Assembly: GCA_945861155.1 (NCBI GenBank) | Contig: CAMATN010000003.1 | Span: forward strand, 1 to 64,000 | Direction: 5' to 3' | From: Rhizobium sp. Q54 | Lineage (GTDB): Bacteria; Pseudomonadota; Alphaproteobacteria; ATCC43930; CGMCC-115725 | DNA length: 64,000 nucleotides | Part shown: positions 1 to 64,000 of the stretch, piece by piece | How positions within the stretch are numbered: position 1 is the first letter of the stretch | Layout: each line of letters begins with the position of its first letter | Made by a program: the position numbers and the translations under genes | The notes under the pieces: generated by a model | Database searches by the model: none | What the model saw: the letters and a program-made list of their open reading frames with translations, nothing else | Told to the model about the DNA's origin: nothing

Positions 1-53
1 GCGCCGCGGAGCGCTACACCATCGCGCCGGGTTGATCATGATCACCGGATCGG

Positions 54-145
54 GTGATCACGTTCGACCGGAATCCGTGATCACGTTGCACCGGATTGAG
101 TGATCATCTTCCACCGGAATCCGTGATCACGTTCGACCGGAACAC
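54..145. repeat. Four tandem 23-bp repeats, probable IS21-type transposon end
   Basis: Four copies of a 23-base unit begin at 54, 77, 100 and 123. Each opens with GTGATCA followed by a conserved ACCGG core. Regularly spaced terminal repeats that bind the transposase are typical of IS21-family ends. Just to the left, positions 3-35 read as the last codons of an open frame (AAERYTIAPG, then stop), which may be the end of a transposase lying outside the window. No other IS gene is visible, so this is an end fragment. The IS21 assignment is inference from repeat architecture. The rest of positions 146-459 holds a palindromic repeat (276-339) and a terminator hairpin but no convincing gene. Confidence 0.5.
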
Positions 146-275
146 GCACATGTGATCCACGCCCGGCAAGGCTCCGGCCCGATGTGGACCGAACGCGTCG
201 CCGATTGGCGCGACCCCGCCCCCGGTCGAGACTGCGCGCCGCGGCTGCTGGCGGCGTTTCAGTAGCTCATCATCT

Positions 276-339
276 TGTCATCCCGGCGAAGGCCGGGATC
301 CATGTCTGCCGTGGATCCCGGCCTTCGCCGGGATGACAA
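276..339. repeat. Palindromic repeat family A, copy 1
   Basis: Inverted arms (TGTCATCCCGGCGAAGGCC and its complement) are separated by a short loop. Further copies of this family lie at 31879-31997, 42072-42152, 57039-57120 and 63671-63752. All are between genes. This is an REP-like intergenic palindrome of a kind widespread in alphaproteobacteria. Confidence 0.85.
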
Positions 340-407
340 TTTGGGTGTGATGCCGGTTTGCTGTAAGCGCGGACCTAGCTCGGCGATCCCGGCGCCCACG
401 CACGGAA

Positions 408-434
408 AAGCCCGCCGGGGACACCGGCGGGCTT
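408..434 (-). terminator. Intrinsic terminator downstream of the porin remnant
   Basis: An 11-bp stem (AAGCCCGCCGG / CCGGCGGGCTT) with a 5-base loop is followed, read on the minus strand, by a short T run (GGGCTTTTCC). It sits where a terminator for the decayed porin copy at 460-610 would be expected. Confidence 0.6.
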
Positions 435-459
435 CGTCGTGAGCTGTAGAGCGGCTGTA

Positions 460-610
460 TTAGAACTGAACGCGCATGCGGCCGAGCACGACATTCTCGT
501 CAGCTTGCGCGTTGCTGACCGTCACGCGATGGCCCCACATGTACTCGACGCATGGCAACGAACGGAAGTGGTGGGGTTTCAGATCAGGTTTGCGGCGGCG
601 TTGAACTCCA
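460..610 (-). pseudogene. Decayed 3' fragment of a duplicate porin gene
   Basis: Positions 463-549 match 893-979, the 3' end of the intact porin, with one visible mismatch over 87 bases, and keep the frame through the terminal Phe and a stop codon (TAA here, TGA in the intact gene). From about 550 to 610 similarity continues but is broken by changes and small indels, then ends. The remnant has its own downstream terminator. It is best read as what is left of a tandem porin copy whose body was lost or replaced by the AT-richer sequence at 610-835. Confidence 0.75.
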
Positions 611-814
611 CCGGGTAAGAATCTCCAGTTGCTTGGTCAGGTATCGCCTTTCTAAACGCTGTAATTCGACCTGGCATTTGTAATATTCGACGTCGTTCGA
701 ATCGGCATCCGTTGATGCGACATAATCGATGTCGATCTTTAGTTGACGATCCAGTCTTATAATATCGCGCTCACAGTCGGCGCGTGCCCTATCGAGAAAT
801 TCTCTCAATCGCAT
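584..814 (-). CDS. Orphan 76-aa protein, possibly helical
   Basis: This small protein has no recognisable family. It is rich in Arg, Leu, Asp and Glu with heptad-like spacing, suggesting a helical or coiled-coil fold, and has no signal peptide or membrane segment. AGGGAG lies about 10 bases upstream of the ATG. Base composition is visibly more AT-rich than the flanking porin sequences. The last codons run into the porin remnant, so the C-terminus was probably acquired when this segment was inserted. It may be real foreign cargo or a chance frame; the ribosome site and composition favour the former only moderately. Confidence 0.4.
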   Translation of the reverse strand: MRLREFLDRARADCERDIIRLDRQLKIDIDYVASTDADSNDVEYYKCQVELQRLERRYLTKQLEILTRWSSTPPQT

Positions 815-838
815 CGGACCGGCACTCCCTAACAGAAA

Positions 839-862
839 CCCCCCGGGACGTGTCCCGGGGGG
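839..862 (-). terminator. Terminator hairpin after the porin
   Basis: A perfect GC-rich inverted repeat (CCCCCCGGGAC / GTCCCGGGGGG, 2-base loop) lies 28 bases beyond the porin stop codon on the minus strand and is followed by a short T-rich stretch. Confidence 0.65.
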
Positions 863-889
863 CTCTCCGTTCCGTCGTTTGCCGGCAGG

Positions 890-2488
890 TCAGAACTGGA
901 CGCGCATGCGGCCGAGCACGACATTCTCGTCAGCTTGCGCGTTGCTGACCGTCACGCGATGGCCCCACATGTACTCGACACCGAAATCGACGAACGGGAT
1001 CGGGTTCCAGATCAGGTTGACCGCCGCGTTTATCAACTCCTTGTTGAGCCCGCAACCGGCCGTGCCCGCGTTTCTCGCTGCAACCTGCGCCGCTGACGAG
1101 CCGCCCGAGCAGACCGCGCCCCTCAGCGTGTTGATGTCTTCATGATGGAACCCGATGCCGATATTCGAGCGCAGGTTCGGCGCCCAATAATGGCGGTATC
1201 CGACATTGCCACCATAGGACCGCACCGGCTTGACGATGATGCCTGTCGCACCGAGGGCCGTCGCCGCCAGGTTGTTGGTATAGTTGCTTACCAGGCCGAT
1301 CGTGCCATTGCCGCTGCCGGCGTTGATACTGCGGCCGGCCCCGTCGCCGGCGCTGACATGCCAGGTAATGAAGTCCCGATCCCAGCCGAGCCAGCGGGGC
1401 TTGACGTCGCCGCTAAATTGAAACCCGTAACCGACAAAGTTCCGATCGACGAAGAGCCCGTCCTTGACTTGCAAGGTCGGTCGAACGACCGCGCCAAAGT
1501 CGACATGCCCCCAGGGCTGCGGGATGTACCACGAAGCGGTCAGGTCGGGGGCCGGCGTCTTGAGCGGATTGCCGGGGACCGCCGTCGTCGGGAAGGCGCC
1601 GAATACCCCGCCGGTTCCGGCGACTGCCGTAGTCCCGGCGACGACGGCCCCGGCGGCGTTGATGACCGGGGCGGCGACGGTCGAGCCCGGTGTCCAGATT
1701 TCGGTTTCGGGTTGCTCGGCCGAGACCGACAAGGCGCCGGGGAAGCCCCAGCCGGCGAGCGGCATCGTGTAGCGGATCTGCGCGATGCGCGCGGGTGCCG
1801 GGTCGCCGACCAAGCCGCCGAACGAGATGATTTCCGTGCTGGCGTCGGAATCGCCAAAATTCGAGTTCGCCTGGCCGAACAACAGGCCGCCGAGCGTGCC
1901 GTAGGCGTAGCGCAGGCGATCACTGAGGTTGCTCGAAATCGCGTACACCCGCTGGCTGGCCGCGGCGTTACCGGCCCAGTCGAACTCGAGGAAGGTGCGC
2001 GCCTCGCCCCAGGCGGTCGGGGTGCGGGTCTCGAAATTTACCTTCGACTGCTGCGGCGACAACTGGAAGGTGCTGTGGCCGCGTGAGGCCTGGGCGCCGT
2101 TGAGCGGGATGTTGTTCAGCTGCCCGGTTGAACCCGCGTTCGTGCTGATCGCGTTGGGGGCGCCGCCGGTGATGAAGTACAGCGCGTTTGCCCGGATCTC
2201 GCCGCCGACCCGGATCGAGGTATCGGTGCCCGGGATCAGGAACGAGCGCGGGAAGCTGCCGCCCATCATCTGCACCGTCCGCGGCCCCGGCGCGCCGCCG
2301 ACCCCGAATGGATTGCCCGGCCCGGGAGCCTGCGCCAGTTGGTCGAGGCGGCGCTGGAGAAGCTCCTGATTGACGCGCAGATCCGACAGCTCGTCGGCCC
2401 TGGCCGCCGGCAGACCCGACAGCAGCGCCATCGTGGCGGTAAACCCGCCTAGCGCCGCCAATGTGGCGATCGTCCGCTTTCTGGTCAT
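890..2488 (-). CDS. Outer-membrane porin, DcaP-like
   Basis: This is a predicted 532-residue outer-membrane channel. An N-terminal signal peptide (about residues 1-31, ending near PAARA) is followed by a short coiled-coil-like segment (residues 33-53, ELSDLRVNQELLQRR), then a long Gly/Asn/Thr-rich region with alternating beta-strand character. The protein ends in Phe (RMRVQF), the usual signal for outer-membrane barrel assembly. A short N-terminal coiled coil ahead of the barrel is seen in trimeric DcaP-type porins. The start is supported by GGGGGAG just upstream. It stands alone with its own terminator. A decayed second copy of its 3' end lies downstream. Substrate cannot be read from sequence. 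Confidence 0.85.
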   Translation of the reverse strand: MTRKRTIATLAALGGFTATMALLSGLPAARADELSDLRVNQELLQRRLDQLAQAPGPGNPFGVGGAPGPRTVQMMGGSFPRSFLIPGTDTSIRVGGEIRANALYFITGGAPNAISTNAGSTGQLNNIPLNGAQASRGHSTFQLSPQQSKVNFETRTPTAWGEARTFLEFDWAGNAAASQRVYAISSNLSDRLRYAYGTLGGLLFGQANSNFGDSDASTEIISFGGLVGDPAPARIAQIRYTMPLAGWGFPGALSVSAEQPETEIWTPGSTVAAPVINAAGAVVAGTTAVAGTGGVFGAFPTTAVPGNPLKTPAPDLTASWYIPQPWGHVDFGAVVRPTLQVKDGLFVDRNFVGYGFQFSGDVKPRWLGWDRDFITWHVSAGDGAGRSINAGSGNGTIGLVSNYTNNLAATALGATGIIVKPVRSYGGNVGYRHYWAPNLRSNIGIGFHHEDINTLRGAVCSGGSSAAQVAARNAGTAGCGLNKELINAAVNLIWNPIPFVDFGVEYMWGHRVTVSNAQADENVVLGRMRVQF

Positions 2489-2823
2489 TGCTCCCCCAAA
2501 CCATCCAAAGTTGCGTCATCCGCGCGAAGAACACGCGTTCCTCTCGCCTGATGATATTCCGCGCGGCGCGGCGATCAAGCGCGCTCTGTTCGCCTCGTGG
2601 TGTTTTCGTCGCAGCGTGGCCAACCTGCAACAGATACCGCTATCAAGTTGAGTCGGCGGGAAAAGCGGGAAGGCGAGCGACGCAGCGGCGGCCGGCCGCG
2701 ATTGCCACGCGGTTGGGGCAATTTCAATCGGCGGTGGCATTGGCCAAACCGACGGCAGCGCGGCGATTTCGCCTCTGGAGCGAGGGGTACGCCGATCGGA
2801 GAAGGGCGCTGCACGACCCTCGT

Positions 2824-2940
2824 GCGTCCTTCGAGACGGCGCTCCGCGCCTCCTCAGGATGAGGATATGTCTTTGATGGCATTAAGAAAGAACCTCATCC
2901 TGAGGAGCCCGCAACGCGGGCGTCTCGAAGGACGCACGGC
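2824..2940. repeat. 117-bp hairpin repeat family B, copy 1
   Basis: Two complementary arms of about 45 bases (starting GCGTCCTTCGAGACG and ending in its complement) flank an AT-rich loop near 2868-2892. The 117 bases appear identical to 40547-40663. A third, diverged copy lies at 27101-27213. The gene-free stretch 2489-3005 contains only this element and flanking GC-rich sequence in which I see no convincing gene. Confidence 0.9.
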
Positions 2941-3005
2941 GGCGGTCCCGGTGATCGCGGATAGATTCACAAACTCTCAGGATGAGGCTCTCTTTGTCGG
3001 ACGGC

Positions 3006-3611
3006 TCAGAACTTAACGCCGAACCGCGCGCCGGCGCTGGTGATCCCGGCGTTGCGGGTCCCCAGATTGGCGTTCGAAATGTGGTCGAGGATGGCCGACA
3101 CGTTGACCGCGGGGTTGATCTGATAGCCGAGTTCGGCGCTTTCGCGGAACAGGATGCGGGAGCCGAGCCGCTTGCGGCCCGGCGGCGCGGTGTCGATATG
3201 GCCGTTGTGGATCGCGCGGCCGAGGCTGCCGTTGAGGAACACCCCGTCGCCGGCGCCGAACAGGCTTTGGATCACCATGATGCCCCAGGTCAGCCCGAAA
3301 TAGCCGTCGCTGGTGTTGCCGCTGGTGTTGATGTCGGCGCCGAGATGCGGCCGGGGCGACCCGATGAAGCGGAGGATTTCGGGCGGGGTGAACAGCATCT
3401 CGATATTGACGTCGACGCCGTTTTCGAGGTGGCGGCCGAGGAACGTCACATCGTGCGCCAACGCGCCGAGCTTGACCTCGTCAACGAGCTTGGCCTGGGC
3501 CGCCGCGCGGGTCGGCATCAGCGCCAGGCCGCCAACAACCAATGCGCAGAGGAACGCCGCGGACGCGGCTCGCGAGACGGCTGTCAATCCTGGGATCGAT
3601 CCGGGGGTCAA
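3006..3611 (-). CDS. pagL: Lipid A 3-O-deacylase, PagL family
   Basis: This is an outer-membrane acyloxyacyl hydrolase that removes the 3-position acyl chain from lipid A. The C-terminal part carries the PagL active-site pattern H-x-S followed by N (DHISNANLG), and the protein ends in a beta-strand with terminal Phe (ARFGVKF), as expected for an outer-membrane barrel. A TTG start at 3611 with GGAG ten bases upstream gives 201 residues with a clean signal peptide (about residues 1-40, ending TRAAAQA). An in-frame ATG at 3803 would add an Arg/Pro-rich, partly repeat-encoded extension ahead of the signal peptide and is unlikely. Neighbouring genes suggest envelope remodelling but no operon. Confidence 0.8.
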   Translation of the reverse strand: MTPGSIPGLTAVSRAASAAFLCALVVGGLALMPTRAAAQAKLVDEVKLGALAHDVTFLGRHLENGVDVNIEMLFTPPEILRFIGSPRPHLGADINTSGNTSDGYFGLTWGIMVIQSLFGAGDGVFLNGSLGRAIHNGHIDTAPPGRKRLGSRILFRESAELGYQINPAVNVSAILDHISNANLGTRNAGITSAGARFGVKF

Positions 3612-3693
3612 TTTCCGGTATCTCCGCTTGCGCTCATGGCGCCCGGCTGAACCAGCCGACAGGTTAGCGCGGCGCGCCGCCGCTTGCCAAGCA

Positions 3694-4116
3694 TCACGAC
3701 TGGCGCGGTGGCGTACTGGTCGCGCGGAGCCTGGCGGGTGCCGTTGCTCTCCCTCCCCCGCTCGCGGGGGAGGGCGGGGAGGGGGTGCCGGCATCACACG
3801 CACGCTTGATGGTCATCAAAACGCCTGGCAGGTTCGCGAGGATATCATTGTTCCAGAATCGCAACACCCGCCATCCCTGCCGGGAGAGTTCGGCATCGCG
3901 CGCCGTATGATCACCCGGTTGTGCGTGCTGACCACCGTCGGCTTCAACAACGATCCGAGCCACGACGCAAGCAAAGTCGACGACATAGGGCCGTATCGGG
4001 TGCTGCCGTCGAAAATACCAACCCAACGCGTTTCGTCGCAACCCGAACCAAAGCGCCTGCTCGGCGATGGTCGGGTTGTGGCGCGCCGTTCGCGCCCGCT
4101 GCTTTTCATTCGGCAT
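3694..4116 (-). CDS. DUF559 endonuclease-like protein (VSR-type fold)
   Basis: This 140-residue protein is of the DUF559 family, related to very-short-patch-repair endonucleases. Visible family features are the N-terminal ARHNPTIAEQALWFGLR, then RRQHPIRPYVVDFAC and VVEADGGQH, followed by RDAELSRQGWRVLRFWN. The Asp of the VVDF segment and the Glu/Gln of EADGGQH are the likely nuclease core. The final 30 or so residues (Pro/Ala/Gly rich) are encoded by a palindromic repeat. A matching inverted copy of that repeat sits just upstream of the start codon, so the gene is framed by inverted repeats. The biochemical role of the family is poorly known. No restriction or methylase partner is nearby. Confidence 0.8.
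   Translation of the reverse strand: MPNEKQRARTARHNPTIAEQALWFGLRRNALGWYFRRQHPIRPYVVDFACVVARIVVEADGGQHAQPGDHTARDAELSRQGWRVLRFWNNDILANLPGVLMTIKRACDAGTPSPPSPASGGGRATAPARLRATSTPPRQS
3747..3786. repeat. CTCCCCCGC-type repeat, left member flanking DUF559 gene
   Basis: This palindromic unit (CTCCCCCGCT...GCGGGGGAG) extends into a G-rich tail. It encodes part of the DUF559 C-terminus. It is the inverted partner of 4130-4166. Cargo-free inverted pairs of the same family occur at 16912-17070 and 54077-54225. Confidence 0.8.
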
Positions 4117-4129
4117 GGCCGCCCGCAGA

Positions 4130-4166
4130 CCCCCTCCCCAGCCCTCCCCCGCAAGCGGGAGAGGGA
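4130..4166. repeat. CTCCCCCGC-type repeat, right member flanking DUF559 gene
   Basis: This is the inverted counterpart of 3747-3786, located 14 bases upstream of the DUF559 start codon and ending 12 bases before the stop codon of the neighbouring 2OG oxygenase. Confidence 0.8.
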
Positions 4167-4177
4167 ATTAAGTCGGC

Positions 4178-4798
4178 TCAGGCGAACGGGTTGAGCGCCT
4201 TCAGCCGGGCCGACCAGCCGTGCCGCCCGAGCTCGCGCCTCACGACGCCGGCATCGCTGACCCAGTTGAGCTGGATCACCCGGCGCTCGCCGCGATGCGG
4301 GTAATGGCCGTGAAACGACGCCGCTCCGCGCCGGAACGCGACCATCGCGCCGGCGAGCGGCGGCACCTCCGCCGCGCAGTCGTCGAGGTCGGCGGCGCCG
4401 CGCAGCAGACGCAGCCGGCCGGCGGCGATTTCCCATTCCGGGTTCATGTAGAGCAGCAGCGTGATCAGCTTTGTCGCCGAATCGGTGTGGATGCGCCCGT
4501 CCTTGCCGTCGCTGCGGCCGCGCACCGTAATCATCGTCGGGCGGCCCGCCAGGTCGATCGCGAATTTGCGCTCGATCTGGTCGCGCAGCTCCTCGCCTTC
4601 GAGTTCGGCGGCGAGCCGGGCGAAGACGGCGCCGCAGGACAGCGCGCCGAGCGGAAAGCTGCCGTGACCGGGCACGGCCGGAAAATCGGCGAGGAGAGCG
4701 GGCAGCTGCTCCGCCCGGATGAAATTGTCGACGATGACGAAGTCGAACGGGTCGCGCTGCAAGGGGCTCGCCCGCAGCCGCTCGATGTCGAGGATCAT
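4178..4798 (-). CDS. 2-oxoglutarate/Fe(II) oxygenase-like protein
   Basis: This 206-residue protein resembles small PKHD/prolyl-hydroxylase-type 2OG-Fe(II) oxygenases. The H-x-D iron ligand pair is at H104/D106 (GRIHTDSATK), with the distal His around H163-H168 and the 2OG-binding Arg around R171-R173 (HGHYPHRGERR). Between them lies the family's strand pattern LLLYMNPEW ... GRLRLLRG. The start at 4798 is preceded by CTGGAGG; a longer frame to 4963 has no such site and would overlap the divergent ABC permease. It is divergently transcribed from the ABC transporter genes across a 163-base gap. Substrate is unknown; a hydroxylase of a protein or small molecule is plausible. Confidence 0.75.
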   Translation of the reverse strand: MILDIERLRASPLQRDPFDFVIVDNFIRAEQLPALLADFPAVPGHGSFPLGALSCGAVFARLAAELEGEELRDQIERKFAIDLAGRPTMITVRGRSDGKDGRIHTDSATKLITLLLYMNPEWEIAAGRLRLLRGAADLDDCAAEVPPLAGAMVAFRRGAASFHGHYPHRGERRVIQLNWVSDAGVVRRELGRHGWSARLKALNPFA

Positions 4799-4961
4799 CA
4801 CCGGCCTCCAGCCGATCGCCGCGATTGCGCCCCATGTTAGCCGCAAGGCGCCGGCTTGTCCCCAGCCCTGGTCCCGGCCTGTCCGGCGCGAGCCGCCTTG
4901 TCCGGGGCACAAGCGGCAGGTAGAGGTAGCCCTTCGCCCGCAACCGTGAGGCCCAAGCGTC

Positions 4962-6698
4962 ATGGAACAGCGCTGGGGCCTGCCCCTGACCGCCTGGCCA
5001 TCGCGGCTGCGGCCGAACGCCTGGGATCTGGTCGCGCTGCCGCTGGTGTTGGGGGCGCTGGCGCTGGTCGCCTGGGGCGGCCTGGCGATGGGCGCGCGCT
5101 ATCAGGTCGGCGACGCGCTGCCGATCAGCCTCGACCCGTGGCGCCTGCCCGAATACGCGCTGCGCACCGTGCTGCGGATGGCCGCCGCGCTGGTCGCCGC
5201 GCTGGTCTTCAGCCTCGCCTATGCCGCGCTCGCAGCCAAGAGCCGGCAAGCCGAGAAAATCCTGATCCCGGTGCTCGACATCCTGCAATCGGTGCCGATC
5301 CTCGGCTTTCTGTCGGTCACCGTGACCGGCTTTATCGCGCTGTTTCCGGGGAGCCTGCTCGGCGTCGAATGCGCCGCGATCTTCGCGATCTTTACGTCGC
5401 AGGCCTGGAACATGACGTTCAGCGTCTATCTGTCGCTGCGGAGCGTGCCGGCCGAATTGATCGAGGCGGCGCGCATGTACCGCCTGTCGGCATGGCAGCG
5501 ATTCTGGCGGCTGGAGGTGCCGCACGCCGTGCCGAGCCTGGTGTGGAACATGATGATGTCGGTCTCGGCGGGATGGTTTTTCGTTGTCGCGTCCGAGGCG
5601 ATCACGGTTTCGGGCCAGACGATCATGCTGCCCGGCATCGGCTCCTATATCGCGACCGCGATCGCCGCACGCGACCTCGCCGCGATCGGCTATGCGCTGT
5701 TGGTCATGCTGATCGTGATCCTGCTCTACGACCAGCTGCTGTTCCGGCCGCTGTTGGCGTGGTCCCGCAAGTTCCGGGGCGACCAGTCGGGAGATGAGGA
5801 TTACACGCGCCCGTGGTTTCTGATCGTGGTGCAGCGCGCCCGGGTGTTCGACGTCGTGCAATTCATCGGGCTGGCGATCAACCGCGCGATCGACGCCGCG
5901 CTGCGCGCGATCGGGCGGGCCGTCCCGGTCAGGCGGGCACGAAGCCGCGCCTGGCCGCCCTTTGGGCGCCTGTTCGACATCGCGCTGCTGGCGCTTGCCG
6001 GGGCGGCGATCGTCTGGATCGCGCTCTATGTCCGGGCGAGCGTCGCGCTTTCCGAAATCGGCTGGGTCTTCGTACTCGGGCTGATCACCGCCGCGCGCGT
6101 GATGATATTGATCGCGCTCGCCTCGCTGGTCTGGGTGCCGATCGGGGTGTGGATCGGGCTGCGCCCCGCCGTCGCCGCGCGAGCCCAGCCGATCGTGCAG
6201 TTTCTCGCCGCCTTCCCGGCGAATTTGTTTTTTCCGGTTGCAGTCATGCTGATCCTGAATTTTCGGCTCAACCCCGAAATCTGGCTCAGCCTGCTGATGA
6301 TCCTCGGCACGCAATGGTACATTCTGTTCAACGTGATCGCCGGCACGACCGGGTTGTCGCGCGAGCTGCAGCTTGCCGCGAGCAGCCTCGGGCTGCGCCG
6401 CCTGCTGTGGTGGCGACGGCTGATCCTGCCGGCGATCTTTCCGGCCTATGTGACCGGCGCGGTGACCGCCGCGGGCGGGGCGTGGAACGCGAGCATCGTC
6501 TCCGAGGTCGTGCAATGGGGCGACACGACCTTGCGCGCCACCGGCATCGGGGCCTACATCGCGCAGCACACGGCGGCGGGCGACGCGGCCCGCATCGCGC
6601 TCGGCATCGGGGTGTTGTGCCTCTATGTCGTCGCGTTCAACCGCCTGCTGTGGCGCCGCCTTTACGAGCTCGCCGCCGAGCGGCAGCGGCTGGATTGA
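4962..6698 (+). CDS. ABC transporter permease, two fused NitT/TauT-type domains
   Basis: This is an inner-membrane permease of 578 residues made of two homologous BPD-type domains. The first EAA cytoplasmic-loop motif is near residue 167 (EAARMYRLSAWQRFW), the second near residue 470 (LAASSLGLRRLLWWRR). About 5-6 hydrophobic segments are visible in each half, separated by a polar linker near residues 265-320. Single-chain fusions of this kind are found in nitrate/sulfonate/taurine-like importers. It is followed after 25 bases by its ATPase. No periplasmic binding protein is encoded nearby, so the substrate is undetermined. Confidence 0.85.
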   Translation: MEQRWGLPLTAWPSRLRPNAWDLVALPLVLGALALVAWGGLAMGARYQVGDALPISLDPWRLPEYALRTVLRMAAALVAALVFSLAYAALAAKSRQAEKILIPVLDILQSVPILGFLSVTVTGFIALFPGSLLGVECAAIFAIFTSQAWNMTFSVYLSLRSVPAELIEAARMYRLSAWQRFWRLEVPHAVPSLVWNMMMSVSAGWFFVVASEAITVSGQTIMLPGIGSYIATAIAARDLAAIGYALLVMLIVILLYDQLLFRPLLAWSRKFRGDQSGDEDYTRPWFLIVVQRARVFDVVQFIGLAINRAIDAALRAIGRAVPVRRARSRAWPPFGRLFDIALLALAGAAIVWIALYVRASVALSEIGWVFVLGLITAARVMILIALASLVWVPIGVWIGLRPAVAARAQPIVQFLAAFPANLFFPVAVMLILNFRLNPEIWLSLLMILGTQWYILFNVIAGTTGLSRELQLAASSLGLRRLLWWRRLILPAIFPAYVTGAVTAAGGAWNASIVSEVVQWGDTTLRATGIGAYIAQHTAAGDAARIALGIGVLCLYVVAFNRLLWRRLYELAAERQRLD

Positions 6699-6723
6699 GC
6701 GGCCCTGTTGAAGGAGCGGCCGA

Positions 6724-8055
6724 TTGGTCGATCTGGTCACCGAACGCGCCGCTTCCGCCGGTCTCGACGCGCCGCTGCTGCGCGCGGTCGGGATCAGCAA
6801 GACTTATCGCACCCCGGACCATATCGGCCGGCTGGTGCTTGAGCGCGTCGACTTCACACTGCATGCCGGCGAGATCGTCGCGATCCTGGGCAAGTCGGGG
6901 GCGGGCAAATCCACCTTCCTGCGCATCCTCGCCGGTCTCGTCGGGCCGAGCGAAGGCCAGGTCGAATATCGCGGCCTGCCGGTCACGGATCCGGTGCAGG
7001 GCGTCGCGATGGTGTTCCAGAGCTTCGCGCTTTTCCCCTGGCTGACCGTGCTCGGCAATGTCGAATTGGGCCTCGAGGCGCAAGGCGTATCGGCCGCCGA
7101 GCGGCGCCGGCGGGCGGTCGCGGCGATCGACCTGATCGGCCTCGACGGGTTCGAGAACGCCTATCCGAAGGAATTGTCGGGCGGTATGCGCCAGCGCGTC
7201 GGCTTTGCCCGCGCCCTCGTCGTCAACCCCGATATCCTGCTGCTCGACGAGCCGTTCTCGCAGCTCGACGTGCTGACCGCCGAGACGATGCGCAACGACC
7301 TGACCGAGCTGTGGACGCGCCATCGCATCCCGACAAAGGGTATCCTGATGGTGTCGCACAACATCGAGGAGGCCGTCGAGATGGCCGACCGCATCCTGAT
7401 CTTCAGCAGCGACCCCGGCCGGATCAGCGCCGAGGTGCCGGTCGCGCTGACCCGGCCGCGAGCGCCGGAAAGCGCGCCGTTTCGCCAGATCATGGACCAG
7501 GTCTACACCCTCTTGACGACGGTGCCCGGGCGCGACGGGCGGCGCGGCGTCAAGCCCGCACCGATCGGCACCGGATATCGCCTGCCCGATGCGCCGGTGC
7601 AGCAGCTCTCGGGTCTGGTCGACACGCTGAAGGAGCCGCCCTATGGCGGCCGCGCCGACCTGCCGCAGCTGGCCGACGGCGAAAACCTGGTGATGGACGA
7701 ATTGTTCCCGCTGATCGAGCTGCTCCAGCTGCTGGGCTGGGCCAATGTCAGCGGCGGCGACATCGAGCTGACCGCGGAGGGCCGCCTCTATGCCGCCGCC
7801 GACATGCTGAGCCGCAAGCAGATGTTCGCGGCCGCGCTGTTGCAGCATGTGCCGCTCGCCGCCCATATCCGCCGGGTCCTCGACGAGCGGCCCGGGCACC
7901 GCGCGCCCGCCGCCCGCTTTCTGCGCGAACTCGAAGACCATCTGTCGGAGGAGGAGGCCGAGCGGGTGCTCGAAACCGTCATCAACTGGGGCCGCCACGC
8001 CGAGATTTTCGCGTACGATTACGACGACGAGGTCTTGAGCCTGGAGAATTTCTGA
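6724..8055 (+). CDS. ABC transporter ATPase with AAA-associated C-terminal domain
   Basis: This is the ATP-hydrolysing subunit of the preceding permease. Walker A is GKSGAGKST (residues 57-65), the signature LSGGMRQR (151-158), Walker B ILLLDEP (171-177). The ABC core covers about residues 20-265. An extra 170-residue tail (about 270-443) matches the AAA-associated domain found on some nitrate/sulfonate/bicarbonate-type ATPases and probably regulates the complex. Start is TTG at 6724 with AAGGAG nine bases before it; no better start lies in frame ahead of the conserved fold. Confidence 0.88.
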   Translation: MVDLVTERAASAGLDAPLLRAVGISKTYRTPDHIGRLVLERVDFTLHAGEIVAILGKSGAGKSTFLRILAGLVGPSEGQVEYRGLPVTDPVQGVAMVFQSFALFPWLTVLGNVELGLEAQGVSAAERRRRAVAAIDLIGLDGFENAYPKELSGGMRQRVGFARALVVNPDILLLDEPFSQLDVLTAETMRNDLTELWTRHRIPTKGILMVSHNIEEAVEMADRILIFSSDPGRISAEVPVALTRPRAPESAPFRQIMDQVYTLLTTVPGRDGRRGVKPAPIGTGYRLPDAPVQQLSGLVDTLKEPPYGGRADLPQLADGENLVMDELFPLIELLQLLGWANVSGGDIELTAEGRLYAAADMLSRKQMFAAALLQHVPLAAHIRRVLDERPGHRAPAARFLRELEDHLSEEEAERVLETVINWGRHAEIFAYDYDDEVLSLENF

Positions 8056-8084
8056 CGGCATGGCGCATTCGGGTAACTCGTAGG

Positions 8085-9374
8085 ATGGGAATCGCCGTTA
8101 AAAAGCGCCTGGTGTTTTACTGTCACGGCTACGATCCCGACGCCGATACGCGTTATCGCCGGCTGTTCGTGACGGCATTCTCGCAATTGTCGCGGCGCTT
8201 TAATGTCGAGCGCGCTATCGGCCCGCTGGTACACGACGGCGCGTTGCCGTCCGCGCGCTGGAACGTTAGCGCCGGCACCGGAGCATGGCGGACCGAAACG
8301 ACCTACGAAGTCCTGCGCTGGGACGATCTCGTCAAACGCGATTTCGCCCGGAGCTGGGTTGCCCGCATCCCCCTTCTCGCCGCCGCGATCGTGGAGGCGC
8401 TGCGCGGTGCGGTCATGCAGCGGCTGTTCCGGGTCAACTGGTATTTCGCGCTGTTCGTACTCTATCCCTGGGCGGCGCTGGTCGCGGTCATCGGCGCCGG
8501 GTTTCTGCTCGGCTATGGCGCGGCCTCGCTGCTCGACGTGGCGGCGCCGCTCCCGCAATCCGTCAAAGTGGCGATCGCCGCGCTGATCGCGATCGGCGTA
8601 TTGCATGCCGCCGGCCCGCGGATCAGGAAGGCGTATGTGTACCATCTGCTCGACGGCTGGATCTTCAGCTGGCAACAGGCGTCCGGCCGGCACGCGGAAA
8701 TCGACACCAGGCTCGACCGCTTCGCCCGGCATGTCGTCGCGGCGGTACGGCACAGCGACGCCGACGAAATCCTGATCGTCGGGCACAGCACCGGGTCGAC
8801 GATCGCGGTCGACCTGGCCGCCCGCGCCCTGGCGCTCGACCCGGAGTTCGGCCGGACCGGGCCGCCGGTGGCGCTGTTGACGATCGGCTCATGCCTGCCG
8901 ATCGTCGGTTTTATCCGCACCGCCGACCGGCTGCGCCGCGACATCGCCCGGCTGGTGACGACGGATTCGCTGCTCTGGGTCGAGTATCAGGCGCCGCAGG
9001 ACGTGCTAAATGCCTTTGGCTTCGAGCCGGTGCGCGACCTCAACCTCGAACTCGGCGGCGCCCGCCCGGTCAACCCGACGATCCGCTCGGCCCGCTTCAA
9101 GGAAACCTTGCTGCCGGCGACCTACCGCAAGATCCGCTGGAATTTCTTTCGCATGCACTTCCTCTTCCTGATGGCGAACGAGGTGCCCGGCGAATACGAC
9201 TATCTGATGATCGCGTGCGGGCCGGTCTCGCTGGCCGACCGGATCGCCGACCCAAAGGCCGCGGTGCGGGTGACTTACGGGCCGGGGATTTCGGCGGTTT
9301 CCGAGGCGGATCGCGAGACCTCGTTTTCGGCCGAGGCGGAAGACACGCGCGGCGCCGCCCGACTTGGCCGGTGA
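8085..9374 (+). CDS. Membrane-anchored alpha/beta-hydrolase-like protein
   Basis: This 429-residue protein has the serine-hydrolase nucleophile elbow GHSTGS (Ser235). An N-terminal strand LVFYCHGYDPD resembles the oxyanion-side beta-strand of lipases. Two hydrophobic segments (about 119-145 and 158-178) lie between that strand and the nucleophile and should anchor it in the inner membrane. It follows the ABC ATPase by 29 bases, which suggests co-transcription. Its last 100 bases overlap the 3' end of the cytochrome P450 gene on the other strand. I do not recognise a specific named family; esterase or thioesterase activity is inference. Confidence 0.65.
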   Translation: MGIAVKKRLVFYCHGYDPDADTRYRRLFVTAFSQLSRRFNVERAIGPLVHDGALPSARWNVSAGTGAWRTETTYEVLRWDDLVKRDFARSWVARIPLLAAAIVEALRGAVMQRLFRVNWYFALFVLYPWAALVAVIGAGFLLGYGAASLLDVAAPLPQSVKVAIAALIAIGVLHAAGPRIRKAYVYHLLDGWIFSWQQASGRHAEIDTRLDRFARHVVAAVRHSDADEILIVGHSTGSTIAVDLAARALALDPEFGRTGPPVALLTIGSCLPIVGFIRTADRLRRDIARLVTTDSLLWVEYQAPQDVLNAFGFEPVRDLNLELGGARPVNPTIRSARFKETLLPATYRKIRWNFFRMHFLFLMANEVPGEYDYLMIACGPVSLADRIADPKAAVRVTYGPGISAVSEADRETSFSAEAEDTRGAARLGR

Positions 9375-10732
9375 TGCACGAGCATCGGCAGGGTGTCGCC
9401 GGGGCGCAAGGTCAGCCGGCAGGTCGGCTCGACGACCGCACCCGGCGCGAGCTTCAGCGTGACCTGCTGCGCCAGCGTGGCGAGACAAAGAATGGCTTCG
9501 GTCATCCCGAACGCCTGGCCGGCGCAGACCCGCGGCCCGACGCTGAACGGGATATAGCTGTAGCGCTGCCGCGCCGCGGCGTTCTCGGGCAGAAAGCGCT
9601 CCGGGATGAAATGGTCGGGCTGGTCCCATAGCTGGCGGTGGCGATGCAGCAGCCACGGAATGACGACCAGCAGCGACCCGGCGGCGATCTTGCGGTTGCG
9701 GATGCTCTCGTCCCGCAACGCCTGGCGGCCCAACAGCGGCACCGGCGGGTAGAGCCGGATCGCCTCCTCGAACACCGCGCGGGTGTAGACGAGGCGCGGC
9801 ACATCATCGAGATTCGGGACCCGCCCGCCGAGCGTTTCGGCCAGCTCGGCATGCAGCCGGGCCTCCACATCGGGCGCCTGCGACAGCAGGAACCAAGTCC
9901 ACGCCAGCGAATTGGCGGTTGTCTCGTGGCCGGCCATGAAGATGACGGCGGCCTCGTTGCGCAATGCCCGGCGGTCGAGCCTGCCGCCGGTTTCGGGGTC
10001 GCGCGCCTCGAGCAGCATCTGGATCATCGATTGGTCGCCGCTCGCCAGCCGCTCCTCGCAGCGCCGGATCAGATCGTCGAGCACCCGGTCGATGCGCTTG
10101 GCGGCCCGATACACCGACGGCGCCTGAAAGCGCGGCACCCAGTCGGGCAGGCCCAGCATGTAGGGCAGGTCGAGCTGGGCGACCTCGCGCTGATAGGCGC
10201 TGAACGCGGCGACGATCTCGGTCGCGTGCTCGGCCCCGAGCCGCGGGCCGAAGATCGTGCGGCAGATGATCTCGGCGGTCAGCGTCGCCATGTCGCGCAG
10301 CGCGTCGATCGGCGCGCCGTCGGGCAACGCCGCCCAGCGCTCGGCGGTTTCCTGGGCCGCCTCGACCATCGTCGGCGCGAACAGCTTCAGGCGCGACACA
10401 TGCACGATCGGCGCGACGATGCGCCGGCGATGCCGCCACAAATCGCCGTCGCTGATAAAGAGCCCATCGCCGAGCAGCGGCGACAGCGCATGGCGCATTT
10501 GCGGCGTCTTGCGCTGAAAGCTTTCATGCAGCGCGATAAAGGCCTGCGCGACGGTATCCGGGCTGTTGCAGACGAACACCTTGCGGTTGAGGACCCGGGT
10601 CGAGAAGAACTGGTACTCGAAGCACTTCTCGTCGAACACGGCGAGGAAGTTGCGGCGCGCCGTCGCCATCAGCGCCAACAGCTTTAGCGGCTCCTTCGGG
10701 CGCTCCGGATAGGGCGGGACGAAATGTGTCAT
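9275..10732 (-). CDS. Cytochrome P450
   Basis: This is a heme-thiolate monooxygenase of 485 residues. It shows the I-helix oxygen-activation motif AGHETT (267-272), the K-helix E-x-x-R (EEAIR, 322-326), and the heme-binding loop FSVGPRVCAG with axial Cys403. The soluble, anchor-free N-terminus is typical of bacterial P450s. It is the last gene of a four-gene operon: its ATG overlaps the stop of the LtaS-like gene as ATGA, implying translational coupling. No ferredoxin or reductase gene is adjacent, so electrons must come from elsewhere. The 25-residue tail after VHHRPS is Ser/Ala-rich and is read opposite the end of the hydrolase gene. Confidence 0.93.
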   Translation of the reverse strand: MTHFVPPYPERPKEPLKLLALMATARRNFLAVFDEKCFEYQFFSTRVLNRKVFVCNSPDTVAQAFIALHESFQRKTPQMRHALSPLLGDGLFISDGDLWRHRRRIVAPIVHVSRLKLFAPTMVEAAQETAERWAALPDGAPIDALRDMATLTAEIICRTIFGPRLGAEHATEIVAAFSAYQREVAQLDLPYMLGLPDWVPRFQAPSVYRAAKRIDRVLDDLIRRCEERLASGDQSMIQMLLEARDPETGGRLDRRALRNEAAVIFMAGHETTANSLAWTWFLLSQAPDVEARLHAELAETLGGRVPNLDDVPRLVYTRAVFEEAIRLYPPVPLLGRQALRDESIRNRKIAAGSLLVVIPWLLHRHRQLWDQPDHFIPERFLPENAAARQRYSYIPFSVGPRVCAGQAFGMTEAILCLATLAQQVTLKLAPGAVVEPTCRLTLRPGDTLPMLVHHRPSRAAPRVSSASAENEVSRSASETAEIPGP

Positions 10733-12459
10733 CGCGCGAACCCTGCGGGCTCGCGCCGGTTCAGGCAAGCGCCCTGGTCGACGGTGGACGCATCGTCGTC
10801 GGTGCCGACGGCGGCGTCGACGACGATGCGCCCGAGCCGGTGCGCCGGCAGGTCGCGGCGCTGCGGCACGAAGCTGCCGCCGGCCTGCCAGATCGCGTAA
10901 TCGCTCGACGTCTCGGCAAAGCCGAAATGGCGGAACGCGGTCGAGAGGCTCGGCAGGTGGTCGCCATAGAAACCCAGCACCGCCGGAGCGCCGCGGCGCT
11001 CCAGCCCCGACATCAGGATCCGCAGCATCTCGTCGGAACGGCACAGCCCGTCGAGATAGCGCAACAGCCCCGCCCCATCCGGGATTGCCGCCGGGTCGAA
11101 CAGGCCCGATACCGCCGCGTCGAGCGGCGGGCCTTTCGCCAGCCACGGCCCGTGATTGCCCATCGTGATCGCGAAGATCAGGGTCCGCGGACCCTCTGCG
11201 TCGAGAACCCGCAGGATGTCCCGGGCCAGCTCCGGGTCCGGGTAATAAGGCGGTGCGCGCGACCCGCCCAGCGTGTCGCGACCGAGAAACCGTTCGAAGC
11301 CGAGCGCCGGCATCGCCAGGTCGCGGCGAAAAAAAGATCGGTCGAACGGATGCAGGCAGATCGTGCGGTAACCGGCCCGGCGCGCCCGCCAGATCTGCGA
11401 TTGGATCGGGACTCGCGCCAGCGCGTAATACGGGTTGAACCGGTCGTAGCCGAGCGCGCTCTCGGGAACGCCGCTCAGCACCGCGAACTCGGTCCGCATC
11501 GTGTTGGCGCCCCAGCCCGGCACTTCGAGCCGGCCAAACTGGCTCGCCGACGCGCGACACGAATCGAAGCCGGCTAAGAGCTCGGGCGGGATCAGCGGCG
11601 TTAGCCGGCGTGCGTCAAAGAAGGATTCGCACTGTACCAGGATGATCGGGCCGCCGCCCGGGCCGCTGGCCGTCATTCCGGGGCGCCGCGCAGCGGCGAA
11701 CCCGGAATCCATATTCCAGAGGCCCGTGTTTATGGATTCCGGGTTCGCGGACTTCGTCCCCGCCCCGGAATGACAGGCTTGGGATGGGGTGTTGTCGGGG
11801 CTGGCATCGGGCGAATTGAATGCGCCGAGCGCCAGCTGCCGCGATCTGCGTTCGGCGCGCGCGATGACGGCGTGGACCAGCAGCATTCCGAACGGTCCGA
11901 GCCTTGCGGCGTCTTCGAAGGGTTCGCCGCTCGGCATCAAGCGGCGACGCAGCGTGCCGGCCGCGATGCCGAGCAACGGCTCCCGCGCGACGAGCCAGCC
12001 TCCGGCGGCGATCAGCGCCGCGACTCCGAGCGCCACCCACGGGCGCGGCTCCCACAGCGCGGGCTCGACGATCAGCAGCGCCAGCGCAATGAGGACGGAA
12101 GCCGCCGCTCCGCCCAGCACGAGCCCCGGCCCGGCGAACGGGAGATAGAGATGCGGGTGGGTGAAAAGCTGCGGCAGCTCGGCGGCCTCGGAAAAGACGA
12201 CCGGCTCGCGCAGGGTCTGCCGCATCGTGTAATCGGCGAGGGCGAAGCCGGCGCCGAGCGCCAATGCGACGATTCCGGCGAAGAGCGGCCGTCCTGTCGC
12301 CACTCCAAGCAACGCCGCCCCGAGCGCGATCGGCGCGACATCGAGCAACAGCACGGCTGGCCCGGCGCGGCGCGAGCGCGCCACCCGGCGCGGCACCAGC
12401 CACGCCAGCAGCGCGAGCCCGGCGCCGGCCGCGAGATGCAGCACCTCAACCGCTCCCAT
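10729..12459 (-). CDS. LtaS-like sulfatase-fold transferase, membrane protein
   Basis: This 576-residue protein combines an N-terminal membrane region (four or so hydrophobic segments within residues 1-160) with an extracytoplasmic sulfatase/phosphatase-fold domain (about 268-570). Catalytic features are ILVQCESFFD (Glu278 as metal ligand), GANTMRTEF (Thr320 as likely nucleophile), MGNHGPW and YGDHLPS. This layout is that of lipoteichoic acid synthase and phosphoglycerol/phosphoethanolamine transferases. It lies between the SDR and P450 genes of a capsule-type operon, so it may decorate a surface glycan. Residues of about 228-263 are encoded by a palindromic repeat inserted in frame into the linker between the two domains. 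The start at 12459 lies 4 bases after the SDR stop. Confidence 0.8.
   Translation of the reverse strand: MGAVEVLHLAAGAGLALLAWLVPRRVARSRRAGPAVLLLDVAPIALGAALLGVATGRPLFAGIVALALGAGFALADYTMRQTLREPVVFSEAAELPQLFTHPHLYLPFAGPGLVLGGAAASVLIALALLIVEPALWEPRPWVALGVAALIAAGGWLVAREPLLGIAAGTLRRRLMPSGEPFEDAARLGPFGMLLVHAVIARAERRSRQLALGAFNSPDASPDNTPSQACHSGAGTKSANPESINTGLWNMDSGFAAARRPGMTASGPGGGPIILVQCESFFDARRLTPLIPPELLAGFDSCRASASQFGRLEVPGWGANTMRTEFAVLSGVPESALGYDRFNPYYALARVPIQSQIWRARRAGYRTICLHPFDRSFFRRDLAMPALGFERFLGRDTLGGSRAPPYYPDPELARDILRVLDAEGPRTLIFAITMGNHGPWLAKGPPLDAAVSGLFDPAAIPDGAGLLRYLDGLCRSDEMLRILMSGLERRGAPAVLGFYGDHLPSLSTAFRHFGFAETSSDYAIWQAGGSFVPQRRDLPAHRLGRIVVDAAVGTDDDASTVDQGACLNRREPAGFAR
11672..11774. repeat. 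Palindromic element inside a coding sequence
   Basis: Inverted arms beginning GTCATTCCGGGGCG and ending with its near complement contain a nested palindrome (CCGGAATCCAT / ATGGATTCCGG). This is a typical intergenic palindrome, but here it lies within the LtaS-like gene and the reading frame stays open through it. Confidence 0.85.
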
Positions 12460-12463
12460 CGTC

Positions 12464-13243
12464 TCAGGCGGAGCGGATGCGGAAACGGAAGCGGCGCAGG
12501 ATCGCATCGCCGATCGGCGCCGGGGCCAGATCGCAAAACCGCATGCCGAGCACCAGCGGCCACGGAAAATCGATGCGCGCGCGGCCGCGGTCGATGCCGC
12601 GCTTGATGCGCCGGGCGGCGCGCTCGCCGGTCGCGAGAAACGGGGTCGCGCCCTCCCAGCGATCGGTCATCGGCGAATTGAAAAACCCCGGACAGGCCAC
12701 CGTCACGCCGACCCCGTGCGGCGCGAGGCGCGGGCGCAACGCCTCGGCATAGGCGCGCAGACCTGCTTTGCTCGCGCAATACCCCGGACTGTAAGGCAGG
12801 CCGCGATAGGCCGCGATCGAGGCGATCGCGACGATCCGCCCGCGCCCGCGAGCGCACAACAGTGGCACCAGCGGCGCGATCGTGTGCACCGCGCCAACGA
12901 GGTTGACCTCGATCTGGCGCAGCGTCATCGCGGCGGGCTCGCCCGGGCTCTCCGGGTCGGGTCCCGCCGAGGTACCGGCATTGGCGATCAGCAGCTCCAC
13001 CGGATGAGCCCGGTCGAATTCTTCGAGCCAGGAAGCGAGCGCCGCCCCGTCGGCGACGTCAATCGCGGCGCTGTCGACATCGGCGCCGGCGGCGCGGCAC
13101 GCCGCCGCCGTCGCGGCAAGCCGCTCGCGGTTGCGGCCGATCAGCCCGAGCGCGGTCTGCGGCCCGGCATAGGACACCGCGAGCGCGGCGCCGAGCCCGC
13201 TCGAGGCGCCGGTGATGACCACCACCCGAAACGGGGCGCGCAT
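12464..13243 (-). CDS. Short-chain dehydrogenase/reductase of the kps-like operon
   Basis: This is an NAD(P)-dependent oxidoreductase of 259 residues. The nucleotide-binding TGASSGLG is at residues 11-18, the NAG motif and a canonical Y-x-x-x-K active site (GYCASKAG) are present, with a Ser about a dozen residues before the Tyr (AIASIAAY). The C-terminal extension is slightly longer and basic (RRFRFRIRSA). Start ATG overlaps the KpsC stop as TGATG and the stop is followed 4 bases later by the LtaS-like gene, so the protein is made from the same transcript. Substrate probably a sugar or lipid intermediate of the same glycan; this is inference. Confidence 0.85.
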   Translation of the reverse strand: MRAPFRVVVITGASSGLGAALAVSYAGPQTALGLIGRNRERLAATAAACRAAGADVDSAAIDVADGAALASWLEEFDRAHPVELLIANAGTSAGPDPESPGEPAAMTLRQIEVNLVGAVHTIAPLVPLLCARGRGRIVAIASIAAYRGLPYSPGYCASKAGLRAYAEALRPRLAPHGVGVTVACPGFFNSPMTDRWEGATPFLATGERAARRIKRGIDRGRARIDFPWPLVLGMRFCDLAPAPIGDAILRRFRFRIRSA

Positions 13244-15261
13244 CAGGAGCGCGGGCGCTCGCGAAGCCCGCGCGCCGGGGATGAGCCGGCGCTGGGGAGC
13301 ATTCCGCGAAATTCGCCGAGCCGCCGCGCAATCGCCCCCTGCAAGCGGCGCGCCAGCACCAGCGGCCCCGGCCGCCACAATTCCGGGTGGTCAAGGCGCT
13401 CGATGACGATTTCCGGCCCGCAGGGCAGCCGGGTCAGCGGGTCGAGATAGCGCGGATAGAGAATGAGGGCGCCGGCGACCAGCTGGTCGAGGCTCAGCCG
13501 CCGCCCGCGATCGAATGGCGGTCGGTCGACGGTCAGTCCCCAGCCGGCATAGAACGGGCGGCCGTAAACAATGACCCGGCGACCCCGCAACAGGGCCTCG
13601 AACCCGGCGAGCGAGGTCATCGTATGCAATTCGTCGACGACAGCGAGCAACGGCGCCGTCGCGCCGCCGCGGACCACCCGATCGGCGAAGCGCCGCGCCT
13701 CGGCCTCGGGAACCGCCCCCTTGCGGTGCCCGGCCAGGACGTCGGGGTGCGGCTTGTAGAGGACATAGGCGTCCGGGTTCGCCGCCCGCACCTGCGCCAA
13801 CAGGTCGAGATTGGTGCGGACCGCGCCGGCGCCGAACCGGATCGACAGATCGTCCTCGACCTGCCCCGGAACCAGGATGCGCCGCCGGCCCGACGGCAGG
13901 TCGAGGCTCACTCCGTTGCCGGCGAGGTTGTATTTGGTGATGCCGCGGGTCACGAGCTGCGCGGCGAGACGCTGTGCCCGAGCAAGCAGGACCGGCGGGA
14001 ACTCCGACTCGCGCAGCAGGCGTTCGAGGTCGCTGCCGGCGCGCGGGTCGAAATACATGCCCGTGGCGTCGAAAACAAGCGAGGCCGGCGGCATGAAATC
14101 GGAGCCGAGGCCGACCGAGCGGATGAACCCGTCCTCGACCCGGATCAGCGGAACCCCGCCGCGGATCGCCGCCTCGGCGAGACCGTCGGGCAGGCGCGAG
14201 GCCCAGCCGGCAATCGCGCGCGGCCGGGTTTCCGAGTCGCCTCGGGCGGCGGCGAGCGCACCAGCCGAGGTGCGGCGGAAAACCGGGACGCCGGCCGACG
14301 AGCGCACGAACTCGGCGATCCGCCGGCGCTTCCAGAACGACATGCCGACGCAGACCGCGATGCCGCGATTGGCGTCGTCGAGGCGCCGCCAATCGGCGAC
14401 GATGGCAAGCACATCCTCGAAGCTCGCCGCATTGTTGCGGAACGGGTCGCGGTAACGTGTCGCGACAAGACAGATCCCGGCGAAAATCTCGTCCGCGGTC
14501 CGCCGGAACGCGCGCTGTGCCACCCCGGCGGAGTCCTCGGTCGCGCCCCAGCCGGTATAGACCGCGTCGGCAAACGCCATCACCGGCACCCCGGCGATCA
14601 GCGCGAGAAAGCCGATCTCGCCGCCGGCGCTGTACACCCGGCCGGCACGGTCGAGCAGCGCCCAGGGATCGCATGCCCGGCCGATGATTGTCGCGCCGCG
14701 CGCCCGGGCGGCGGCGAGGCGTGATCGCAGCCGCAATCCAATCGCCCGCGACGCCGCGACGACGACCCGCCCGGCCGGGTTTTCGGCCAGCGCGGCGTCG
14801 ATCATGCTGGCGAGGACGGCACCCCCCGGTCGCATCGCGCGCCCGCCCAACGCCGGCTCGCCGAGGACCACAACCGCGTACCCGTCGCCGCGCGGCAGAT
14901 CGCCGGCGCCATTGCCTTGCCACCACGCGCCGCCGATTCGCGCCGTCACGAGCGCCCGGCGCGCCGCCGATGCCCGCGCCAACAGCGCCGGTTCCTCCCA
15001 GGCGCGATCGGCGAGAACCCGGCCGGGGGCAGCGAGCTCGGGGGTGGGGAATTCGGCCGGCGAACCGGGTGCCACGCCCTCGTCCACCAACGCGCTCAGC
15101 CACGGCGGCGGCACGCGCCCGCGCGGCGGCGCGCGCAACAGCCCCGGCGCCAACCTCACCGATGGCGCATCGGCGAATTCAGGGAAAAGGACAGCCCTCG
15201 CCGCGGCGGGCAAAGCCGCCGACGGACGCCAGAATTTTACGGTATCGCCGAAGCTGCGCAT
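13243..15261 (-). CDS. kpsC: KpsC/LipA-type beta-Kdo transferase (capsule linker)
   Basis: This 672-residue protein is of the capsule KpsC family, which builds the beta-Kdo linker on a lipid anchor before capsule export. Two homologous halves are visible (about 1-310 and 315-672). The second half carries the GT motifs GQVEDD (466-471) and YKPHPD (502-507) and the strand ELHTMTSLAGFEALLRGR. The first half keeps a similar Rossmann-like segment (GEIGFLALIAGVPVMAF) but has LGEPAL and ASRAIG where the two motifs would be expected. It is first in a coupled operon with an SDR, an LtaS-like transferase and a P450. KpsS and capsule exporters are not in the window. Confidence 0.85.
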   Translation of the reverse strand: MRSFGDTVKFWRPSAALPAAARAVLFPEFADAPSVRLAPGLLRAPPRGRVPPPWLSALVDEGVAPGSPAEFPTPELAAPGRVLADRAWEEPALLARASAARRALVTARIGGAWWQGNGAGDLPRGDGYAVVVLGEPALGGRAMRPGGAVLASMIDAALAENPAGRVVVAASRAIGLRLRSRLAAARARGATIIGRACDPWALLDRAGRVYSAGGEIGFLALIAGVPVMAFADAVYTGWGATEDSAGVAQRAFRRTADEIFAGICLVATRYRDPFRNNAASFEDVLAIVADWRRLDDANRGIAVCVGMSFWKRRRIAEFVRSSAGVPVFRRTSAGALAAARGDSETRPRAIAGWASRLPDGLAEAAIRGGVPLIRVEDGFIRSVGLGSDFMPPASLVFDATGMYFDPRAGSDLERLLRESEFPPVLLARAQRLAAQLVTRGITKYNLAGNGVSLDLPSGRRRILVPGQVEDDLSIRFGAGAVRTNLDLLAQVRAANPDAYVLYKPHPDVLAGHRKGAVPEAEARRFADRVVRGGATAPLLAVVDELHTMTSLAGFEALLRGRRVIVYGRPFYAGWGLTVDRPPFDRGRRLSLDQLVAGALILYPRYLDPLTRLPCGPEIVIERLDHPELWRPGPLVLARRLQGAIARRLGEFRGMLPSAGSSPARGLRERPRS

Positions 15262-15379
15262 GGGCTGAGCGTATCGCCGGCTCGCGCCAAGATCGGGCTC
15301 GCGAGATCGCCTCAATCTCGGCAATCGCCCCAGGGCTGTCCACGAAAATCGCTGTCCATGAAAATCGCGGAGAAGCCGC

Positions 15380-16843
15380 TCACACCAGCGGCGCGCCCGA
15401 TGTCGCGGCGGCGAAGGCGAGTTCGGGGGTCGTGCGGCCGAGGGGCTTGGCGGCGTCGGACAGGGCGCAGGGGAGGAAATTGCCGCTGCCGCGCTCGGCA
15501 ACGAGCTTGCCGTCGTCGACCACCACCCGGCCGCGCGACAGCACCGTTACCGGCCAGCCGGTCAGCTGCATCCCCTCATACGGGGTATAGCCGACATTGT
15601 CGTGGATGTCGGCGGCCCTGACCGTGACTTCGCGCTGCGGGTCCCAGATCGCGATGTCGGCGTCGCTGCCGACCGCGATCGTGCCCTTTTTCGGGTAGAG
15701 CCCGTAAATCCGGGCGTGGTTGGTCGCGGTCAGCGCGACAAAGCGGTTGATGTCGATCCGACCCTTGCCGACCCCCTCGGAAAACAGCAGCGGCACGCGC
15801 AATTCGATGCCGGGGACGCCGTTCGCGGTGTCCTTGAAGGTGGTCTTGTCGCCCTTCAGCAATTTGCCGGTTTCGTCGTAGCGGTAGGGCGCGTGGTCCG
15901 AGGAAAACACCTGGAAGGTGCCGTTCGCGAGGCCGCGCCACACCGCCTCCTGCGCCGCCTTGTCGCGCGGTGGCGGGGAGCAGCAGAATTTGGTGCCCTC
16001 GAGGTCCATCGAGATGTCGTCGGCGGTCAGGAACAGATATTGCGGGCAGGTCTCGCCGTAGATGCGCAGGCCCTTGGTCTGGGCGTCGCGGATCACCTCG
16101 ATCGCCTCGGCGGCCGAGACATGGACGATCAACAGCGGCACGTCGAGCAGTTCGGCCAACGCGACGGCGCGGTTGGTCGCCTCGCCCTCGGCGATCCTGG
16201 CATGCGACACGGCGTGATAGCGCGGCTGCGACATGCCGCGCTCCAAGAGCCGGTTCGCCAGCCACGCGATGATGTCGTGGTTTTCGGCGTGCACCATCAT
16301 CATCGCGCCTTCGCGCCGCGCCAGCGCCAGGATGTCGAGCATCTGGCCGTCGTCGAGGCGTAAGAGGTCGTAGGTCATGTAGACCTTGAACGAGGTGTAG
16401 CCGTCGCGGATCAGCGCCGGCAATTCCTGGCCGAGCACCTGCTCCGTGGGATCGGAGATAATCAGGTGAAAGGCATAGTCGATGACCGCCTTGGGGCCGG
16501 CGGCGTCGTGGTATTCCTCGACGACCTGACGGAGCGACTGGCCGCGATGCTGCGCGGCGAACGGGATCACCGTCGTCGTGCCGCCGAATGCCGCCGATAC
16601 CGTGGCGCTGTAGAAATCGTCGGCGCAGATGACCCCGGCCGAGGATTTCTGCTCGATATGACAATGGCTGTCGATCGCGCCGGGCAGCACGAGCTTTCCG
16701 GCGGCGTCGATCTCGCGCTCGCCCGCCGCGAGGCCGCGGCCGAGCATGGCAATGATTCCGCCCTTGATGCCGATGTCGCAATGCTGCGTGTCGGACGCTG
16801 TCACCACGGTGCCGTTGCGGATCACGAGATCGAAATCGGCCAT
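15380..16843 (-). CDS. Dihydropyrimidinase / D-hydantoinase
   Basis: This is a zinc amidohydrolase of 487 residues that opens dihydropyrimidine or hydantoin rings. Metal-site residues are all in place: H60 and H62 (DSHCHIEQ), carboxylated Lys153 (SFKVYM), H185 (MVHAENHD), H241 (IVHVSA) and D316 (FSSDHAPY). Length matches the family. AAAGGAG lies upstream of the ATG at 16843. A palindromic repeat and a divergent MFS transporter lie upstream. No carbamoylase is next to it, so whether the natural substrate is a pyrimidine, a hydantoin or a related imide is open. Confidence 0.9.
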   Translation of the reverse strand: MADFDLVIRNGTVVTASDTQHCDIGIKGGIIAMLGRGLAAGEREIDAAGKLVLPGAIDSHCHIEQKSSAGVICADDFYSATVSAAFGGTTTVIPFAAQHRGQSLRQVVEEYHDAAGPKAVIDYAFHLIISDPTEQVLGQELPALIRDGYTSFKVYMTYDLLRLDDGQMLDILALARREGAMMMVHAENHDIIAWLANRLLERGMSQPRYHAVSHARIAEGEATNRAVALAELLDVPLLIVHVSAAEAIEVIRDAQTKGLRIYGETCPQYLFLTADDISMDLEGTKFCCSPPPRDKAAQEAVWRGLANGTFQVFSSDHAPYRYDETGKLLKGDKTTFKDTANGVPGIELRVPLLFSEGVGKGRIDINRFVALTATNHARIYGLYPKKGTIAVGSDADIAIWDPQREVTVRAADIHDNVGYTPYEGMQLTGWPVTVLSRGRVVVDDGKLVAERGSGNFLPCALSDAAKPLGRTTPELAFAAATSGAPLV

Positions 16844-16911
16844 CGTTTTCTCCTTTGCTGCCGCCAAGCAGGATTTGATGGAGAATACACTCTACCGGCG
16901 CCCGTTCTAAA

Positions 16912-17070
16912 GCCCCCACCCCAACCCTCCCCCGCTTGCGGGGGAGGGGGCTGATTGGGCCGGCGAGGGGCGCTCCCCCTCCGCCGCCAGCGAGTGAAGG
17001 TTTCAGAGAGAGAACCAACGGCGCAGTCGGCCCCCTCCCCCGCAAGCGGGGGAGGGTGGGGGTGGGGGCT
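16912..17070. repeat. CTCCCCCGC-type inverted repeat pair without cargo
   Basis: Two inverted copies of the G/C-rich palindromic unit (about 16912-16951 and 17028-17070) are separated by roughly 76 bases with no reading frame of note. It is the same family as the pair framing the DUF559 gene and the pair at 54077-54225. It lies in the divergent promoter region between dihydropyrimidinase and the MFS gene. Confidence 0.85.
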
Positions 17071-17161
17071 GTTCAACAGAAAATATCCCGACAGGCAAAT
17101 GCTTGCTTGTTGCCTTAAACGCCGTGCCGGATCAGCATTCGGAGGACACGGCGGCGGCGGC

Positions 17162-18367
17162 ATGTCTCTGATCACGGCCACATGGGGGAGGTTCGCGGCG
17201 CCCGAGCGGCGCACGATCGGGGTCGCGTGCGGCGCGCATGTGCTGCATGACGGCTATACCGACCTGCTCTATGTGCTGTTGCCGATATGGCAGGCCCAGT
17301 TCGGGCTCGGCTACGCCGAGATCGGCCTGTTGCGGGCGCTGTTCACCGGGTCGATGGCCGGGTTTCAGGTGCCGGCCGCCGCCCTTGCCGAGCGGATCGG
17401 CGGGCCTCTGGTGCTCGGGCTCGGCACGGCGCTGGTCGGGCTCGGCTTCCTCCTTGCCGGAATGAGCGGCGGCTTTATCATGCTGACGGTCGCGCTGGTC
17501 GTCGCCGGGATCGGCGCCAGCGTGCAGCATCCGATCGCCGCCAATCTGGTGGCGCAAGCCTTCTCCGGGCGGCGCTCGCGCGGCGCGCTGGCCGGCTACA
17601 ATTTCTCGGGCGATCTCGGCAAGATGGCGTTTCCGCTGGCCACGGTCGGGCTGGTCGCGGTGATGCCGTGGCGCAGCGCGACGATGGTGCTCGGCCTCGT
17701 CGCGCTCGCCGCCGCCGCCGCGATCCTGGCGGTGCGCGGCCTCCCCGGACGAACCGAAACGCCGGTGGCCGCATCGAGCGACGACGACGCCACGCCGACG
17801 ACACCGAACGGGCATGGCTTTTCGCTGCTGCTCGGGATCGCGATGATCGACAGCGCGACCCGCATGGGGTTCCTGACCTTCCTGCCGTTTCTGCTGCAAA
17901 TGAAGGGGGCCGATTTGCCGACGATCGGCTTGGCGCTGACCCTGGTCTTTACCGGGGGCGCCGCCGGCAAGCTGATTTGCGGCTGGCTCGGGGCGCGGCT
18001 CGGCGTCGTCAAGGCGGTGTTTCTGACCGAGGCGCTGACCGCCGCCGGCATCGTGGCGCTGTTGCCGCTGCCGCTATTCGCCGGGCTGCTGGTATTGCCG
18101 CTGATCGGCGTCGCGCTCAACGGCACCTCGTCGGTGCTCTACGGCACGGTTCCCGAATTGGTCGCGCCGGAGCGGCGGCAGCGCGCCTTCAGCATCTTTT
18201 ATACCGGCGGGATCGGCGCCGGCGCGCTGTCGCCGGTGCTTTACGGCCTCGCCGGCGACATGATCGACGTGCCGGTCATGATGATGCTGATCGCCGCGGT
18301 GGTGCTGGTCACCCTACCGCTGACCTGGGCGCTGCGCCCTGCCCTGCGCCAGATCGCGGCGCCTTAG
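17162..18367 (+). CDS. MFS transporter, fosmidomycin-resistance-like
   Basis: This is an inner-membrane major facilitator of 401 residues with about 12 hydrophobic segments and a central polar loop near residues 200-220 (SSDDDATPTTPNG). The N-terminal pattern HDGYTDLLYVLLPIW and EIGLLRALFTGSMAG matches the Fsr family of drug or metabolite exporters. ATG at 17162 is chosen because it starts right before the first conserved segment and has GGAGG upstream; the longer frame would translate the palindromic repeat. It stands divergent to the dihydropyrimidinase gene, so a role in moving related compounds is possible but unproven. Confidence 0.85.
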   Translation: MSLITATWGRFAAPERRTIGVACGAHVLHDGYTDLLYVLLPIWQAQFGLGYAEIGLLRALFTGSMAGFQVPAAALAERIGGPLVLGLGTALVGLGFLLAGMSGGFIMLTVALVVAGIGASVQHPIAANLVAQAFSGRRSRGALAGYNFSGDLGKMAFPLATVGLVAVMPWRSATMVLGLVALAAAAAILAVRGLPGRTETPVAASSDDDATPTTPNGHGFSLLLGIAMIDSATRMGFLTFLPFLLQMKGADLPTIGLALTLVFTGGAAGKLICGWLGARLGVVKAVFLTEALTAAGIVALLPLPLFAGLLVLPLIGVALNGTSSVLYGTVPELVAPERRQRAFSIFYTGGIGAGALSPVLYGLAGDMIDVPVMMMLIAAVVLVTLPLTWALRPALRQIAAP

Positions 18368-18417
18368 GGCGGATCTTGATCCGCCTTGGCGAAAGAGGCG
18401 GGTCGAGACCCGCCCTA
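18366..18417. repeat. Short double palindrome after the MFS gene
   Basis: GGGCGGATCTTGATCCGCC and GGCGGGTCGAGACCCGCCC form two adjacent hairpins between the two MFS genes. They could act as a transcription end or be another intergenic repeat family; there is no T run. Confidence 0.6.
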
Positions 18418-18541
18418 CATCATGGCCGCCACCGCAGCCGTGCGATGCCCAAACGGCGTTTGCCTGACCGGCGCACCGCGCGTTACAGATCGGCGGCCTG
18501 ATTAAAATCCGGGCAGTTCTGGCGCGAGGAGAGGCTGGCCG

Positions 18542-19810
18542 GTGGCGGAGATCGGGGGGACACCTCTCGCCGGAAACACCGCCGCGACGCGCCCGACGGT
18601 CAGCATCGAATCCCGCGAATCGTGGGTCGCCGCCCTTATCACGCTGGGCCTCCTGTCGATTTCCTACGGCTCGCCGCTGCTGCTGGTGGTCGGGCTGAAG
18701 CCGATCACCGAGGATCTCGGCACCGCGCGTCAGCTGGTGGCGCTCGCCGGCGCGATGACCTGGCTCGGCACCGGGCTCGGCGGCATTCTGATGGGCCAGG
18801 TGGCCGAGCGCATCGGCATGCGGCTCACCGTCATGTTCGGCGCGGTGATGATCGCGCTCGGGCTCGCCATTTCGGCCACCGGCAATCTGTGGGCGATCCT
18901 GATCGGCCATGCGGTGTTTGTCGGCCTCCTCGGCAACGGCGCGCTCTACCCGCCGCTGCTGGTCTATGTCAGCCGCTGGTTCGACCGGCGGCGCGGCACC
19001 GCGCTGGCGCTGATCTCGTCGGGGCAATATGTCGCCGGCATGATATGGCCGGTGCTGTTCGAGCATGCGATGACGGTTTACGGCTGGCCCGCGACGATGG
19101 TCGGCTTCGCGCTCATTCTGCTGATGACCGTGCCGATCGCGGCCATTTTCCTGCGGCAGCCTCCGGAAGCGCCGGCCGCCCCCGGCTTCGGCGACGCGGG
19201 AACGCGGCGCGAGGTGCTCGGCATGCGGCCGAACACAGTGCTGGCGCTGATGTGCATCGCCGGGTTCCTGTGCTGCGTGCCGATGGCGATCCCGCAGGCG
19301 CATCTCGTCGCGTTTTGCAGCGATATCGGCATTCCGGCGATGCAGGGCGCGGCGATGCTGTCGGTGTTGCAGGGCAGCGCCTTTGTCAGCCGGGTGTTGT
19401 GGGGCTGGCTAGCCGACCGGATCGGCGGGCTGAAGACGGTGCTGATGGGCTCCGCGTGTCAGGCGGTCGCGATCACCGCGTTCATGGCGACGCAGGAGGA
19501 GATCGGGCTGTTCGCGGTCTCGGCCGTCTATGGGCTCGGCTTCAGCGGCATCATCCCGGCCTACGTCGTCGCGATCCGCGAGCTTTACCCGTCGAGCGAA
19601 GCATCGTGGCGGGTGCCGACGGTGCTGTTCATCAGCATGGGCGGGATGGCGTTCGGCAGCTGGTTTGCCGGCGCGCTGTTCGACCATTTCGGCTTCTACG
19701 CGCCGGCCTTTACATCAGGACTGCTGTTCAACCTCGCCAATCTCGCTTTGGTCGGGTTCCTGGTGCTGCGCCAGCGCCGCTACGGCGGCGTCCGCCGAGC
19801 GCTGGCTTGA
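18542..19810 (+). CDS. MFS transporter, monocarboxylate/oxalate-type
   Basis: This 422-residue major facilitator has about 12 membrane segments. The pattern GLKPITEDLGTARQ ... GALYPPLLVYVSRWFDRRRG (loop 2-3 to segment 5) and GYGLGFSG-like VYGLGFSGIIPAY in the second half resemble bacterial monocarboxylate or OFA-type transporters. The start is GTG at 18542 with GGAGAG ten or so bases upstream. It is read in the same direction as the preceding MFS gene but separated by 174 bases and a double palindrome, so it is probably a separate unit. The transported acid is unknown. Confidence 0.85.
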   Translation: MAEIGGTPLAGNTAATRPTVSIESRESWVAALITLGLLSISYGSPLLLVVGLKPITEDLGTARQLVALAGAMTWLGTGLGGILMGQVAERIGMRLTVMFGAVMIALGLAISATGNLWAILIGHAVFVGLLGNGALYPPLLVYVSRWFDRRRGTALALISSGQYVAGMIWPVLFEHAMTVYGWPATMVGFALILLMTVPIAAIFLRQPPEAPAAPGFGDAGTRREVLGMRPNTVLALMCIAGFLCCVPMAIPQAHLVAFCSDIGIPAMQGAAMLSVLQGSAFVSRVLWGWLADRIGGLKTVLMGSACQAVAITAFMATQEEIGLFAVSAVYGLGFSGIIPAYVVAIRELYPSSEASWRVPTVLFISMGGMAFGSWFAGALFDHFGFYAPAFTSGLLFNLANLALVGFLVLRQRRYGGVRRALA

Positions 19811-19860
19811 CCCCGGCCGAGCCGAATTTGGGTAGCGCCGCAGGTTGCGTCCGTCGCGCC

Positions 19861-20595
19861 TTACCGCAGCGCCGCCTTGTAGGCTCTGACGGCGGCGGCG
19901 AAGCCGACCACCAGCGCATCGGCGGTCAGCTCGTGGCCGATCGAGGCTTCGGCCAGGTTCGGCATCGCGGCGACGAGGCCGGGCAGGTTCAAAAGATTGA
20001 GATCGTGCCCGGCATTAACGACGAGCCCCAGCGCGTGCGCATGCGCGGCGGTCGCGGCGCAGGCCCGCAATTGGGCCGCTGCGTCGCCGGCGCGAAACGC
20101 GGCGGCATAGGTTCCGGTATAGATTTCGATGCCGTCGGCGCCGCTGCCGGGCACTCGCTCGGCGACATCAGGGTCGGGGTCGACGAACAGGATCACCCGG
20201 CAACCGAGCCGCTTCAGCACCGCGATCGCCGGGGTGACCAGCGGCGTGTCGCGGTTGTCGAGCTTCCAGCCCTCCTCGGAGGTGAAGGCGCCGGGCGGAT
20301 CGGGCACCAGCGTGCATTGCTCGGGCCGCACCGCGCGCACGATCTCCAGCAGCCGCTCGTCGGGATAGCCCTCGATGTTGAGTTCGCAAGCCGGCCGCCA
20401 CGGCCGCATCAACTCCGCCAAGGCGGGGACATCGGCGCTGCGGATGTGCCGCTCGTCGGGGCGGGGATGCACGGTCAGCCCGTCGGCCCCGGCATCGTGC
20501 GCGATGCGGGCGAATTCGAGGAGGTCGGGCACCCCGGTGTGGCGCGAATTGCGCAGCAGGGCGATCTTGTTGAGGTTCACGCTGAGCCGGGCCAT
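19861..20595 (-). CDS. pdxJ: Pyridoxine 5'-phosphate synthase
   Basis: PdxJ joins 1-deoxyxylulose 5-phosphate and 3-amino-2-oxopropyl phosphate to form pyridoxine 5'-phosphate, the last ring-forming step of the DXP-dependent vitamin B6 pathway. The 244-residue protein has the family opening LSVNLNKIALLRNSR, the active-site HPRPDERHI segment, ELNIEGYP, CTLVPD and the phosphate-binding end EASIGHELTADALVVG. It lies convergent to the MFS gene. The downstream acpS often found with pdxJ in other bacteria is not present here. Confidence 0.95.
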   Translation of the reverse strand: MARLSVNLNKIALLRNSRHTGVPDLLEFARIAHDAGADGLTVHPRPDERHIRSADVPALAELMRPWRPACELNIEGYPDERLLEIVRAVRPEQCTLVPDPPGAFTSEEGWKLDNRDTPLVTPAIAVLKRLGCRVILFVDPDPDVAERVPGSGADGIEIYTGTYAAAFRAGDAAAQLRACAATAAHAHALGLVVNAGHDLNLLNLPGLVAAMPNLAEASIGHELTADALVVGFAAAVRAYKAALR

Positions 20596-20718
20596 GCCGC
20601 ATTATAGGCCGGCGGCGCGGTGCGAAAAAGCCTTCCCGTCGTAGGGCTGCACGCGGGATCGATCGCGTTCCCCGAGCCGTTCCCCAATCAGGAATGGTCG
20701 CAACCCTAGGGGCGGACA

Positions 20719-20853
20719 ATGGATCAGCGCATCATCGAGACCCCGGAGAGAGCCAGTCAGGGCCAGAAGCCGGGGGTTGTTCGTTATGTCCTGGCGGTGT
20801 CGCTGGTGCTGGTTGTTATTCTATTTGGGGTAGCCTATGTGATCTCGGTCTGA
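20719..20853 (+). CDS. 44-aa single-pass membrane protein
   Basis: A short frame starts ATGGATCAG at 20719 with GGGGCGG just before it. It encodes a polar N-terminus (MDQRIIETPERASQGQKPG) and one strongly hydrophobic helix of about 22 residues (roughly 20-42). It ends 14 bases before the next small lipoprotein start. No family is recognised. The clean topology and tight spacing to the lipoprotein make a two-gene unit plausible, but a frame this short could arise by chance. Confidence 0.45.
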   Translation: MDQRIIETPERASQGQKPGVVRYVLAVSLVLVVILFGVAYVISV

Positions 20854-20867
20854 CCGGGAGACAAGTG

Positions 20868-21095
20868 ATGATGCTGCTCCGCCGCGGGTCGGCCCGTTGG
20901 GCGCTGACCTTGGTGCTGGCGCTGGGCGGCTGCGCCGTCGGCGGGCCTCAGCGCGCCAGCGATATCCAGAATTTGAACGCGATCAGCGACGACATCGCCG
21001 CCGTGACGATGACGCAGTCGACGAGCGCGCGCGCGCGCGACCCGAATTTGCCGACGCTCTTCCCGCGCAGCTACACGACCTCCAATACGCGGTAG
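20868..21095 (+). CDS. Small lipoprotein of unknown function
   Basis: This 75-residue protein has a classical lipoprotein signal: basic start (MMLLRRGSARW), hydrophobic core and lipobox LGGC, giving a mature peptide of about 50 residues. GGGAG sits 7 bases before the ATG at 20868. The mature part is Ser/Thr/Asp-rich with no known domain. It sits directly after a tiny membrane protein and 39 bases before mcd, so the three may share a transcript. Function unknown. Confidence 0.6.
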   Translation: MMLLRRGSARWALTLVLALGGCAVGGPQRASDIQNLNAISDDIAAVTMTQSTSARARDPNLPTLFPRSYTTSNTR

Positions 21096-21134
21096 GCCGT
21101 TCGGGCCCGAGTGGAAACCGAAAGGCGGGCCGGC

Positions 21135-22784
21135 ATGGAAGGGGGCGAGTTTTCCGCCGCGACCGAACGGGCCCTCGTTGCCGCCGAAGCGGTGCTGCGC
21201 ATCGCCCGTGGACGGGTGCTCCAGCGCGTCGCGCCCGATGGCTCCGTCGATGGCGCGCGCGTCGATCGCGAGCAGCTCGCGGTGCATGGCTTCGCCTGGA
21301 TGGCGACTTACGTCGAAGCCCTGCGCCAGATCCGGCAATGGGCGCTGCGCCTCACCGAGAGCGGCGAGTTCGGCGAAGTCGAATCGCTGATCCTCGCGGT
21401 CGCGTTCGGCGAGTATCTGGCGCAGCTTGCCGGCGGCATCGCGATGGCCCAGGGCGAGATCGCGCGGCCGCAGGATCTGGGGATCTCCGAGGACGAACTC
21501 GCGCCGCTGCGCACCGGCGATTCCGGCAGGCTTGTCCGCGGCCTCGGCGAGGCGCGCACCCGGTTGTCGGCTTTGATCGGCGAGGGTTCGCCTGCGGTGT
21601 TCGGCCGCATCGGGCTCGGCGACCCGACCCTCGAGATGATCCGCGATCAGATCAGCCGCTTCGCCGCGCGCGCCGTGACGCCGCACGCTCATGGCTGGCA
21701 CCGCCGCGACGAGCTGATCCCGATCGAGGTGATCGACGAATTGTCGGCGATCGGCGTCTTCGGCATGACCCTGCCCGAAGAGCATGGCGGGCTCGGCCTC
21801 GGCAAGACCGCGATGTGCGTCGTCTCGGAGGAATTGTCGCGCGCCTATATCGGGGTCGGCTCCCTCGGCACCCGTTCCGAGATCGCCGGCGAGCTGATTC
21901 GCCTCGGCGGGACCCAACGGCAGAAAGAGCGCTGGCTGTCCCTGATCGCCTCCGGCGCGGTATTGCCGACCGCCGTTTTCACCGAGCCGAACACCGGTTC
22001 CGACCTCGCCAACCTGCAGACCCGCGCGGTGCGCGAGACCGGCCAATATCGCATCTTCGGCGCGAAGACCTGGATCACCCATGGCGCGCGCTCCGACCTG
22101 ATGACCCTCCTGGCGCGCACCGGGGCTGCTGATGGCGGGTATCGCGGGCTCAGCATGTTTCTCGCGCCAAAGCCGCGCGGCAGCGACGCCGACCCGTTCC
22201 CGGCCGACGGCATGACCGGGACCGAGATCCCGGTGCTCGGCTATCGCGGCATGAAGGAATACGAGATCGCCTTTGACGGGTATGCCGTACCGGCCGACGC
22301 GCTACTCGGCGAGGTCGAGGGCCAGGGCTTCAAGCAGCTGATGGCGACCTTCGAGAGCGCCCGGGTGCAGACCGCGGCGCGCGCCGTCGGGGTCGCGCAG
22401 AACGCCCTCGAACTGGGCCTGGGCTATGCCCTCGAACGCACCCAGTTCGGCAACAAGATCGTCGGCTTCCCGCGGGTCTCGAACAAGCTCGCGATGATGG
22501 TCGTGGAGACGATGCTGGCGCGCCAGCTGACCTATTTCGCGGCGCGCGAAAAGGATAGCGGGCGGCGCTGCGACATCGAGGCCGGCATGGCGAAGCTCTT
22601 GGCGGCGCGGGTCGCGTGGGCCAACGCCGACAACGCGCTTCAGATCCACGGCGGCAACGGCTATGCCCTCGAATACCCGATCAGCCGGGTCCTGTGCGAC
22701 GCGCGCATCCTCAACATCTTCGAGGGCGCCGCCGAGATCCAGGCCCAAATCATCGCCCGCGGGCTCTTGTCCGGCCGCAACTGA
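21135..22784 (+). CDS. mcd: (2S)-methylsuccinyl-CoA dehydrogenase
   Basis: This is a flavin-dependent acyl-CoA dehydrogenase of 549 residues that oxidises methylsuccinyl-CoA to mesaconyl-CoA in the ethylmalonyl-CoA pathway for acetyl-CoA assimilation. The acyl-CoA dehydrogenase core covers about residues 165-545 (VFTEPNTGSDLA, WITHGARSD, LQIHGGNGYALEYP). The 150-residue N-terminal extension, with EQLAVHGFAWMATYVEALR and FGEYLAQLAGGIAMAQGEI, is the hallmark that separates Mcd from ordinary acyl-CoA dehydrogenases. An upstream GTG at 21111 would add 8 residues, but AAAGGCGGG before the ATG at 21135 favours the latter. Crotonyl-CoA carboxylase and mesaconase genes are not in the window. Confidence 0.85.
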   Translation: MEGGEFSAATERALVAAEAVLRIARGRVLQRVAPDGSVDGARVDREQLAVHGFAWMATYVEALRQIRQWALRLTESGEFGEVESLILAVAFGEYLAQLAGGIAMAQGEIARPQDLGISEDELAPLRTGDSGRLVRGLGEARTRLSALIGEGSPAVFGRIGLGDPTLEMIRDQISRFAARAVTPHAHGWHRRDELIPIEVIDELSAIGVFGMTLPEEHGGLGLGKTAMCVVSEELSRAYIGVGSLGTRSEIAGELIRLGGTQRQKERWLSLIASGAVLPTAVFTEPNTGSDLANLQTRAVRETGQYRIFGAKTWITHGARSDLMTLLARTGAADGGYRGLSMFLAPKPRGSDADPFPADGMTGTEIPVLGYRGMKEYEIAFDGYAVPADALLGEVEGQGFKQLMATFESARVQTAARAVGVAQNALELGLGYALERTQFGNKIVGFPRVSNKLAMMVVETMLARQLTYFAAREKDSGRRCDIEAGMAKLLAARVAWANADNALQIHGGNGYALEYPISRVLCDARILNIFEGAAEIQAQIIARGLLSGRN

Positions 22785-22835
22785 GCCTATCCCTGTGCTC
22801 CACCATCTCGTCACTCAAATTGGAGGCAATGGACA

Positions 22836-24146
22836 ATGAACAGGAAGGACAGCGAGGATCTCGTCCGGGTCGGACCGGGCACGGCGATGGGCGCATTGAT
22901 GCGCGAATACTGGGTGCCGGCGGCGATGTCGTCGGAATTGCAACGGGACGGCGCGCCGATCCGGCTCCTTCTCTTGGGCGAGCGGCTGATCGGGTTTCGC
23001 GACAGTTCGGGCCGGGTCGGGGTCATGGACCACCGCTGCCCGCATCGCTGCGCCTCCTTGTTCCTCGGGCGCAACGAGGAGAACGGCATACGCTGCGTCT
23101 ATCACGGCTGGAAATACGACATTTCGGGCAATTGCGTCGACACGCCGAACCTCGCCGGGAGCCCCGATTTCAAAAACCGCATCAAGGCCAAGGCCTATCG
23201 GACCACCGAGCGCAACGGCCTGGTCTGGGTCTATATGGGCGCCCGCGCGGAAGCTCCGCCCCTGCCGCGGATCGAGGCGACGCTGCTGCCCGAAACCGAG
23301 GTGACGATCTCGTTCGTGCAGCGCGAATGCAACTGGCTGCAGGCATTGGAAGGCGATATCGACACCTCGCATTTCGGCTTTCTGCATGCCGGCGGGATCA
23401 AGCCCGACGACGTGCCCGAGGACAGCCTGTTCCGCTACACGGTCGCCAACCGCGCCCCCGATTATCATGTCGCCGATACCGCATGCGGCACGATGTACGC
23501 CGCCCATCGCGAGGCCGAACCGGGGCGGACCTATTGGCGCTTCGCCAATTTCATGCTGCCGTTCTGGACCCAGACGCCGCAGGGCAAATTCACCGAGCAC
23601 CTGCACAACCGCGCCTGGGTCCCGATGGACGACACCCACACGATGTTCGTCAGCCTGACCTGGCGCCGGCATCCACCCTCGATCGGCCCGAACAAGCGCG
23701 GGGAAATCATGCCCGGCTTCCAGCGCGCCTTCGACTACCTGCCGAATACATCGGACTGGCATGGCCGCTGGCGGCTCAAGGGCCGTCCCGAGAACGACTG
23801 GATGGTCGACCGCGAAGGGCAAAAGACCGGCGGCAACTATACCGGGATCACCGGCATCCACGCCCAGGACCAGGCGGTGACCGAGAGCATGGGGCCGATC
23901 ACCGACCACCTGTTCGAGCATCTGGCGCCGAGCGACCGCATGATCATGGCGACGAGGCGCCGCCTGCTGAAAGCCGCGCGAACATTGGCCAAGGAGGGCG
24001 CGGCGCCGCCCGGCGTCGACGATCCCGATATCATGTATCCGGTGCGCAGTGGCGATTTCGTCACCGACGCAAAACTCGGCTGGCGCCAGGCCTACGACCG
24101 CGAGATGCGCGCCTCGGTGCGGCCGTTGCAGCAGGCGGCGGAGTAG
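22836..24146 (+). CDS. Rieske non-heme iron oxygenase, phthalate-dioxygenase-like
   Basis: This 436-residue protein is the oxygenase component of a ring-hydroxylating or O-demethylating system. The Rieske [2Fe-2S] ligands are C68, H70, C87 and H90 (CPH ... CVYH, spaced by 16). The mononuclear iron site has D176, H179 and H184 (GDIDTSHFGFLH). A subunit-bridging Asp next to it is D174 or D176. Overall pattern fits the phthalate/vanillate group that works with a separate reductase; none is encoded nearby. It starts 51 bases after mcd, on the same strand. Substrate cannot be named from sequence. Confidence 0.9.
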   Translation: MNRKDSEDLVRVGPGTAMGALMREYWVPAAMSSELQRDGAPIRLLLLGERLIGFRDSSGRVGVMDHRCPHRCASLFLGRNEENGIRCVYHGWKYDISGNCVDTPNLAGSPDFKNRIKAKAYRTTERNGLVWVYMGARAEAPPLPRIEATLLPETEVTISFVQRECNWLQALEGDIDTSHFGFLHAGGIKPDDVPEDSLFRYTVANRAPDYHVADTACGTMYAAHREAEPGRTYWRFANFMLPFWTQTPQGKFTEHLHNRAWVPMDDTHTMFVSLTWRRHPPSIGPNKRGEIMPGFQRAFDYLPNTSDWHGRWRLKGRPENDWMVDREGQKTGGNYTGITGIHAQDQAVTESMGPITDHLFEHLAPSDRMIMATRRRLLKAARTLAKEGAAPPGVDDPDIMYPVRSGDFVTDAKLGWRQAYDREMRASVRPLQQAAE

Positions 24147-24161
24147 ACCATGAAATGATTT

Positions 24162-24235
24162 GTAGGATGGGTTGAGCAGAGCGAAACCCATCCTAACTCC
24201 AGCCGGGCGATATTCGGGCGCAGATGGGACCAGTA
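24162..24235. repeat. Left 74-bp imperfect inverted repeat of a cargo element
   Basis: It begins GTAGGATGGGTTGAGC and ends CAGATGGGACCAGTA. The reverse complement of 24919-24990 matches it over almost the whole length with scattered mismatches and small indels. The outer 30 bases belong to the common GTAGGGTGGG palindromic repeat family (another pair at 55031-55110). Confidence 0.8.
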
Positions 24236-24279
24236 ACCCGACAGTAAGCGCCACCCGATCTAGGAGCGCGGATCTTTCA

Positions 24280-24921
24280 ATGCCCGAATCCCGCAGAAGA
24301 CCAAAGAACAGGCAGGTAGCCGGCTTGGCTGGGTCTAGCGCGCCCAATATAGGACAGCAAACTCAAGGGAAACCGCACCAAGTAACAACACTATTGCCAG
24401 AGAACAGGTGGCAATCGTTTCGGCGACGTTCTTCCATCGTATGGTTTTATTCCTCTATTGCGATAATTTTGTTGCAGTTTGCATACAGCTATCGCCCCCG
24501 CCTTGCGATTGAGGCTAATATTGCCATAAATAGTGCCGACCCGCTTTCTACTTTGTTCCGCATTGTGAACACCGGACCCTTGCACTTGAATGACATTCGC
24601 ATCGCGTGTGTCATCTCTACGTCATCCATCAAAGAGCTTCGCTCCGAGTCGAACACGATGATCCAGGGTGCGGGCGCGCCCACTGGCAATGCGCCTGTTG
24701 CCAGGCTTGAACGGGGAGCGACCGCGACACGCGACTGCGGCGCTGGGTCTACTAGCCCGATGATAAACATCGGGCCTTACGATCCCGCCAGCTTGCGGCT
24801 CGATATCGTCGCCAAGTTTAAATGGCCGTTCATCCCGATTGAGGATGAAGAACGCCGGCACTTCACCGTCCGCCCTGCCGATGGCGGTCGCGCGATCTTG
24901 GTCCCAGACGTAGAGGGATAG
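24280..24921 (+). CDS. Orphan single-pass membrane protein within inverted repeats
   Basis: This 213-residue protein has no recognised family. A basic, polar N-terminus (1-48) precedes one hydrophobic helix at about residues 52-70 (VWFYSSIAIILLQFAY). The remaining 140 residues look like a compact exported or periplasmic beta-rich domain (FRIVNTGPLHLNDIRIACVI) with two Cys residues. Composition is clearly more AT-rich than both neighbours, which points to horizontal origin. The gene is enclosed by 74/72-bp inverted repeats and its stop codon lies in the right one. AGGAG lies about 14 bases before the ATG. Function unknown. Confidence 0.65.
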   Translation: MPESRRRPKNRQVAGLAGSSAPNIGQQTQGKPHQVTTLLPENRWQSFRRRSSIVWFYSSIAIILLQFAYSYRPRLAIEANIAINSADPLSTLFRIVNTGPLHLNDIRIACVISTSSIKELRSESNTMIQGAGAPTGNAPVARLERGATATRDCGAGSTSPMINIGPYDPASLRLDIVAKFKWPFIPIEDEERRHFTVRPADGGRAILVPDVEG

Positions 24922-24990
24922 TGGTCCCATCTGCGCCGAATACCGCAGCCGGGGTGCTCGATGGGTTTCGCTCCGCTCAGCCCATCCTAC
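24919..24990. repeat. Right 72-bp inverted repeat of the cargo element
   Basis: This is the inverted partner of 24162-24235. It contains the stop codon of the orphan gene on the plus strand and the last codons and stop of the alpha/beta hydrolase on the minus strand. Confidence 0.8.
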
Positions 24991-25792
24991 GGACTACGAC
25001 CGAATCAACAAAGTCGAGGAAAGCCACGACGAACGCATCCTTCTGCTCGTCGAACGGGGCGTGCCCGGCATTCGGGAGCACCACCAGGCGCGCGCCCGGA
25101 ATCAGCGCCTGATAGGCCTCGCCGAAAGCGGGCGGCACTAGGCCGTCCGCGCCACCCCACAACAAGAGCGTCGGCACGTCGATGCGGTGCAGCCATTTGG
25201 GCAGGCTCGGATTATGGAAGCGCGGGCGGTAGGCGAGCCGGGTCACGGTCGCGCGGTTCTTGGCGACGATGTTGATGTCGGCGGTCTTCTCCAGCCGGGC
25301 GAGGTCGGCGAGGCGGCGCGCGGCGCGCTCGGGATCGGCGTAATAGCGCCGCAGATTCTCCTCGACCGGCATGCGGAAAATGTCGGGGATCGGGTCGCCC
25401 TTGGCGGTGATGCCGACCGCGCCAATGAGGGTCAGGCTGGCGAGACGCGCGGTACTGCGCACCGCCATCTCGGCCGCGACCCAGCCCCCGAGCGAGGTCC
25501 CGATCAGATGGACCCGGTCGAGGCCGAGCACCCGCAGCAGATCGAGGTGGAAATAGGCGAGGTCGGCGATTTCGTCGAGCCACGGCGGGTCGTCCGAATG
25601 GCCGAAACCGGGATGCTCCGGCGCGAATACCGCGAAATGTTTCGACAGCTCGTCGAGGAACGCCATCCACCCGGTATGCCCACCGGCGCCGTGCAGAAAC
25701 ACAAGCGGCGGCGCCCCGGAATCTTCAGGCCCGCCGCGAAACAGCCGGATCGTCGCGCCGACGACGGTCACCATCTCTACATTGTGCGGCAT
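24977..25792 (-). CDS. Alpha/beta-fold hydrolase
   Basis: This is a cytoplasmic hydrolase of 271 residues. It has the oxyanion strand FLHGAGGHTGW (32-42), nucleophile elbow GTSLGG with Ser100, an acid in LLLWGGADGLVP and a catalytic His in NAGHAPF. The pattern is that of meta-cleavage-product hydrolases and related C-C or ester hydrolases. The last residues (VVVRRMG) and the stop are encoded by the right inverted repeat of the neighbouring element, so the native C-terminus may have been replaced. It is divergent from arsR. A link to the Rieske oxygenase upstream is possible but they are on opposite strands. Confidence 0.85.
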   Translation of the reverse strand: MPHNVEMVTVVGATIRLFRGGPEDSGAPPLVFLHGAGGHTGWMAFLDELSKHFAVFAPEHPGFGHSDDPPWLDEIADLAYFHLDLLRVLGLDRVHLIGTSLGGWVAAEMAVRSTARLASLTLIGAVGITAKGDPIPDIFRMPVEENLRRYYADPERAARRLADLARLEKTADINIVAKNRATVTRLAYRPRFHNPSLPKWLHRIDVPTLLLWGGADGLVPPAFGEAYQALIPGARLVVLPNAGHAPFDEQKDAFVVAFLDFVDSVVVRRMG

Positions 25793-25869
25793 GCCGGGTT
25801 TCTCGCGACTCGATGATCTCCAGGCAGCTTACGTCATCCCCTTGGGTCCGATCGATCGTTCGTGACGGG

Positions 25870-25920
25870 TTGACAGGGAACGAATACGGAGTTAATTTCG
25901 ATATTCGTTGAAATGTCGAA
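25870..25920 (+). promoter_or_regulatory. arsR promoter with overlapping ArsR-type operator
   Basis: TTGACA at 25870 and TAATTT at 25893 are separated by 17 bases, a close match to the housekeeping promoter consensus. An imperfect 24-bp inverted repeat (TTCGATATTCGT / TGAAATGTCGAA, 25897-25920) overlaps the -10 box and the expected start point, where ArsR repressors usually bind. The arsR start codon follows at 25930 without an obvious ribosome site. Confidence 0.65.
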
Positions 25921-25929
25921 ACGTAACCC

Positions 25930-26286
25930 ATGGACCAGCTCGGCGCGATTGCGGCGCTCGGCGCGCTTGCCCAGGAAACCCGGCTCGCGCTGTTCCGGCT
26001 GCTCGTCGCACGCGGCCCCGAGGGGTTGCCAGCCGGGATGATTGCCGATGAGCTCGAGGTCGCGCCGTCCTCGCTGTCATTTCATTTGCAGCAACTGGTC
26101 CATGCCGGGCTGATCGCCCAGAGGCGGCTCGGCCGCCAGCTGATCTATTCCGCCGAATACCGGACGATGAGCGAACTGCTCGCCTATCTGACCGAGAATT
26201 GCTGCGGCCGGGGCGAGGTTCGCGTGCCGTTCTGCGATCCCGCCGAAACCCTGACCGAAGAGGAGAAAAATCATGGATGCTGCTGA
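25930..26286 (+). CDS. arsR: ArsR-family arsenite-responsive repressor
   Basis: This is a 118-residue winged-helix repressor that should leave DNA when it binds As(III). The helix-turn-helix region is about residues 35-65 (GMIADELEVAPSSLSFHLQQL). Cysteine ligands are clustered at the C-terminal end (ENCCGRG, PFCDP and the final GCC), as in one of the alphaproteobacterial ArsR types. Its 3' end overlaps the arsM start by 14 bases, so the two are made from one message. The promoter just upstream carries a matching inverted repeat. Confidence 0.92.
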   Translation: MDQLGAIAALGALAQETRLALFRLLVARGPEGLPAGMIADELEVAPSSLSFHLQQLVHAGLIAQRRLGRQLIYSAEYRTMSELLAYLTENCCGRGEVRVPFCDPAETLTEEEKNHGCC

Positions 26287-27079
26287 CCAGAAGGAATTGG
26301 TGCGGGCCCGCTACGGCAACATCGCCGCGACGGCCGGAGCGCCGGAACACGGCGCGGCGGCGGCATCCTGCTGCGGGCCGAGCCCTGCGGCCTCGCCGCT
26401 CGACGAAAAATTGCGCCGGATGGGCTATTCCGAGGCCGAACTCGCCGCGGTGCCCGAGGGCGCCAATCTGGGGCTCGGCTGCGGCAACCCGCAGGCGATC
26501 GCCGCGATGCAACCCGGCGAAACGATCGTCGATCTCGGCAGCGGCGCCGGGTTCGACTGCTTCCTGGCGGCGCGCCAGGTCGGCGCCGGCGGCCGGGTGA
26601 TCGGCGTCGACATGACCCATGAGATGCTGAAGAAAGCCCGAGACAACGCCGCCCGGCTCGGCGCCGCCAATGTCGAGTTCCGCCTCGGCGAGATCGAGCA
26701 TCTGCCGATCGGCGACAATACCGCCGACGTCGTGATCTCAAATTGCGTGATCAATCTCGTGCCCGACAAGGCGCAGGTCTATCGCGAGGCGTTTCGGGTG
26801 CTGAAACCGGGCGGCCGGCTCGCCGTCTCGGATGTCGTCAACACCGCGCCGTTACCGGCCGGGCTGCAAGGCGATGCGTCGCTGCTGTGCGGCTGCATCG
26901 CCGGCGCGGCCTCGGTCGAGCGGGTCGAGGCGTGGCTCGCCGAAGCCGGGTTTGTCGATGTGCGGGTCGAGGTCAAGCCAGAGAGCCGCGCGCTGATCGC
27001 GACCTGGGCGCCCGGCCGGGGCATCGAGGATTGCGTCCTCTCCGCCGCGGTCGAGGCCCGCAAGCCCGTGGCGCGTTAA
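26273..27079 (+). CDS. arsM: Arsenite S-adenosylmethionine methyltransferase
   Basis: ArsM methylates arsenite using SAM and glutathione-bound substrate, producing volatile or less retained species. The 268-residue protein has the SAM motif VDLGSGAGFD (86-95) and the conserved cysteines C70 (LGLGCGNP), C158 (SNCVIN) and C206/C208 (LCGCIAGA). A further CC pair at 33-34 lies in the N-terminal part. AGGAG precedes the ATG. It is second in arsR-arsM-acr3. Confidence 0.95.
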   Translation: MDAADQKELVRARYGNIAATAGAPEHGAAAASCCGPSPAASPLDEKLRRMGYSEAELAAVPEGANLGLGCGNPQAIAAMQPGETIVDLGSGAGFDCFLAARQVGAGGRVIGVDMTHEMLKKARDNAARLGAANVEFRLGEIEHLPIGDNTADVVISNCVINLVPDKAQVYREAFRVLKPGGRLAVSDVVNTAPLPAGLQGDASLLCGCIAGAASVERVEAWLAEAGFVDVRVEVKPESRALIATWAPGRGIEDCVLSAAVEARKPVAR

Positions 27080-27100
27080 ATCAGGCGTCGCTAACGCCGT

Positions 27101-27213
27101 GCGTCCTTCGAGACGCGCCCTCCGGGCGCTCCTCAGGATGAGGTAAGCTTATGATGACGTTAAAAAAACCTCATCCTGAGGAGCCCGCGCGGCGGGCGTC
27201 TCGAAGGACGCAT
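27101..27213. repeat. Hairpin repeat family B, copy in the ars operon
   Basis: This is a diverged copy of the long hairpin at 2824-2940 and 40547-40663: arms GCGTCCTTCGAGACGC ... and the complement, with an AT-rich loop. It sits between arsM and acr3 and could affect transcript stability or readthrough into the pump gene. Confidence 0.85.
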
Positions 27214-27254
27214 GGGCCGCTGTCCGAGATCGCGACCCAGCACAGGATCGCCGG

Positions 27255-28325
27255 ATGACATTGCTTACCGAAGCGGCGCGGCGGCCGGTGGCGCCGGGGC
27301 TGGGGATTTTCGAGCGCTATCTGACGCTGTGGGTGGCGCTGTGCATCCTCGCCGGGATCGGGCTCGGGCGCCTTGCGCCGGAGCCGTTCCACGCGCTCGG
27401 CCGGATGACCATGGCCCAGGTCAACATCCCGGTCGCGGTGCTGGTCTGGCTGATGATCGTGCCGATGCTGGTCAAAGTCGATTTCGGCGCGCTGCACCGG
27501 GTCGCCGAGGCATGGCGCGGCATCGCCGTCACGGTCGGCGTCAATTGGCTGGTCAAGCCGTTCAGCATGGCGCTGCTCGGCTGGCTGTTCATCGGCATGC
27601 TGTTCCGTCCGCTGCTGCCCGAGGCGCAGATCGACAGCTACATCGCCGGGCTGATCATTCTCGCCGCGGCGCCGTGTACCGCGATGGTGTTCGTGTGGTC
27701 CAACCTGACCGAGGGCGACCCGAACTTCACGCTCTCCCAGGTCGCGCTCAACGACACGATCATGGTGTTCGCCTTCGCCCCGATCGTCGGCCTCCTGTTG
27801 GGGCTGTCGTCGATCGCGGTGCCGTGGACGACGCTGTTTCTGTCGGTCGTGCTGTATATCGTCGTGCCGGTCATCGCCGCGCAGCTGTGGCGGCGGTGGC
27901 TGATCGCGCGCGGGGGCGACGCCGCACTGGCGCGCGCGATGCGGCGGTTGCAGCCGGCTTCGCTCGTCGCGCTGCTGGCGACCCTGGTGCTGCTGTTCGG
28001 GTTCCAGGGCGAGGAGATCGTGCGTCAGCCGCTGGTCATCCTGCTGCTCGCGGTGCCGATCGTGATCCAGGTCTATCTGAATGCCGGCATCGCCTATGGC
28101 CTCAACCGGGCGCTCGGCGTGCCGCACAATATCGCGTGCCCGTCGGCGCTGATCGGCGCGTCGAATTTCTTCGAGCTGGCGGTTGCCGCGGCGATCGCAC
28201 TGTTCGGCTTTCACTCCGGCGCGGCGCTGGCGACGGTGGTCGGGGTCCTGGTCGAGGTGCCGGTCATGCTGTCGGTGGTGCATATCGTGCGGCGCAGCCG
28301 GGGCTGGTACGAGCGCCGCGCTTGA
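27255..28325 (+). CDS. acr3: Arsenite efflux transporter, ACR3 family
   Basis: This is an inner-membrane As(III) exporter of 356 residues with ten predicted hydrophobic segments. The ACR3 signature AAAPCTAMVFVWS contains the essential Cys141, and DPNFTLSQVALND follows as in the family. It completes an arsR-arsM-acr3 set that handles arsenite by methylation and efflux. No arsenate reductase gene is in the window. A 113-bp hairpin separates it from arsM. Confidence 0.95.
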   Translation: MTLLTEAARRPVAPGLGIFERYLTLWVALCILAGIGLGRLAPEPFHALGRMTMAQVNIPVAVLVWLMIVPMLVKVDFGALHRVAEAWRGIAVTVGVNWLVKPFSMALLGWLFIGMLFRPLLPEAQIDSYIAGLIILAAAPCTAMVFVWSNLTEGDPNFTLSQVALNDTIMVFAFAPIVGLLLGLSSIAVPWTTLFLSVVLYIVVPVIAAQLWRRWLIARGGDAALARAMRRLQPASLVALLATLVLLFGFQGEEIVRQPLVILLLAVPIVIQVYLNAGIAYGLNRALGVPHNIACPSALIGASNFFELAVAAAIALFGFHSGAALATVVGVLVEVPVMLSVVHIVRRSRGWYERRA

Positions 28326-28422
28326 CCCTCGGGGGAAGCCGGCCTAGAAACCCGGCAGCGCGCGGCTCAAAGTGGCCGCGCGGCGCGTTTTGTCTACCAG
28401 CGTTGCTGAGAGAGGTGGCCCG

Positions 28423-28716
28423 ATGGCCCGCAGATGCCCCGTTACCGGCAAAGGTGTCCAGGTCGGCCACAATGTGAGCCATTCCAACGTCAAGTCGAAG
28501 CGGCGCTTTCTGCCGAATTTGCAGACGATTTCGCTGCTGTCGGACGTGCTGGGATCGGTTCGGCTGCGTCTCAGCACCACGGCGATCCGCACGATCGAAA
28601 AAAACGGCGGCATCGACGCGTTTCTGAAGGGCACCCCGGACAGCCGATTGCTGCCCGAGATGTACCGACTGAAGCGGCGTATCCTGGGCGCCGCCGCGAA
28701 GCGCGAGGCCGTATAG
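28423..28716 (+). CDS. rpmB: 50S ribosomal protein L28
   Basis: This is a large-subunit ribosomal protein of 97 residues. [21 protein letters not shown] at the start and the basic strand [13 protein letters not shown] are standard for alphaproteobacterial L28. AGAGGTGG lies six bases before the ATG. It stands as a single gene between acr3 and the dienelactone hydrolase. Confidence 0.97.
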
Positions 28717-28812
28717 CGCGGCGCCACCGCTGGTTTCTCTGCGAAGAAGGCTTTCGCCGCGGCGCTTTGCTCCTTATCCTCCCGCGATAAATCACGCCGA
28801 CGGGAGGATGCC

Positions 28813-29685
28813 ATGGAAATCGACGAACTCGAACTGCAAGGCTTGGTGCCCAGAAGCAGCTGGTCGCGCCGCGGTTTTGTGATGACCTCGCTCGTCACCG
28901 GCTTTGCGTTGTCGGTGCAGCCGGTGACCGCGCAGACCGTCATCACCACCGACACGACCGGCCTCGACGCGGGCGAGGTCAAGATGAAGGTCAAGGACGG
29001 CGAGATGCCGGCCTATCGCGCGATGCCCGATAAGGGCGGACCGTTCCCGACCGTGCTCGTCGTGCAGGAGATCTTCGGCGTGCACGAGCACATCAAGGAT
29101 GTCTGCCGGCGGCTCGCCAAGGCCGGGTATTTCGCGATCGCCCCCGAGCTTTACGCGCGCCAGGGCGACCCGTCCAAGATCACCGACCGCGACCAGCTGA
29201 TGAAGCTTGTCGCCAGCGTCGCGGACGCGCAGGTCCTCGGCGATCTCGATGCGGCGGTCGCCTATGCCAAGGGCACCGGCAAGGCCGACACCGCCAAGCT
29301 CGCGATCACCGGCTTCTGCTATGGCGGGCGCATCACCTGGCTCTACGCAGCGCACAACCCGGGGCTCAAGGCCGGCGTCGCGTGGTATGGCGCGGTCGAG
29401 CGGCCGAAGACCGAAAGCAACCCGAAACACCCGATCGACATCGCCGCCGATCTTAAGGCACCGGTGCTCGGGCTCTACGGCGGCGCCGATCAGGGCATCC
29501 CGAACGACACCGTCGAGAAGATGGGCGCGGCCTGCAAGGCGGCCGGCAAGACCTGCGAGATCAAGATCTATCCCGACACGCCGCACGGCTTCAACGCCGA
29601 CTACCGGCCGAGCTATCGCGCCGACCAAGCCAAGGACGGTTGGGCCAAGATGCTGGCGTGGTTCAAGCAGAACGGGGTCGCCTGA
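28813..29685 (+). CDS. Dienelactone-hydrolase family enzyme, Tat-exported
   Basis: This is a 290-residue hydrolase of the carboxymethylenebutenolidase family. The catalytic triad is visible: Cys169 (GFCYGGR), Asp226 (GGADQG) and His258 (PHGFNAD). A twin-arginine signal is at residues 16-40 (SWSRRGFVM then a hydrophobic stretch ending VTAQ), so the enzyme should be exported folded. It is followed after 20 bases by an ABC ATPase, but a shared function is not obvious. Exported DLH-like proteins act on lactones or esters; the actual substrate is unknown. Confidence 0.88.
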
Positions 29686-29705
29686 CCCCCGCTCGTTAGC
29701 GGATC

Positions 29706-30779
29706 ATGGCGGTCGTCGAGCTGCAATCGCTGTCCAAGCGCTTCGGCGAGGCGGCCGCCGTCGATGATTTGACGCTGACCATCGAGCATGGCTCGCTGTG
29801 CTGCCTGTTAGGCCCGTCGGGGTGCGGCAAGACGACGACGTTGCGTCTCGTCGCCGGCTTTATGGACCCCGACGGCGGCACGATCCGGGTCGGCGGGCGC
29901 ATCGTGTCGGAACCGGGCCGCAGCCTGCCGCCCGAGCGGCGGCGCATGTCGATGATCTTCCAGAGCTATGCGCTGTGGCCGCACATGACGATCGCCGGCA
30001 ATGTCGAATACGGCCTCAAGCTGCGCCGCCTCGACCGCGCCGAGCGCGAACGCCGGGTGGCCGCGATCCTCGATGTCGCACATCTGACCGAACTCGCCCG
30101 GCGCTACCCGCATGAATTATCGGGCGGCCAGCAGCAGCGCGCCGCGCTCGCCCGTGCCCTCGTCGTCGAGCCGGAAACCCTCCTCCTCGACGAGCCGCTC
30201 TCCAACCTCGACGCCAATCTGCGCGAGGAGATGCGGTTCGAGATCCGCCGGCTGCACGATACCTACAAATACACGACGATCTATGTCACCCACGACCAGG
30301 CCGAGGCGATGACGACGGCCGATACGATCGTCGTGATGAACCTTGGCCGGGTCGAGCAGGTCGGCTCGCCCGAGGACATCTATCAGCGACCGCGCTCGGA
30401 ATTTGTCGCCCGCTTTATCGGCGGCACCAACATCTTCCGCGGCCGCCGCATCGGCGGCGACCTCGTCGATTGCGGGGCGCTGGTGCTGCGCTGCGGCGCC
30501 GGCGAGCCGGCGGCGGGCGAGGAGACCGCGGTATCGGTGCGGCTGCATGACATCGCTTTCGTCGAGGGCGATGTCGCGACCGGGGCCGACCGCCAGCCCA
30601 ACGAGGCGGCGGCGCGGGTCGTGCGGCAAGCCTATCTCGGTTCCTATCGCGACTATCTGGTCGCCCTCGAGGACGGCCAGCAGGTCCGCGTCACCGCGCC
30701 GCTCGGGGTCAACGTGCCGGTCGGCGGCGTGGTGCGGCTGCGCTTTCCGCCGGAGCATTGCCGCGCCTTGGCGAGCTGA
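29706..30779 (+). CDS. ABC transporter ATPase, FbpC/PotA-like
   Basis: This is the ATPase subunit of an importer, 357 residues. Walker A GPSGCGKTT (36-44), signature LSGGQQQR (138-145), Walker B LLLDEP (159-164), followed by a C-terminal TOBE-type regulatory domain (about 240-355). It leads an operon with a periplasmic binding protein and a two-domain permease. Iron(III) or polyamine-type substrates are typical of this combination. Confidence 0.9.
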   Translation: MAVVELQSLSKRFGEAAAVDDLTLTIEHGSLCCLLGPSGCGKTTTLRLVAGFMDPDGGTIRVGGRIVSEPGRSLPPERRRMSMIFQSYALWPHMTIAGNVEYGLKLRRLDRAERERRVAAILDVAHLTELARRYPHELSGGQQQRAALARALVVEPETLLLDEPLSNLDANLREEMRFEIRRLHDTYKYTTIYVTHDQAEAMTTADTIVVMNLGRVEQVGSPEDIYQRPRSEFVARFIGGTNIFRGRRIGGDLVDCGALVLRCGAGEPAAGEETAVSVRLHDIAFVEGDVATGADRQPNEAAARVVRQAYLGSYRDYLVALEDGQQVRVTAPLGVNVPVGGVVRLRFPPEHCRALAS

Positions 30780-30803
30780 ATCGAGATAAAGGGAGGAATA
30801 TCA

Positions 30804-31859
30804 ATGGAGTGGTTGCGCGCCGCCGGCCGACGATTCGTCTACGCAGCCCTGTTCCTTGCCCTCGCAGCGGCCCCGGCTCTTGCCGCCGCCCCGGCGCCGA
30901 CAGTGGCGACGCCCGAACTGCTGGCGAAAGCCAAAGCGGAGGGGACCGTCGTCTGGTACACCTCGATCGAATTGCAAACGGCCGAAAAATTCGCGAAAGC
31001 CTTCGAGGCGGCGCATCCGGGGATCAAGGTCCAGGTCGAGCGCAACGGCGCCGAGCGGCTGATCCAGCGCCTCGAACAGGAACGCGGCAGCAACATCCAC
31101 GCCGCCGACGTCCTCGAATGCTCGGACATGACGGCGCTGTTCCACTGGAAAAAGCGGGGCTGGCTCGCTCCGTTCGTGCCTGCCGGGGTCGACAAACGGC
31201 CGGAAGATCAGCGCGACCCGGACGGGTTTTTCGCCACCGCCCGGTTCACCCTGTCGCCGATCGGCTACAATACCAGGCTGGTCAAGCCCGAGGACGCGCC
31301 GAAAAGCTACGCCGATCTGCTCGACCCGAAATGGAAGGGCCGGATGGTCAAGGCGCATCCCGGCTATAGCGGCACGATCATGACCGTGACGTTCGCGATC
31401 AGCCGCGATATCGGCTGGGATTACCTGAAAAAGCTCGGCCAGCAGCAAATCATGCAGGTGCAGTCGGCCGCCGACCCGCCGAAGAAGGTCGCGCAGGGCG
31501 AGCGTCCGGTGATGGCCGATGGCGGCGAGTATTTGCCGTTGCAGATGATCGAGATCGGGGCGCCGCTCGCCCTCGTATATCCGAGCGAAGGCACGCCCGC
31601 GATCCCGGGCGGCGCGGCGGTGGCGGTCGATGCGCCGCATCCCAACGCGGCACGGGTCTTCGCGATCTATCTGTTCTCGCGTGACGGCCAGCAGCTGTTG
31701 GCGGACATGGCACGGCTGCGCTCGTTCCACCCCGAGGTCACATTGCCGAAGGGCATGAAGCCGCTCGGCGAGATCAAGCTGATGAAGGCCGACCCCGCCG
31801 CCCAGGAAAAGGAAATCGAAACGATCAAGAAGAAATACGCCGAGTATTTCGGGCTGTAA
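30804..31859 (+). CDS. ABC transporter substrate-binding protein, iron(III)-type
   Basis: This 351-residue periplasmic protein has a signal peptide (about residues 1-29, ending ALAA). The mature part begins with VVWYTSIELQTAEKF and contains VLECSDMTALFHWKKRG and LYPSEGTPAI-like VYPSEGTPAIPGG, matching the Fbp-type binding-protein family for ferric iron and related ligands. The Tyr pair that binds iron in FbpA is not obvious, so another ligand (for example a phosphonate or organic complex) is possible. Second gene of the operon; GGGAGG precedes the ATG. Confidence 0.85.
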   Translation: MEWLRAAGRRFVYAALFLALAAAPALAAAPAPTVATPELLAKAKAEGTVVWYTSIELQTAEKFAKAFEAAHPGIKVQVERNGAERLIQRLEQERGSNIHAADVLECSDMTALFHWKKRGWLAPFVPAGVDKRPEDQRDPDGFFATARFTLSPIGYNTRLVKPEDAPKSYADLLDPKWKGRMVKAHPGYSGTIMTVTFAISRDIGWDYLKKLGQQQIMQVQSAADPPKKVAQGERPVMADGGEYLPLQMIEIGAPLALVYPSEGTPAIPGGAAVAVDAPHPNAARVFAIYLFSRDGQQLLADMARLRSFHPEVTLPKGMKPLGEIKLMKADPAAQEKEIETIKKKYAEYFGL

Positions 31860-31878
31860 TGGCGCGGGCGTCCAGAGT

Positions 31879-31997
31879 TGTCATCCCGGCGAACGCCGGG
31901 ATCCATGTCGCCGTTTACTCCAACGGTTGGTGGCGGAGTGATGGCGGATACGCTGCAACTCTCGGCGCGATGGATCCCGGCTTTCGCCGAGATGACA
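31879..31997. repeat. Palindromic repeat family A, expanded copy
   Basis: Arms TGTCATCCCGGCGAACGCC and the partial complement near 31972-31997 are separated by a longer loop than in other copies. It lies between the binding-protein gene and the permease of the same transporter. Confidence 0.8.
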
Positions 31998-32031
31998 CAG
32001 CGGGTGGAACGTCGCGGGGAGCGGCACGGCC

Positions 32032-33751
32032 GTGACGATCGCCGTCGACCGCTCTGCAGCGCGGCCCGCGCGGCATTTCGATCTGTCGGTGCCGGTGCTG
32101 GTGCTGCTCGGGCTGTTTCTGTGCGGGTTGGTGCTGCTGCCGCTGGGCTGGCTGGCCTGGTACAGCATCACCGACAAGTCCGGCGCGCCGACGCTGGGAA
32201 ATTTCGTCAAGCTCGCGACCGACCCGACATTTGTCCGGCCCTATTTGACGGCGCTCCAGATCGCGGCCAGCGTCGCGCTCGGCGCCGCCGTCGCCGCTTT
32301 GCCGCTGGCCTGGCTGGTGGCGCGCACCGATCTGCCGTGGCGCCGCGCGATCCGCGCGCTCGTCACCGCATCGTTCGTGACCCCGCCGTTTCTCGGCGCG
32401 ATCGCCTGGGAGATTCTTGCCGCACCGAACAGCGGCGTCCTCAACCAGCTGTACCGATGGTTGTTCGGGGCCGACCAGTACGACCGCCTGTTCGACATCT
32501 ACACATCCGCGGGCGTCGTCTTCGTGATGGCCTGCTATAGTTTCCCCTACGTCTTCGTGCTGGTCGCCAACGCGCTCGACAACAACCCGGCGAATTGGAA
32601 GACGCCTCGGCGATCCTCGGCGCGACAAGGCGGCACACCTTGCAGCGCGTGACGCTGCCGATGATCCTGCCGGCGCTGCTGGCGGGCGGGCTCGTTGCTT
32701 TCGTGCAGACGCTACCCAGTTCGGGGTGCCGGCGATCCTGGCGCTGCCCGCCGGGTTCCACGTCATCACGACCAAGATCTGGGCGTTGTTCCAATACCCG
32801 GCCGAGCCGCACCTCGCCGCGGCGGCGGCGATGCCGCTGCTCGTCGTGACGATCCTGTTATTGCGCGGCCAGCAGATGCTGCTCGGGCGGCGCGGCTATA
32901 CCGTGATCGGCGGCCGTTCGAGCGCGCCGCGGCTGGTGCCGCTCGGCGCCTGGCGCTGGCCCGCCTTCGGCTTCGCGCTGGCGCTGCTGTCGTTGCCGAT
33001 CGTGTTGCCTTACGCGGCGCTGATCAAGACCGCGCTGGTGCGTACCCCGTCCGACCCGCTGACCCTGACGAACCTGACCTGGCATAATCTGCATTTTGTC
33101 TTTGTCGAGTTCTCGCAGACCCGCGACGCGCTGTGGAACACCGTTGTTCTCGGCGTCCTGGCCGCGACCGGGGGCACGATCCTCGCCCTCGTCGTCGGCT
33201 ATGTGACAAGCCGGCGGCTCGTTGCCGGGCACCGCATCCTCGGCTTTCTCGCCACCGCGCCGGTCGCGATCCCGGGCATCGTGCTCGGCGTCGGGCTGTT
33301 CCTGAGCTATACGCGGCCGCCGATCGTGCTCTACGGCACGCTCTGGATCCTGCTGCTGGCGTTTCTGACGATCGAATTGCCGGCCGGGTATCAGCAGGTG
33401 CAGGCGGCGTTTCGCGGCCTCCACCCCGAACTCGAGGAGGCGAGCCGGATCTTCGGCGCGACCCGCCTGCAATCGTTGTGGCAGATCACCGCGCCCTTGC
33501 TGCGCGCCAGCGTCGTCGCGACCTGGTGCTTCATCTTTATCGGTGTGATCCGCGAACTGTCGGCGACGATCATGCTGACCACCGCCAAGACCAAGGTCGT
33601 GGCGGTGATCATCTACGACCTCAACGAAAGCGGCGATCTGGGCGCGATCTCGGTGCTGGGGATCACCCTCCTCCTGATCACCTTCACGGTCGTGATTCTC
33701 GCCAACCGGCTGCCGGTGCTCGGCCGCGCGGTGTCGCCGCGGCCGGTTTGA
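32032..33751 (+). pseudogene. Frameshifted two-domain ABC permease, FbpB-like
   Basis: The three adjacent reading frames together spell one two-domain Fe(III)-type permease. The first frame runs from 32032 and is intact to about 32597, where AATTGGAAG appears to have lost one T (restoring it gives NLEDASAILGATR). The second frame ends at about 32712, where another single base is missing (restoring it gives TQFGVPAILALPAG). The rest, to 33751, is intact with a second EAA-type loop (EEASRIFGATRLQSLW). The ATPase and binding protein of the same operon are intact. Either the gene is recently inactivated or the assembly has two single-base errors. Confidence 0.85.
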
Positions 33752-33765
33752 CGGTTCGGCGCTGA

Positions 33766-34818
33766 TCACTCCGCCGCGAGCCGGCCGAGGGCGCGTTCGA
33801 CCCGGGGCTTGACCTCGCCGATCATCAATTCCATCGAGCGCATCGCTGCCTTGTGCGGGGTGTTGCCGACCTTGAACGAAAAGCACACGTGAACCGGATG
33901 GGTCGCCTGGATCTCCGCGGCGAGCTTTTCGGCCACGGTGTCGACATCGCCGATCAGCAGATCGTTGTGGATCTGTTCGAGCGGCGGCTCGTCGGGGAAC
34001 GGGACATCGACGAGGACGGTGCCCTTCATGACCTCCTGGCGCCGCCGCAGGCTCGAGGCGAGGCGCGACTGATAGCGTGCGTTCTCGGCAAAACGCATGC
34101 CCTCTTCCTTGCTGTCGGTGATGCAGCAGAACCGGTTGACGGTGATGTGGGCGTTTGCCAGCGGCACCTTCTCGGCGGCAAACGCGGCGACGATGTCGGC
34201 GTATTGCTCGGCGAGCAGCTTGGCGCCGCCGACCCGGCCCGACGACAGCACCCGGTAGCCGTGCCGCGCCGCGGCGCGGAACATCGCCTGGGTATGGCCG
34301 GCGACATAGATCGGCACCGGCTTTTGCACCGGGCGGGCGGGAATATGGGTCTCCGGCATCTGGTAGTGCTTGCCGTTGTAGCTGAAGAAATCCCGGCTGA
34401 ACGCCAGATCGAGGATTTCGCAGAACTCCTCGGTCATCTCCAGGTTGTTCTTGATGTCGTAGCCGAACCGTTCGAATTCATAGGGCTGATAGCCGGCGCC
34501 GACGCCGAGCATCAAGCGCCCGTTCGACAGCGCGTCGGCGGTCGCGATCTCGGCGGCGAGCCGCGCCGGATTGTACAGCGGCAAAACTACAACTGCGGTG
34601 CCGAGCCGGATCTTCTCGGTGATCGCGGCGCAATGCGCGATCATCATCAACGGCGACGCGCACAGGCAGTAATTCGAGAAATGATGCTCGGCGAACCAGG
34701 CGATCGTGTAGCCGAGTTCGTCGGCGCGCCTGGTCTGCTCGGCGACCTCGCCGAACACCTGCGCCGTCGGTTTGTCCGCCTCGCGGGCGCCCATCAGGTT
34801 GAAGATGCCGAATTCCAT
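33766..34818 (-). CDS. Luciferase-like flavin-dependent oxidoreductase
   Basis: This is a bacterial-luciferase-family (LLM) monooxygenase of 350 residues that would use reduced flavin supplied by a partner. It shows FGIFNLMG, then WFAEHHFSNYC and GRLMLGVGAGYQPYEFERFG, all typical of the TIM-barrel family. GGAGG precedes the ATG at 34818. It is convergent with the broken permease gene. It differs from the second LLM protein at 52777-54060. The substrate is not evident. Confidence 0.88.
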   Translation of the reverse strand: MEFGIFNLMGAREADKPTAQVFGEVAEQTRRADELGYTIAWFAEHHFSNYCLCASPLMMIAHCAAITEKIRLGTAVVVLPLYNPARLAAEIATADALSNGRLMLGVGAGYQPYEFERFGYDIKNNLEMTEEFCEILDLAFSRDFFSYNGKHYQMPETHIPARPVQKPVPIYVAGHTQAMFRAAARHGYRVLSSGRVGGAKLLAEQYADIVAAFAAEKVPLANAHITVNRFCCITDSKEEGMRFAENARYQSRLASSLRRRQEVMKGTVLVDVPFPDEPPLEQIHNDLLIGDVDTVAEKLAAEIQATHPVHVCFSFKVGNTPHKAAMRSMELMIGEVKPRVERALGRLAAE

Positions 34819-34899
34819 GTCGCCGATCCTCCATGCCTCTGCGCTCAGCCTGGGCAGCGCCGGGCCGGACGTCAACAGCGCGCGGTAAATGGGTTGCCG

Positions 34900-36474
34900 T
34901 TACGGGTGGCGCCGGGGCGCCGCGACATTCAGCGAAGCGGTTCGCGCCGTCGCCTTTCCGACCACGCGCGAGCGCGCCGGGCTTCGAACCAACGCGCGCG
35001 AAAGCCTGGCCGGCGTGCTCGCGGAGCGGACCAGCACCGCGGCGCGAACGGAATTGGTCGTCCCGCGCGGCTTCAGAATGCGCGAGAGGGCCTGGACGGC
35101 GGTGGCCAGTTTGGGCGCGATACGGCGGTCCATCGCGGCAGCGGCGGCGGCCATCAGGGTGGCGCGCGGGGCGAGCTGCGGCGAGCCGGCCAATACCGGC
35201 GCGTTCTCAAGCCGCCCCTCGGGCAGGTCCACCAATGCCGGCGCGACCGGCCGGCCGCCGAGAAAGACCGCGCGCGGCACGACGCTCGCGAAGCGCCGGT
35301 TGCGATAATCGCCGTTGACGATATCGGCCGGCGGCCCGTCATTGACCGCCGGGCCGATCGTCGACAGATCGGCCACGCTGTCGGCGTTGAGCCGGCGGAT
35401 CGCGTCGAGGTCGTGCGTAAAGCTCGGCCAATACGCTTCGCCCGGCGCCAGCGGGAACCATGCCACGGCGGGGCCGATCCCGTTGGGACAGCTCAGCCCG
35501 ACCCCGGCGGTCCCGAGAAAGGCGACGGAAGCGGGCATATAGGCCGGGTTTGCGACGAGTTTTCCGGGAACCCAGCCCCAGCGTTCGGTGTCCTTGTCCG
35601 GCCCGGCGAGCCGCGCCCACCGCCCGTAATGCGACGGCGCGAACCCCCACGCCATGTCGTCGATCCAGTTCCAGCCCCACGGCGCCACCCAGCGCCAACG
35701 CCCATGGCGAAACGGCGCCCAGCCATCGGGCAGCGTCTGCGGAAACCAGACCGCGCCGTAACCGTCGATTGTCTGCCAGATGCCGTGCCCGTCGAGCGCC
35801 TCATGGCCGGTCATTTCAGCCGAAACGTGGCGCAGCGCCTGCGGGTCCGCATCGCGGCCGGTCGTCGGACGCCACCACGCCACGGAATCGTCGGCCGCCG
35901 GCCCGTGCAGCGTCGCCGAGACCGGGTCGCTGCCGCTCAATTCGGTTGCCGAGCCGGTCGCGACGGCGGCGTCGAGCCCCTTGCCGACAAACCGCGCGCG
36001 TCCGTCCATCACCGCGATCCGCGACGGCGCGCGCTCGTCGCCGGCCGTGATCTCGTATTCTCCGGGGGTCAGCAGCCACACTCCGCCGCGCGCAATGTCG
36101 ATTTCGATGCTGCGCGCCGGATCGAGCTGCGACAGATGCACACCGATCTGCCCGCGCCGCAGCACGATCTGCGTCCCGCTGGCGTCGAGTTGCGCCAGAT
36201 CGATTTCGGTCGCGGCGAAAAGCGCGATCGTCTCGGCGCCGATGTGCAGGACGGCGCGGCCCTGTGCCGCCGTCCGCACCGACATGCCGGCGGCGACCGG
36301 GTCGTTCGGCCCCGAATCGGCCCACTCGGCCCCCGCGGCGCGAACCGCGACACTGCCCTCGGCAATGGCGACCCGCCCGACCCGCGCCAATGGCGAATCT
36401 TCAGCGCGCACCGACGAACCGACGATCAGAGCCAGCAAAACCACGCAGGCTGTCAGGATTTGGCTTCCCCTCAT
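34900..36474 (-). CDS. Exported FecR/DUF6600 protein
   Basis: This 524-residue exported protein has a signal peptide (1-24). The N-terminal part resembles a FecR-like beta-domain (RGQIGVHLSQLDPARSIEI). The middle (about 230-330) has the Trp/Tyr/Gly-rich DUF6600 pattern: GYGAVWFPQTLPDGWAPFR, WGWNWIDDMAWGFAPSHYG and RWGWVPG. The C-terminal 100 residues are Ala/Arg-rich and probably disordered. A role in the envelope is likely, but the family has no defined function. There is no sigma factor next to it, so it is not a standard FecIR pair. Confidence 0.8.
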   Translation of the reverse strand: MRGSQILTACVVLLALIVGSSVRAEDSPLARVGRVAIAEGSVAVRAAGAEWADSGPNDPVAAGMSVRTAAQGRAVLHIGAETIALFAATEIDLAQLDASGTQIVLRRGQIGVHLSQLDPARSIEIDIARGGVWLLTPGEYEITAGDERAPSRIAVMDGRARFVGKGLDAAVATGSATELSGSDPVSATLHGPAADDSVAWWRPTTGRDADPQALRHVSAEMTGHEALDGHGIWQTIDGYGAVWFPQTLPDGWAPFRHGRWRWVAPWGWNWIDDMAWGFAPSHYGRWARLAGPDKDTERWGWVPGKLVANPAYMPASVAFLGTAGVGLSCPNGIGPAVAWFPLAPGEAYWPSFTHDLDAIRRLNADSVADLSTIGPAVNDGPPADIVNGDYRNRRFASVVPRAVFLGGRPVAPALVDLPEGRLENAPVLAGSPQLAPRATLMAAAAAAMDRRIAPKLATAVQALSRILKPRGTTNSVRAAVLVRSASTPARLSRALVRSPARSRVVGKATARTASLNVAAPRRHP

Positions 36475-36598
36475 TGGATGACCATAGCATTAGATGCGAC
36501 GCTCGGCAGCCTATCTCTTCGTCGATAAGGAGGCACTACGCGGCGATCATCGGTCCCGCCTGCGCCGGGGCGTCAAGCACGCTGGCCGGCATCCGAGA

Positions 36599-37954
36599 CT
36601 AGGTGCGCATGAACCCGCTGATTTCGTCGGTGGCCCAGGCGATCGCCTGGTCGATCGTTTTGCCCCCCTGGGTGCATTGCGCGATCATCTTGGGCATCGT
36701 CGCCTGGGTATAGATCTGAACCGCGATCCTGGGCGGCGCCGGGGCGGCTGCGATCGAGGGGATCTGGTCGGCATGGCGCGGCGGGTAGTTGTAGAGAGAG
36801 CCGGACGGCGGACCCTCATCGGCCCAAATCTTGAAGTCGCGCAGCTTCCGATAGGGCGGTATGTCGAAGCCCTGGCTCGCCGCGACCAGCTTCTCGACCG
36901 CGGGGCGCTGCTGAAGATAGGTCAGGAGGCTCTTCGCCGCGGTCTTGTTCGGCGAGAATTTCCACAGAGTCCAGTAGAACGGCAGGAACGGCTCGTAGCG
37001 ACCTTTCGGCCCCTTGGGCGAGGGAAAAGTCCACAATTGCTCGGCGATTTGCGGCGCGTCGCGCTTCGCCACGGCCCAGGCCGAGGGCGGGTTCATGATC
37101 AGGCTGGCTTTGCCCGAGACCAGCATCTTGTTGTTCGCGGCATCATCCCACGCGAAGACATCGGCGGGCAGCGACGGCACCAGTCTCTTGAACCATTCGA
37201 GCACCTGCCTCGTCGCGTCCGAATTGACCGTGACGTTGCCCTTGTCATCGACCAGCGTCGCGCCGTGCGACGCGAAAACCGCGCCGACCCAGTCGACCGC
37301 GTCCGAACCGCCGCCGAGCGGCATGCCGAACGGATGGCCGCCCTTGGCGCATTTCTCGGCGGTTTGCTGGAACAAATCCCAGCTCCATGTCGCGGCGAGT
37401 TCCTTGTCCTCGCGCCCGGCCGGGTACATCCGCGTGACATCGAGCCCGGCGTGCTGCTTGATCAGGTCGATGCGGCCGCAGGGCGGCTTTGTCAAAGTGC
37501 CAACAGAGGTCGGCACCGCAACCCAGCGCCCGTTGAACTTGGCGAGATACTCGACGGTCTCGCCAACCTCGCCATTCTGCTCGATCAGGCCGCTCACAAC
37601 ATCGTCAACCGGTTCGAGCTTGTCGGCATAGGAGCTGGGCATCCAGGTCGACATCGACAGCACATCGTGTCCCGAGCCGGCCTGCGCCTCCGCCGCGATC
37701 GTGATGCGCAATTTGTCGCCGGTGCTGGTGATGAAATCGAGCTTGAGGTCGATTTTCTCCGTGTCCGCCCATTCCTGGGCAAGCTTGCGCACCGCCTCGT
37801 TGGCGCCGGGAACCCAGTGATCCCAGAAGCCGACATTGAGCCTGCCGGCCGCATACGCCCCGCGCGCGAACGGGGCCGCCAGCGTCGCCCCAGTCGCTGT
37901 CGCCAACGCCGCAGCCGCCAGCACGCTGCGCCGGGTTAACGCGCTATTCGGCAT
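36599..37954 (-). CDS. Extracellular solute-binding protein, sugar-ABC type
   Basis: This is a 451-residue periplasmic binding protein of the family-1 carbohydrate class. The Tat-type signal (TRRSVLAAAALATATG) is followed by LNVGFWDHWVPGANEAVRKL and SMSTWMPSSYADK, which fit this class. Of two closely spaced ATG codons, the one at 37954 is favoured because GGAGGGG lies 6 bases ahead. No permease or ATPase for it is in the window, so it is an orphan subunit or works with a distant transporter. Confidence 0.85.
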   Translation of the reverse strand: MPNSALTRRSVLAAAALATATGATLAAPFARGAYAAGRLNVGFWDHWVPGANEAVRKLAQEWADTEKIDLKLDFITSTGDKLRITIAAEAQAGSGHDVLSMSTWMPSSYADKLEPVDDVVSGLIEQNGEVGETVEYLAKFNGRWVAVPTSVGTLTKPPCGRIDLIKQHAGLDVTRMYPAGREDKELAATWSWDLFQQTAEKCAKGGHPFGMPLGGGSDAVDWVGAVFASHGATLVDDKGNVTVNSDATRQVLEWFKRLVPSLPADVFAWDDAANNKMLVSGKASLIMNPPSAWAVAKRDAPQIAEQLWTFPSPKGPKGRYEPFLPFYWTLWKFSPNKTAAKSLLTYLQQRPAVEKLVAASQGFDIPPYRKLRDFKIWADEGPPSGSLYNYPPRHADQIPSIAAAPAPPRIAVQIYTQATMPKMIAQCTQGGKTIDQAIAWATDEISGFMRT

Positions 37955-37983
37955 CGTCATCCCCTCCAAGACCGGCATTCCTG

Positions 37984-38412
37984 TCAGCAGTAACGCCCGG
38001 TGGACGACGTCTCCTGAAGCAATGCCAGGAAGTCGGCGACCTTGAGGATGCGGATGCCACGGTAAGACCCGAGCCGGAGCAAGGCTGCGTCGCCGGTTAC
38101 GACAAAACGGGAGCCGGCGGAGACAGCGCATTCGAGCACGCGGTTGTCGTCCGGGTCCTCCGGAACGGCGTCTATGATTTCGGTCGGGTGCACAAGCGAG
38201 GTGAAGCGGGAAAGCTGAGCGGCTGTTCCTTGGAGCATGTCGTCACTCCACAAAAACTTGTCCCGCAACACCCGGTTGATCTCCTCAAGCAACGGACCGG
38301 AGATATCGAGCCTGATAAGACCCTGGCGAGCCGCGGCAAGCACTCGCAACGGTAACCCGTTGAATACCAGAGCATAAATATAGACGTTTGTATCGACGGT
38401 GACGCCGATCAC
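37984..38412 (-). CDS. PIN-domain toxin of a type II toxin-antitoxin pair
   Basis: This 142-residue protein is of the PIN family, expected to be an RNA-cutting toxin. The acidic metal-binding residues are at VTVDTNV near the start, in LLEEINRVL and in EDPDDNRVLECAV, followed by GDAALLRL. Start is GTG, 8 bases after the antitoxin stop, as expected for a toxin encoded second. Confidence 0.85.
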   Translation of the reverse strand: MIGVTVDTNVYIYALVFNGLPLRVLAAARQGLIRLDISGPLLEEINRVLRDKFLWSDDMLQGTAAQLSRFTSLVHPTEIIDAVPEDPDDNRVLECAVSAGSRFVVTGDAALLRLGSYRGIRILKVADFLALLQETSSTGRYC

Positions 38413-38420
38413 CCAGCGGC

Positions 38421-38675
38421 CTAAATGTCTTTGCAGCGGTTCTCTGCACGAACCTCAGCTATCAGCCGGGGTATGTCGGCCTCTGTGAGACCGAGCGCCC
38501 CGGCGCTCTCGCGTCCGTAGGCGAGAAGCTTCTGCCATGCCCGCTCATCCATGTATCGCTCGATAGCCTCGCGCACGACCTCGCTGGGGGCTCGATGGTC
38601 TTCCTCGGCCGCCGCTCTGATTTCCGGCAGCAGACCGGGCGGAACCAGCGTCTCGGAATGGTCCTCGGCTGTCAT
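38421..38675 (-). CDS. Ribbon-helix-helix antitoxin
   Basis: This is an 84-residue partner of the PIN toxin. The N-terminal half has the strand-helix-helix pattern SETLVPPGLLPEI ... APSEVVREAIERYM of a DNA-binding RHH protein; the C-terminal half (ESAGALGLTEADIPRL) is the likely toxin-binding region. ATG at 38675 is preferred over an upstream TTG. Confidence 0.78.
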   Translation of the reverse strand: MTAEDHSETLVPPGLLPEIRAAAEEDHRAPSEVVREAIERYMDERAWQKLLAYGRESAGALGLTEADIPRLIAEVRAENRCKDI

Positions 38676-38800
38676 TATCAGCAACTTGGCATCAGGGTCT
38701 CTTAAGTCAAGCTCCTCCCTGAGAGGGTGGACTGCCCGTATCGTCGAACGGCGACGCTAAAACGGCGAATTCGCGTGCATCGGATCACTCGACCCCAAGG

Positions 38801-40306
38801 TCAGCGCATCGTCGGCATTACATACTCGGCGCCGCTGCGGATGCCGGCCGGCCAGCGCGAGGTCACGGTCTTCAGCCGGGTGTAAAACCGCACGCCTTCC
38901 ATGCCGTGCACCGCCATGTCGCCGAAGAGCGACCGCTTCCAGCCGCCGAAGCTGTGAAACGCCATCGGCACCGGGATCGGCACGTTGACCCCGACCATGC
39001 CGATCTGGATGCGGTTGGCGAACTCGCGCGCGGCGTCGCCGTCGCGGGTGAAGATCGCGACCCCGTTGCCGTATTCGTGGTCGTTGACGAGCTTGACGGC
39101 CTGTTCGAAATCCGGCGCGCGCACGACCGACAGCACCGGCCCGAAGATCTCCTCCTTGTAGATCCGCATGTCCGGCGTCACGTCGTCGAACAGGCAGCCG
39201 CCGAGGAAGAAGCCGCTCTCGTAGCCCTGCAGATTGAGGCCGCGGCCATCGACGACGAGCTTCGCACCCTCCGCAACCCCAAGATCGACATAGGAGCGAA
39301 CTTTGGCGAGGTGCGTTCCGGTAACCAGCGGCCCCATCTCGGCGTCGGGATCGGTGCCCGGCCCGACCTTCAGCGCCCGCACCCGCGGCACGAGCTTGTC
39401 CATCAGCCGGTCGCCGACGCCGCCGACCGCGACCGCCACCGACACCGCCATGCAGCGCTCTCCGGCCGAGCCGTAGGCGGCGCCCATCAGCGCGTCGGTC
39501 GCCTGGTCGAGATCGGCGTCGGGCATCACGACCATGTGGTTCTTGGCGCCGCCCAATGCCTGGACGCGCTTCCCGTTCTGCGCCGCGGTCGCGTAGATGT
39601 ACGCGGCGATCGCGGTCGAGCCGACAAAGCTGATCGCGTCGACATCGGGGTGACGCAGCAGCGCGTCGACCGCCTCCTTGTCGCCGTTGACGACGTTGAA
39701 GACGCCGGGCGGGAGGCCCGCTTCGAGCAACAATTCGGCGATGCGGTACCCGGTCGAGGGGTCGCGCTCGGAAGGCTTCAGCACGAAACTGTTGCCGCAG
39801 GCCAGCGCCACCGGGAACATCCACATCGGCACCATCGCCGGGAAGTTGAACGGCGTGATCCCGACACAGACCCCGAGCGGCTGGCGCACCGACCAGCTGT
39901 CGATGCCGCGGCCGACCTGCTCGGTGAAGTCGCCCTTCAGCAGATGCGGGATGCCGCAGGCGAACTCGACGACTTCGGCGCCGCGCACCAGTTCGCCCTT
40001 GGCGTCCGACAGCACTTTGCCGTGCTCGTCGGTGATGATGCGGGCCATCGCGTCGGCCTCGCGCTCCAACAGCTCGCGGAACTTGAACAGCACCCGGGCG
40101 CGGGTCAGCGGCGGGGTCGCCGCCCAGCCCGGGAACGCCGCCGCGGCGGCGCGCACCGCCTGGTCGACCTCGGCGGCGCCGCCAAGGGCGACCCGGCCGG
40201 CGCGCTCGCCGGTCGCCGGGTTGAACACATCGCCCCACCGGCCGCCCGATCCGCCGGCCGTATTTTCCGCGCGCTTGCCGTTGATGAAATGCTGGAGGTC
40301 GCTCAT
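38801..40306 (-). CDS. mmsA: Methylmalonate-semialdehyde dehydrogenase (CoA-acylating)
   Basis: This enzyme converts methylmalonate or malonate semialdehyde to propionyl-CoA or acetyl-CoA in valine, inositol and pyrimidine breakdown. The 501-residue protein is an aldehyde dehydrogenase with the nucleophile Cys285 (GERCMAVS), cofactor motif FVGSTAIA, and LGGAKNH where general-base aldehyde dehydrogenases have a Glu, as is characteristic for the CoA-dependent MmsA group. [25 protein letters not shown]-like end ([15 protein letters not shown]) matches the family. It stands alone between a TA pair and a repeat. Confidence 0.93.
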
Positions 40307-40546
40307 TGCCGTCTACCCGCAGGCTGGATTCGCTGAACGCGGCATCATAAGCCGGCGCGCCATGGCAGGGCAGGAGATTTTCGCGACTGACACAGCAGTA
40401 TTCGCGGTCTCTGCGGCTCTGCGGCGGCGGACGGTCACAGTCTCGGACGAATGGCAGTGCGTCCTTCGCGACGCGCCCCATGGGCGCTCCTCAGAGCTTG
40501 TGAATCATTCAAGCGAACCCAAAAAGGCCGGCTGCAATACCATCGC

Positions 40547-40663
40547 GCGTCCTTCGAGACGGCGCTCCGCGCCTCCTCAGGATGAGGATATGTCTTTGAT
40601 GGCATTAAGAAAGAACCTCATCCTGAGGAGCCCGCAACGCGGGCGTCTCGAAGGACGCACGGC
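40547..40663. repeat. 117-bp hairpin repeat family B, identical second copy
   Basis: It appears identical over 117 bases to 2824-2940. Another partial arm of the same family (GTCCTTCGCGACGC..) lies at about 40460-40492. The gene-free stretch 40307-40767 is mostly this repeat material; I see no gene in it. Confidence 0.9.
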
Positions 40664-40767
40664 GCCCCGCAACCCTGGCCGCTATAAGGAACGTTAGGCG
40701 AAGCGGCGGGCGGTTTCCTTTTCGGCGGCGCCCTCTATGATGCGCGCAGGCGAGCCGCGGAGGCGAT

Positions 40768-40971
40768 ATGGACCACACGATCTTTGTCATCGAGCTGATC
40801 GTCGTCGTGATCCTCTACATGCTGCCGACCCTGATCGCGTACGCGCGCGACATCCCGCAGCGGAAAACGGTCACCGTCGTCAACATCGTCTTCGGCTGGA
40901 CGCTGGTCGGCTGGGTAATCGCGTTCATCTGGGCATTGATGGCGCAGACCTCGCCCGAAGAGCAGACCTGA
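40768..40971 (+). CDS. Superinfection-immunity-like small membrane protein
   Basis: This 67-residue protein has two membrane helices (about 6-25 and 37-59) and the conserved pattern [14 protein letters not shown] then [20 protein letters not shown], which is the Imm/superinfection-immunity family. Phage T4 Imm blocks entry of DNA from later phages; chromosomal homologues are common and mostly uncharacterised. It ends 5 bases before the CobW gene. Confidence 0.82.
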
Positions 40972-40976
40972 CCGCA

Positions 40977-42056
40977 ATGGCTCGGAGTAGCGCGGCCGCG
41001 AGCAACGCCGCGTCGCGCATCCCGGTCACGGTCCTGACCGGCTTTCTCGGCAGCGGCAAGACGACGCTCCTCAATCATGTGCTGAAGCAGCCGGGCATGG
41101 ACGCGACCGCGGTCATCGTCAACGAGTTCGGCGAAATCGGTCTCGACCATTTGCTGGTCGAGAGCGCGACCGACGATGTCGTGGTGATGACCAGCGGCTG
41201 CTTGTGCTGCACGGTGCGCGGCGACATCGCCAACACGCTGACCGATCTGTTCGTCAGCCGGGTCAAGGGGCGGGTCCCCTATTTCACCCGCGTGGTGATC
41301 GAGACGACCGGGCTCGCCGACCCGGCCCCGGTGCTGCACGCGCTGCTCTCCGACCCGATCGTCGCCGAGCGCTACATGATCGACGGCGTGGTGACGACAA
41401 TCGACGCGGTCAATGGCGCCGGCACCCTCGACCGGCAATTCGAGGCGGTCAAGCAGGCCGCGGTCGCGGACCGGTTGATCGTGACCAAAGCCGACCTCGC
41501 CGATCCCGCTTCGCTCGCTGCGCTCGAGGCCCGGCTCGCCGCCCTCAACCCCGGCGCGCCGCAGTTGCGCGCGGCGCACGGCGCGATCGACCCCGATTCG
41601 CTGTTCGGGCTCGGCCTTTTCGACCCGGCGACCAAGGGCGTCGAGGTGCAGCGCTGGCTACGGGACGAGGCCGTCGCGGCGCCGCCCAACGAGGATGATC
41701 ACGCCGGCCACCAGCACGGCCCTGACGTCAATCGCCATGATGAGCGCATCCGCGCGTTCTGCATCACCCGCGACCGGCCGATGTCGTGGACCGCGCTGTC
41801 GGGCTGGCTCGACGCGCTGGCCTCGATGCGCGGCGATGATTTGTTACGCCTGAAGGCGATCGTCGCAATCGCCGACCGCCCCGACCAGCCGGTCGTCCTG
41901 CACGGGGTGCAGCATTTGTTTCACCCGCCGGTGCTGCTGCCGAAATGGCCTGATGACGACCGCCGCACCCGCATCGTGTTCATCACCCGCGACCTGCCGC
42001 GCGAGACCATCGAACAGAGCCTCGCCGCCTTCGAGGAGGTGGACGAATCGACGTGA
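40977..42056 (+). CDS. CobW-family G3E GTPase, metallochaperone-like
   Basis: This is a 359-residue GTPase that probably delivers a metal such as zinc or cobalt to a target. Walker A is GFLGSGKTT (22-30), the metal site GCLCC is at 74-78 and the CobW C-terminal domain covers about 265-355. A His/Asp-rich loop (near 239-257, including [13 protein letters not shown]) is typical of the metal-carrying members. It is co-directional with the small membrane protein. No Zur box was recognised upstream. Confidence 0.9.
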
Positions 42057-42071
42057 TTCCCATTCAATCAC

Positions 42072-42152
42072 TGTCATCCCGGCGAAGGCCGGGATCCACC
42101 GGGCTACCGCACGAGCGGCCGACAAGTGGATCCCGGCCTTCGCCGGGATGAC
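42072..42152. repeat. Palindromic repeat family A, copy with 'cgagcggc' loop
   Basis: Full inverted arms (CTGTCATCCCGGCGAAGGCC and complement) flank a 35-base loop. The same loop motif (GAGCGGC / GCCGCTCG) is found in the copies at 57039 and 63671. Confidence 0.9.
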
Positions 42153-42186
42153 GATCTGATATACACGCACAGCGGAGGAACGAATC

Positions 42187-43038
42187 ATGGCTCAGCAGAC
42201 GATTTCGGTAACCCCGATAGCCGGCGCGCTCGGCGCCGAACTGTCCGGCGTCGATCTGTCCCGCCCGCTCTCCGATGCGGCGATCGGCGAGATCCGAGCG
42301 GCGCTGCTTGGGCATCACGTGATCTTCTTTCGCGACCAGCATCTGACACCCGAGCAGCATCTGGCGTTCGGCCACCGTTTCGGCGAGTTGCAGGTGCATG
42401 AGTTCGTCGAAGGTTTGGCCGACAACGAGGAAATCCTCGAAGTCCGCAAGGAAGCCGACGAGACGCTCAATTTCGGCGGCGGCTGGCACACCGATGTCAG
42501 CTATCTCGAACGCCCGGCGCTGGGGTCGGTGCTCTATGCCCACGCGGTGCCGGAATATGGCGGCGACACGATGTTCGCCAACCAGCACCTCGCCTACGAG
42601 ACGCTGTCCGACGGCATGAAGGCGATGCTCGACGGCATGACCGCGGTCCACAGCGCCCGCCGGCCCTACGGGACCAACGCGGTGCGCGCGATGTATGCCG
42701 GGCCGTCCTCGATGCGCTTCAACTTCACCGCGGCGGCCCACGAGGAGGTCGAGCATCCGGTCATCCGCACCCATGTCGAGACCGGCAGGAAGTCGCTCTA
42801 CGTCAACCGCACCTTCACGCTGCGCTTCAAGGACATGACCGAAGCCGAGAGCGCGCCGCTGTTGGATTATTTGTGCGACCACGCGGTGCGCCCGGAATTC
42901 ACCTGCCGCTTCCGCTGGCAGGCCAATTCGATCGCGTTCTGGGACAATCGCTGCGTCCAGCACAACGCGATCAACGACTATCACGGCCAGCGCCGGGTCA
43001 TGCACCGCGTCACGATCGAGGGCGAGCGCCCGGTCTGA
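42187..43038 (+). CDS. TauD/TfdA-family 2-oxoglutarate dioxygenase
   Basis: This 283-residue Fe(II)/2OG dioxygenase uses the H101-x-D103 pair (GGWHTDVSY) and the distal His259 (CVQHNAINDYHG) as iron ligands, with the 2OG-binding Arg in the following HGQRRVMHR. The family includes taurine, alkylsulfonate and 2,4-D dioxygenases. The cysD/cysNC sulfate genes 3 kb away are on the same strand but are assimilation genes, so taurine use is only a guess. AGGA precedes the ATG. Confidence 0.9.
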   Translation: MAQQTISVTPIAGALGAELSGVDLSRPLSDAAIGEIRAALLGHHVIFFRDQHLTPEQHLAFGHRFGELQVHEFVEGLADNEEILEVRKEADETLNFGGGWHTDVSYLERPALGSVLYAHAVPEYGGDTMFANQHLAYETLSDGMKAMLDGMTAVHSARRPYGTNAVRAMYAGPSSMRFNFTAAAHEEVEHPVIRTHVETGRKSLYVNRTFTLRFKDMTEAESAPLLDYLCDHAVRPEFTCRFRWQANSIAFWDNRCVQHNAINDYHGQRRVMHRVTIEGERPV

Positions 43039-43105
43039 CCGCGTTCCGGACCATGCTCCCTCTGGGCTCGGAGCCGGCCCCCACCCCTCCCCTCCCCCGC
43101 TGGCG

Positions 43106-43870
43106 CTACTTGCCGAAGAACATCCCGCCATTGACGTGGATCGTCTGGCCGGTCACGTAGCGGCCTTCCGGCCCGACCAGAAAGCGCACCATCGCGGCGA
43201 TCTCCTCGGGGCGACCCTGGCGCCCGAGCGGGATGTCGCGCGAGATGCTGCCGCGCCCGTGGGCGCCGCCGGCCGACGGCCCGCGCACCGTGTCGATCGA
43301 GCCCGGCGCGACGCAATTGGCGGTGATGTTGTGCGGCGCCAGCTCCATCGCAAAGCCGCGCATCAATCCTTCGAGGCCGGCTTTCGACGCGTTGACATGC
43401 ACCCGGCCGACCGACCCGGCATGATGCGACACGCCGGACAGGCCGATCAGGCTGCCGCCGCCGCGCTTGATCATCTCCGGCACGGTGGCCTTGGCGAGGA
43501 TGAAGGCGCCATCGAGCGCCACCGACAGGATCTCGTGCCATTCCTCGAGGTTCATCTGCAGGAACGGGGTCTGGCGCCTGAGCCCGGCATTGTTTATCGC
43601 GATGTCGACCCCGCCAAACTCGCGGACCGCGGCATCAACCATCGCCGCCACCGCGTCGGGCTTTGAAACATCGGCGAGGTAGGGCATGGCGCGGCCGCCG
43701 GCGGCGCGGATCTCTCTGGCGGTCTCCTCGGCGATGGCGCGGTCGCCACGACCATTGACGACGATGGCGGCGCCGTCGCGGGCGAGCGCCTCGGCGATCG
43801 CCTTGCCGATGTTCTTGCCGCCGCCGGTTACGATCGCAACCTTGCCCGCGAGCGCATTTGCCTCCGCCAT
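43106..43870 (-). CDS. SDR-family protein lacking the catalytic Tyr
   Basis: This is a 254-residue short-chain dehydrogenase-like protein with the cofactor motif TGGGKNIG, NNAG and the C-terminal GQTIHVNGGMFF typical of the family. The active-site Tyr of Y-x-x-x-K is replaced by Val: the codons read G-R-V-H-V-N-A-S-K. The Ser region SGVSHH is kept. Other parts of the fold look normal. Such a protein may bind cofactor or substrate without normal catalysis, or use a shifted residue. GGGAGAG precedes the ATG at 43870. It is convergent with the TauD gene. Confidence 0.85.
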   Translation of the reverse strand: MAEANALAGKVAIVTGGGKNIGKAIAEALARDGAAIVVNGRGDRAIAEETAREIRAAGGRAMPYLADVSKPDAVAAMVDAAVREFGGVDIAINNAGLRRQTPFLQMNLEEWHEILSVALDGAFILAKATVPEMIKRGGGSLIGLSGVSHHAGSVGRVHVNASKAGLEGLMRGFAMELAPHNITANCVAPGSIDTVRGPSAGGAHGRGSISRDIPLGRQGRPEEIAAMVRFLVGPEGRYVTGQTIHVNGGMFFGK

Positions 43871-43922
43871 GTTTCTCTCCCTCAGGTGTGCCGGTTCGAG
43901 GTAAGCACCCGCGCTGTCGAGC

Positions 43923-43957
43923 GTCAATCCGGGCAATCCGGCAATCCGGGCAATCGG
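43923..43957. repeat. Short tandem repeat, four units of CAATCCGG(G)
   Basis: Four near-identical 8-9 base units lie upstream of the SDR start and of the histidine-kinase gene. This may be simple slippage-prone sequence; no regulator site is recognised. Confidence 0.5.
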
Positions 43958-44048
43958 GGTGTTTCGCTTGCCAGCGTGGCATTAACCCAGGCAGATTGCC
44001 CGGACGCGCCTGGATGCGGGCAAATTTTGCGAGGCTCGACCCTCTCCG

Positions 44049-45386
44049 ATGCCGGCAGACGACTCGGCAACCGCCGCCGCCGGAAACCCACGAAAACCCG
44101 TCCGACCGGGCTGGTGGGCCGAAATCCGCCGGCTCGCCGCCGTACTGGGCGGCGGGCGGGCAGCGCGGTCGGACCTGCCGCGATTGCCGATCGCCGATCG
44201 CGTCGTCGCGCGCTACGGGCTGGCGCTGGCCTTTGTCGCGGCGGCGACCGCGGCGACGTTTCTGATCGAGGGCTTGACCGGCCGGCTATCGACCTTCCCG
44301 TTTTATGCCGCCGTGGTCGCGAGCGCGTGGTTCGGCATCGGCCCCGGCATCGTGTCGCTGGTGCTGACCGCCGTGGCCGCCGCGGATTTCTGGACACCGG
44401 CGCCGTTCAGCCTGAACATCGAGGCGGTCGAGCTGCCCTCGTTCGGCGCGTTCATCATCTGCACCTTGATGAGCCTTGCCTGGAGTTCGCAGCGCCGTCG
44501 CGCCCAGCACGCGCTCGAAGCCACCGTACAGCAGCGCACCGCCGATCTGGTGCACGCCAACGCCGCCCTGCAGGCTGAGATGGCCGAGCGGGAGGCGGTC
44601 GAGGAGCATCGCAAGCGGACTGAACGGGCGTTGCGCGACGCCGAGGCGGAGCTGGCCCGGACGCTGCGCCTGGCGACCGTGGCCGAGCTTGCCGCCGCGA
44701 TCGCCCACGAAATCAACCAGCCGCTGGCCGCGATCACCGCCAACGGCAGCGCCTGCCTGCGCTCGCTGACGCGTCAGCCGCCGCTGCTCGACAACGCGCG
44801 CGAGGCGGCCGCCTGCATAGTAGCCGACGGGCACCGCGCCGGCGATGTGATCGCGCGCATCCGCGCGCTGTTCAACAAGGAGCAGCCGAACCAGCAGCGG
44901 CTGAACGTCAACGACACCATTCGCCATGTCCTCGCTTTGTCGCGCGGCGCCACCGAGCGGCAGCGCGTCGTCGTGCGAACCGATCTGGCCGCGGCGGAGC
45001 CGTGGGTCATGGCCGACCCGGTGCAGTTGCAGCAGGTCATGGTCAACCTGGTCACCAATGCGCTCGAAGCCATGAGCGGCGCCGCCGATCGGTCGCGACT
45101 GCTGACGGTACGATCCGAGGCGCGAACCGAGGAAAACCATGGCGCGGTGGTCGCCGTCACGGTCGAGGATTCGGGCAGCGGTCTCGACCCCGAGCACATT
45201 AGTAACATCTTCGACAGTTTCTATACGACGAAGCCGGGCGGCATCGGCCTCGGGCTCGCCATCAGCCGCTCGATCATCGAAGCGCATGGCGGCTCGATGT
45301 GGGCCGCTCCGGGAACGCGCGACGGCGCGAAATTCGGGTTCTCGCTGCCGGCGGGACGGGACGGCGGAGCGGCCGATATCCGGTGA
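44049..45386 (+). CDS. Sensor histidine kinase with DUF4118-type membrane domain
   Basis: This is a 445-residue inner-membrane sensor kinase. Four hydrophobic segments within residues 55-155 (LALAFVAAATAATFLI, FYAAVVASAWFGIGPG) form a KdpD-like DUF4118 region. A coiled-coil linker (about 150-205) leads to the H-box AIAHEINQP with phospho-acceptor His220, and an ATPase domain with NLVTNALEAM and GGIGLGLAIS. It is followed 138 bases downstream by a receiver-domain protein. The signal is not evident. Confidence 0.9.
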   Translation: MPADDSATAAAGNPRKPVRPGWWAEIRRLAAVLGGGRAARSDLPRLPIADRVVARYGLALAFVAAATAATFLIEGLTGRLSTFPFYAAVVASAWFGIGPGIVSLVLTAVAAADFWTPAPFSLNIEAVELPSFGAFIICTLMSLAWSSQRRRAQHALEATVQQRTADLVHANAALQAEMAEREAVEEHRKRTERALRDAEAELARTLRLATVAELAAAIAHEINQPLAAITANGSACLRSLTRQPPLLDNAREAAACIVADGHRAGDVIARIRALFNKEQPNQQRLNVNDTIRHVLALSRGATERQRVVVRTDLAAAEPWVMADPVQLQQVMVNLVTNALEAMSGAADRSRLLTVRSEARTEENHGAVVAVTVEDSGSGLDPEHISNIFDSFYTTKPGGIGLGLAISRSIIEAHGGSMWAAPGTRDGAKFGFSLPAGRDGGAADIR

Positions 45387-45524
45387 CCGGCCTTTAAGGC
45401 CACGCTCTACACGAAAGAGTTACCGCGTTGTTCCTTGTCGGTAGCCCCGTGTCCCGATGGCCGATCGATCGGCCGCCGCAAGCCCGCTATCCTGTTGCCG
45501 GTGCACAGCCTGGGCCTGCTGCCG

Positions 45525-45905
45525 ATGGAGAAGCTGATCTCGATTGTCGACGACGACCAGGCGGTGCGCGAAGCTTTGCAGCGCATGCTGAGGTCGTACG
45601 GGTTCGCGACGGCGGTCTTTGCATCGGCTGAAGAGTTTTTGCTCGGGGACCAGCCGCACCGGACATCGTGCCTGATCCTCGACGTCAGGATGCCGGGGAT
45701 GACCGGCATCGCGCTGCATCATCATTTGGTTGCCGAGGGTTGCCGAATACCGACAATCCTGGTAACAGCTTGCCCGACGAGCGGCGAGCGGGAACGGGCG
45801 ATCGCGACGGGGGTGATCTCGTATTTAGCGAAGCCGTTCACCGATCATTTATTGCTCGATACCGTTCGCCAGGCATTGGAACACGGTTGGCACGCCGCCA
45901 ACTAG
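45525..45905 (+). CDS. Receiver-only response regulator, FixJ-like
   Basis: This 126-residue single-domain response regulator has acidic pocket residues VDDD near residue 7-9, the phospho-acceptor Asp53 (LILDVRMPGMTG) and Lys103 (LAKPF). There is no DNA-binding output domain, whereas FixJ/NarL-type relatives have one. It probably works as a phospho-shuttle or protein-binding regulator. The ATG at 45525 gives the standard receiver start; an upstream in-frame start at 45435 would add a non-conserved 30 residues. It lies between its likely kinase and cysD (33 bases). Confidence 0.85.
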   Translation: MEKLISIVDDDQAVREALQRMLRSYGFATAVFASAEEFLLGDQPHRTSCLILDVRMPGMTGIALHHHLVAEGCRIPTILVTACPTSGERERAIATGVISYLAKPFTDHLLLDTVRQALEHGWHAAN

Positions 45906-45938
45906 ACCTGTCTGAAGCGACATACATGAGGATCTGAA

Positions 45939-46886
45939 TTGAGCGAAGGCATTCTTGCGCCGGCGACGCGTTCGTCAGCGGGCGCCGTTCTACCGCTTCA
46001 TTTGCGCCGGCTCGAAGCGGAGTCGATCGCGATCCTGCGCGAGGTCGCGGCCGAGTTCCGCAACCCGGTCTTGATGTATTCGATCGGCAAGGATTCGAGC
46101 GTTCTCTTGCATCTGGCGCGCAAGGCGTTTTATCCGTCAAAGCTGCCCTTTCCGGTGCTCCATGTCGATACGACGTGGAAATTCCGCGAGATGATCGCCT
46201 TCCGCGATGCGACCGCGCGCCAGCTCGGGCTGGAGCTGATCGTCCATACCAACCAGGAGGGCGTCGCTCGCGGGATCAGCCCGGTCGCCTCGGGATCGGC
46301 GCTGCATACCGAGATCATGAAGACCGAGGCGCTTAAACAAGCGCTCGATAAACACGGGTTCGACGCGGCGATCGGCGGGGCGCGGCGCGACGAGGAAAAG
46401 AGCCGCGCCAAGGAGCGGATTTTTTCCTTTCGCAGCGCCGGTCACGTCTGGGAGCCGCGGCGCCAGCGGCCCGAACTCTGGAACCTCTACAACACAAGGC
46501 TGGCGCCGGGCGAGTCGATGCGGGTATTCCCGCTGTCCAACTGGACCGAGCTCGACGTGTGGGACTACATCGAGGCCGAAGGCATCGAGGTCGTGCCGCT
46601 CTATTTCGCCAAGCCGCGCCCGGTGGTCTGGCGCGACGGGGTTTGGATCATGGTCGACGACGACCGGCTGCCGCTGCTGCCCGGCGAGAGCGCCGAATTG
46701 CGCACCGTGCGGTTCCGCACGCTGGGCTGTTATCCGCTGTCCGGAGCGATCGAATCCGATGCGGCGACGATCGGCGACATCACCGCCGAACTGCGCCGCT
46801 CGCGAACCTCCGAGCGCCAGGGCCGGCTGATCGACAACGACGATACCGCCTCGATGGAACGCAAGAAAAAACAGGGGTATTTCTAA
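45939..46886 (+). CDS. cysD: Sulfate adenylyltransferase subunit 2
   Basis: CysD makes adenosine phosphosulfate from ATP and sulfate together with the CysN GTPase. The 315-residue protein has the ATP-pyrophosphatase loop [21 protein letters not shown] and the family end [11 protein letters not shown]. The start is TTG with GAGG nearby. Its stop overlaps the cysNC start by one base (TAATG), so the two are coupled. Confidence 0.95.
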
Positions 46887-48763
46887 TGCCCGACGATAGC
46901 ATTCGAGTCCAGGCGGCAGGCGACAGGACCCTGTTGCGGTTCCTGACCTGCGGCTCGGTCGACGACGGCAAATCGACGCTGATCGGCCGCCTGCTGTTTA
47001 ACGCCAATTTCATCATGGGCGACCAGCTCGAAGCCCTCAAGGCCGAGTCGCGGCGCTTTGGCACGACCGGCGACGACATCGATTTCTCGCTGTTGCTGGA
47101 CGGGCTCGAAGACGAGCGCCAGCAGCGCATCACGATCGACGTCGCCTACCGCTATTTCTCGACGCCGCGCCGCTCGTTCATCGTCGCGGACAGCCCCGGT
47201 CACGAGCAATACACGCGCAACATGGCGACCGGCGCATCGACCGCCGACGTCGCGGTGCTGCTCGTCGACGCGCGCAAGGGCGTGCTGGCCCAGACAAGAC
47301 GACATTCGCTGATCTGCTCGCTGTTCGGCATCCGGCACATCGTTCTGGCGATCAACAAGCTCGACCTCGTCGGGTTCGACCAGGCCGTGTTCGACAAGAT
47401 CGCCGCCGATTACGTCGCATTTTCCGCCGAACTCGGCTTTGCCACGCTCGACATGATCCCGCTATCGGCGCGGCACGGCGACAATATCACCGAACGCTCG
47501 GCGCAGACCCCCTGGTACCAGGGGCCGAGCCTCCTCGAGTGCCTCGAAAACATCGATCTGAGCGAGCCGGTCGACGAACAGCCGTTCCGCTTTCCGGTGC
47601 AATGGGTCAACCGCCCGAGCGGCGAATTCCGCGGCTTTTCGGGTACCGTCGTCGCCGGCTCGGTGGCGCCGGGCGACCCGGTCCTGGTGATGGGCTCGGC
47701 CCGCTCGTCGCGGGTCAAGGAGATCGTGACCTTCGATGGACCGCGCGCCCGCGCCGCGGCCGGCGACGCGGTGACCCTGACCCTGACCGACGAGATCGAC
47801 GTGTCGCGCGGCGACCTCTTGGTCTCCCCGCAAGCGCCCGCCGAATTCGCCGACCAGTTCGCCGCGCACCTCGTCTGGATGAAGGACGAAACGCTGGTCC
47901 CCGGCCGTTCCTATTGGCTCAAGATCGGCACGCGGACCTTGTCGGCGACGGTCACCGCGATCAAGCACCGCATCGATGTCGATAGCGGCGCGCATGTCGC
48001 GGCGCGCACGCTCGCGATCAACGAGATCGGCTTCTGCAATATCGCGACAAGCGTGCCGCTTGCCTTCGATCCCTACCGCAAGAGCCGCGACACCGGCGGC
48101 TTTATCCTGATCGACCGGCTGACCCAGGAGACCGCCGCCGCCGGGGTCATCGATTTCGCGCTGCGGCGGGCCACCAACATCCATTGGCAGGACATCACGG
48201 TCAGCCCCAAGGAGCGCGCCGATCTGAAGGGCCACGAAGCCGCCGTGCTGTGGTTTACCGGATTGTCGGGGGCCGGGAAATCGACGATCGCCAATAAGCT
48301 CGAACAGAAGCTGTTGGGGATCGGCTGCCATACGATGCTGCTCGACGGCGACAATGTCCGCCATGCGCTCAATCGCGATCTCGGCTTCACCGACACCGAC
48401 CGGGTCGAGAACATCCGGCGCGTCGGCGAGGTCGCCAAACTGATGGGCGATGCCGGGTTGATCGCGATCTGTGCCTTCATCTCGCCGTTCATCGCCGACC
48501 GCCAGATGGCCCGCGAGATCGCCGCGCCCCATTCCTTTATCGAGGTGTTCATCGATACGCCGATCGCGGAATGCATACGGCGCGACCCCAAGGGGCTTTA
48601 CGCCAAGGCGCAGGCCGGCGATATCCCGAACTTCACCGGCATCGATTCCGCTTACGAGCCGCCGGAAAACCCCGAGATCCGCCTGGAAACCGCCGACCAC
48701 GACCCCGAAGCCCTCGCCGACCAGCTGATCGCCGAGTTGCGCCGCCGCGCGATCCTCGCCTGA
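46886..48763 (+). CDS. cysNC: Bifunctional sulfate adenylyltransferase subunit 1 / APS kinase
   Basis: This 625-residue fusion of CysN and CysC (NodQ type) first drives adenylyl sulfate formation with GTP and then phosphorylates it to PAPS. GTPase motifs are GSVDDGKSTL (23-32), DSPGHEQY and NKLD; the APS kinase P-loop is GLSGAGKS (near 460) with LDGDNVRH and DRVENIRRVGEV. PAPS may feed sulfur assimilation or sulfation of a surface glycan; no PAPS reductase or sulfotransferase is in the window. Confidence 0.95.
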   Translation: MPDDSIRVQAAGDRTLLRFLTCGSVDDGKSTLIGRLLFNANFIMGDQLEALKAESRRFGTTGDDIDFSLLLDGLEDERQQRITIDVAYRYFSTPRRSFIVADSPGHEQYTRNMATGASTADVAVLLVDARKGVLAQTRRHSLICSLFGIRHIVLAINKLDLVGFDQAVFDKIAADYVAFSAELGFATLDMIPLSARHGDNITERSAQTPWYQGPSLLECLENIDLSEPVDEQPFRFPVQWVNRPSGEFRGFSGTVVAGSVAPGDPVLVMGSARSSRVKEIVTFDGPRARAAAGDAVTLTLTDEIDVSRGDLLVSPQAPAEFADQFAAHLVWMKDETLVPGRSYWLKIGTRTLSATVTAIKHRIDVDSGAHVAARTLAINEIGFCNIATSVPLAFDPYRKSRDTGGFILIDRLTQETAAAGVIDFALRRATNIHWQDITVSPKERADLKGHEAAVLWFTGLSGAGKSTIANKLEQKLLGIGCHTMLLDGDNVRHALNRDLGFTDTDRVENIRRVGEVAKLMGDAGLIAICAFISPFIADRQMAREIAAPHSFIEVFIDTPIAECIRRDPKGLYAKAQAGDIPNFTGIDSAYEPPENPEIRLETADHDPEALADQLIAELRRRAILA

Positions 48764-48778
48764 CCGCCCGACCCTAGT

Positions 48779-49807
48779 CTAGCCGGAGGCGGCGGGGACG
48801 GGACGCGCGACGATTCGCACCTGCAGGCCCAGCAGCGGATCGTTGTCGCGCGCCGAGCGGCACGGGGCTCCGTTGCGGGCCGGACCCGCCGTCGCGCCCG
48901 ATTCGAAGGCGCCGCCGTATTCGCAGTCGAACCGCGCCCCGCCGGGGACGGCTTTTTGCCGGATGGCAAAGCCGATCAGCGGGATGCCCCGGCCGGTTGT
49001 CCCGCAGGGCGACCCGCAGGCGAGCCACGGGGTTTCGGCGCCGCTGGCGGTCAATCCCTTGTATTCGATCGCAGCGGCGACCGCCGGGCTGCGCGGCAGG
49101 ATCGTAAACGCCTCGATCCATAACCCCGAGCCGAGGCGCCCGACCCAGGGGCTGTCGACAAAGCGCACATCGCCCCGGCCCCGAATATGCGCGACGATGT
49201 CGAGGCTCGCCGGTTGCGGCGGTCTGTGCGCCTGAGCGCGATCACCCATTCGGAGAGTCATCAAAACCGGCAGCTCCGGGACCGCCCCGCCGGACAACCC
49301 TAACGCCGCCTCCGCTGCCCGATCGTCGCTCGCGCCGAGGCGACGGATTTCCAGATCGAGCGGCGCGGCGTCCGGATCGCGCGCCAGATAGGCGGTAACG
49401 AGCGCCGCGCCGCCACCCTCCGGCGATCTGACGAACAGCATTCTGCGCCGGCCCCCCAGCCATGACCCGGCCAGCCCCAACTCGGCGATCCCGGTCTCGG
49501 CCATCCCCCGAGTCGCTCGGCCGAAACCGTCGCTGATCTCGATCGCACCGCCGATATCGGGCGGTGCGCAGATGTGGATCGCGGGCACGGCGAGTCCGGC
49601 GATCGGCTCGCGCCAGTTGGTCTCGGCAGCGAGGCTGAAGGCGTAGAACCCGGGGTCGAGCGGCACCAGCCGGGCGACGCAATCGGGCGAGGCCGCCGCC
49701 GCGGGGGACCCCGCAGACGGGGCCGCGCCTTCTCCCGGTGCGCCTGAGGCCGGTGCGCCGGAGGTGCCCGCCGATTTGGGCCGCTGCGAGCGCGCCGGAG
49801 TCTTCAT
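48779..49807 (-). CDS. Unrecognised protein, paralogue B of the GT-flanking pair
   Basis: This 342-residue protein is of a family I do not recognise. After a low-complexity Ala/Pro/Gly start (1-43), a first domain (about 44-157) opens with LVPLDPGFYAFSL and a second (about 200-336) has FHI-like repeats WVGRLGSGLWIEAF, IEYKGLTASGAETPW, CGTTGRGIPLIGFAIR and RNGAPCRSARDNDPL. The second domain is clearly homologous to that of the protein at 51287-52345. There is no signal peptide or membrane helix. Its ATG overlaps the glycosyltransferase stop (ATGA). The motif spacing faintly recalls ChW-type surface repeats, but this is not firm. Confidence 0.75.
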   Translation of the reverse strand: MKTPARSQRPKSAGTSGAPASGAPGEGAAPSAGSPAAAASPDCVARLVPLDPGFYAFSLAAETNWREPIAGLAVPAIHICAPPDIGGAIEISDGFGRATRGMAETGIAELGLAGSWLGGRRRMLFVRSPEGGGAALVTAYLARDPDAAPLDLEIRRLGASDDRAAEAALGLSGGAVPELPVLMTLRMGDRAQAHRPPQPASLDIVAHIRGRGDVRFVDSPWVGRLGSGLWIEAFTILPRSPAVAAAIEYKGLTASGAETPWLACGSPCGTTGRGIPLIGFAIRQKAVPGGARFDCEYGGAFESGATAGPARNGAPCRSARDNDPLLGLQVRIVARPVPAASG

Positions 49808-51177
49808 TGGTTGGCGGCGAGCACGGGCCGTTTGGTCCCGCTGCGGCGTTGCCGCGGACGCGGTTCTGACGGCGTCACGGGTGTTGCCGCCGGCTTTGCC
49901 CCTGCCGATTTTGCCCTCACCGATTTAGCCCTTGCCCGCGGCGCTGCCGCCGACGCCATCGGGTCGATCCCGGTGAGCTCGCGGATCAGCGCGAGATGCG
50001 CCGGCAGGCATTTCGTATTCAGGTCGAATTGCTCGATGACGGTGCGCCGCGCATTGCGCCGCATCCGCTCCGTATCAGCCGGGTTCTGCAATACCTCGCA
50101 GATCCGTTCGACGAGCGCGTTTCGATCGAAAAAATCGACCAGATAGCCGTTGTCGACGCCGTCGATGACCTCTTCGACCGGCGGCGTGCGCGATGCGATC
50201 AGCATACATTCGGAGGCCATGGCTTCGAGCAGGCCCCAGGACAGCACGAACGGATAGGTCAGGTAAACGTGAGCCGCCGAGATCTGCAGGATGGCCAGAT
50301 ACTGCTCGTACGGTACCCAGCCGACAAAATGGACGCGGTTGAGATCGAGCCGGCCGTGCACCTCCGCCAGCATGTACTCGCGCCAGCTGTTTCCTTGCGG
50401 CGGCCGCCGGCCGTAACTGACGTTGTCGCCGCCGACGATGATGATTCGGGCATTGGGGCAGCGTTCGAGCACCGCCGGAAGGGCTCGCATGAAGACATGG
50501 AACCCGCGATAGGGCTCGAGGTTGCGCGCGCTGTAGGTGATCACCTGGTCGTCGCGCGACAGCGACAGGCCGCCGCGCAGCCACAACCGCGCCGTCGGGT
50601 CGGGGCGGACGCGCGTCGTATCGATCCCCTCATGGATGATGCTGATGCGCGAGTGCCACAGGCTCGGATACTGGTCGCGCTGCCACTTGGTCGGGGTATG
50701 GCCCCAATCGACGGCGTCCAGGCTCAGCAGGTTGGATGCGTTGCGCATCCGCATCCGAAAGGCGTCGTCCGCGTTGGGCGGAAACTCCAGGTCGAAATCG
50801 AGGTCGGAACCGGCGACGCGATAAAAGAATTCAAAATACCCGAGCAGCGGCACTCCGGGCCAGACGTCCTTGATGAACAGCAATTCGCCCCACCCGGTAT
50901 GCCCGATCGCGATGTCGGGGGTAAATCCGTCCTGCTTCAGTCCCTCGCACAACCGGGCGACGGCGAGCCCGTTCATCGTGTTGGCTTCGAGATCGAGCAG
51001 ATAGGGTTGCACGCCGGTCGACACCGGCAGCGCCATGTATTCGAGGCTCGGCACGCCCTCGACCTCGCGGTCGCGGCGCTGTGTGACGAAGATGATTTCG
51101 TGTCCAGCATCCTTGAGGCGCCGGACCAGATGCAGATACTGACCAGGGAAGTTCTGGTGAACAAATAAAAACTTCAT
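49804..51177 (-). CDS. GT4-family glycosyltransferase with basic tail
   Basis: This is a retaining glycosyltransferase of 457 residues with a GT-B fold. The N-terminal domain begins KFLFVHQNFPGQYLHLVRRL; the C-terminal nucleotide-sugar domain includes ITYSARNLEPYRGFHVFMRA, FVGWVPYEQYLAIL and the E-x7-E region (LLEAMASECMLIASRTPPVEEV). From about residue 410 the chain turns into a flexible Ala/Lys/Arg/Pro tail without a fold. It lies between two paralogous unknown proteins in one operon, and its stop overlaps the start of the downstream one. Acceptor and sugar are unknown. Confidence 0.88.
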   Translation of the reverse strand: MKFLFVHQNFPGQYLHLVRRLKDAGHEIIFVTQRRDREVEGVPSLEYMALPVSTGVQPYLLDLEANTMNGLAVARLCEGLKQDGFTPDIAIGHTGWGELLFIKDVWPGVPLLGYFEFFYRVAGSDLDFDLEFPPNADDAFRMRMRNASNLLSLDAVDWGHTPTKWQRDQYPSLWHSRISIIHEGIDTTRVRPDPTARLWLRGGLSLSRDDQVITYSARNLEPYRGFHVFMRALPAVLERCPNARIIIVGGDNVSYGRRPPQGNSWREYMLAEVHGRLDLNRVHFVGWVPYEQYLAILQISAAHVYLTYPFVLSWGLLEAMASECMLIASRTPPVEEVIDGVDNGYLVDFFDRNALVERICEVLQNPADTERMRRNARRTVIEQFDLNTKCLPAHLALIRELTGIDPMASAAAPRARAKSVRAKSAGAKPAATPVTPSEPRPRQRRSGTKRPVLAANQ

Positions 51178-51286
51178 AACCGTCCAAGATAGATAGAACT
51201 GATTTCATTGACACCGGGCGGGAGCGCCCCCGATCCGCCGCGATGCGTATCGGGTCTGACGCCCGCTGAACGAGGTCTCGCTCGGC

Positions 51287-52345
51287 TCAATCGCCCGTCT
51301 CGGTCCCCTCGTCGTCGGATGCGCCAGCGGGTTCGGGGACGCGTTCGATCAGGCGAATGTTGATGGCTTCCAACGGGTCGTCCCCGGCGGCCGCGCGGCA
51401 CGGCGATCCGTTGCGATGCTGCTCGGAAATGCCGCCGGCAAAAAAGGAGCCCTGGTAGAGGACGTCGAACCGGTCGGCGTGCTGCGGCACGACCCGCAGC
51501 GCGAAGCCGGTCAGCGGCAACCCCCGGCCTCTTGTGCCGCATAAGGTGCCGCCCGCGACCCATGGCGTCTCGCCGCCATTCGGCAGAAACCCCTTCATCT
51601 CGACATCGGCCGGCGCCAGTTGCTCGAGCGGCCGGAAACCGAAGGCTTCTATCCGCATCTTCCGGCCCAGCGCCCCGACCCAGCCGCGACCCGGAAACAG
51701 GCGATCGCCGGCGCGCTCGATATGCAGAAGGATTTCGGTCGGGATGTCCCGGGTGCCCGACAGAACCGCGGCCCGCGGGCCGGTCGCACCGGAGCCCGGC
51801 GATCTCGGCGGCAACTCGGGTTGCCCGGTCCCGAGTGCGGCCATGCCGCCCGGTCCGTCGAGGCGATGCAGGTCGAGCGCCAGTTCGCCGGTGTGCTGAC
51901 CCGCCCCGCCATAGACCGCTCCGCCATAGACCGTGACGATCACATACCCGCCCCTGGGCGGCGAGCGCAGGATGACCGTGCCGCCCTCCCTGCCGAGCCA
52001 CGGTCCGCGCCGCGGGAACGCGGCGACGATCTCGACCCCGTTGCCGTCTTCGGCAAAAGGCGCCGACACATGCGCCACCGGTACGCTCATGCCGGCGATG
52101 TCGCCCGGAGCGCCGGTCAATTCGCCGATGCGCAACGCATAAAGGCCCGGATCGACCCGCAACATCCTGACCGTCGTGACCGAAACCGCTGGCGCCTCGG
52201 GCTCGGCCGAACGGAGCGGCGCTGTCGGCGTCGGCTCCGCGATCGGCGCGGGCCCGGTTCGGGGCGCGGCGCGGCCTCGCCTCGCGGCGCCCGGCCCCCG
52301 CGAACCCGCTTCAGGCGAGCGCTCTTCTCCGGTAATAGTCCTCAT
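51287..52345 (-). CDS. Unrecognised protein, paralogue A of the GT-flanking pair
   Basis: This 352-residue protein has a disordered Pro/Ala/Arg start (1-55), a first domain (about 58-163: VDPGLYALRI, VPVAHVSAPF, GPWLGREGGTVILRSPP) and a second domain (about 203-335) with GWVGALGRKMRIEAF, VEMKGFLPNGGETPW, CGTRGRGLPLTGFALR, RNGSPCRAAAGDDPL. Both domains align with those of the protein at 48779-49807, including the paired cysteines (CGT and PCR). It has an acidic C-terminal end (SDDEGTETGD). No signal peptide. It is first in a three-gene operon, 109 bases ahead of the glycosyltransferase. Confidence 0.75.
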   Translation of the reverse strand: MRTITGEERSPEAGSRGPGAARRGRAAPRTGPAPIAEPTPTAPLRSAEPEAPAVSVTTVRMLRVDPGLYALRIGELTGAPGDIAGMSVPVAHVSAPFAEDGNGVEIVAAFPRRGPWLGREGGTVILRSPPRGGYVIVTVYGGAVYGGAGQHTGELALDLHRLDGPGGMAALGTGQPELPPRSPGSGATGPRAAVLSGTRDIPTEILLHIERAGDRLFPGRGWVGALGRKMRIEAFGFRPLEQLAPADVEMKGFLPNGGETPWVAGGTLCGTRGRGLPLTGFALRVVPQHADRFDVLYQGSFFAGGISEQHRNGSPCRAAAGDDPLEAINIRLIERVPEPAGASDDEGTETGD

Positions 52346-52776
52346 TCGACGAAATTCCCGATCCGACGACAGTCAAGTCCAATTTCGAGGGGCACGGACG
52401 CCGCGCCGCACGCGCGCCTCGTCCTCAATCACCAACGCGATGACCGATGCTCGCATTCCCGGCCCGTGAGGCACCGCCACCACGGCCCGCGCCGGACCGG
52501 CCGGCCGGACCCTTACCAAGCTCGGCCCAACCAACGCATCCGCATCGGGCAGGACCATAGACGGCGGCGTAGCGGCATCCAAGCGGGAAGCGCCAAAAAT
52601 TGTCGCAAGAGCCGGCGGGCGGTGTCAACGGGATGTTCCGACACCATCCGAAAGAGCACCTCTATCGGGGGGTTATCGGAGGGTTGCGGGCCGGTGATGG
52701 CGGGTTGACGCGCCCCCTCTCTCGGGTCAGGCTGCCCCGGTCGCGGTTTTCTGAACGCCGTTCCGAAGGAGCAGCC
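52346..52776. other. Divergent intergenic region of 431 bases
   Basis: This region separates the three-gene unknown/GT operon (minus) from the LLM oxidoreductase (plus). It should hold both promoters. I see no convincing gene, repeat or consensus promoter; CGACGA-type short motifs occur near 52346-52370 but are not specific. Confidence 0.5.
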
Positions 52777-54060
52777 ATGAAGCTGATGTGGTTTCATCTG
52801 ATGCCGTACACCGAGCTGCCCGACGATTTTCGTGAGCAACATCCCTCGGTATGGGTCGACATCCATTCCTCGCTGTTCGACCCGCTTCGCGCGCATCACA
52901 TGTACAACGACTTCATGGACGAATTGGAATTTGCCGCCGAATGCGGCTTTGACGCGGTCTGCGTCAACGAGCACCATTCGAACGGTTACGGGCTGATGCC
53001 GTCGCCGAACCTGATCGCGTCGTCCCTGGCGCGCCGCACGACCGACACCGCGCTGTGCGTCCTCGGCAATTCGCTGGCGCTCTACAACCCGCCGACCCGG
53101 GTCGCCGAAGAGTTCGCGATGATCGACGTGATCTCGGGCGGGCGCCTGATTGCCGGCTTCCCGGTCGGCTCGCCGATGGACACCTGCTACGCCTACGGCC
53201 AGAACCCGTCGATGCTGCGCGAGCGCTATCTCGAAGCCCACGACCTCGTCGTCCGGGCGTGGACCGAGCCCGACACCTTCGCCTTTAACGGCCGCTTCAA
53301 CCAGCAGCGCTACGTCAACATCTGGCCGCGCCCGATACAGAAGCCGCGCCCGCCGATCTGGATCCCGGGCGGCGGCTCGGTCGAGACCTGGCGCTGGTGC
53401 GCCCAGATGGACCACGTCTATTGCTACCTGTCCTATTACGGCTACAAGGCCGGACAGGCGACGATGGACGGGTTCTGGGAGGAAATGGACCGGCTCGGCA
53501 AGGACCGGAACCCCTACCACGCCGGCTTCCTGCAATTCGTCGGGGTCGCCGAGACCCGCGAAAAGGCGTTCGAGCTTTATCGCGAGCCGGCCGAGTATTT
53601 CTACGGCCGCTGCCTCCATGTCGACCCGCGCTTCGCCGGCCCGCCGGGCTATACGACCGAGGAGACCCAGCGCCGCGGCATCCAGAGCCAGGTGGCGCAG
53701 GCCGCCGCGGCCTCGCGCTACGAATCCAAGTTCCAAACGCTGGCGCGCGAGATGGACGCGATCGTCGACAAGGGCTACGTGATCATCGGCTCGCCCGACG
53801 AGGTCGCCGCGCAACTAAAGGAAGTCGCGCACAACCTTAATGTCGGCCATTTGATGCTGCTCTTGCAGTTCGGCAACATGAACAAGGACCTCGCCAAGTA
53901 CAATACGAAGCTCTTTGCCGAGCAGGTGATGCCCCAACTGGGCGATGTGTTCTCCGAATGGGAGGACCGCTGGTGGCCAAAGCCGATGGATCGGGCCGAC
54001 CGCGCGGCATTGCCGTCGTTCCAGCCCGCGGCCCAACCCGGCACGATGGCAGCGGAATGA
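52777..54060 (+). CDS. Luciferase-like flavin-dependent monooxygenase
   Basis: This LLM-family oxidoreductase of 427 residues has the pattern FDAVCVNEHHSNGYGLMPSP at residues 53-72, the substrate/flavin loop GGRLIAGFPVGSPMDTCYAYG and RPPIWIPGGGSVETW. The longer C-terminal part (about 370-427) is Trp/Pro-rich. GAAGGAG precedes the ATG. Members of this family include type II Baeyer-Villiger monooxygenases; the crotonase nearby resembles 6-oxocamphor hydrolase, which makes cyclic-ketone breakdown a reasonable hypothesis. Needs reduced flavin from another enzyme. Confidence 0.88.
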   Translation: MKLMWFHLMPYTELPDDFREQHPSVWVDIHSSLFDPLRAHHMYNDFMDELEFAAECGFDAVCVNEHHSNGYGLMPSPNLIASSLARRTTDTALCVLGNSLALYNPPTRVAEEFAMIDVISGGRLIAGFPVGSPMDTCYAYGQNPSMLRERYLEAHDLVVRAWTEPDTFAFNGRFNQQRYVNIWPRPIQKPRPPIWIPGGGSVETWRWCAQMDHVYCYLSYYGYKAGQATMDGFWEEMDRLGKDRNPYHAGFLQFVGVAETREKAFELYREPAEYFYGRCLHVDPRFAGPPGYTTEETQRRGIQSQVAQAAAASRYESKFQTLAREMDAIVDKGYVIIGSPDEVAAQLKEVAHNLNVGHLMLLLQFGNMNKDLAKYNTKLFAEQVMPQLGDVFSEWEDRWWPKPMDRADRAALPSFQPAAQPGTMAAE

Positions 54061-54076
54061 TGGTTTCCCTCGGTCG

Positions 54077-54225
54077 CCCCCACCCCAACCCTCCCCCGCT
54101 TGCGGGGGAGGGGGACCGCCTTGCCGCTGGCGCCAGTGCCATCCTCTGTTGCTCGCGAGCGAAAGCGGCCGAGTGCGCTCCGTCCACCCCCTCCCCCGTA
54201 AGCGGGGGAGGGTTGGGGTGGGGGA
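54077..54225. repeat. CTCCCCCGC-type inverted repeat pair without cargo
   Basis: Inverted units at about 54077-54115 and 54186-54225 are separated by about 70 bases. It is the same family as 16912-17070 and the pair framing the DUF559 gene. It lies between the LLM and alpha/beta hydrolase genes. Confidence 0.85.
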
Positions 54226-54243
54226 TGACAGTGGGGCGACACG

Positions 54244-55026
54244 ATGCCTGAGCCGCGGACCTCGTCGATCGAGCTGAACGGCTTTTCCTGCCGGGTATGG
54301 ACCGCCGGGTCTGGGCCAACGATCGGGTTTCTCGCCGGGTTTGGCGGGCTGCCGCGCTGGATCCCGTTCCTCGACGCGCTGGCGCGCGAGCGCACCGTGA
54401 TCGTGCCGTCGCTGCCCGGCTTCCCCGGCGGCGAGCGCGGTCATACCGTGCTCGACAGCCATCTCGATTGGGTGCTGGCGGTGCGGCAGCTCGTCCACAA
54501 GGCCGGGCTCGACGGCGCCGATCTGGTCGGCAGCTCGGCCGGCGGGTCGCTCGCCGCCGAATTCGCCGCGATCTGGCCGCATCAGGTCAAGCGGCTCGCG
54601 CTGATCGCGCCGTGGGGCCTGTTCGACGAAGCGGACCCGGCGACCGATCCCTGGGCCCAGCGCGCCCCCGACGTACCGGGGCTGATGTGCGCCGATCCGG
54701 CCTGCTGGGAGGCGCTGAAGGCCCCGCCCGAGGGCCAGAACTCGCCGGAATGGCCGATCGAGCAGGTGCGCGCCAGCGAGGCCGCTGCCCGAATCTTCTG
54801 GCCGCTCGGCAATACCAAGCTCGAAAAGCGCCTGCCGTTGATAACGGCACCGACGCTGCTGATCTGGGGCGGCGAGGACCGCATCGTGCCGCGCAGCTAC
54901 GCCGACAAATTTGCGCACGGAATTTCCGGCAAGCCCGAGATCCGCGTCATCCCCGGCGCCGGACACCTCGCCGAACTCGACAAACCAGACGAAGTCGCCG
55001 CCGCGATCCTGGAGTGGCTGAGGTAG
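54244..55026 (+). CDS. Alpha/beta-fold hydrolase of a catabolic cluster
   Basis: This cytoplasmic hydrolase of 260 residues has the nucleophile elbow GSSAGG (Ser98), acid in LLIWGGEDRIVP and catalytic His in GAGHLAEL. The usual HG oxyanion motif is AGFGG here (31-35), without His, which is less common. It follows the LLM monooxygenase and precedes the crotonase on the same strand; hydrolysis of a lactone or ester formed by the monooxygenase would fit. That link is inference. Confidence 0.83.
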   Translation: MPEPRTSSIELNGFSCRVWTAGSGPTIGFLAGFGGLPRWIPFLDALARERTVIVPSLPGFPGGERGHTVLDSHLDWVLAVRQLVHKAGLDGADLVGSSAGGSLAAEFAAIWPHQVKRLALIAPWGLFDEADPATDPWAQRAPDVPGLMCADPACWEALKAPPEGQNSPEWPIEQVRASEAAARIFWPLGNTKLEKRLPLITAPTLLIWGGEDRIVPRSYADKFAHGISGKPEIRVIPGAGHLAELDKPDEVAAAILEWLR

Positions 55027-55030
55027 CGGC

Positions 55031-55110
55031 GTAGGGTGGGTGGAGCGTAGCGCAACCCACCATGCTTGCCGCGGAACTGTGGTGGGTTACGCTACGCTAA
55101 CCCACCCTAC
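55031..55110. repeat. GTAGGGTGGG palindrome pair
   Basis: Two inverted 31-base arms (GTAGGGTGGGTGGAGCGTAG... and complement) with a 19-base spacer lie between the hydrolase and crotonase genes. The same unit, more diverged, makes up the outer ends of the inverted repeats at 24162-24990. Confidence 0.88.
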
Positions 55111-55126
55111 GGGTTCGGAGGACCGC

Positions 55127-55894
55127 ATGAGCAAGCTCGAAGACTACGCCAATAAGTACCAGTGCGTCCGCTTCGAGCGGCGCGACGGCATCCTGCAGAT
55201 GACGTTGCACACCGATGGCCAATCGCTGCGCTGGGGGTTCGGGCCGCATGGCGAATTGCCCGAGGCGTTTCACGATGTCGGCGGCGACCGCGACAACCGG
55301 GTGGTGATCCTGACCGGCACCGGGCCTGAGTTTTCCGGGCCGCGCGCGACCCCGGGCACGTCGTCCTTCCCGACCCGGCCGCCGGCCGAGCGCATCGACC
55401 GCATCCACTGGGAGGGCCGGCATTTGCTGATGCGGCTCCTCGAAATCGAGGTGCCGGTGATCAGCGCGATCAACGGCCCGGCCTGGCGCCATTCCGAGAT
55501 CCCGCTCTTGGGCGACATCGTGCTCGCCGCCGATACCGCGCAATTCCAGGATTCCGCCCATTTCCCGTCGGACGTGGTGCCGGGCGACGGCATGCACATC
55601 GTGATGCCGCTGCTGCTGGGCTTCAACCGCGGCCGCTATTACCTGCTGACCGGCCAGACCCTCGATGCCAAGCAGGCGCTCGAACTCGGGCTGGTCGCGG
55701 AGGTATTGCCGCCCGACCAGCTGATGGCGCGCGCCTGGGAACTGGCCGAGGGGCTGACCAAGAAGCCGACCTTGGCGCTGCGCTACACGCGCCTGATGCT
55801 GACCGAATATCTGCGCCGCCAGATGCACGATCTATTGGGCTACGGCCTCGGCATGGAATTGCTGGCGCTGATCGAGAAGCCCGAGGGGCCGTAG
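55127..55894 (+). CDS. Crotonase-fold hydrolase, 6-oxocamphor-hydrolase-like
   Basis: This 255-residue crotonase family member matches 6-oxocamphor hydrolase, a C-C bond cleaving beta-diketone hydrolase, more closely than typical enoyl-CoA hydratases. It keeps His122 (HSEIPLL), His145 (SAHFPS) and Asp154 (PGDG) at the very positions of that enzyme's active site, together with RGRYYLLTGQ. GGAGG precedes the ATG. Its position next to an LLM monooxygenase and a hydrolase supports a ring-opening pathway. The true substrate could be another cyclic diketone. Confidence 0.78.
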   Translation: MSKLEDYANKYQCVRFERRDGILQMTLHTDGQSLRWGFGPHGELPEAFHDVGGDRDNRVVILTGTGPEFSGPRATPGTSSFPTRPPAERIDRIHWEGRHLLMRLLEIEVPVISAINGPAWRHSEIPLLGDIVLAADTAQFQDSAHFPSDVVPGDGMHIVMPLLLGFNRGRYYLLTGQTLDAKQALELGLVAEVLPPDQLMARAWELAEGLTKKPTLALRYTRLMLTEYLRRQMHDLLGYGLGMELLALIEKPEGP

Positions 55895-55896
55895 GC

Positions 55897-57021
55897 TCAA
55901 TCGTGAGCGTCGAGGAAGCGGGCGATCACCCGGTTGACCTCGCCCGCCTTCTCCATCTGCGGCAGGTGCCCGACCTGGTCGAGGATGTGGACCGGCAGCG
56001 TGCCGGCGAGCGCCTCGGCATGGGCGACCGGGATGATCCGGTCGTCGTGCCCCCAGATGACCTGCACCGGCAGCGACAGCGCGGCGAGCGCCGGGCGCAG
56101 GTCGAGCACTTGGCTCCCCTGCGCGAACCATGCGCGCGCGATCGTCGCGAGGGCCGCGTCGACCCCGTCGAGCCGCTTGTAGCGCAGCAATTCCTCGATC
56201 ATCGCCCGGCTGATCAGCGCCGGGTCGTGTACCAGGGCCGCCAGCAATTCGGGCGCCTCGCGCCGTCGCTGCAAGCGCACGAAGCCGTCGATAAAGGCGC
56301 CGTTGATCTCGGGGCCGAGCCCGGCGCTGGCGATCAGGGTCAGCGAGGCGACCCGCTCCTTCTGTTGCCGGGCAACCTCAATGGCGATGGCGCCCCCCAT
56401 CGAATGGCCGACAAGATGCACCCGGTCGAGATCGAACGCGGCCAGGACATCCGACACCGCCCCCGCAAAAATCTCGGCATCGCCGGCGCCGACCACCTTG
56501 ACCGAGCCGCCATGACCCGGCAGGTCAAGCGCGATGGCGCGCCGGCTCCCGGCCAATGCCGGCTGGTTGAACATCCAGGCGTTGAGATCGGCGCCGAAAC
56601 CGTGCACCAGCACCACCGGGGTTGCGCTCCCGCCGCCGAGATCGAGCACGCGCAGCCTTCGGCCGCCGGCCTCGATCTCGCGCGGCGCCAGGGCGGTGTC
56701 TTCCGCCGTGGCCTCGGCCGCCGGCTCGGGTGCGGCAAACCCGGCGACAAAGGCGTCGATCTCGGCATCGGGAACGCTCTGCGGCGCCGACACCGCGAGT
56801 AGCGCGCCGACCGGCAAACTCGCCCCGGCCGCCCCGACGATGCGGCGCAAAATGCCGGGATCGCTCGCCTCGAAGACATTGGTGATCTTGGTCGTCTCGA
56901 TTTCGAGCAGTTCCTCGCCGGCCCCGTAGCTGTCGCCCTCCTGTTTGAGCCAGCCGAGGATTTTCCCCTCGGTCATCGTCAGCCCCCATTTCGGCATCGT
57001 GATCGCGGTGATCTCGGTCAT
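55897..57021 (-). CDS. acoC: Lipoyl-domain alpha/beta hydrolase, acetoin dehydrogenase E2-like
   Basis: This 374-residue fusion has an N-terminal lipoyl domain with modified Lys45 (IETTKITN), a linker (about 80-115) and an alpha/beta hydrolase-fold domain with nucleophile elbow GHSMGG (Ser207). This AcoC layout replaces the usual E2 acyltransferase in acetoin dehydrogenase complexes. It is the last gene after E1alpha, an inserted orphan and E1beta on the minus strand. The E3 subunit and the acetoin regulator AcoR are not in the window. Confidence 0.88.
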   Translation of the reverse strand: MTEITAITMPKWGLTMTEGKILGWLKQEGDSYGAGEELLEIETTKITNVFEASDPGILRRIVGAAGASLPVGALLAVSAPQSVPDAEIDAFVAGFAAPEPAAEATAEDTALAPREIEAGGRRLRVLDLGGGSATPVVLVHGFGADLNAWMFNQPALAGSRRAIALDLPGHGGSVKVVGAGDAEIFAGAVSDVLAAFDLDRVHLVGHSMGGAIAIEVARQQKERVASLTLIASAGLGPEINGAFIDGFVRLQRRREAPELLAALVHDPALISRAMIEELLRYKRLDGVDAALATIARAWFAQGSQVLDLRPALAALSLPVQVIWGHDDRIIPVAHAEALAGTLPVHILDQVGHLPQMEKAGEVNRVIARFLDAHD

Positions 57022-57038
57022 TTGCCTGCGACCCTATT

Positions 57039-57120
57039 CGTCATCCCGGCGAAGGCCGGGATACACTTATCCGCGTTCCGAGCGGCTGAGGAATGGACCC
57101 CGGCCTTCGCCGGGGTGACA
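57039..57120. repeat. Palindromic repeat family A, between E1beta and E2 genes
   Basis: Arms CGTCATCCCGGCGAAGGCC / GGCCTTCGCCGGGGTGACA with a loop containing GAGCGGC. It lies within the acoB-acoC operon. Confidence 0.9.
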
Positions 57121-57125
57121 ATCCT

Positions 57126-58139
57126 CTATTTCGCGTACCCGTATACCTCGCGCACCGCGGCGGCGATCTTTTCCGGGCTTGGGATGTAGAGCTTTTCGAG
57201 GCTGGGGCTGAACGGCACCGGGGTGTGCGGCGCGGTGACCCGGCGGATCGGCGCCTTCAGCGCGGCGAAGGCGCGGTCGGCGACCAGCGCGGCGATGTCG
57301 GTGGCGAACGAGCAGCGCGGGGTCGCCTCATCGACGATCACGAGGCGCCCGGTGCGCTCGACGCTCTCCAATATCGTGTCCTCGTCCAATGGCGAGGTCG
57401 TGCGCGGGTCGATCAGCTCGATTTCGATCCCCTCTTTGGCCAGCGCCTCGGCCGCCTCGGCGGCGTAATGCACCATGCGGGCGAGCGCGACGATCGTTAC
57501 ATCGTCGCCGTCGCGCACGATGTTGGCTTCGCCGAACGGGATCGTATAGGGCTCGTCCGGCACCTCGGCGCGCAGATCGTACATCAGCTTGTGTTCGCAG
57601 AAGATCACCGGGTCGTCGTCGCGGATCGCGCTGATCAGAAGGCCCTTGGCGTCGTAGGCGTTCGACGGCACGACGCATTTCAACCCCGGCACCGAGGTGA
57701 AGATGCCATAGGGGCTCTGCGAATGCTGCGCCGCCGCGCTGCGCCCGGCGCCGATCATCGTGCGGATCACCAAGGGCGTCGTCGCCTTGCCGCCGAACAT
57801 GTAGCGGAACTTGGCGGCCTGGTTGAAGATCTGGTCGAAACACACCCCGAAGAAATCGCTGAACATCAATTCGGCGACCGGCCTGAGCCCGGTCACGGCG
57901 GCGCCGGCGGCGGCGCCCATGATCGCGCTCTCGGTGATCGGCGTGTCGATGACCCGAGATTCGCCAAACTCGCCGAAGAGGCCCTTGGTCACGCCGAGCA
58001 CGCCGCCATAGGCGTCGCGCTGACCCTCGCTGCCGGCGCCGCCGGCGACATCCTCGCCGATCACGATGATGCGCGGGTCGCGGCGCATCTCCTGGGCGAG
58101 CGCCTCGTTCAGCGCCTGGCGGATCGATTTCTGCGGCAT
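57126..58139 (-). CDS. acoB: Acetoin/2-oxoacid dehydrogenase E1 beta subunit
   Basis: This is a 337-residue transketolase-like beta subunit of a TPP-dependent dehydrogenase. Family features are VIGEDVAGGAGSEGQRDAYG, DTPITESAIMGAAAGAA, GRSAAAQHSQS and DPRTTSPLDEDTI. It pairs with the E1alpha gene at 59064-60032, but a foreign-looking orphan gene of about 0.7 kb lies between the two. GGGAGC precedes the ATG. Confidence 0.93.
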   Translation of the reverse strand: MPQKSIRQALNEALAQEMRRDPRIIVIGEDVAGGAGSEGQRDAYGGVLGVTKGLFGEFGESRVIDTPITESAIMGAAAGAAVTGLRPVAELMFSDFFGVCFDQIFNQAAKFRYMFGGKATTPLVIRTMIGAGRSAAAQHSQSPYGIFTSVPGLKCVVPSNAYDAKGLLISAIRDDDPVIFCEHKLMYDLRAEVPDEPYTIPFGEANIVRDGDDVTIVALARMVHYAAEAAEALAKEGIEIELIDPRTTSPLDEDTILESVERTGRLVIVDEATPRCSFATDIAALVADRAFAALKAPIRRVTAPHTPVPFSPSLEKLYIPSPEKIAAAVREVYGYAK

Positions 58140-58323
58140 CGCGGGGCTCCCTAAGAAATGTCAATGAGGAAATAAGAACGCCCCAAAGAGGCCACGGGTA
58201 GATGCCTTCCTAGTGCGAAAGCGCATTGAATTGTTTTCGCCCTTCAAAGGCGATCGCCCACTTCATGCCAGCTCGACGCGCTGTTTTTTTGGCCCTTATG
58301 TCTGCCTTTCATGTAGCATCTTT

Positions 58324-59055
58324 TCATATAGTTCCAGCGATCAAAACTAACGCTCTTCTAATTATTACTCCGATGGACTCGGGCGGCCGTTCGCAGACGA
58401 AGGATCCCCAGAGTCCAGTTACAAGAAAAAATAACGACGCCACGACAAGAAAAATTGCAGTTATTTGTTCTATTCTAAACAATTTTTTACAATATATATA
58501 TAGGCCATTGTTTTCAGATCTAATATTGAGATAATGCCACAAATCCCTCGCATAAATGTCCGTTTCCGGATTTTTCTTCCATTCCCTCCATCTAAATGAT
58601 AGGAGGTGGCTATCTCCTGGAAACCATTGTCGTTGACGTTCTAGTATCTGTTTATCTAATCCAAGATATTTCGCAATTTTGAAGACAGAAACCTCTTCAT
58701 CCAATAACAAAACTCCCTCTCGCAGTAAATTTTGCGTTCCTGCCTTAGCCGCATAAAATGCGATCAGAGCCAAAAATGTAATCCCCAGCAGTAACGCCGG
58801 CCCTGAAGATTGGCAATGCAATTTTTTGTCTAAAATCGTCGTAAGACCAACAAGTGCGGCAGCTAAAATCGCTAGTACAATTCCTTGGAAAAATTTTAGA
58901 TTTTCCCATTTTCGGACATTATAATCAATTCGGTTATCATTATGAAGTTGCAGAAGCTGCATGTACTCAGCACGACGTATTTTTTCTGCCTCAGAAAACT
59001 GTTCGGCAGGCTTGGTCCTGTATCGGGCGGACGAAAATGTTCTACTCATGCGCAT
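58324..59055 (-). CDS. AT-rich orphan membrane protein inserted in the aco operon
   Basis: This 243-residue protein has no recognised family. Hydrophobic segments lie at about 57-75 (GIVLAILAAALVGLTTIL), 86-104 (ALLLGITFLALIAFYAAK) and near 195-215 (TAIFLVVASLFFLVTGLW), with a soluble region of about 90 residues between (DEEVSVFKIAKYLGLDK). The N-terminus is basic and polar. The gene and the following 180 bases are strikingly AT-rich compared with the rest of the window. The start is uncertain (ATG at 59055 or 59049, TTG at 59067). It separates E1alpha from E1beta, a strong sign of insertion. Function unknown. Confidence 0.65.
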   Translation of the reverse strand: MRMSRTFSSARYRTKPAEQFSEAEKIRRAEYMQLLQLHNDNRIDYNVRKWENLKFFQGIVLAILAAALVGLTTILDKKLHCQSSGPALLLGITFLALIAFYAAKAGTQNLLREGVLLLDEEVSVFKIAKYLGLDKQILERQRQWFPGDSHLLSFRWREWKKNPETDIYARDLWHYLNIRSENNGLYIYCKKLFRIEQITAIFLVVASLFFLVTGLWGSFVCERPPESIGVIIRRALVLIAGTI

Positions 59056-59063
59056 TGAGGATT

Positions 59064-60032
59064 TCAATACGAGGCATATACGTCGGTCAACAGCGCGCTT
59101 TCCGGCGGCACCGGGGCAGCCCGCGCCGTGACGACCGCGCGCTCGATCAGCGCCGCGATCTCGGCATCAACCGCGTCGAGCGCGTCCATGTCGAGCAGCT
59201 TCGCCTCGTCGACCCGGCGGCGGAAATGTTGCAGGCAGTCGCGCTGGTCGCGCAGGTTTTTGACCTCGTCCTTGCCGCGATAGAGCTGCGCGTCGCCCGA
59301 ATGGTGGCCGTAAAAGCGACACGTATCGACCTCGATCGCGCTGGGGCCGCCGCCGGTGCGGGCGCGCTCGATGGCTTCGCGCGCCGCTTCGTGCACGGCG
59401 AAGAAATCGTCGCCGTCGACCTTGACCGCGGGCAGCCCGAAACCGCGAGCCCGGCCGGCGATGTCGCCGCTGCCGACCGCGTAGGCGACCCCGGTGCCCT
59501 CGCCATACTGGTTGTTCTCGAAGACAAAGATCGCCGGCAATTTGAGCACGACCGCCATGTTCAGCGCCTCGAAGGTGGTGCCCTGGTTGGAGGCGCCGTC
59601 ACCGCTAAAGCACACCGCGACCGTGCCGGTGCCGAGCGTCTTCGCGGTCAGCGCGGCGCCGACCACCAACGGCGGGCCGCCGCCGACGATGCCATTGGCG
59701 CCGAGCATGCCAACGTCGAGATCGGCGATGTGCATCGAGCCGCCCTTGCCGCCGCACAGCCCACTCTGCCGGCCGTACAATTCGCACATCATGCCGACGA
59801 CATCGCAGCCCTTGGCGATCGAGTGGCCGTGCCCGCGATGGGTGCTGGCGATGTAATCCTTGGGGCCGAGATGCGTGCACACCCCGACCGCTGATGCTTC
59901 CTCGCCGGCATAGAGATGGACAAAGCCGGGGATGCCGCCTTTGGAGAACTCCTCCTGCACCCGCTCCTCGAAACGGCGGATCGTGACCATGTCGCGATAG
60001 GCGCGGATCAGCTCCTCACGGCTCAATTGCAC
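59064..60032 (-). CDS. acoA: Acetoin/2-oxoacid dehydrogenase E1 alpha subunit
   Basis: This is a 322-residue TPP-binding alpha subunit. The diphosphate/Mg motif begins GDGASNQGTTFEALNMA and ends FVFENNQ; substrate-site elements are STHRGHGHSIAKG and GGKGGSMHIAD. It opens the aco operon and its stop overlaps a possible TTG start of the inserted orphan. Acetoin is the substrate suggested by the AcoC-type E2; pyruvate cannot be excluded from sequence. Confidence 0.93.
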   Translation of the reverse strand: MQLSREELIRAYRDMVTIRRFEERVQEEFSKGGIPGFVHLYAGEEASAVGVCTHLGPKDYIASTHRGHGHSIAKGCDVVGMMCELYGRQSGLCGGKGGSMHIADLDVGMLGANGIVGGGPPLVVGAALTAKTLGTGTVAVCFSGDGASNQGTTFEALNMAVVLKLPAIFVFENNQYGEGTGVAYAVGSGDIAGRARGFGLPAVKVDGDDFFAVHEAAREAIERARTGGGPSAIEVDTCRFYGHHSGDAQLYRGKDEVKNLRDQRDCLQHFRRRVDEAKLLDMDALDAVDAEIAALIERAVVTARAAPVPPESALLTDVYASY

Positions 60033-60161
60033 GGCGTCCTCCCTCGGGCTTCGAGCGTTGCCGCAACCCTATCGGATTGCGCCGCCTGACCCAAGCCTAC
60101 AGCAGGCTGGCCGGATTCCGGTCAGGTGCGGTCGCCCGCACTTCCAAATTTTGGAACTGTG

Positions 60162-60206
60162 CACCATCTCGCCGAGTACGACCGGATCGACGCGGAGGCG
60201 GTGTGA
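60162..60206 (+). pseudogene. HigB toxin remnant (last 14 codons)
   Basis: The frame ending at 60206 reads HHLAEYDRIDAEAV then stop, which matches the C-terminal end of HigB toxins (THAEYDRID...). Nothing toxin-like is left upstream, where sequence before 60159 is unrelated. Its stop overlaps the higA start as TGATG, the native arrangement of a higBA operon. Confidence 0.72.
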
Positions 60207-60604
60207 TGGACGCGACCCTGATCGCGATCGACAGCGATGCCGAATTGGCGCGAGCCCGCGCGCTGGTCGATCGGCTGATGGCCTCGGAGGAGCCCGCCGA
60301 TATGGCGCGGCTGAGGGCGCAGGCGCGGCTGATCGCCGCCTACGAGCAGGAGAAATACCCGCCGCGCCGGCCGAAGACGGCCGACGCGATACGCTATCTG
60401 ATGGAACAACACGGGCTGAATCGCGCCGATCTGGTACCGCTACTCGGCACGGCCAGCCGGGTCAGCGAGGTCTTGCGCGGGCGCAAGGAGCTGAGCCTGG
60501 CAATGGTGCAGCGCCTGCGCGCCCGCTTTCACATTCCCGCGGATCTTCTGCTGCCCCCGCCAAATCTTCCAAGTCGCCGCCCGGCAAAGCGCGCGGCCGC
60601 CTGA
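60206..60604 (+). CDS. higA: HigA-type antitoxin, without its toxin
   Basis: This is a 132-residue HTH antitoxin of the HigA family. The N-terminal half (ARALVDRLMASEEPADMARL ... YEQEKYPP) and the HTH core (LNRADLVPLLGTASRVSEVL) are characteristic, followed by RGRKELSLAMVQRLRARFHIP. A basic Pro/Arg/Ala tail ends the protein. GGAGGCGG lies before the ATG, inside the HigB stump. With the toxin gone, it may now act only as a regulator or protect against related toxins. Confidence 0.85.
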   Translation: MDATLIAIDSDAELARARALVDRLMASEEPADMARLRAQARLIAAYEQEKYPPRRPKTADAIRYLMEQHGLNRADLVPLLGTASRVSEVLRGRKELSLAMVQRLRARFHIPADLLLPPPNLPSRRPAKRAAA

Positions 60605-60644
60605 TACCGAAGCCGGCTCGCGCCGCCCGACCCAAGGGCCGGCG

Positions 60645-62870
60645 CTATCCGAACCTGCCGGAGCGCGGGAAGCCTTGCGGCACGCTGGCCCCGGCGCCGC
60701 CGCGCGGGGCGCGCCACGGGGTCAGGTCGATTTCGGTGCGGGTGCGGGTCTCGCCCTGGCGCCACGACAGCCCTTGCGCCAACGGAAACACCTTGGCGTC
60801 GGCGAGCCCGCCCGAGCGGTAGCGTTGCAGGATGACGCCGCGGCCGCGCGCCATCTCCGGGATCTCGGCGAGATCGACGACCAGCAGGCGGCGGTTGTCG
60901 CCGACAAAGGCGACCGCATCGCCCTCGGCCGCCACGCATATCGCGGCGCGCGCGCCGGAAGCCGGGGTCAGCACCTGCTTGCCGGCGCGGGTCTGCGCCA
61001 GCGCCTCGGCCCCGTCGACGACAAAGCCGCGCCCGTCATCGGCCGCCACCAACAGGCGCAGCCCCGGCCGATACGGGAACAGCGCGACGATGTCGTGCTC
61101 GTTCGGCAGGTCGATCATCAGCCGCAGCGGCTCGCCTTGCCCGCGCCCGCCCGGCAGCCGGTCGATTCCGAGCGTATAGAACCGCCCGTTGCTGCCGAAA
61201 ATCATCAGGCGATCGGTGGTTTCGGCCGGCGCCGTGAAACGCGGCCCGTCGCCTTCCTTGTATTTCTGCTCGGCGGCGATGACCGCGTGGCCCTTGACCG
61301 CGCGGATCCAGCCTTTCCGCGAGCACAAGACCGTCACCGGCTCGCGCTCGATCTGCGCTTCCGCTGGGATCTCGACGGCAAGCGGCACAGCGCCGATCAG
61401 CGTGCGGCGACGGCCGAGCGCAGTGTCGCCGCCGAATTCCCTGCCGGTCGCCGCAACCTCCTTGGCGAGCGCCCGCCATTGCCGCTTGTCGCTGGCGAGC
61501 AGCCCCTCCAGATCGGCTCCCTCGGACGACAGCCCGCCGAGTTCCTTGGTGATCGCGATCTCTTCGAGCCGGCGCAGCGTGCGCAGGCGCATGTTGAGGA
61601 CCGCCTCGACCTGTACGTCGCTCAGACCCCAGCGCGCCATCATCTCGGCCTTCGGGTCGTCGGACTCGCGGACGATGCGGATCACTTCGTCCAGATTGAC
61701 GTAGACGATGACGAACCCGCGCAGGATCTCCATGCGCCGGCCGATCGCGGCGAGGCGGTGCCGGCTGCGGCGCAGCAATACCTCGCGGCGATGGTCGAGA
61801 AACGCCTGCAGCGCCTGCTTCAAATTCATCACCCGCGGCACCCCGGCCGGGTCGATGACGTTGAGGTTGAGCGGCACCCGGATTTCGAGTTCGGTCAGCC
61901 GGAACAGCTGCTCGATCAGCAATTCGGCATCGACATTGCGCGTCTTCGGCTCGAGCACGAGGCGTACCTCGCCCGTCGACTCGTCGCGGATATCGGCGAG
62001 CAGCGGCAATTTCTTGTCTTCGAGCAAGGCGGCGACCTTCTCGATCAGCCTTCCCTTCGGCACCTGATACGGGATCTCGGTAACGACGATCTGATAGAGC
62101 CCGTGGTTCAGTGCTTCCTTGTGCCAGCGCGCCCGCAGGCGAAAGCCGCCGCGCCCGGTCGCATAGGCTTCGGCGATGCTGTCGGCGGGCTCGACCAGGA
62201 CCCCGCCGGTCGGAAAATCGGGGCCGGCGACATGCGCCACGAGGTCGGAAGTGCCGCAATCCGGGTGCTCGATCAAATGCAGCAGGGCCGCGCATAATTC
62301 GCCGGCATTATGCGGCGGGATGCTGGTCGCCATGCCGACCGCGATGCCGGCCGAGCCGTTGGCGAGCAGGTTTGGAAACCGCGCCGGCAGCACGACCGGC
62401 TCCTTGTCCTCGCCGTCATAGGTCGAGCGGAAATCGACCGAATCGTCGTCGAGCCCGTCGAGCATCGCCCCGGCGACGGCCGACAGCCGGCTCTCGGTGT
62501 AGCGCATCGCCGCGGCGTTATCGCCGTCGATATTGCCGAAATTGCCCTGCCCGTCGACCAGCGGATAGCGCTGCGCGAAATCCTGGGCGAGCCGGACCAG
62601 CGCCTCGTAGACCGCGATCTCGCCATGCGGGTGGAACTTGCCGATCACGTCGCCGACGACGCGGGCGCATTTCTTGTAGCCCGAGCCCGGATCGAGATGC
62701 AGCTCGTGCATCGCGTGCAGGATGCGGCGATGCACCGGCTTCAGCCCGTCGCGCACATCGGGCAGCGAGCGCGCCATGATCGTCGACAGCGCGTAGGACA
62801 GATAGCGCTCGCCAAGCGCGTCGGCGAAATCGACGTCGCGGATCTCGCCGCTCAGGGCGGTATCGGACAT
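60645..62870 (-). CDS. parC: DNA topoisomerase IV subunit A
   Basis: ParC is the DNA-cleaving subunit of topoisomerase IV, 741 residues. The catalytic Tyr is Y124 (AAMRYTESR). The quinolone-resistance-determining segment reads [17 protein letters not shown], with Glu84 and Ile85 where E. coli ParC has Asp79 and Ser80; the equivalent of Glu84 in E. coli is kept (Glu89). The C-terminal beta-pinwheel covers about 500-725. It lies 21 bases after recO on the same strand. ATG at 62870 is preferred over an upstream TTG. Confidence 0.96.
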
Positions 62871-62891
62871 TGCTACCAAGCCTCGTGGTTC

Positions 62892-63635
62892 TCAGCCGTC
62901 CATGATACCAGGGACAGCGAGCCGCCGCATTCGTTCGAGGAGGCGCTCGCGTGCGTCCGGGAGCCTCAGCCCGTGCGGCGACAGCACATGATGCAGCAGG
63001 AAATACTGGGTCATGACCAGCCCGTCGACAATGTCGGCCGGGCCGGCGGGCGCCTCGCGCCACAGAAACTCGGGCAGCGGCAACAGCTTGTCATGGTAGG
63101 GCCGGCCGGCCCCGCGCGACACCGCGCGGCCCGAACGGGGCGACACATAGGCAAGCTCGTCGGTCGTGCCGGTCGCCGCGCAACGGCCGAGATCAAGCCC
63201 GAACCCGAGCGCCGCCAGCAGGCCGCATTCCCACCCGACATAGGCTTGCGCCCAGGCGTCCGCCGAATCGAGCGCCCCGATCAAACCGGCAAAGGACAGA
63301 TAGAGATCGCGGTGCGGCTCGCGCTCGGGCACTGAAGCGAGCAGCAGAGCGGTCGCCGCGCCGAGCGCGGCGAGCCGGTCGGGGTCGTCGAGAAAACGGG
63401 CGGCGTGCGCTGCCGTGAGTTCGCATTCGAGCGTGCCCAGATGCTCGGGCAGCCGGCCGCGCCAGCTCGCGGCGACGGCGTTGCCCGGTTGCAGCAACGC
63501 GCGTCGGCGCGGCGATTGCCCGCCGCGCACCAGCCCGGCATGGCGGCCGTGCTCCGATGTCAACAGCTCGACGATCAGCCCGCTCTCGCCGTGCCGCCGC
63601 CCCGCCAGCACAAACCCGGTGTCGCGCCACTCCAT
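62892..63635 (-). CDS. recO: DNA repair protein RecO
   Basis: RecO helps load RecA during recombination repair. The 247-residue protein starts MEWRDTGFVLAGRRHGESGLIVELLT, a typical N-terminal OB-fold, and has GLVRGGQSPRRRALLQPGN and the helical region WECGLLAALGFGLDL. The era-recO-parC order is common in alphaproteobacteria. A palindromic repeat separates it from era. Confidence 0.95.
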   Translation of the reverse strand: MEWRDTGFVLAGRRHGESGLIVELLTSEHGRHAGLVRGGQSPRRRALLQPGNAVAASWRGRLPEHLGTLECELTAAHAARFLDDPDRLAALGAATALLLASVPEREPHRDLYLSFAGLIGALDSADAWAQAYVGWECGLLAALGFGLDLGRCAATGTTDELAYVSPRSGRAVSRGAGRPYHDKLLPLPEFLWREAPAGPADIVDGLVMTQYFLLHHVLSPHGLRLPDARERLLERMRRLAVPGIMDG

Positions 63636-63670
63636 TGGTGTTCTGGTGCGACCGGTCCGCTTACCTACCC

Positions 63671-63752
63671 TGTCATCCCGGCGAAAGCCGGGATCCATTT
63701 TTCAGCCGCTCGTGCGGTCGATCCATGGATACCGGCTTGCGCCGGCATGACA
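63671..63752. repeat. Palindromic repeat family A, between era and recO
   Basis: Arms TGTCATCCCGGCGAAAGCC / GGCTTGCGCCGGCATGACA with a loop containing GCCGCTCGTGCGG. It is somewhat more diverged than the other copies. Confidence 0.88.
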
Positions 63753-63785
63753 ACTGGAGGGATGCCAAAAGAAGTGCCTCCGGCG

Positions 63786-64000
63786 CTAAACATTGTAATC
63801 GAGGCCGAGGGCGGCGAAGCGTTCGGGGTCCTCGATCCAGTTGTCGCGCACCTTGACGAACAGGAACAGATGGACGCGGCGATCGAGCAGCTGTTCGAGT
63901 TCGGCGCGCGAGCGGGCTCCGATCGATTTGATGCGCTGGCCCTTGTCGCCGAGCACGATCGCGCGCTGGCTCTGACGGCGGACATAGACCACCTGGTCGA
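63786..64000 (-). CDS. era: GTPase Era, 3' part
   Basis: Only the C-terminal 70 or so codons are in the window; the gene continues beyond the right edge. The segment VYVRRQSQRAIVLGDKGQRIKSIGA is the KH RNA-binding domain of Era, which helps assemble the small ribosomal subunit. The end LFLFVKVRDNWIEDPERFAALGLDYNV matches the family. Confidence 0.93.
   Translation of the reverse strand, partial: DQVVYVRRQSQRAIVLGDKGQRIKSIGARSRAELEQLLDRRVHLFLFVKVRDNWIEDPERFAALGLDYNV

Follow-up and report, generated by a model that had tools for sequence, protein, structure and literature searches.

Genes A and B, which lie on either side of a GT4 glycosyltransferase gene in the window (the whole 64,000-nucleotide stretch analysed here), encode paralogues that end in a triple-ChW domain (ChW3). 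We propose, with moderate confidence, that both proteins are cytosolic partners of the GT4 that bind a glycan or an acceptor, and that the three genes represent a duplicated and displaced part of a surface-glycosylation cluster linked to type I secretion (T1SS). More tentatively, the cluster may be an unrecognised glycosylation-and-export system, working in the cytosol and common among acetic-acid bacteria, in which a lysin-type domain has been turned inward as a substrate or glycan-handling subunit of glycosyltransferases and, in one genus, has been placed on the DNA-repair protein Ku as well. If this is true, a cell-wall-binding fold serves intracellularly as one component of a sugar-transfer machinery.

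The A-GT4-B operon and its products

The three genes form a reverse-strand operon in the order A, GT4, B (Table 1), with open reading frames, strands and the ATGA by which GT4 and B overlap as the earlier note had described them, and with 109 bp between A and GT4. The kinship of A and B was evident from their alignment (35% identity over ~300 residues, E = 4e-44), in which we found every one of the spaced motifs that the note had listed. The duplication is old: two further species of the window's genus have separate orthologues of A and of B, arranged likewise as A-GT4-B, and A and B fall into separate supported clades. The proposed two-domain build was recovered in an AlphaFold2 model of A, where a disordered linker joins a beta domain of ~110 residues to a second one of ~145 residues (whole-protein pLDDT 80). 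The Ala/Pro/Arg-rich ends proved genuine on inspection, and in A and B these tails contain few Ser or Thr residues and are not conserved. The two cysteines described as paired are both present in only 39 of 58 relatives and thus do not form an obligate pair, and a disulfide between them was ruled out since they are not co-conserved. A profile search found no enzyme signature in A or B, and a sequence scan found no signal-like hydrophobic segment in either.

Both GT-B domains of the glycosyltransferase are covered by profile matches (PF12000, E = 3.6e-59; PF00534, E = 2.7e-20). The N-domain match and the Glycos_transf_1 domain liken it to the Glyco_trans_4_3 group, whereas it differs from the usual GT4 in its incomplete EX7E motif: the second Glu (E318) is conserved, and Phe (F310) takes the place of the first in the 22 GT4s that we aligned. 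Around residues 305-320 the aligned relatives carry a group motif, YPFVxSWxLxEAM, that includes this Phe.

Table 1. Features of the A-GT4-B locus and Ku-ChW3 fusions of the same domain
Feature	Coordinates	Strand	Length	Remarks
Gene A	51287..52345	-	352 aa	N-tail disordered; first beta domain at ~aa 55-165, then a linker and the triple-ChW domain at the C-terminus (~aa 200-336); from ORF calling, Pfam and AlphaFold2
ChW3 (triple-ChW) domain of A	51326..51760	-		PF07538 match at aa 260-286
GT4 glycosyltransferase	49804..51177	-	457 aa	Start at 51177, stop ending at 49804; PF12000 N-domain, Glycos_transf_1 C-domain, disordered C-tail
Gene B	48779..49807	-	342 aa	Paralogue of A; starts at 49807, start codon overlapping GT4 stop (ATGA)
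ChW3 domain of B	48791..49225	-		Aligned with A throughout; own Pfam match absent
CysD (PF01507) and CysN-CysC fusion (EF-Tu-like GTPase + APS kinase)	45939..48763	+		Sulfate activation; convergent
Ku-ChW3 (L004)	contig C69 of the same genome, 3985-5778	-		Long Pro/Glu/Ala linker, C-terminal triple-ChW
Further Ku-ChW3 copies	L027, L030, L031, L032			

A triple ChW domain in A and B

The Pfam profile PF07538 (ChW, clostridial hydrophobic W; gathering cut-off 22 bits) matched A with 23.7 bits, a Ku fusion with 23.7 bits, and relatives at loci L026 and L028 with 26.1 and 34.5 bits, while B gave no Pfam match in the profile search. The family that the earlier note had called unrecognised thus has a partial name; no family in PHROGs or NCBIfam matched either protein. 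An alignment of 18 relatives resolved three units with like ends (..G..G...IEAFSI.P, ..CGTRGR.LPLTGFAVR and ..NG..C...DDPLEAI.VRI), and an internal repeat was detected between units 2 and 3 (41 columns, E = 3.6e-5) and in part between units 1 and 2.

The AlphaFold2 model of the ChW3 domain reached a pLDDT of 95.3 and a pTM of 0.89. When the whole-protein model was compared with BFVD using Foldseek, it matched siphophage lysins, taken irrespective of annotated ChW repeats, with E-values from 2.8e-6 to 2.6e-4 (probability 1.00 and rmsd 2.3 for the best match). Among PDB structures, Foldseek found no match at E<=0.001 to the full model or to the domain: the full model gave only low-probability or mis-superposed matches and the domain alone gave none, and a profile search of PDB sequences returned a single chance ribosomal match. 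ChW3 is thus a confidently predicted domain with no solved structural relative in these PDB searches. The ChW profile matches together with the structural matches to phage lysins support the carbohydrate- or surface-binding fold that the note had suggested.

We know of no ChW ligand described at the atomic level. ChW domains are otherwise known from secreted proteins, and A and B show no sign of the secreted or surface location that goes with them. In hydrolases these domains are reported to be cell-wall binding modules (PMC6403190). Our proteins resemble ChW proteins and the wall-binding domains of phage lysins in profile match and internal repeat, and probably in predicted fold, but differ from ChW proteins in their intracellular context, in their extra N-terminal domain, in having no signal peptide, and in the fusion of the domain to a glycosyltransferase or to Ku in relatives.

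Genomic neighbourhood and fusions of the ChW3 domain

We surveyed 100 genomes from 99 genera, each genus essentially sampled once, of a family that is almost certainly Acetobacteraceae, judging by the closest homologue with a name, which lies on an Acetobacter aceti plasmid and adjoins a GT4. The ChW3 domain was present in 70 of the 100 genomes (69 of the 99 genera), and all 70 also contained a PF12000 GT4 (Fisher p = 1e-10, with kinship of the genomes ignored), so that none in this sample had the domain without the transferase. The two lay no more than 3 kb apart in 67 of these genomes, the other three having no such adjacency. In a class-wide sample, PF12000 was found in 58 genomes, among them all eight that had ChW3. 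The GT4 adjoined ChW3 in 29 of 30 short loci of the family, the exception being shortened and apparently cut by a contig end, and in 20 of 20 regions of 17-18 kb a T1SS ABC transporter, HlyD, a large glycosyltransferase, ChW3 and GT4 followed one another in the same order; in the 13 regions where gene calling resolved it, a Sel1-repeat gene separated HlyD from the large glycosyltransferase. The finding that would have told against the note's idea, homologues that never neighbour a glycosyltransferase in other genomes, is thus strongly contradicted, since this neighbourhood is conserved throughout a bacterial family. The symmetry of A-GT4-B reflects duplication at this locus; what recurs generally is a single ChW3 protein between a large glycosyltransferase and a GT4, next to a T1SS. 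This order, present in every large region of the family that we inspected and annotated there as 'hypothetical protein' or 'glycosyltransferase', becomes testable in laboratory species of Acetobacter, Gluconobacter and Azospirillum, which are easy to handle.

In one relative from the window's genus, HlyD scored above the NCBIfam cut-off for TIGR01843, and T1SS ABC and HlyD genes also stood beside ChW3 and GT4 at L026 and L028. A search for related loci with a narrow alignment returned nine, all from Alphaproteobacteria MAGs. RTX genes were adjacent in Azospirillum, Aureimonas, genome G008 and genomes of families f53 and f71; the order in the Azospirillum records was small RTX gene, GT::ChW3, methyltransferase, GT4, and in Aureimonas ChW3 adjoined an RTX-like gene near SapC genes.

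Unlike in these relatives, the secretion genes and A-GT4-B are apart in the window's genome, and the functional link between them consequently rests on the relatives. Contig C11 of the same genome carries the corresponding secretion genes (response regulator, ABC, HlyD and Sel1), followed by a 690-aa possible substrate, a methyltransferase, a GT2 and a sulfotransferase, for which reason A-GT4-B appears to be the sugar-handling half of that system, separated from the rest. Contigs C63, C146, C11 and C118 contain several long ORFs with RTX repeats, which are candidates for substrates of type I secretion.

The domain also occurs within larger reading frames. In genome G008 a TPR-GT2-GT4 transferase and a whole ChW3 protein share one frame of 1324 aa; the corresponding frame has 1396 aa in Azospirillum brasilense Sp7 and 1384 aa in A. 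thermophilum, and genome G284 has ChW3 and a glycosyltransferase in one incomplete frame of 1197 aa. The junction contains a possible start codon and no intervening stop, and internal initiation, with separate translation of the ChW3 part, is possible there. At L025 (4393-8367, -) and L126 (11239-15429, +) GGSSM closes the otherwise unconserved junction linker and G-rich DNA precedes the ATG, which hints at such initiation. Another junction, at L033 (2585-3571) and L050 (2429-3415), where an N-terminal GT4 fragment passes directly into the middle of ChW3 and a further GT4 copy next to it is split, has the appearance of recombination or an assembly chimera.

Five species of the window's genus have a Ku protein with a ChW3 tail, the Ku part scoring as a genuine Ku of the bacterial kind (TIGR02772, 162 bits; cut-off 150). 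A Ku that bears ChW3 implies that the domain is stable in the cytosol. Together with the absence of a signal-like segment, the fusions to glycosyltransferase and Ku support the cytosolic location that the note had assumed for A and B. An open-access literature search found no paper on ChW fused to Ku, which is weak evidence of absence.

Proposed function and alternatives

In our preferred reading, A and B would be non-catalytic cytosolic partners of the GT4 encoded between them. This reading rests on homology, predicted fold, conserved synteny and the shared reading frames. Their ChW3 domain, probably of the fold by which lysins grip cell-wall polymers, would most likely bind the growing glycan or an acceptor (a carrier protein) inside the cell. 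As an adaptor in a putative complex, it would keep this ligand at the GT4 and, among relatives, at the large TPR-GT2-GT4 transferase as well. Binding in the cytosol before export is suggested by the unit of an exporter, two glycosyltransferases and ChW3, and by the lack of signal-like segments and enzyme signatures in A and B. The complete cluster (T1SS ABC, HlyD, Sel1-repeat protein, large glycosyltransferase, ChW3, PF12000 GT4 and sometimes a methyltransferase) would probably add sugars to surface proteins secreted by the type I route, whether of RTX type or not, before they are exported. The duplication of A and B around one GT4 could provide two specificities.

The cluster might instead make a surface polysaccharide, as EPS or an LPS decoration, with ChW3 tethering the polymer to the transferases. 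The several glycosyltransferases and methyltransferases would suit such a product, as would the LPS-type sugar genes rfb and gmhA near the cluster of Azospirillum brasilense Sp7, but the partner constantly found in the surveyed family, ABC with HlyD, exports proteins by the type I route, and among the close neighbours no further family of transporters, polymerases or flippases is conserved. We consider this reading unlikely. Slightly less probable again is that A and B are themselves exported by the type I system, a route on which no Sec signal is needed and whose genes are clustered with ChW3 in relatives, and that, once outside the cell, they serve as lectin-like anchors or adhesins for the glycan that the glycosyltransferases make. 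A ChW-containing endolysin tail does anchor proteins on Lactococcus, showing that such domains attach to the cell wall elsewhere (PMC6700490); against this stand the position of ChW3 as the C-terminus of Ku and, in several lineages, of a glycosyltransferase of ~1300-1400 residues, the absence of an RTX match to A or B in the profile search, and cysteines that are not co-conserved. The earlier note had also offered A and B as acceptors glycosylated by the GT4, a less likely role than that of adaptor and in our estimate a very improbable one: adjacency to the GT4 and the disordered tails would fit it, but those tails are poor in Ser/Thr and unconserved, and what is conserved is a compact folded domain that other species fuse to enzymes.

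The cytosolic-partner reading has parallels in known systems. GtfA-GtfB (Gtf1-Gtf2) pairs glycosylate adhesins, and HMW1C carries out cytoplasmic adhesin glycosylation. As hypothesised here, the ChW3 cluster would share with them the cytosolic glycosylation of an exported surface protein and a non-catalytic partner beside the transferase, but unlike in GtfA-GtfB this partner is a ChW lectin-like protein and not a subunit with a glycosyltransferase fold, and the exporter is of type I. A GtfB-like role by homology was ruled out, since A and B consist of two beta domains and have no GT profile match. Caulobacter FlmG is reported to be a modular flagellin glycosyltransferase (PMC7591256); it is alike in being a case of alphaproteobacterial cytosolic O-glycosylation by a modular transferase, and differs in its transferase, its binding domain and its substrate, flagellin. 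The open-access search returned nothing relevant on ChW with glycosyltransferases or on the Acetobacteraceae cluster, an absence that is weak evidence. The parts are of known kinds, and we did not find the cluster as a unit, or an intracellular ChW beside transferases, described; the data point to an undescribed system that adds sugars to exported surface molecules.

Finally, the CysD and CysN-CysC genes that converge on gene B are of the NodP/NodQ type of sulfate activation. Their order beside B is kept in one sister species (L022, 5097-8658), and they are possibly linked to A-GT4-B. With a sulfotransferase also encoded in the C11 secretion locus, a sulfated glycan is possible.
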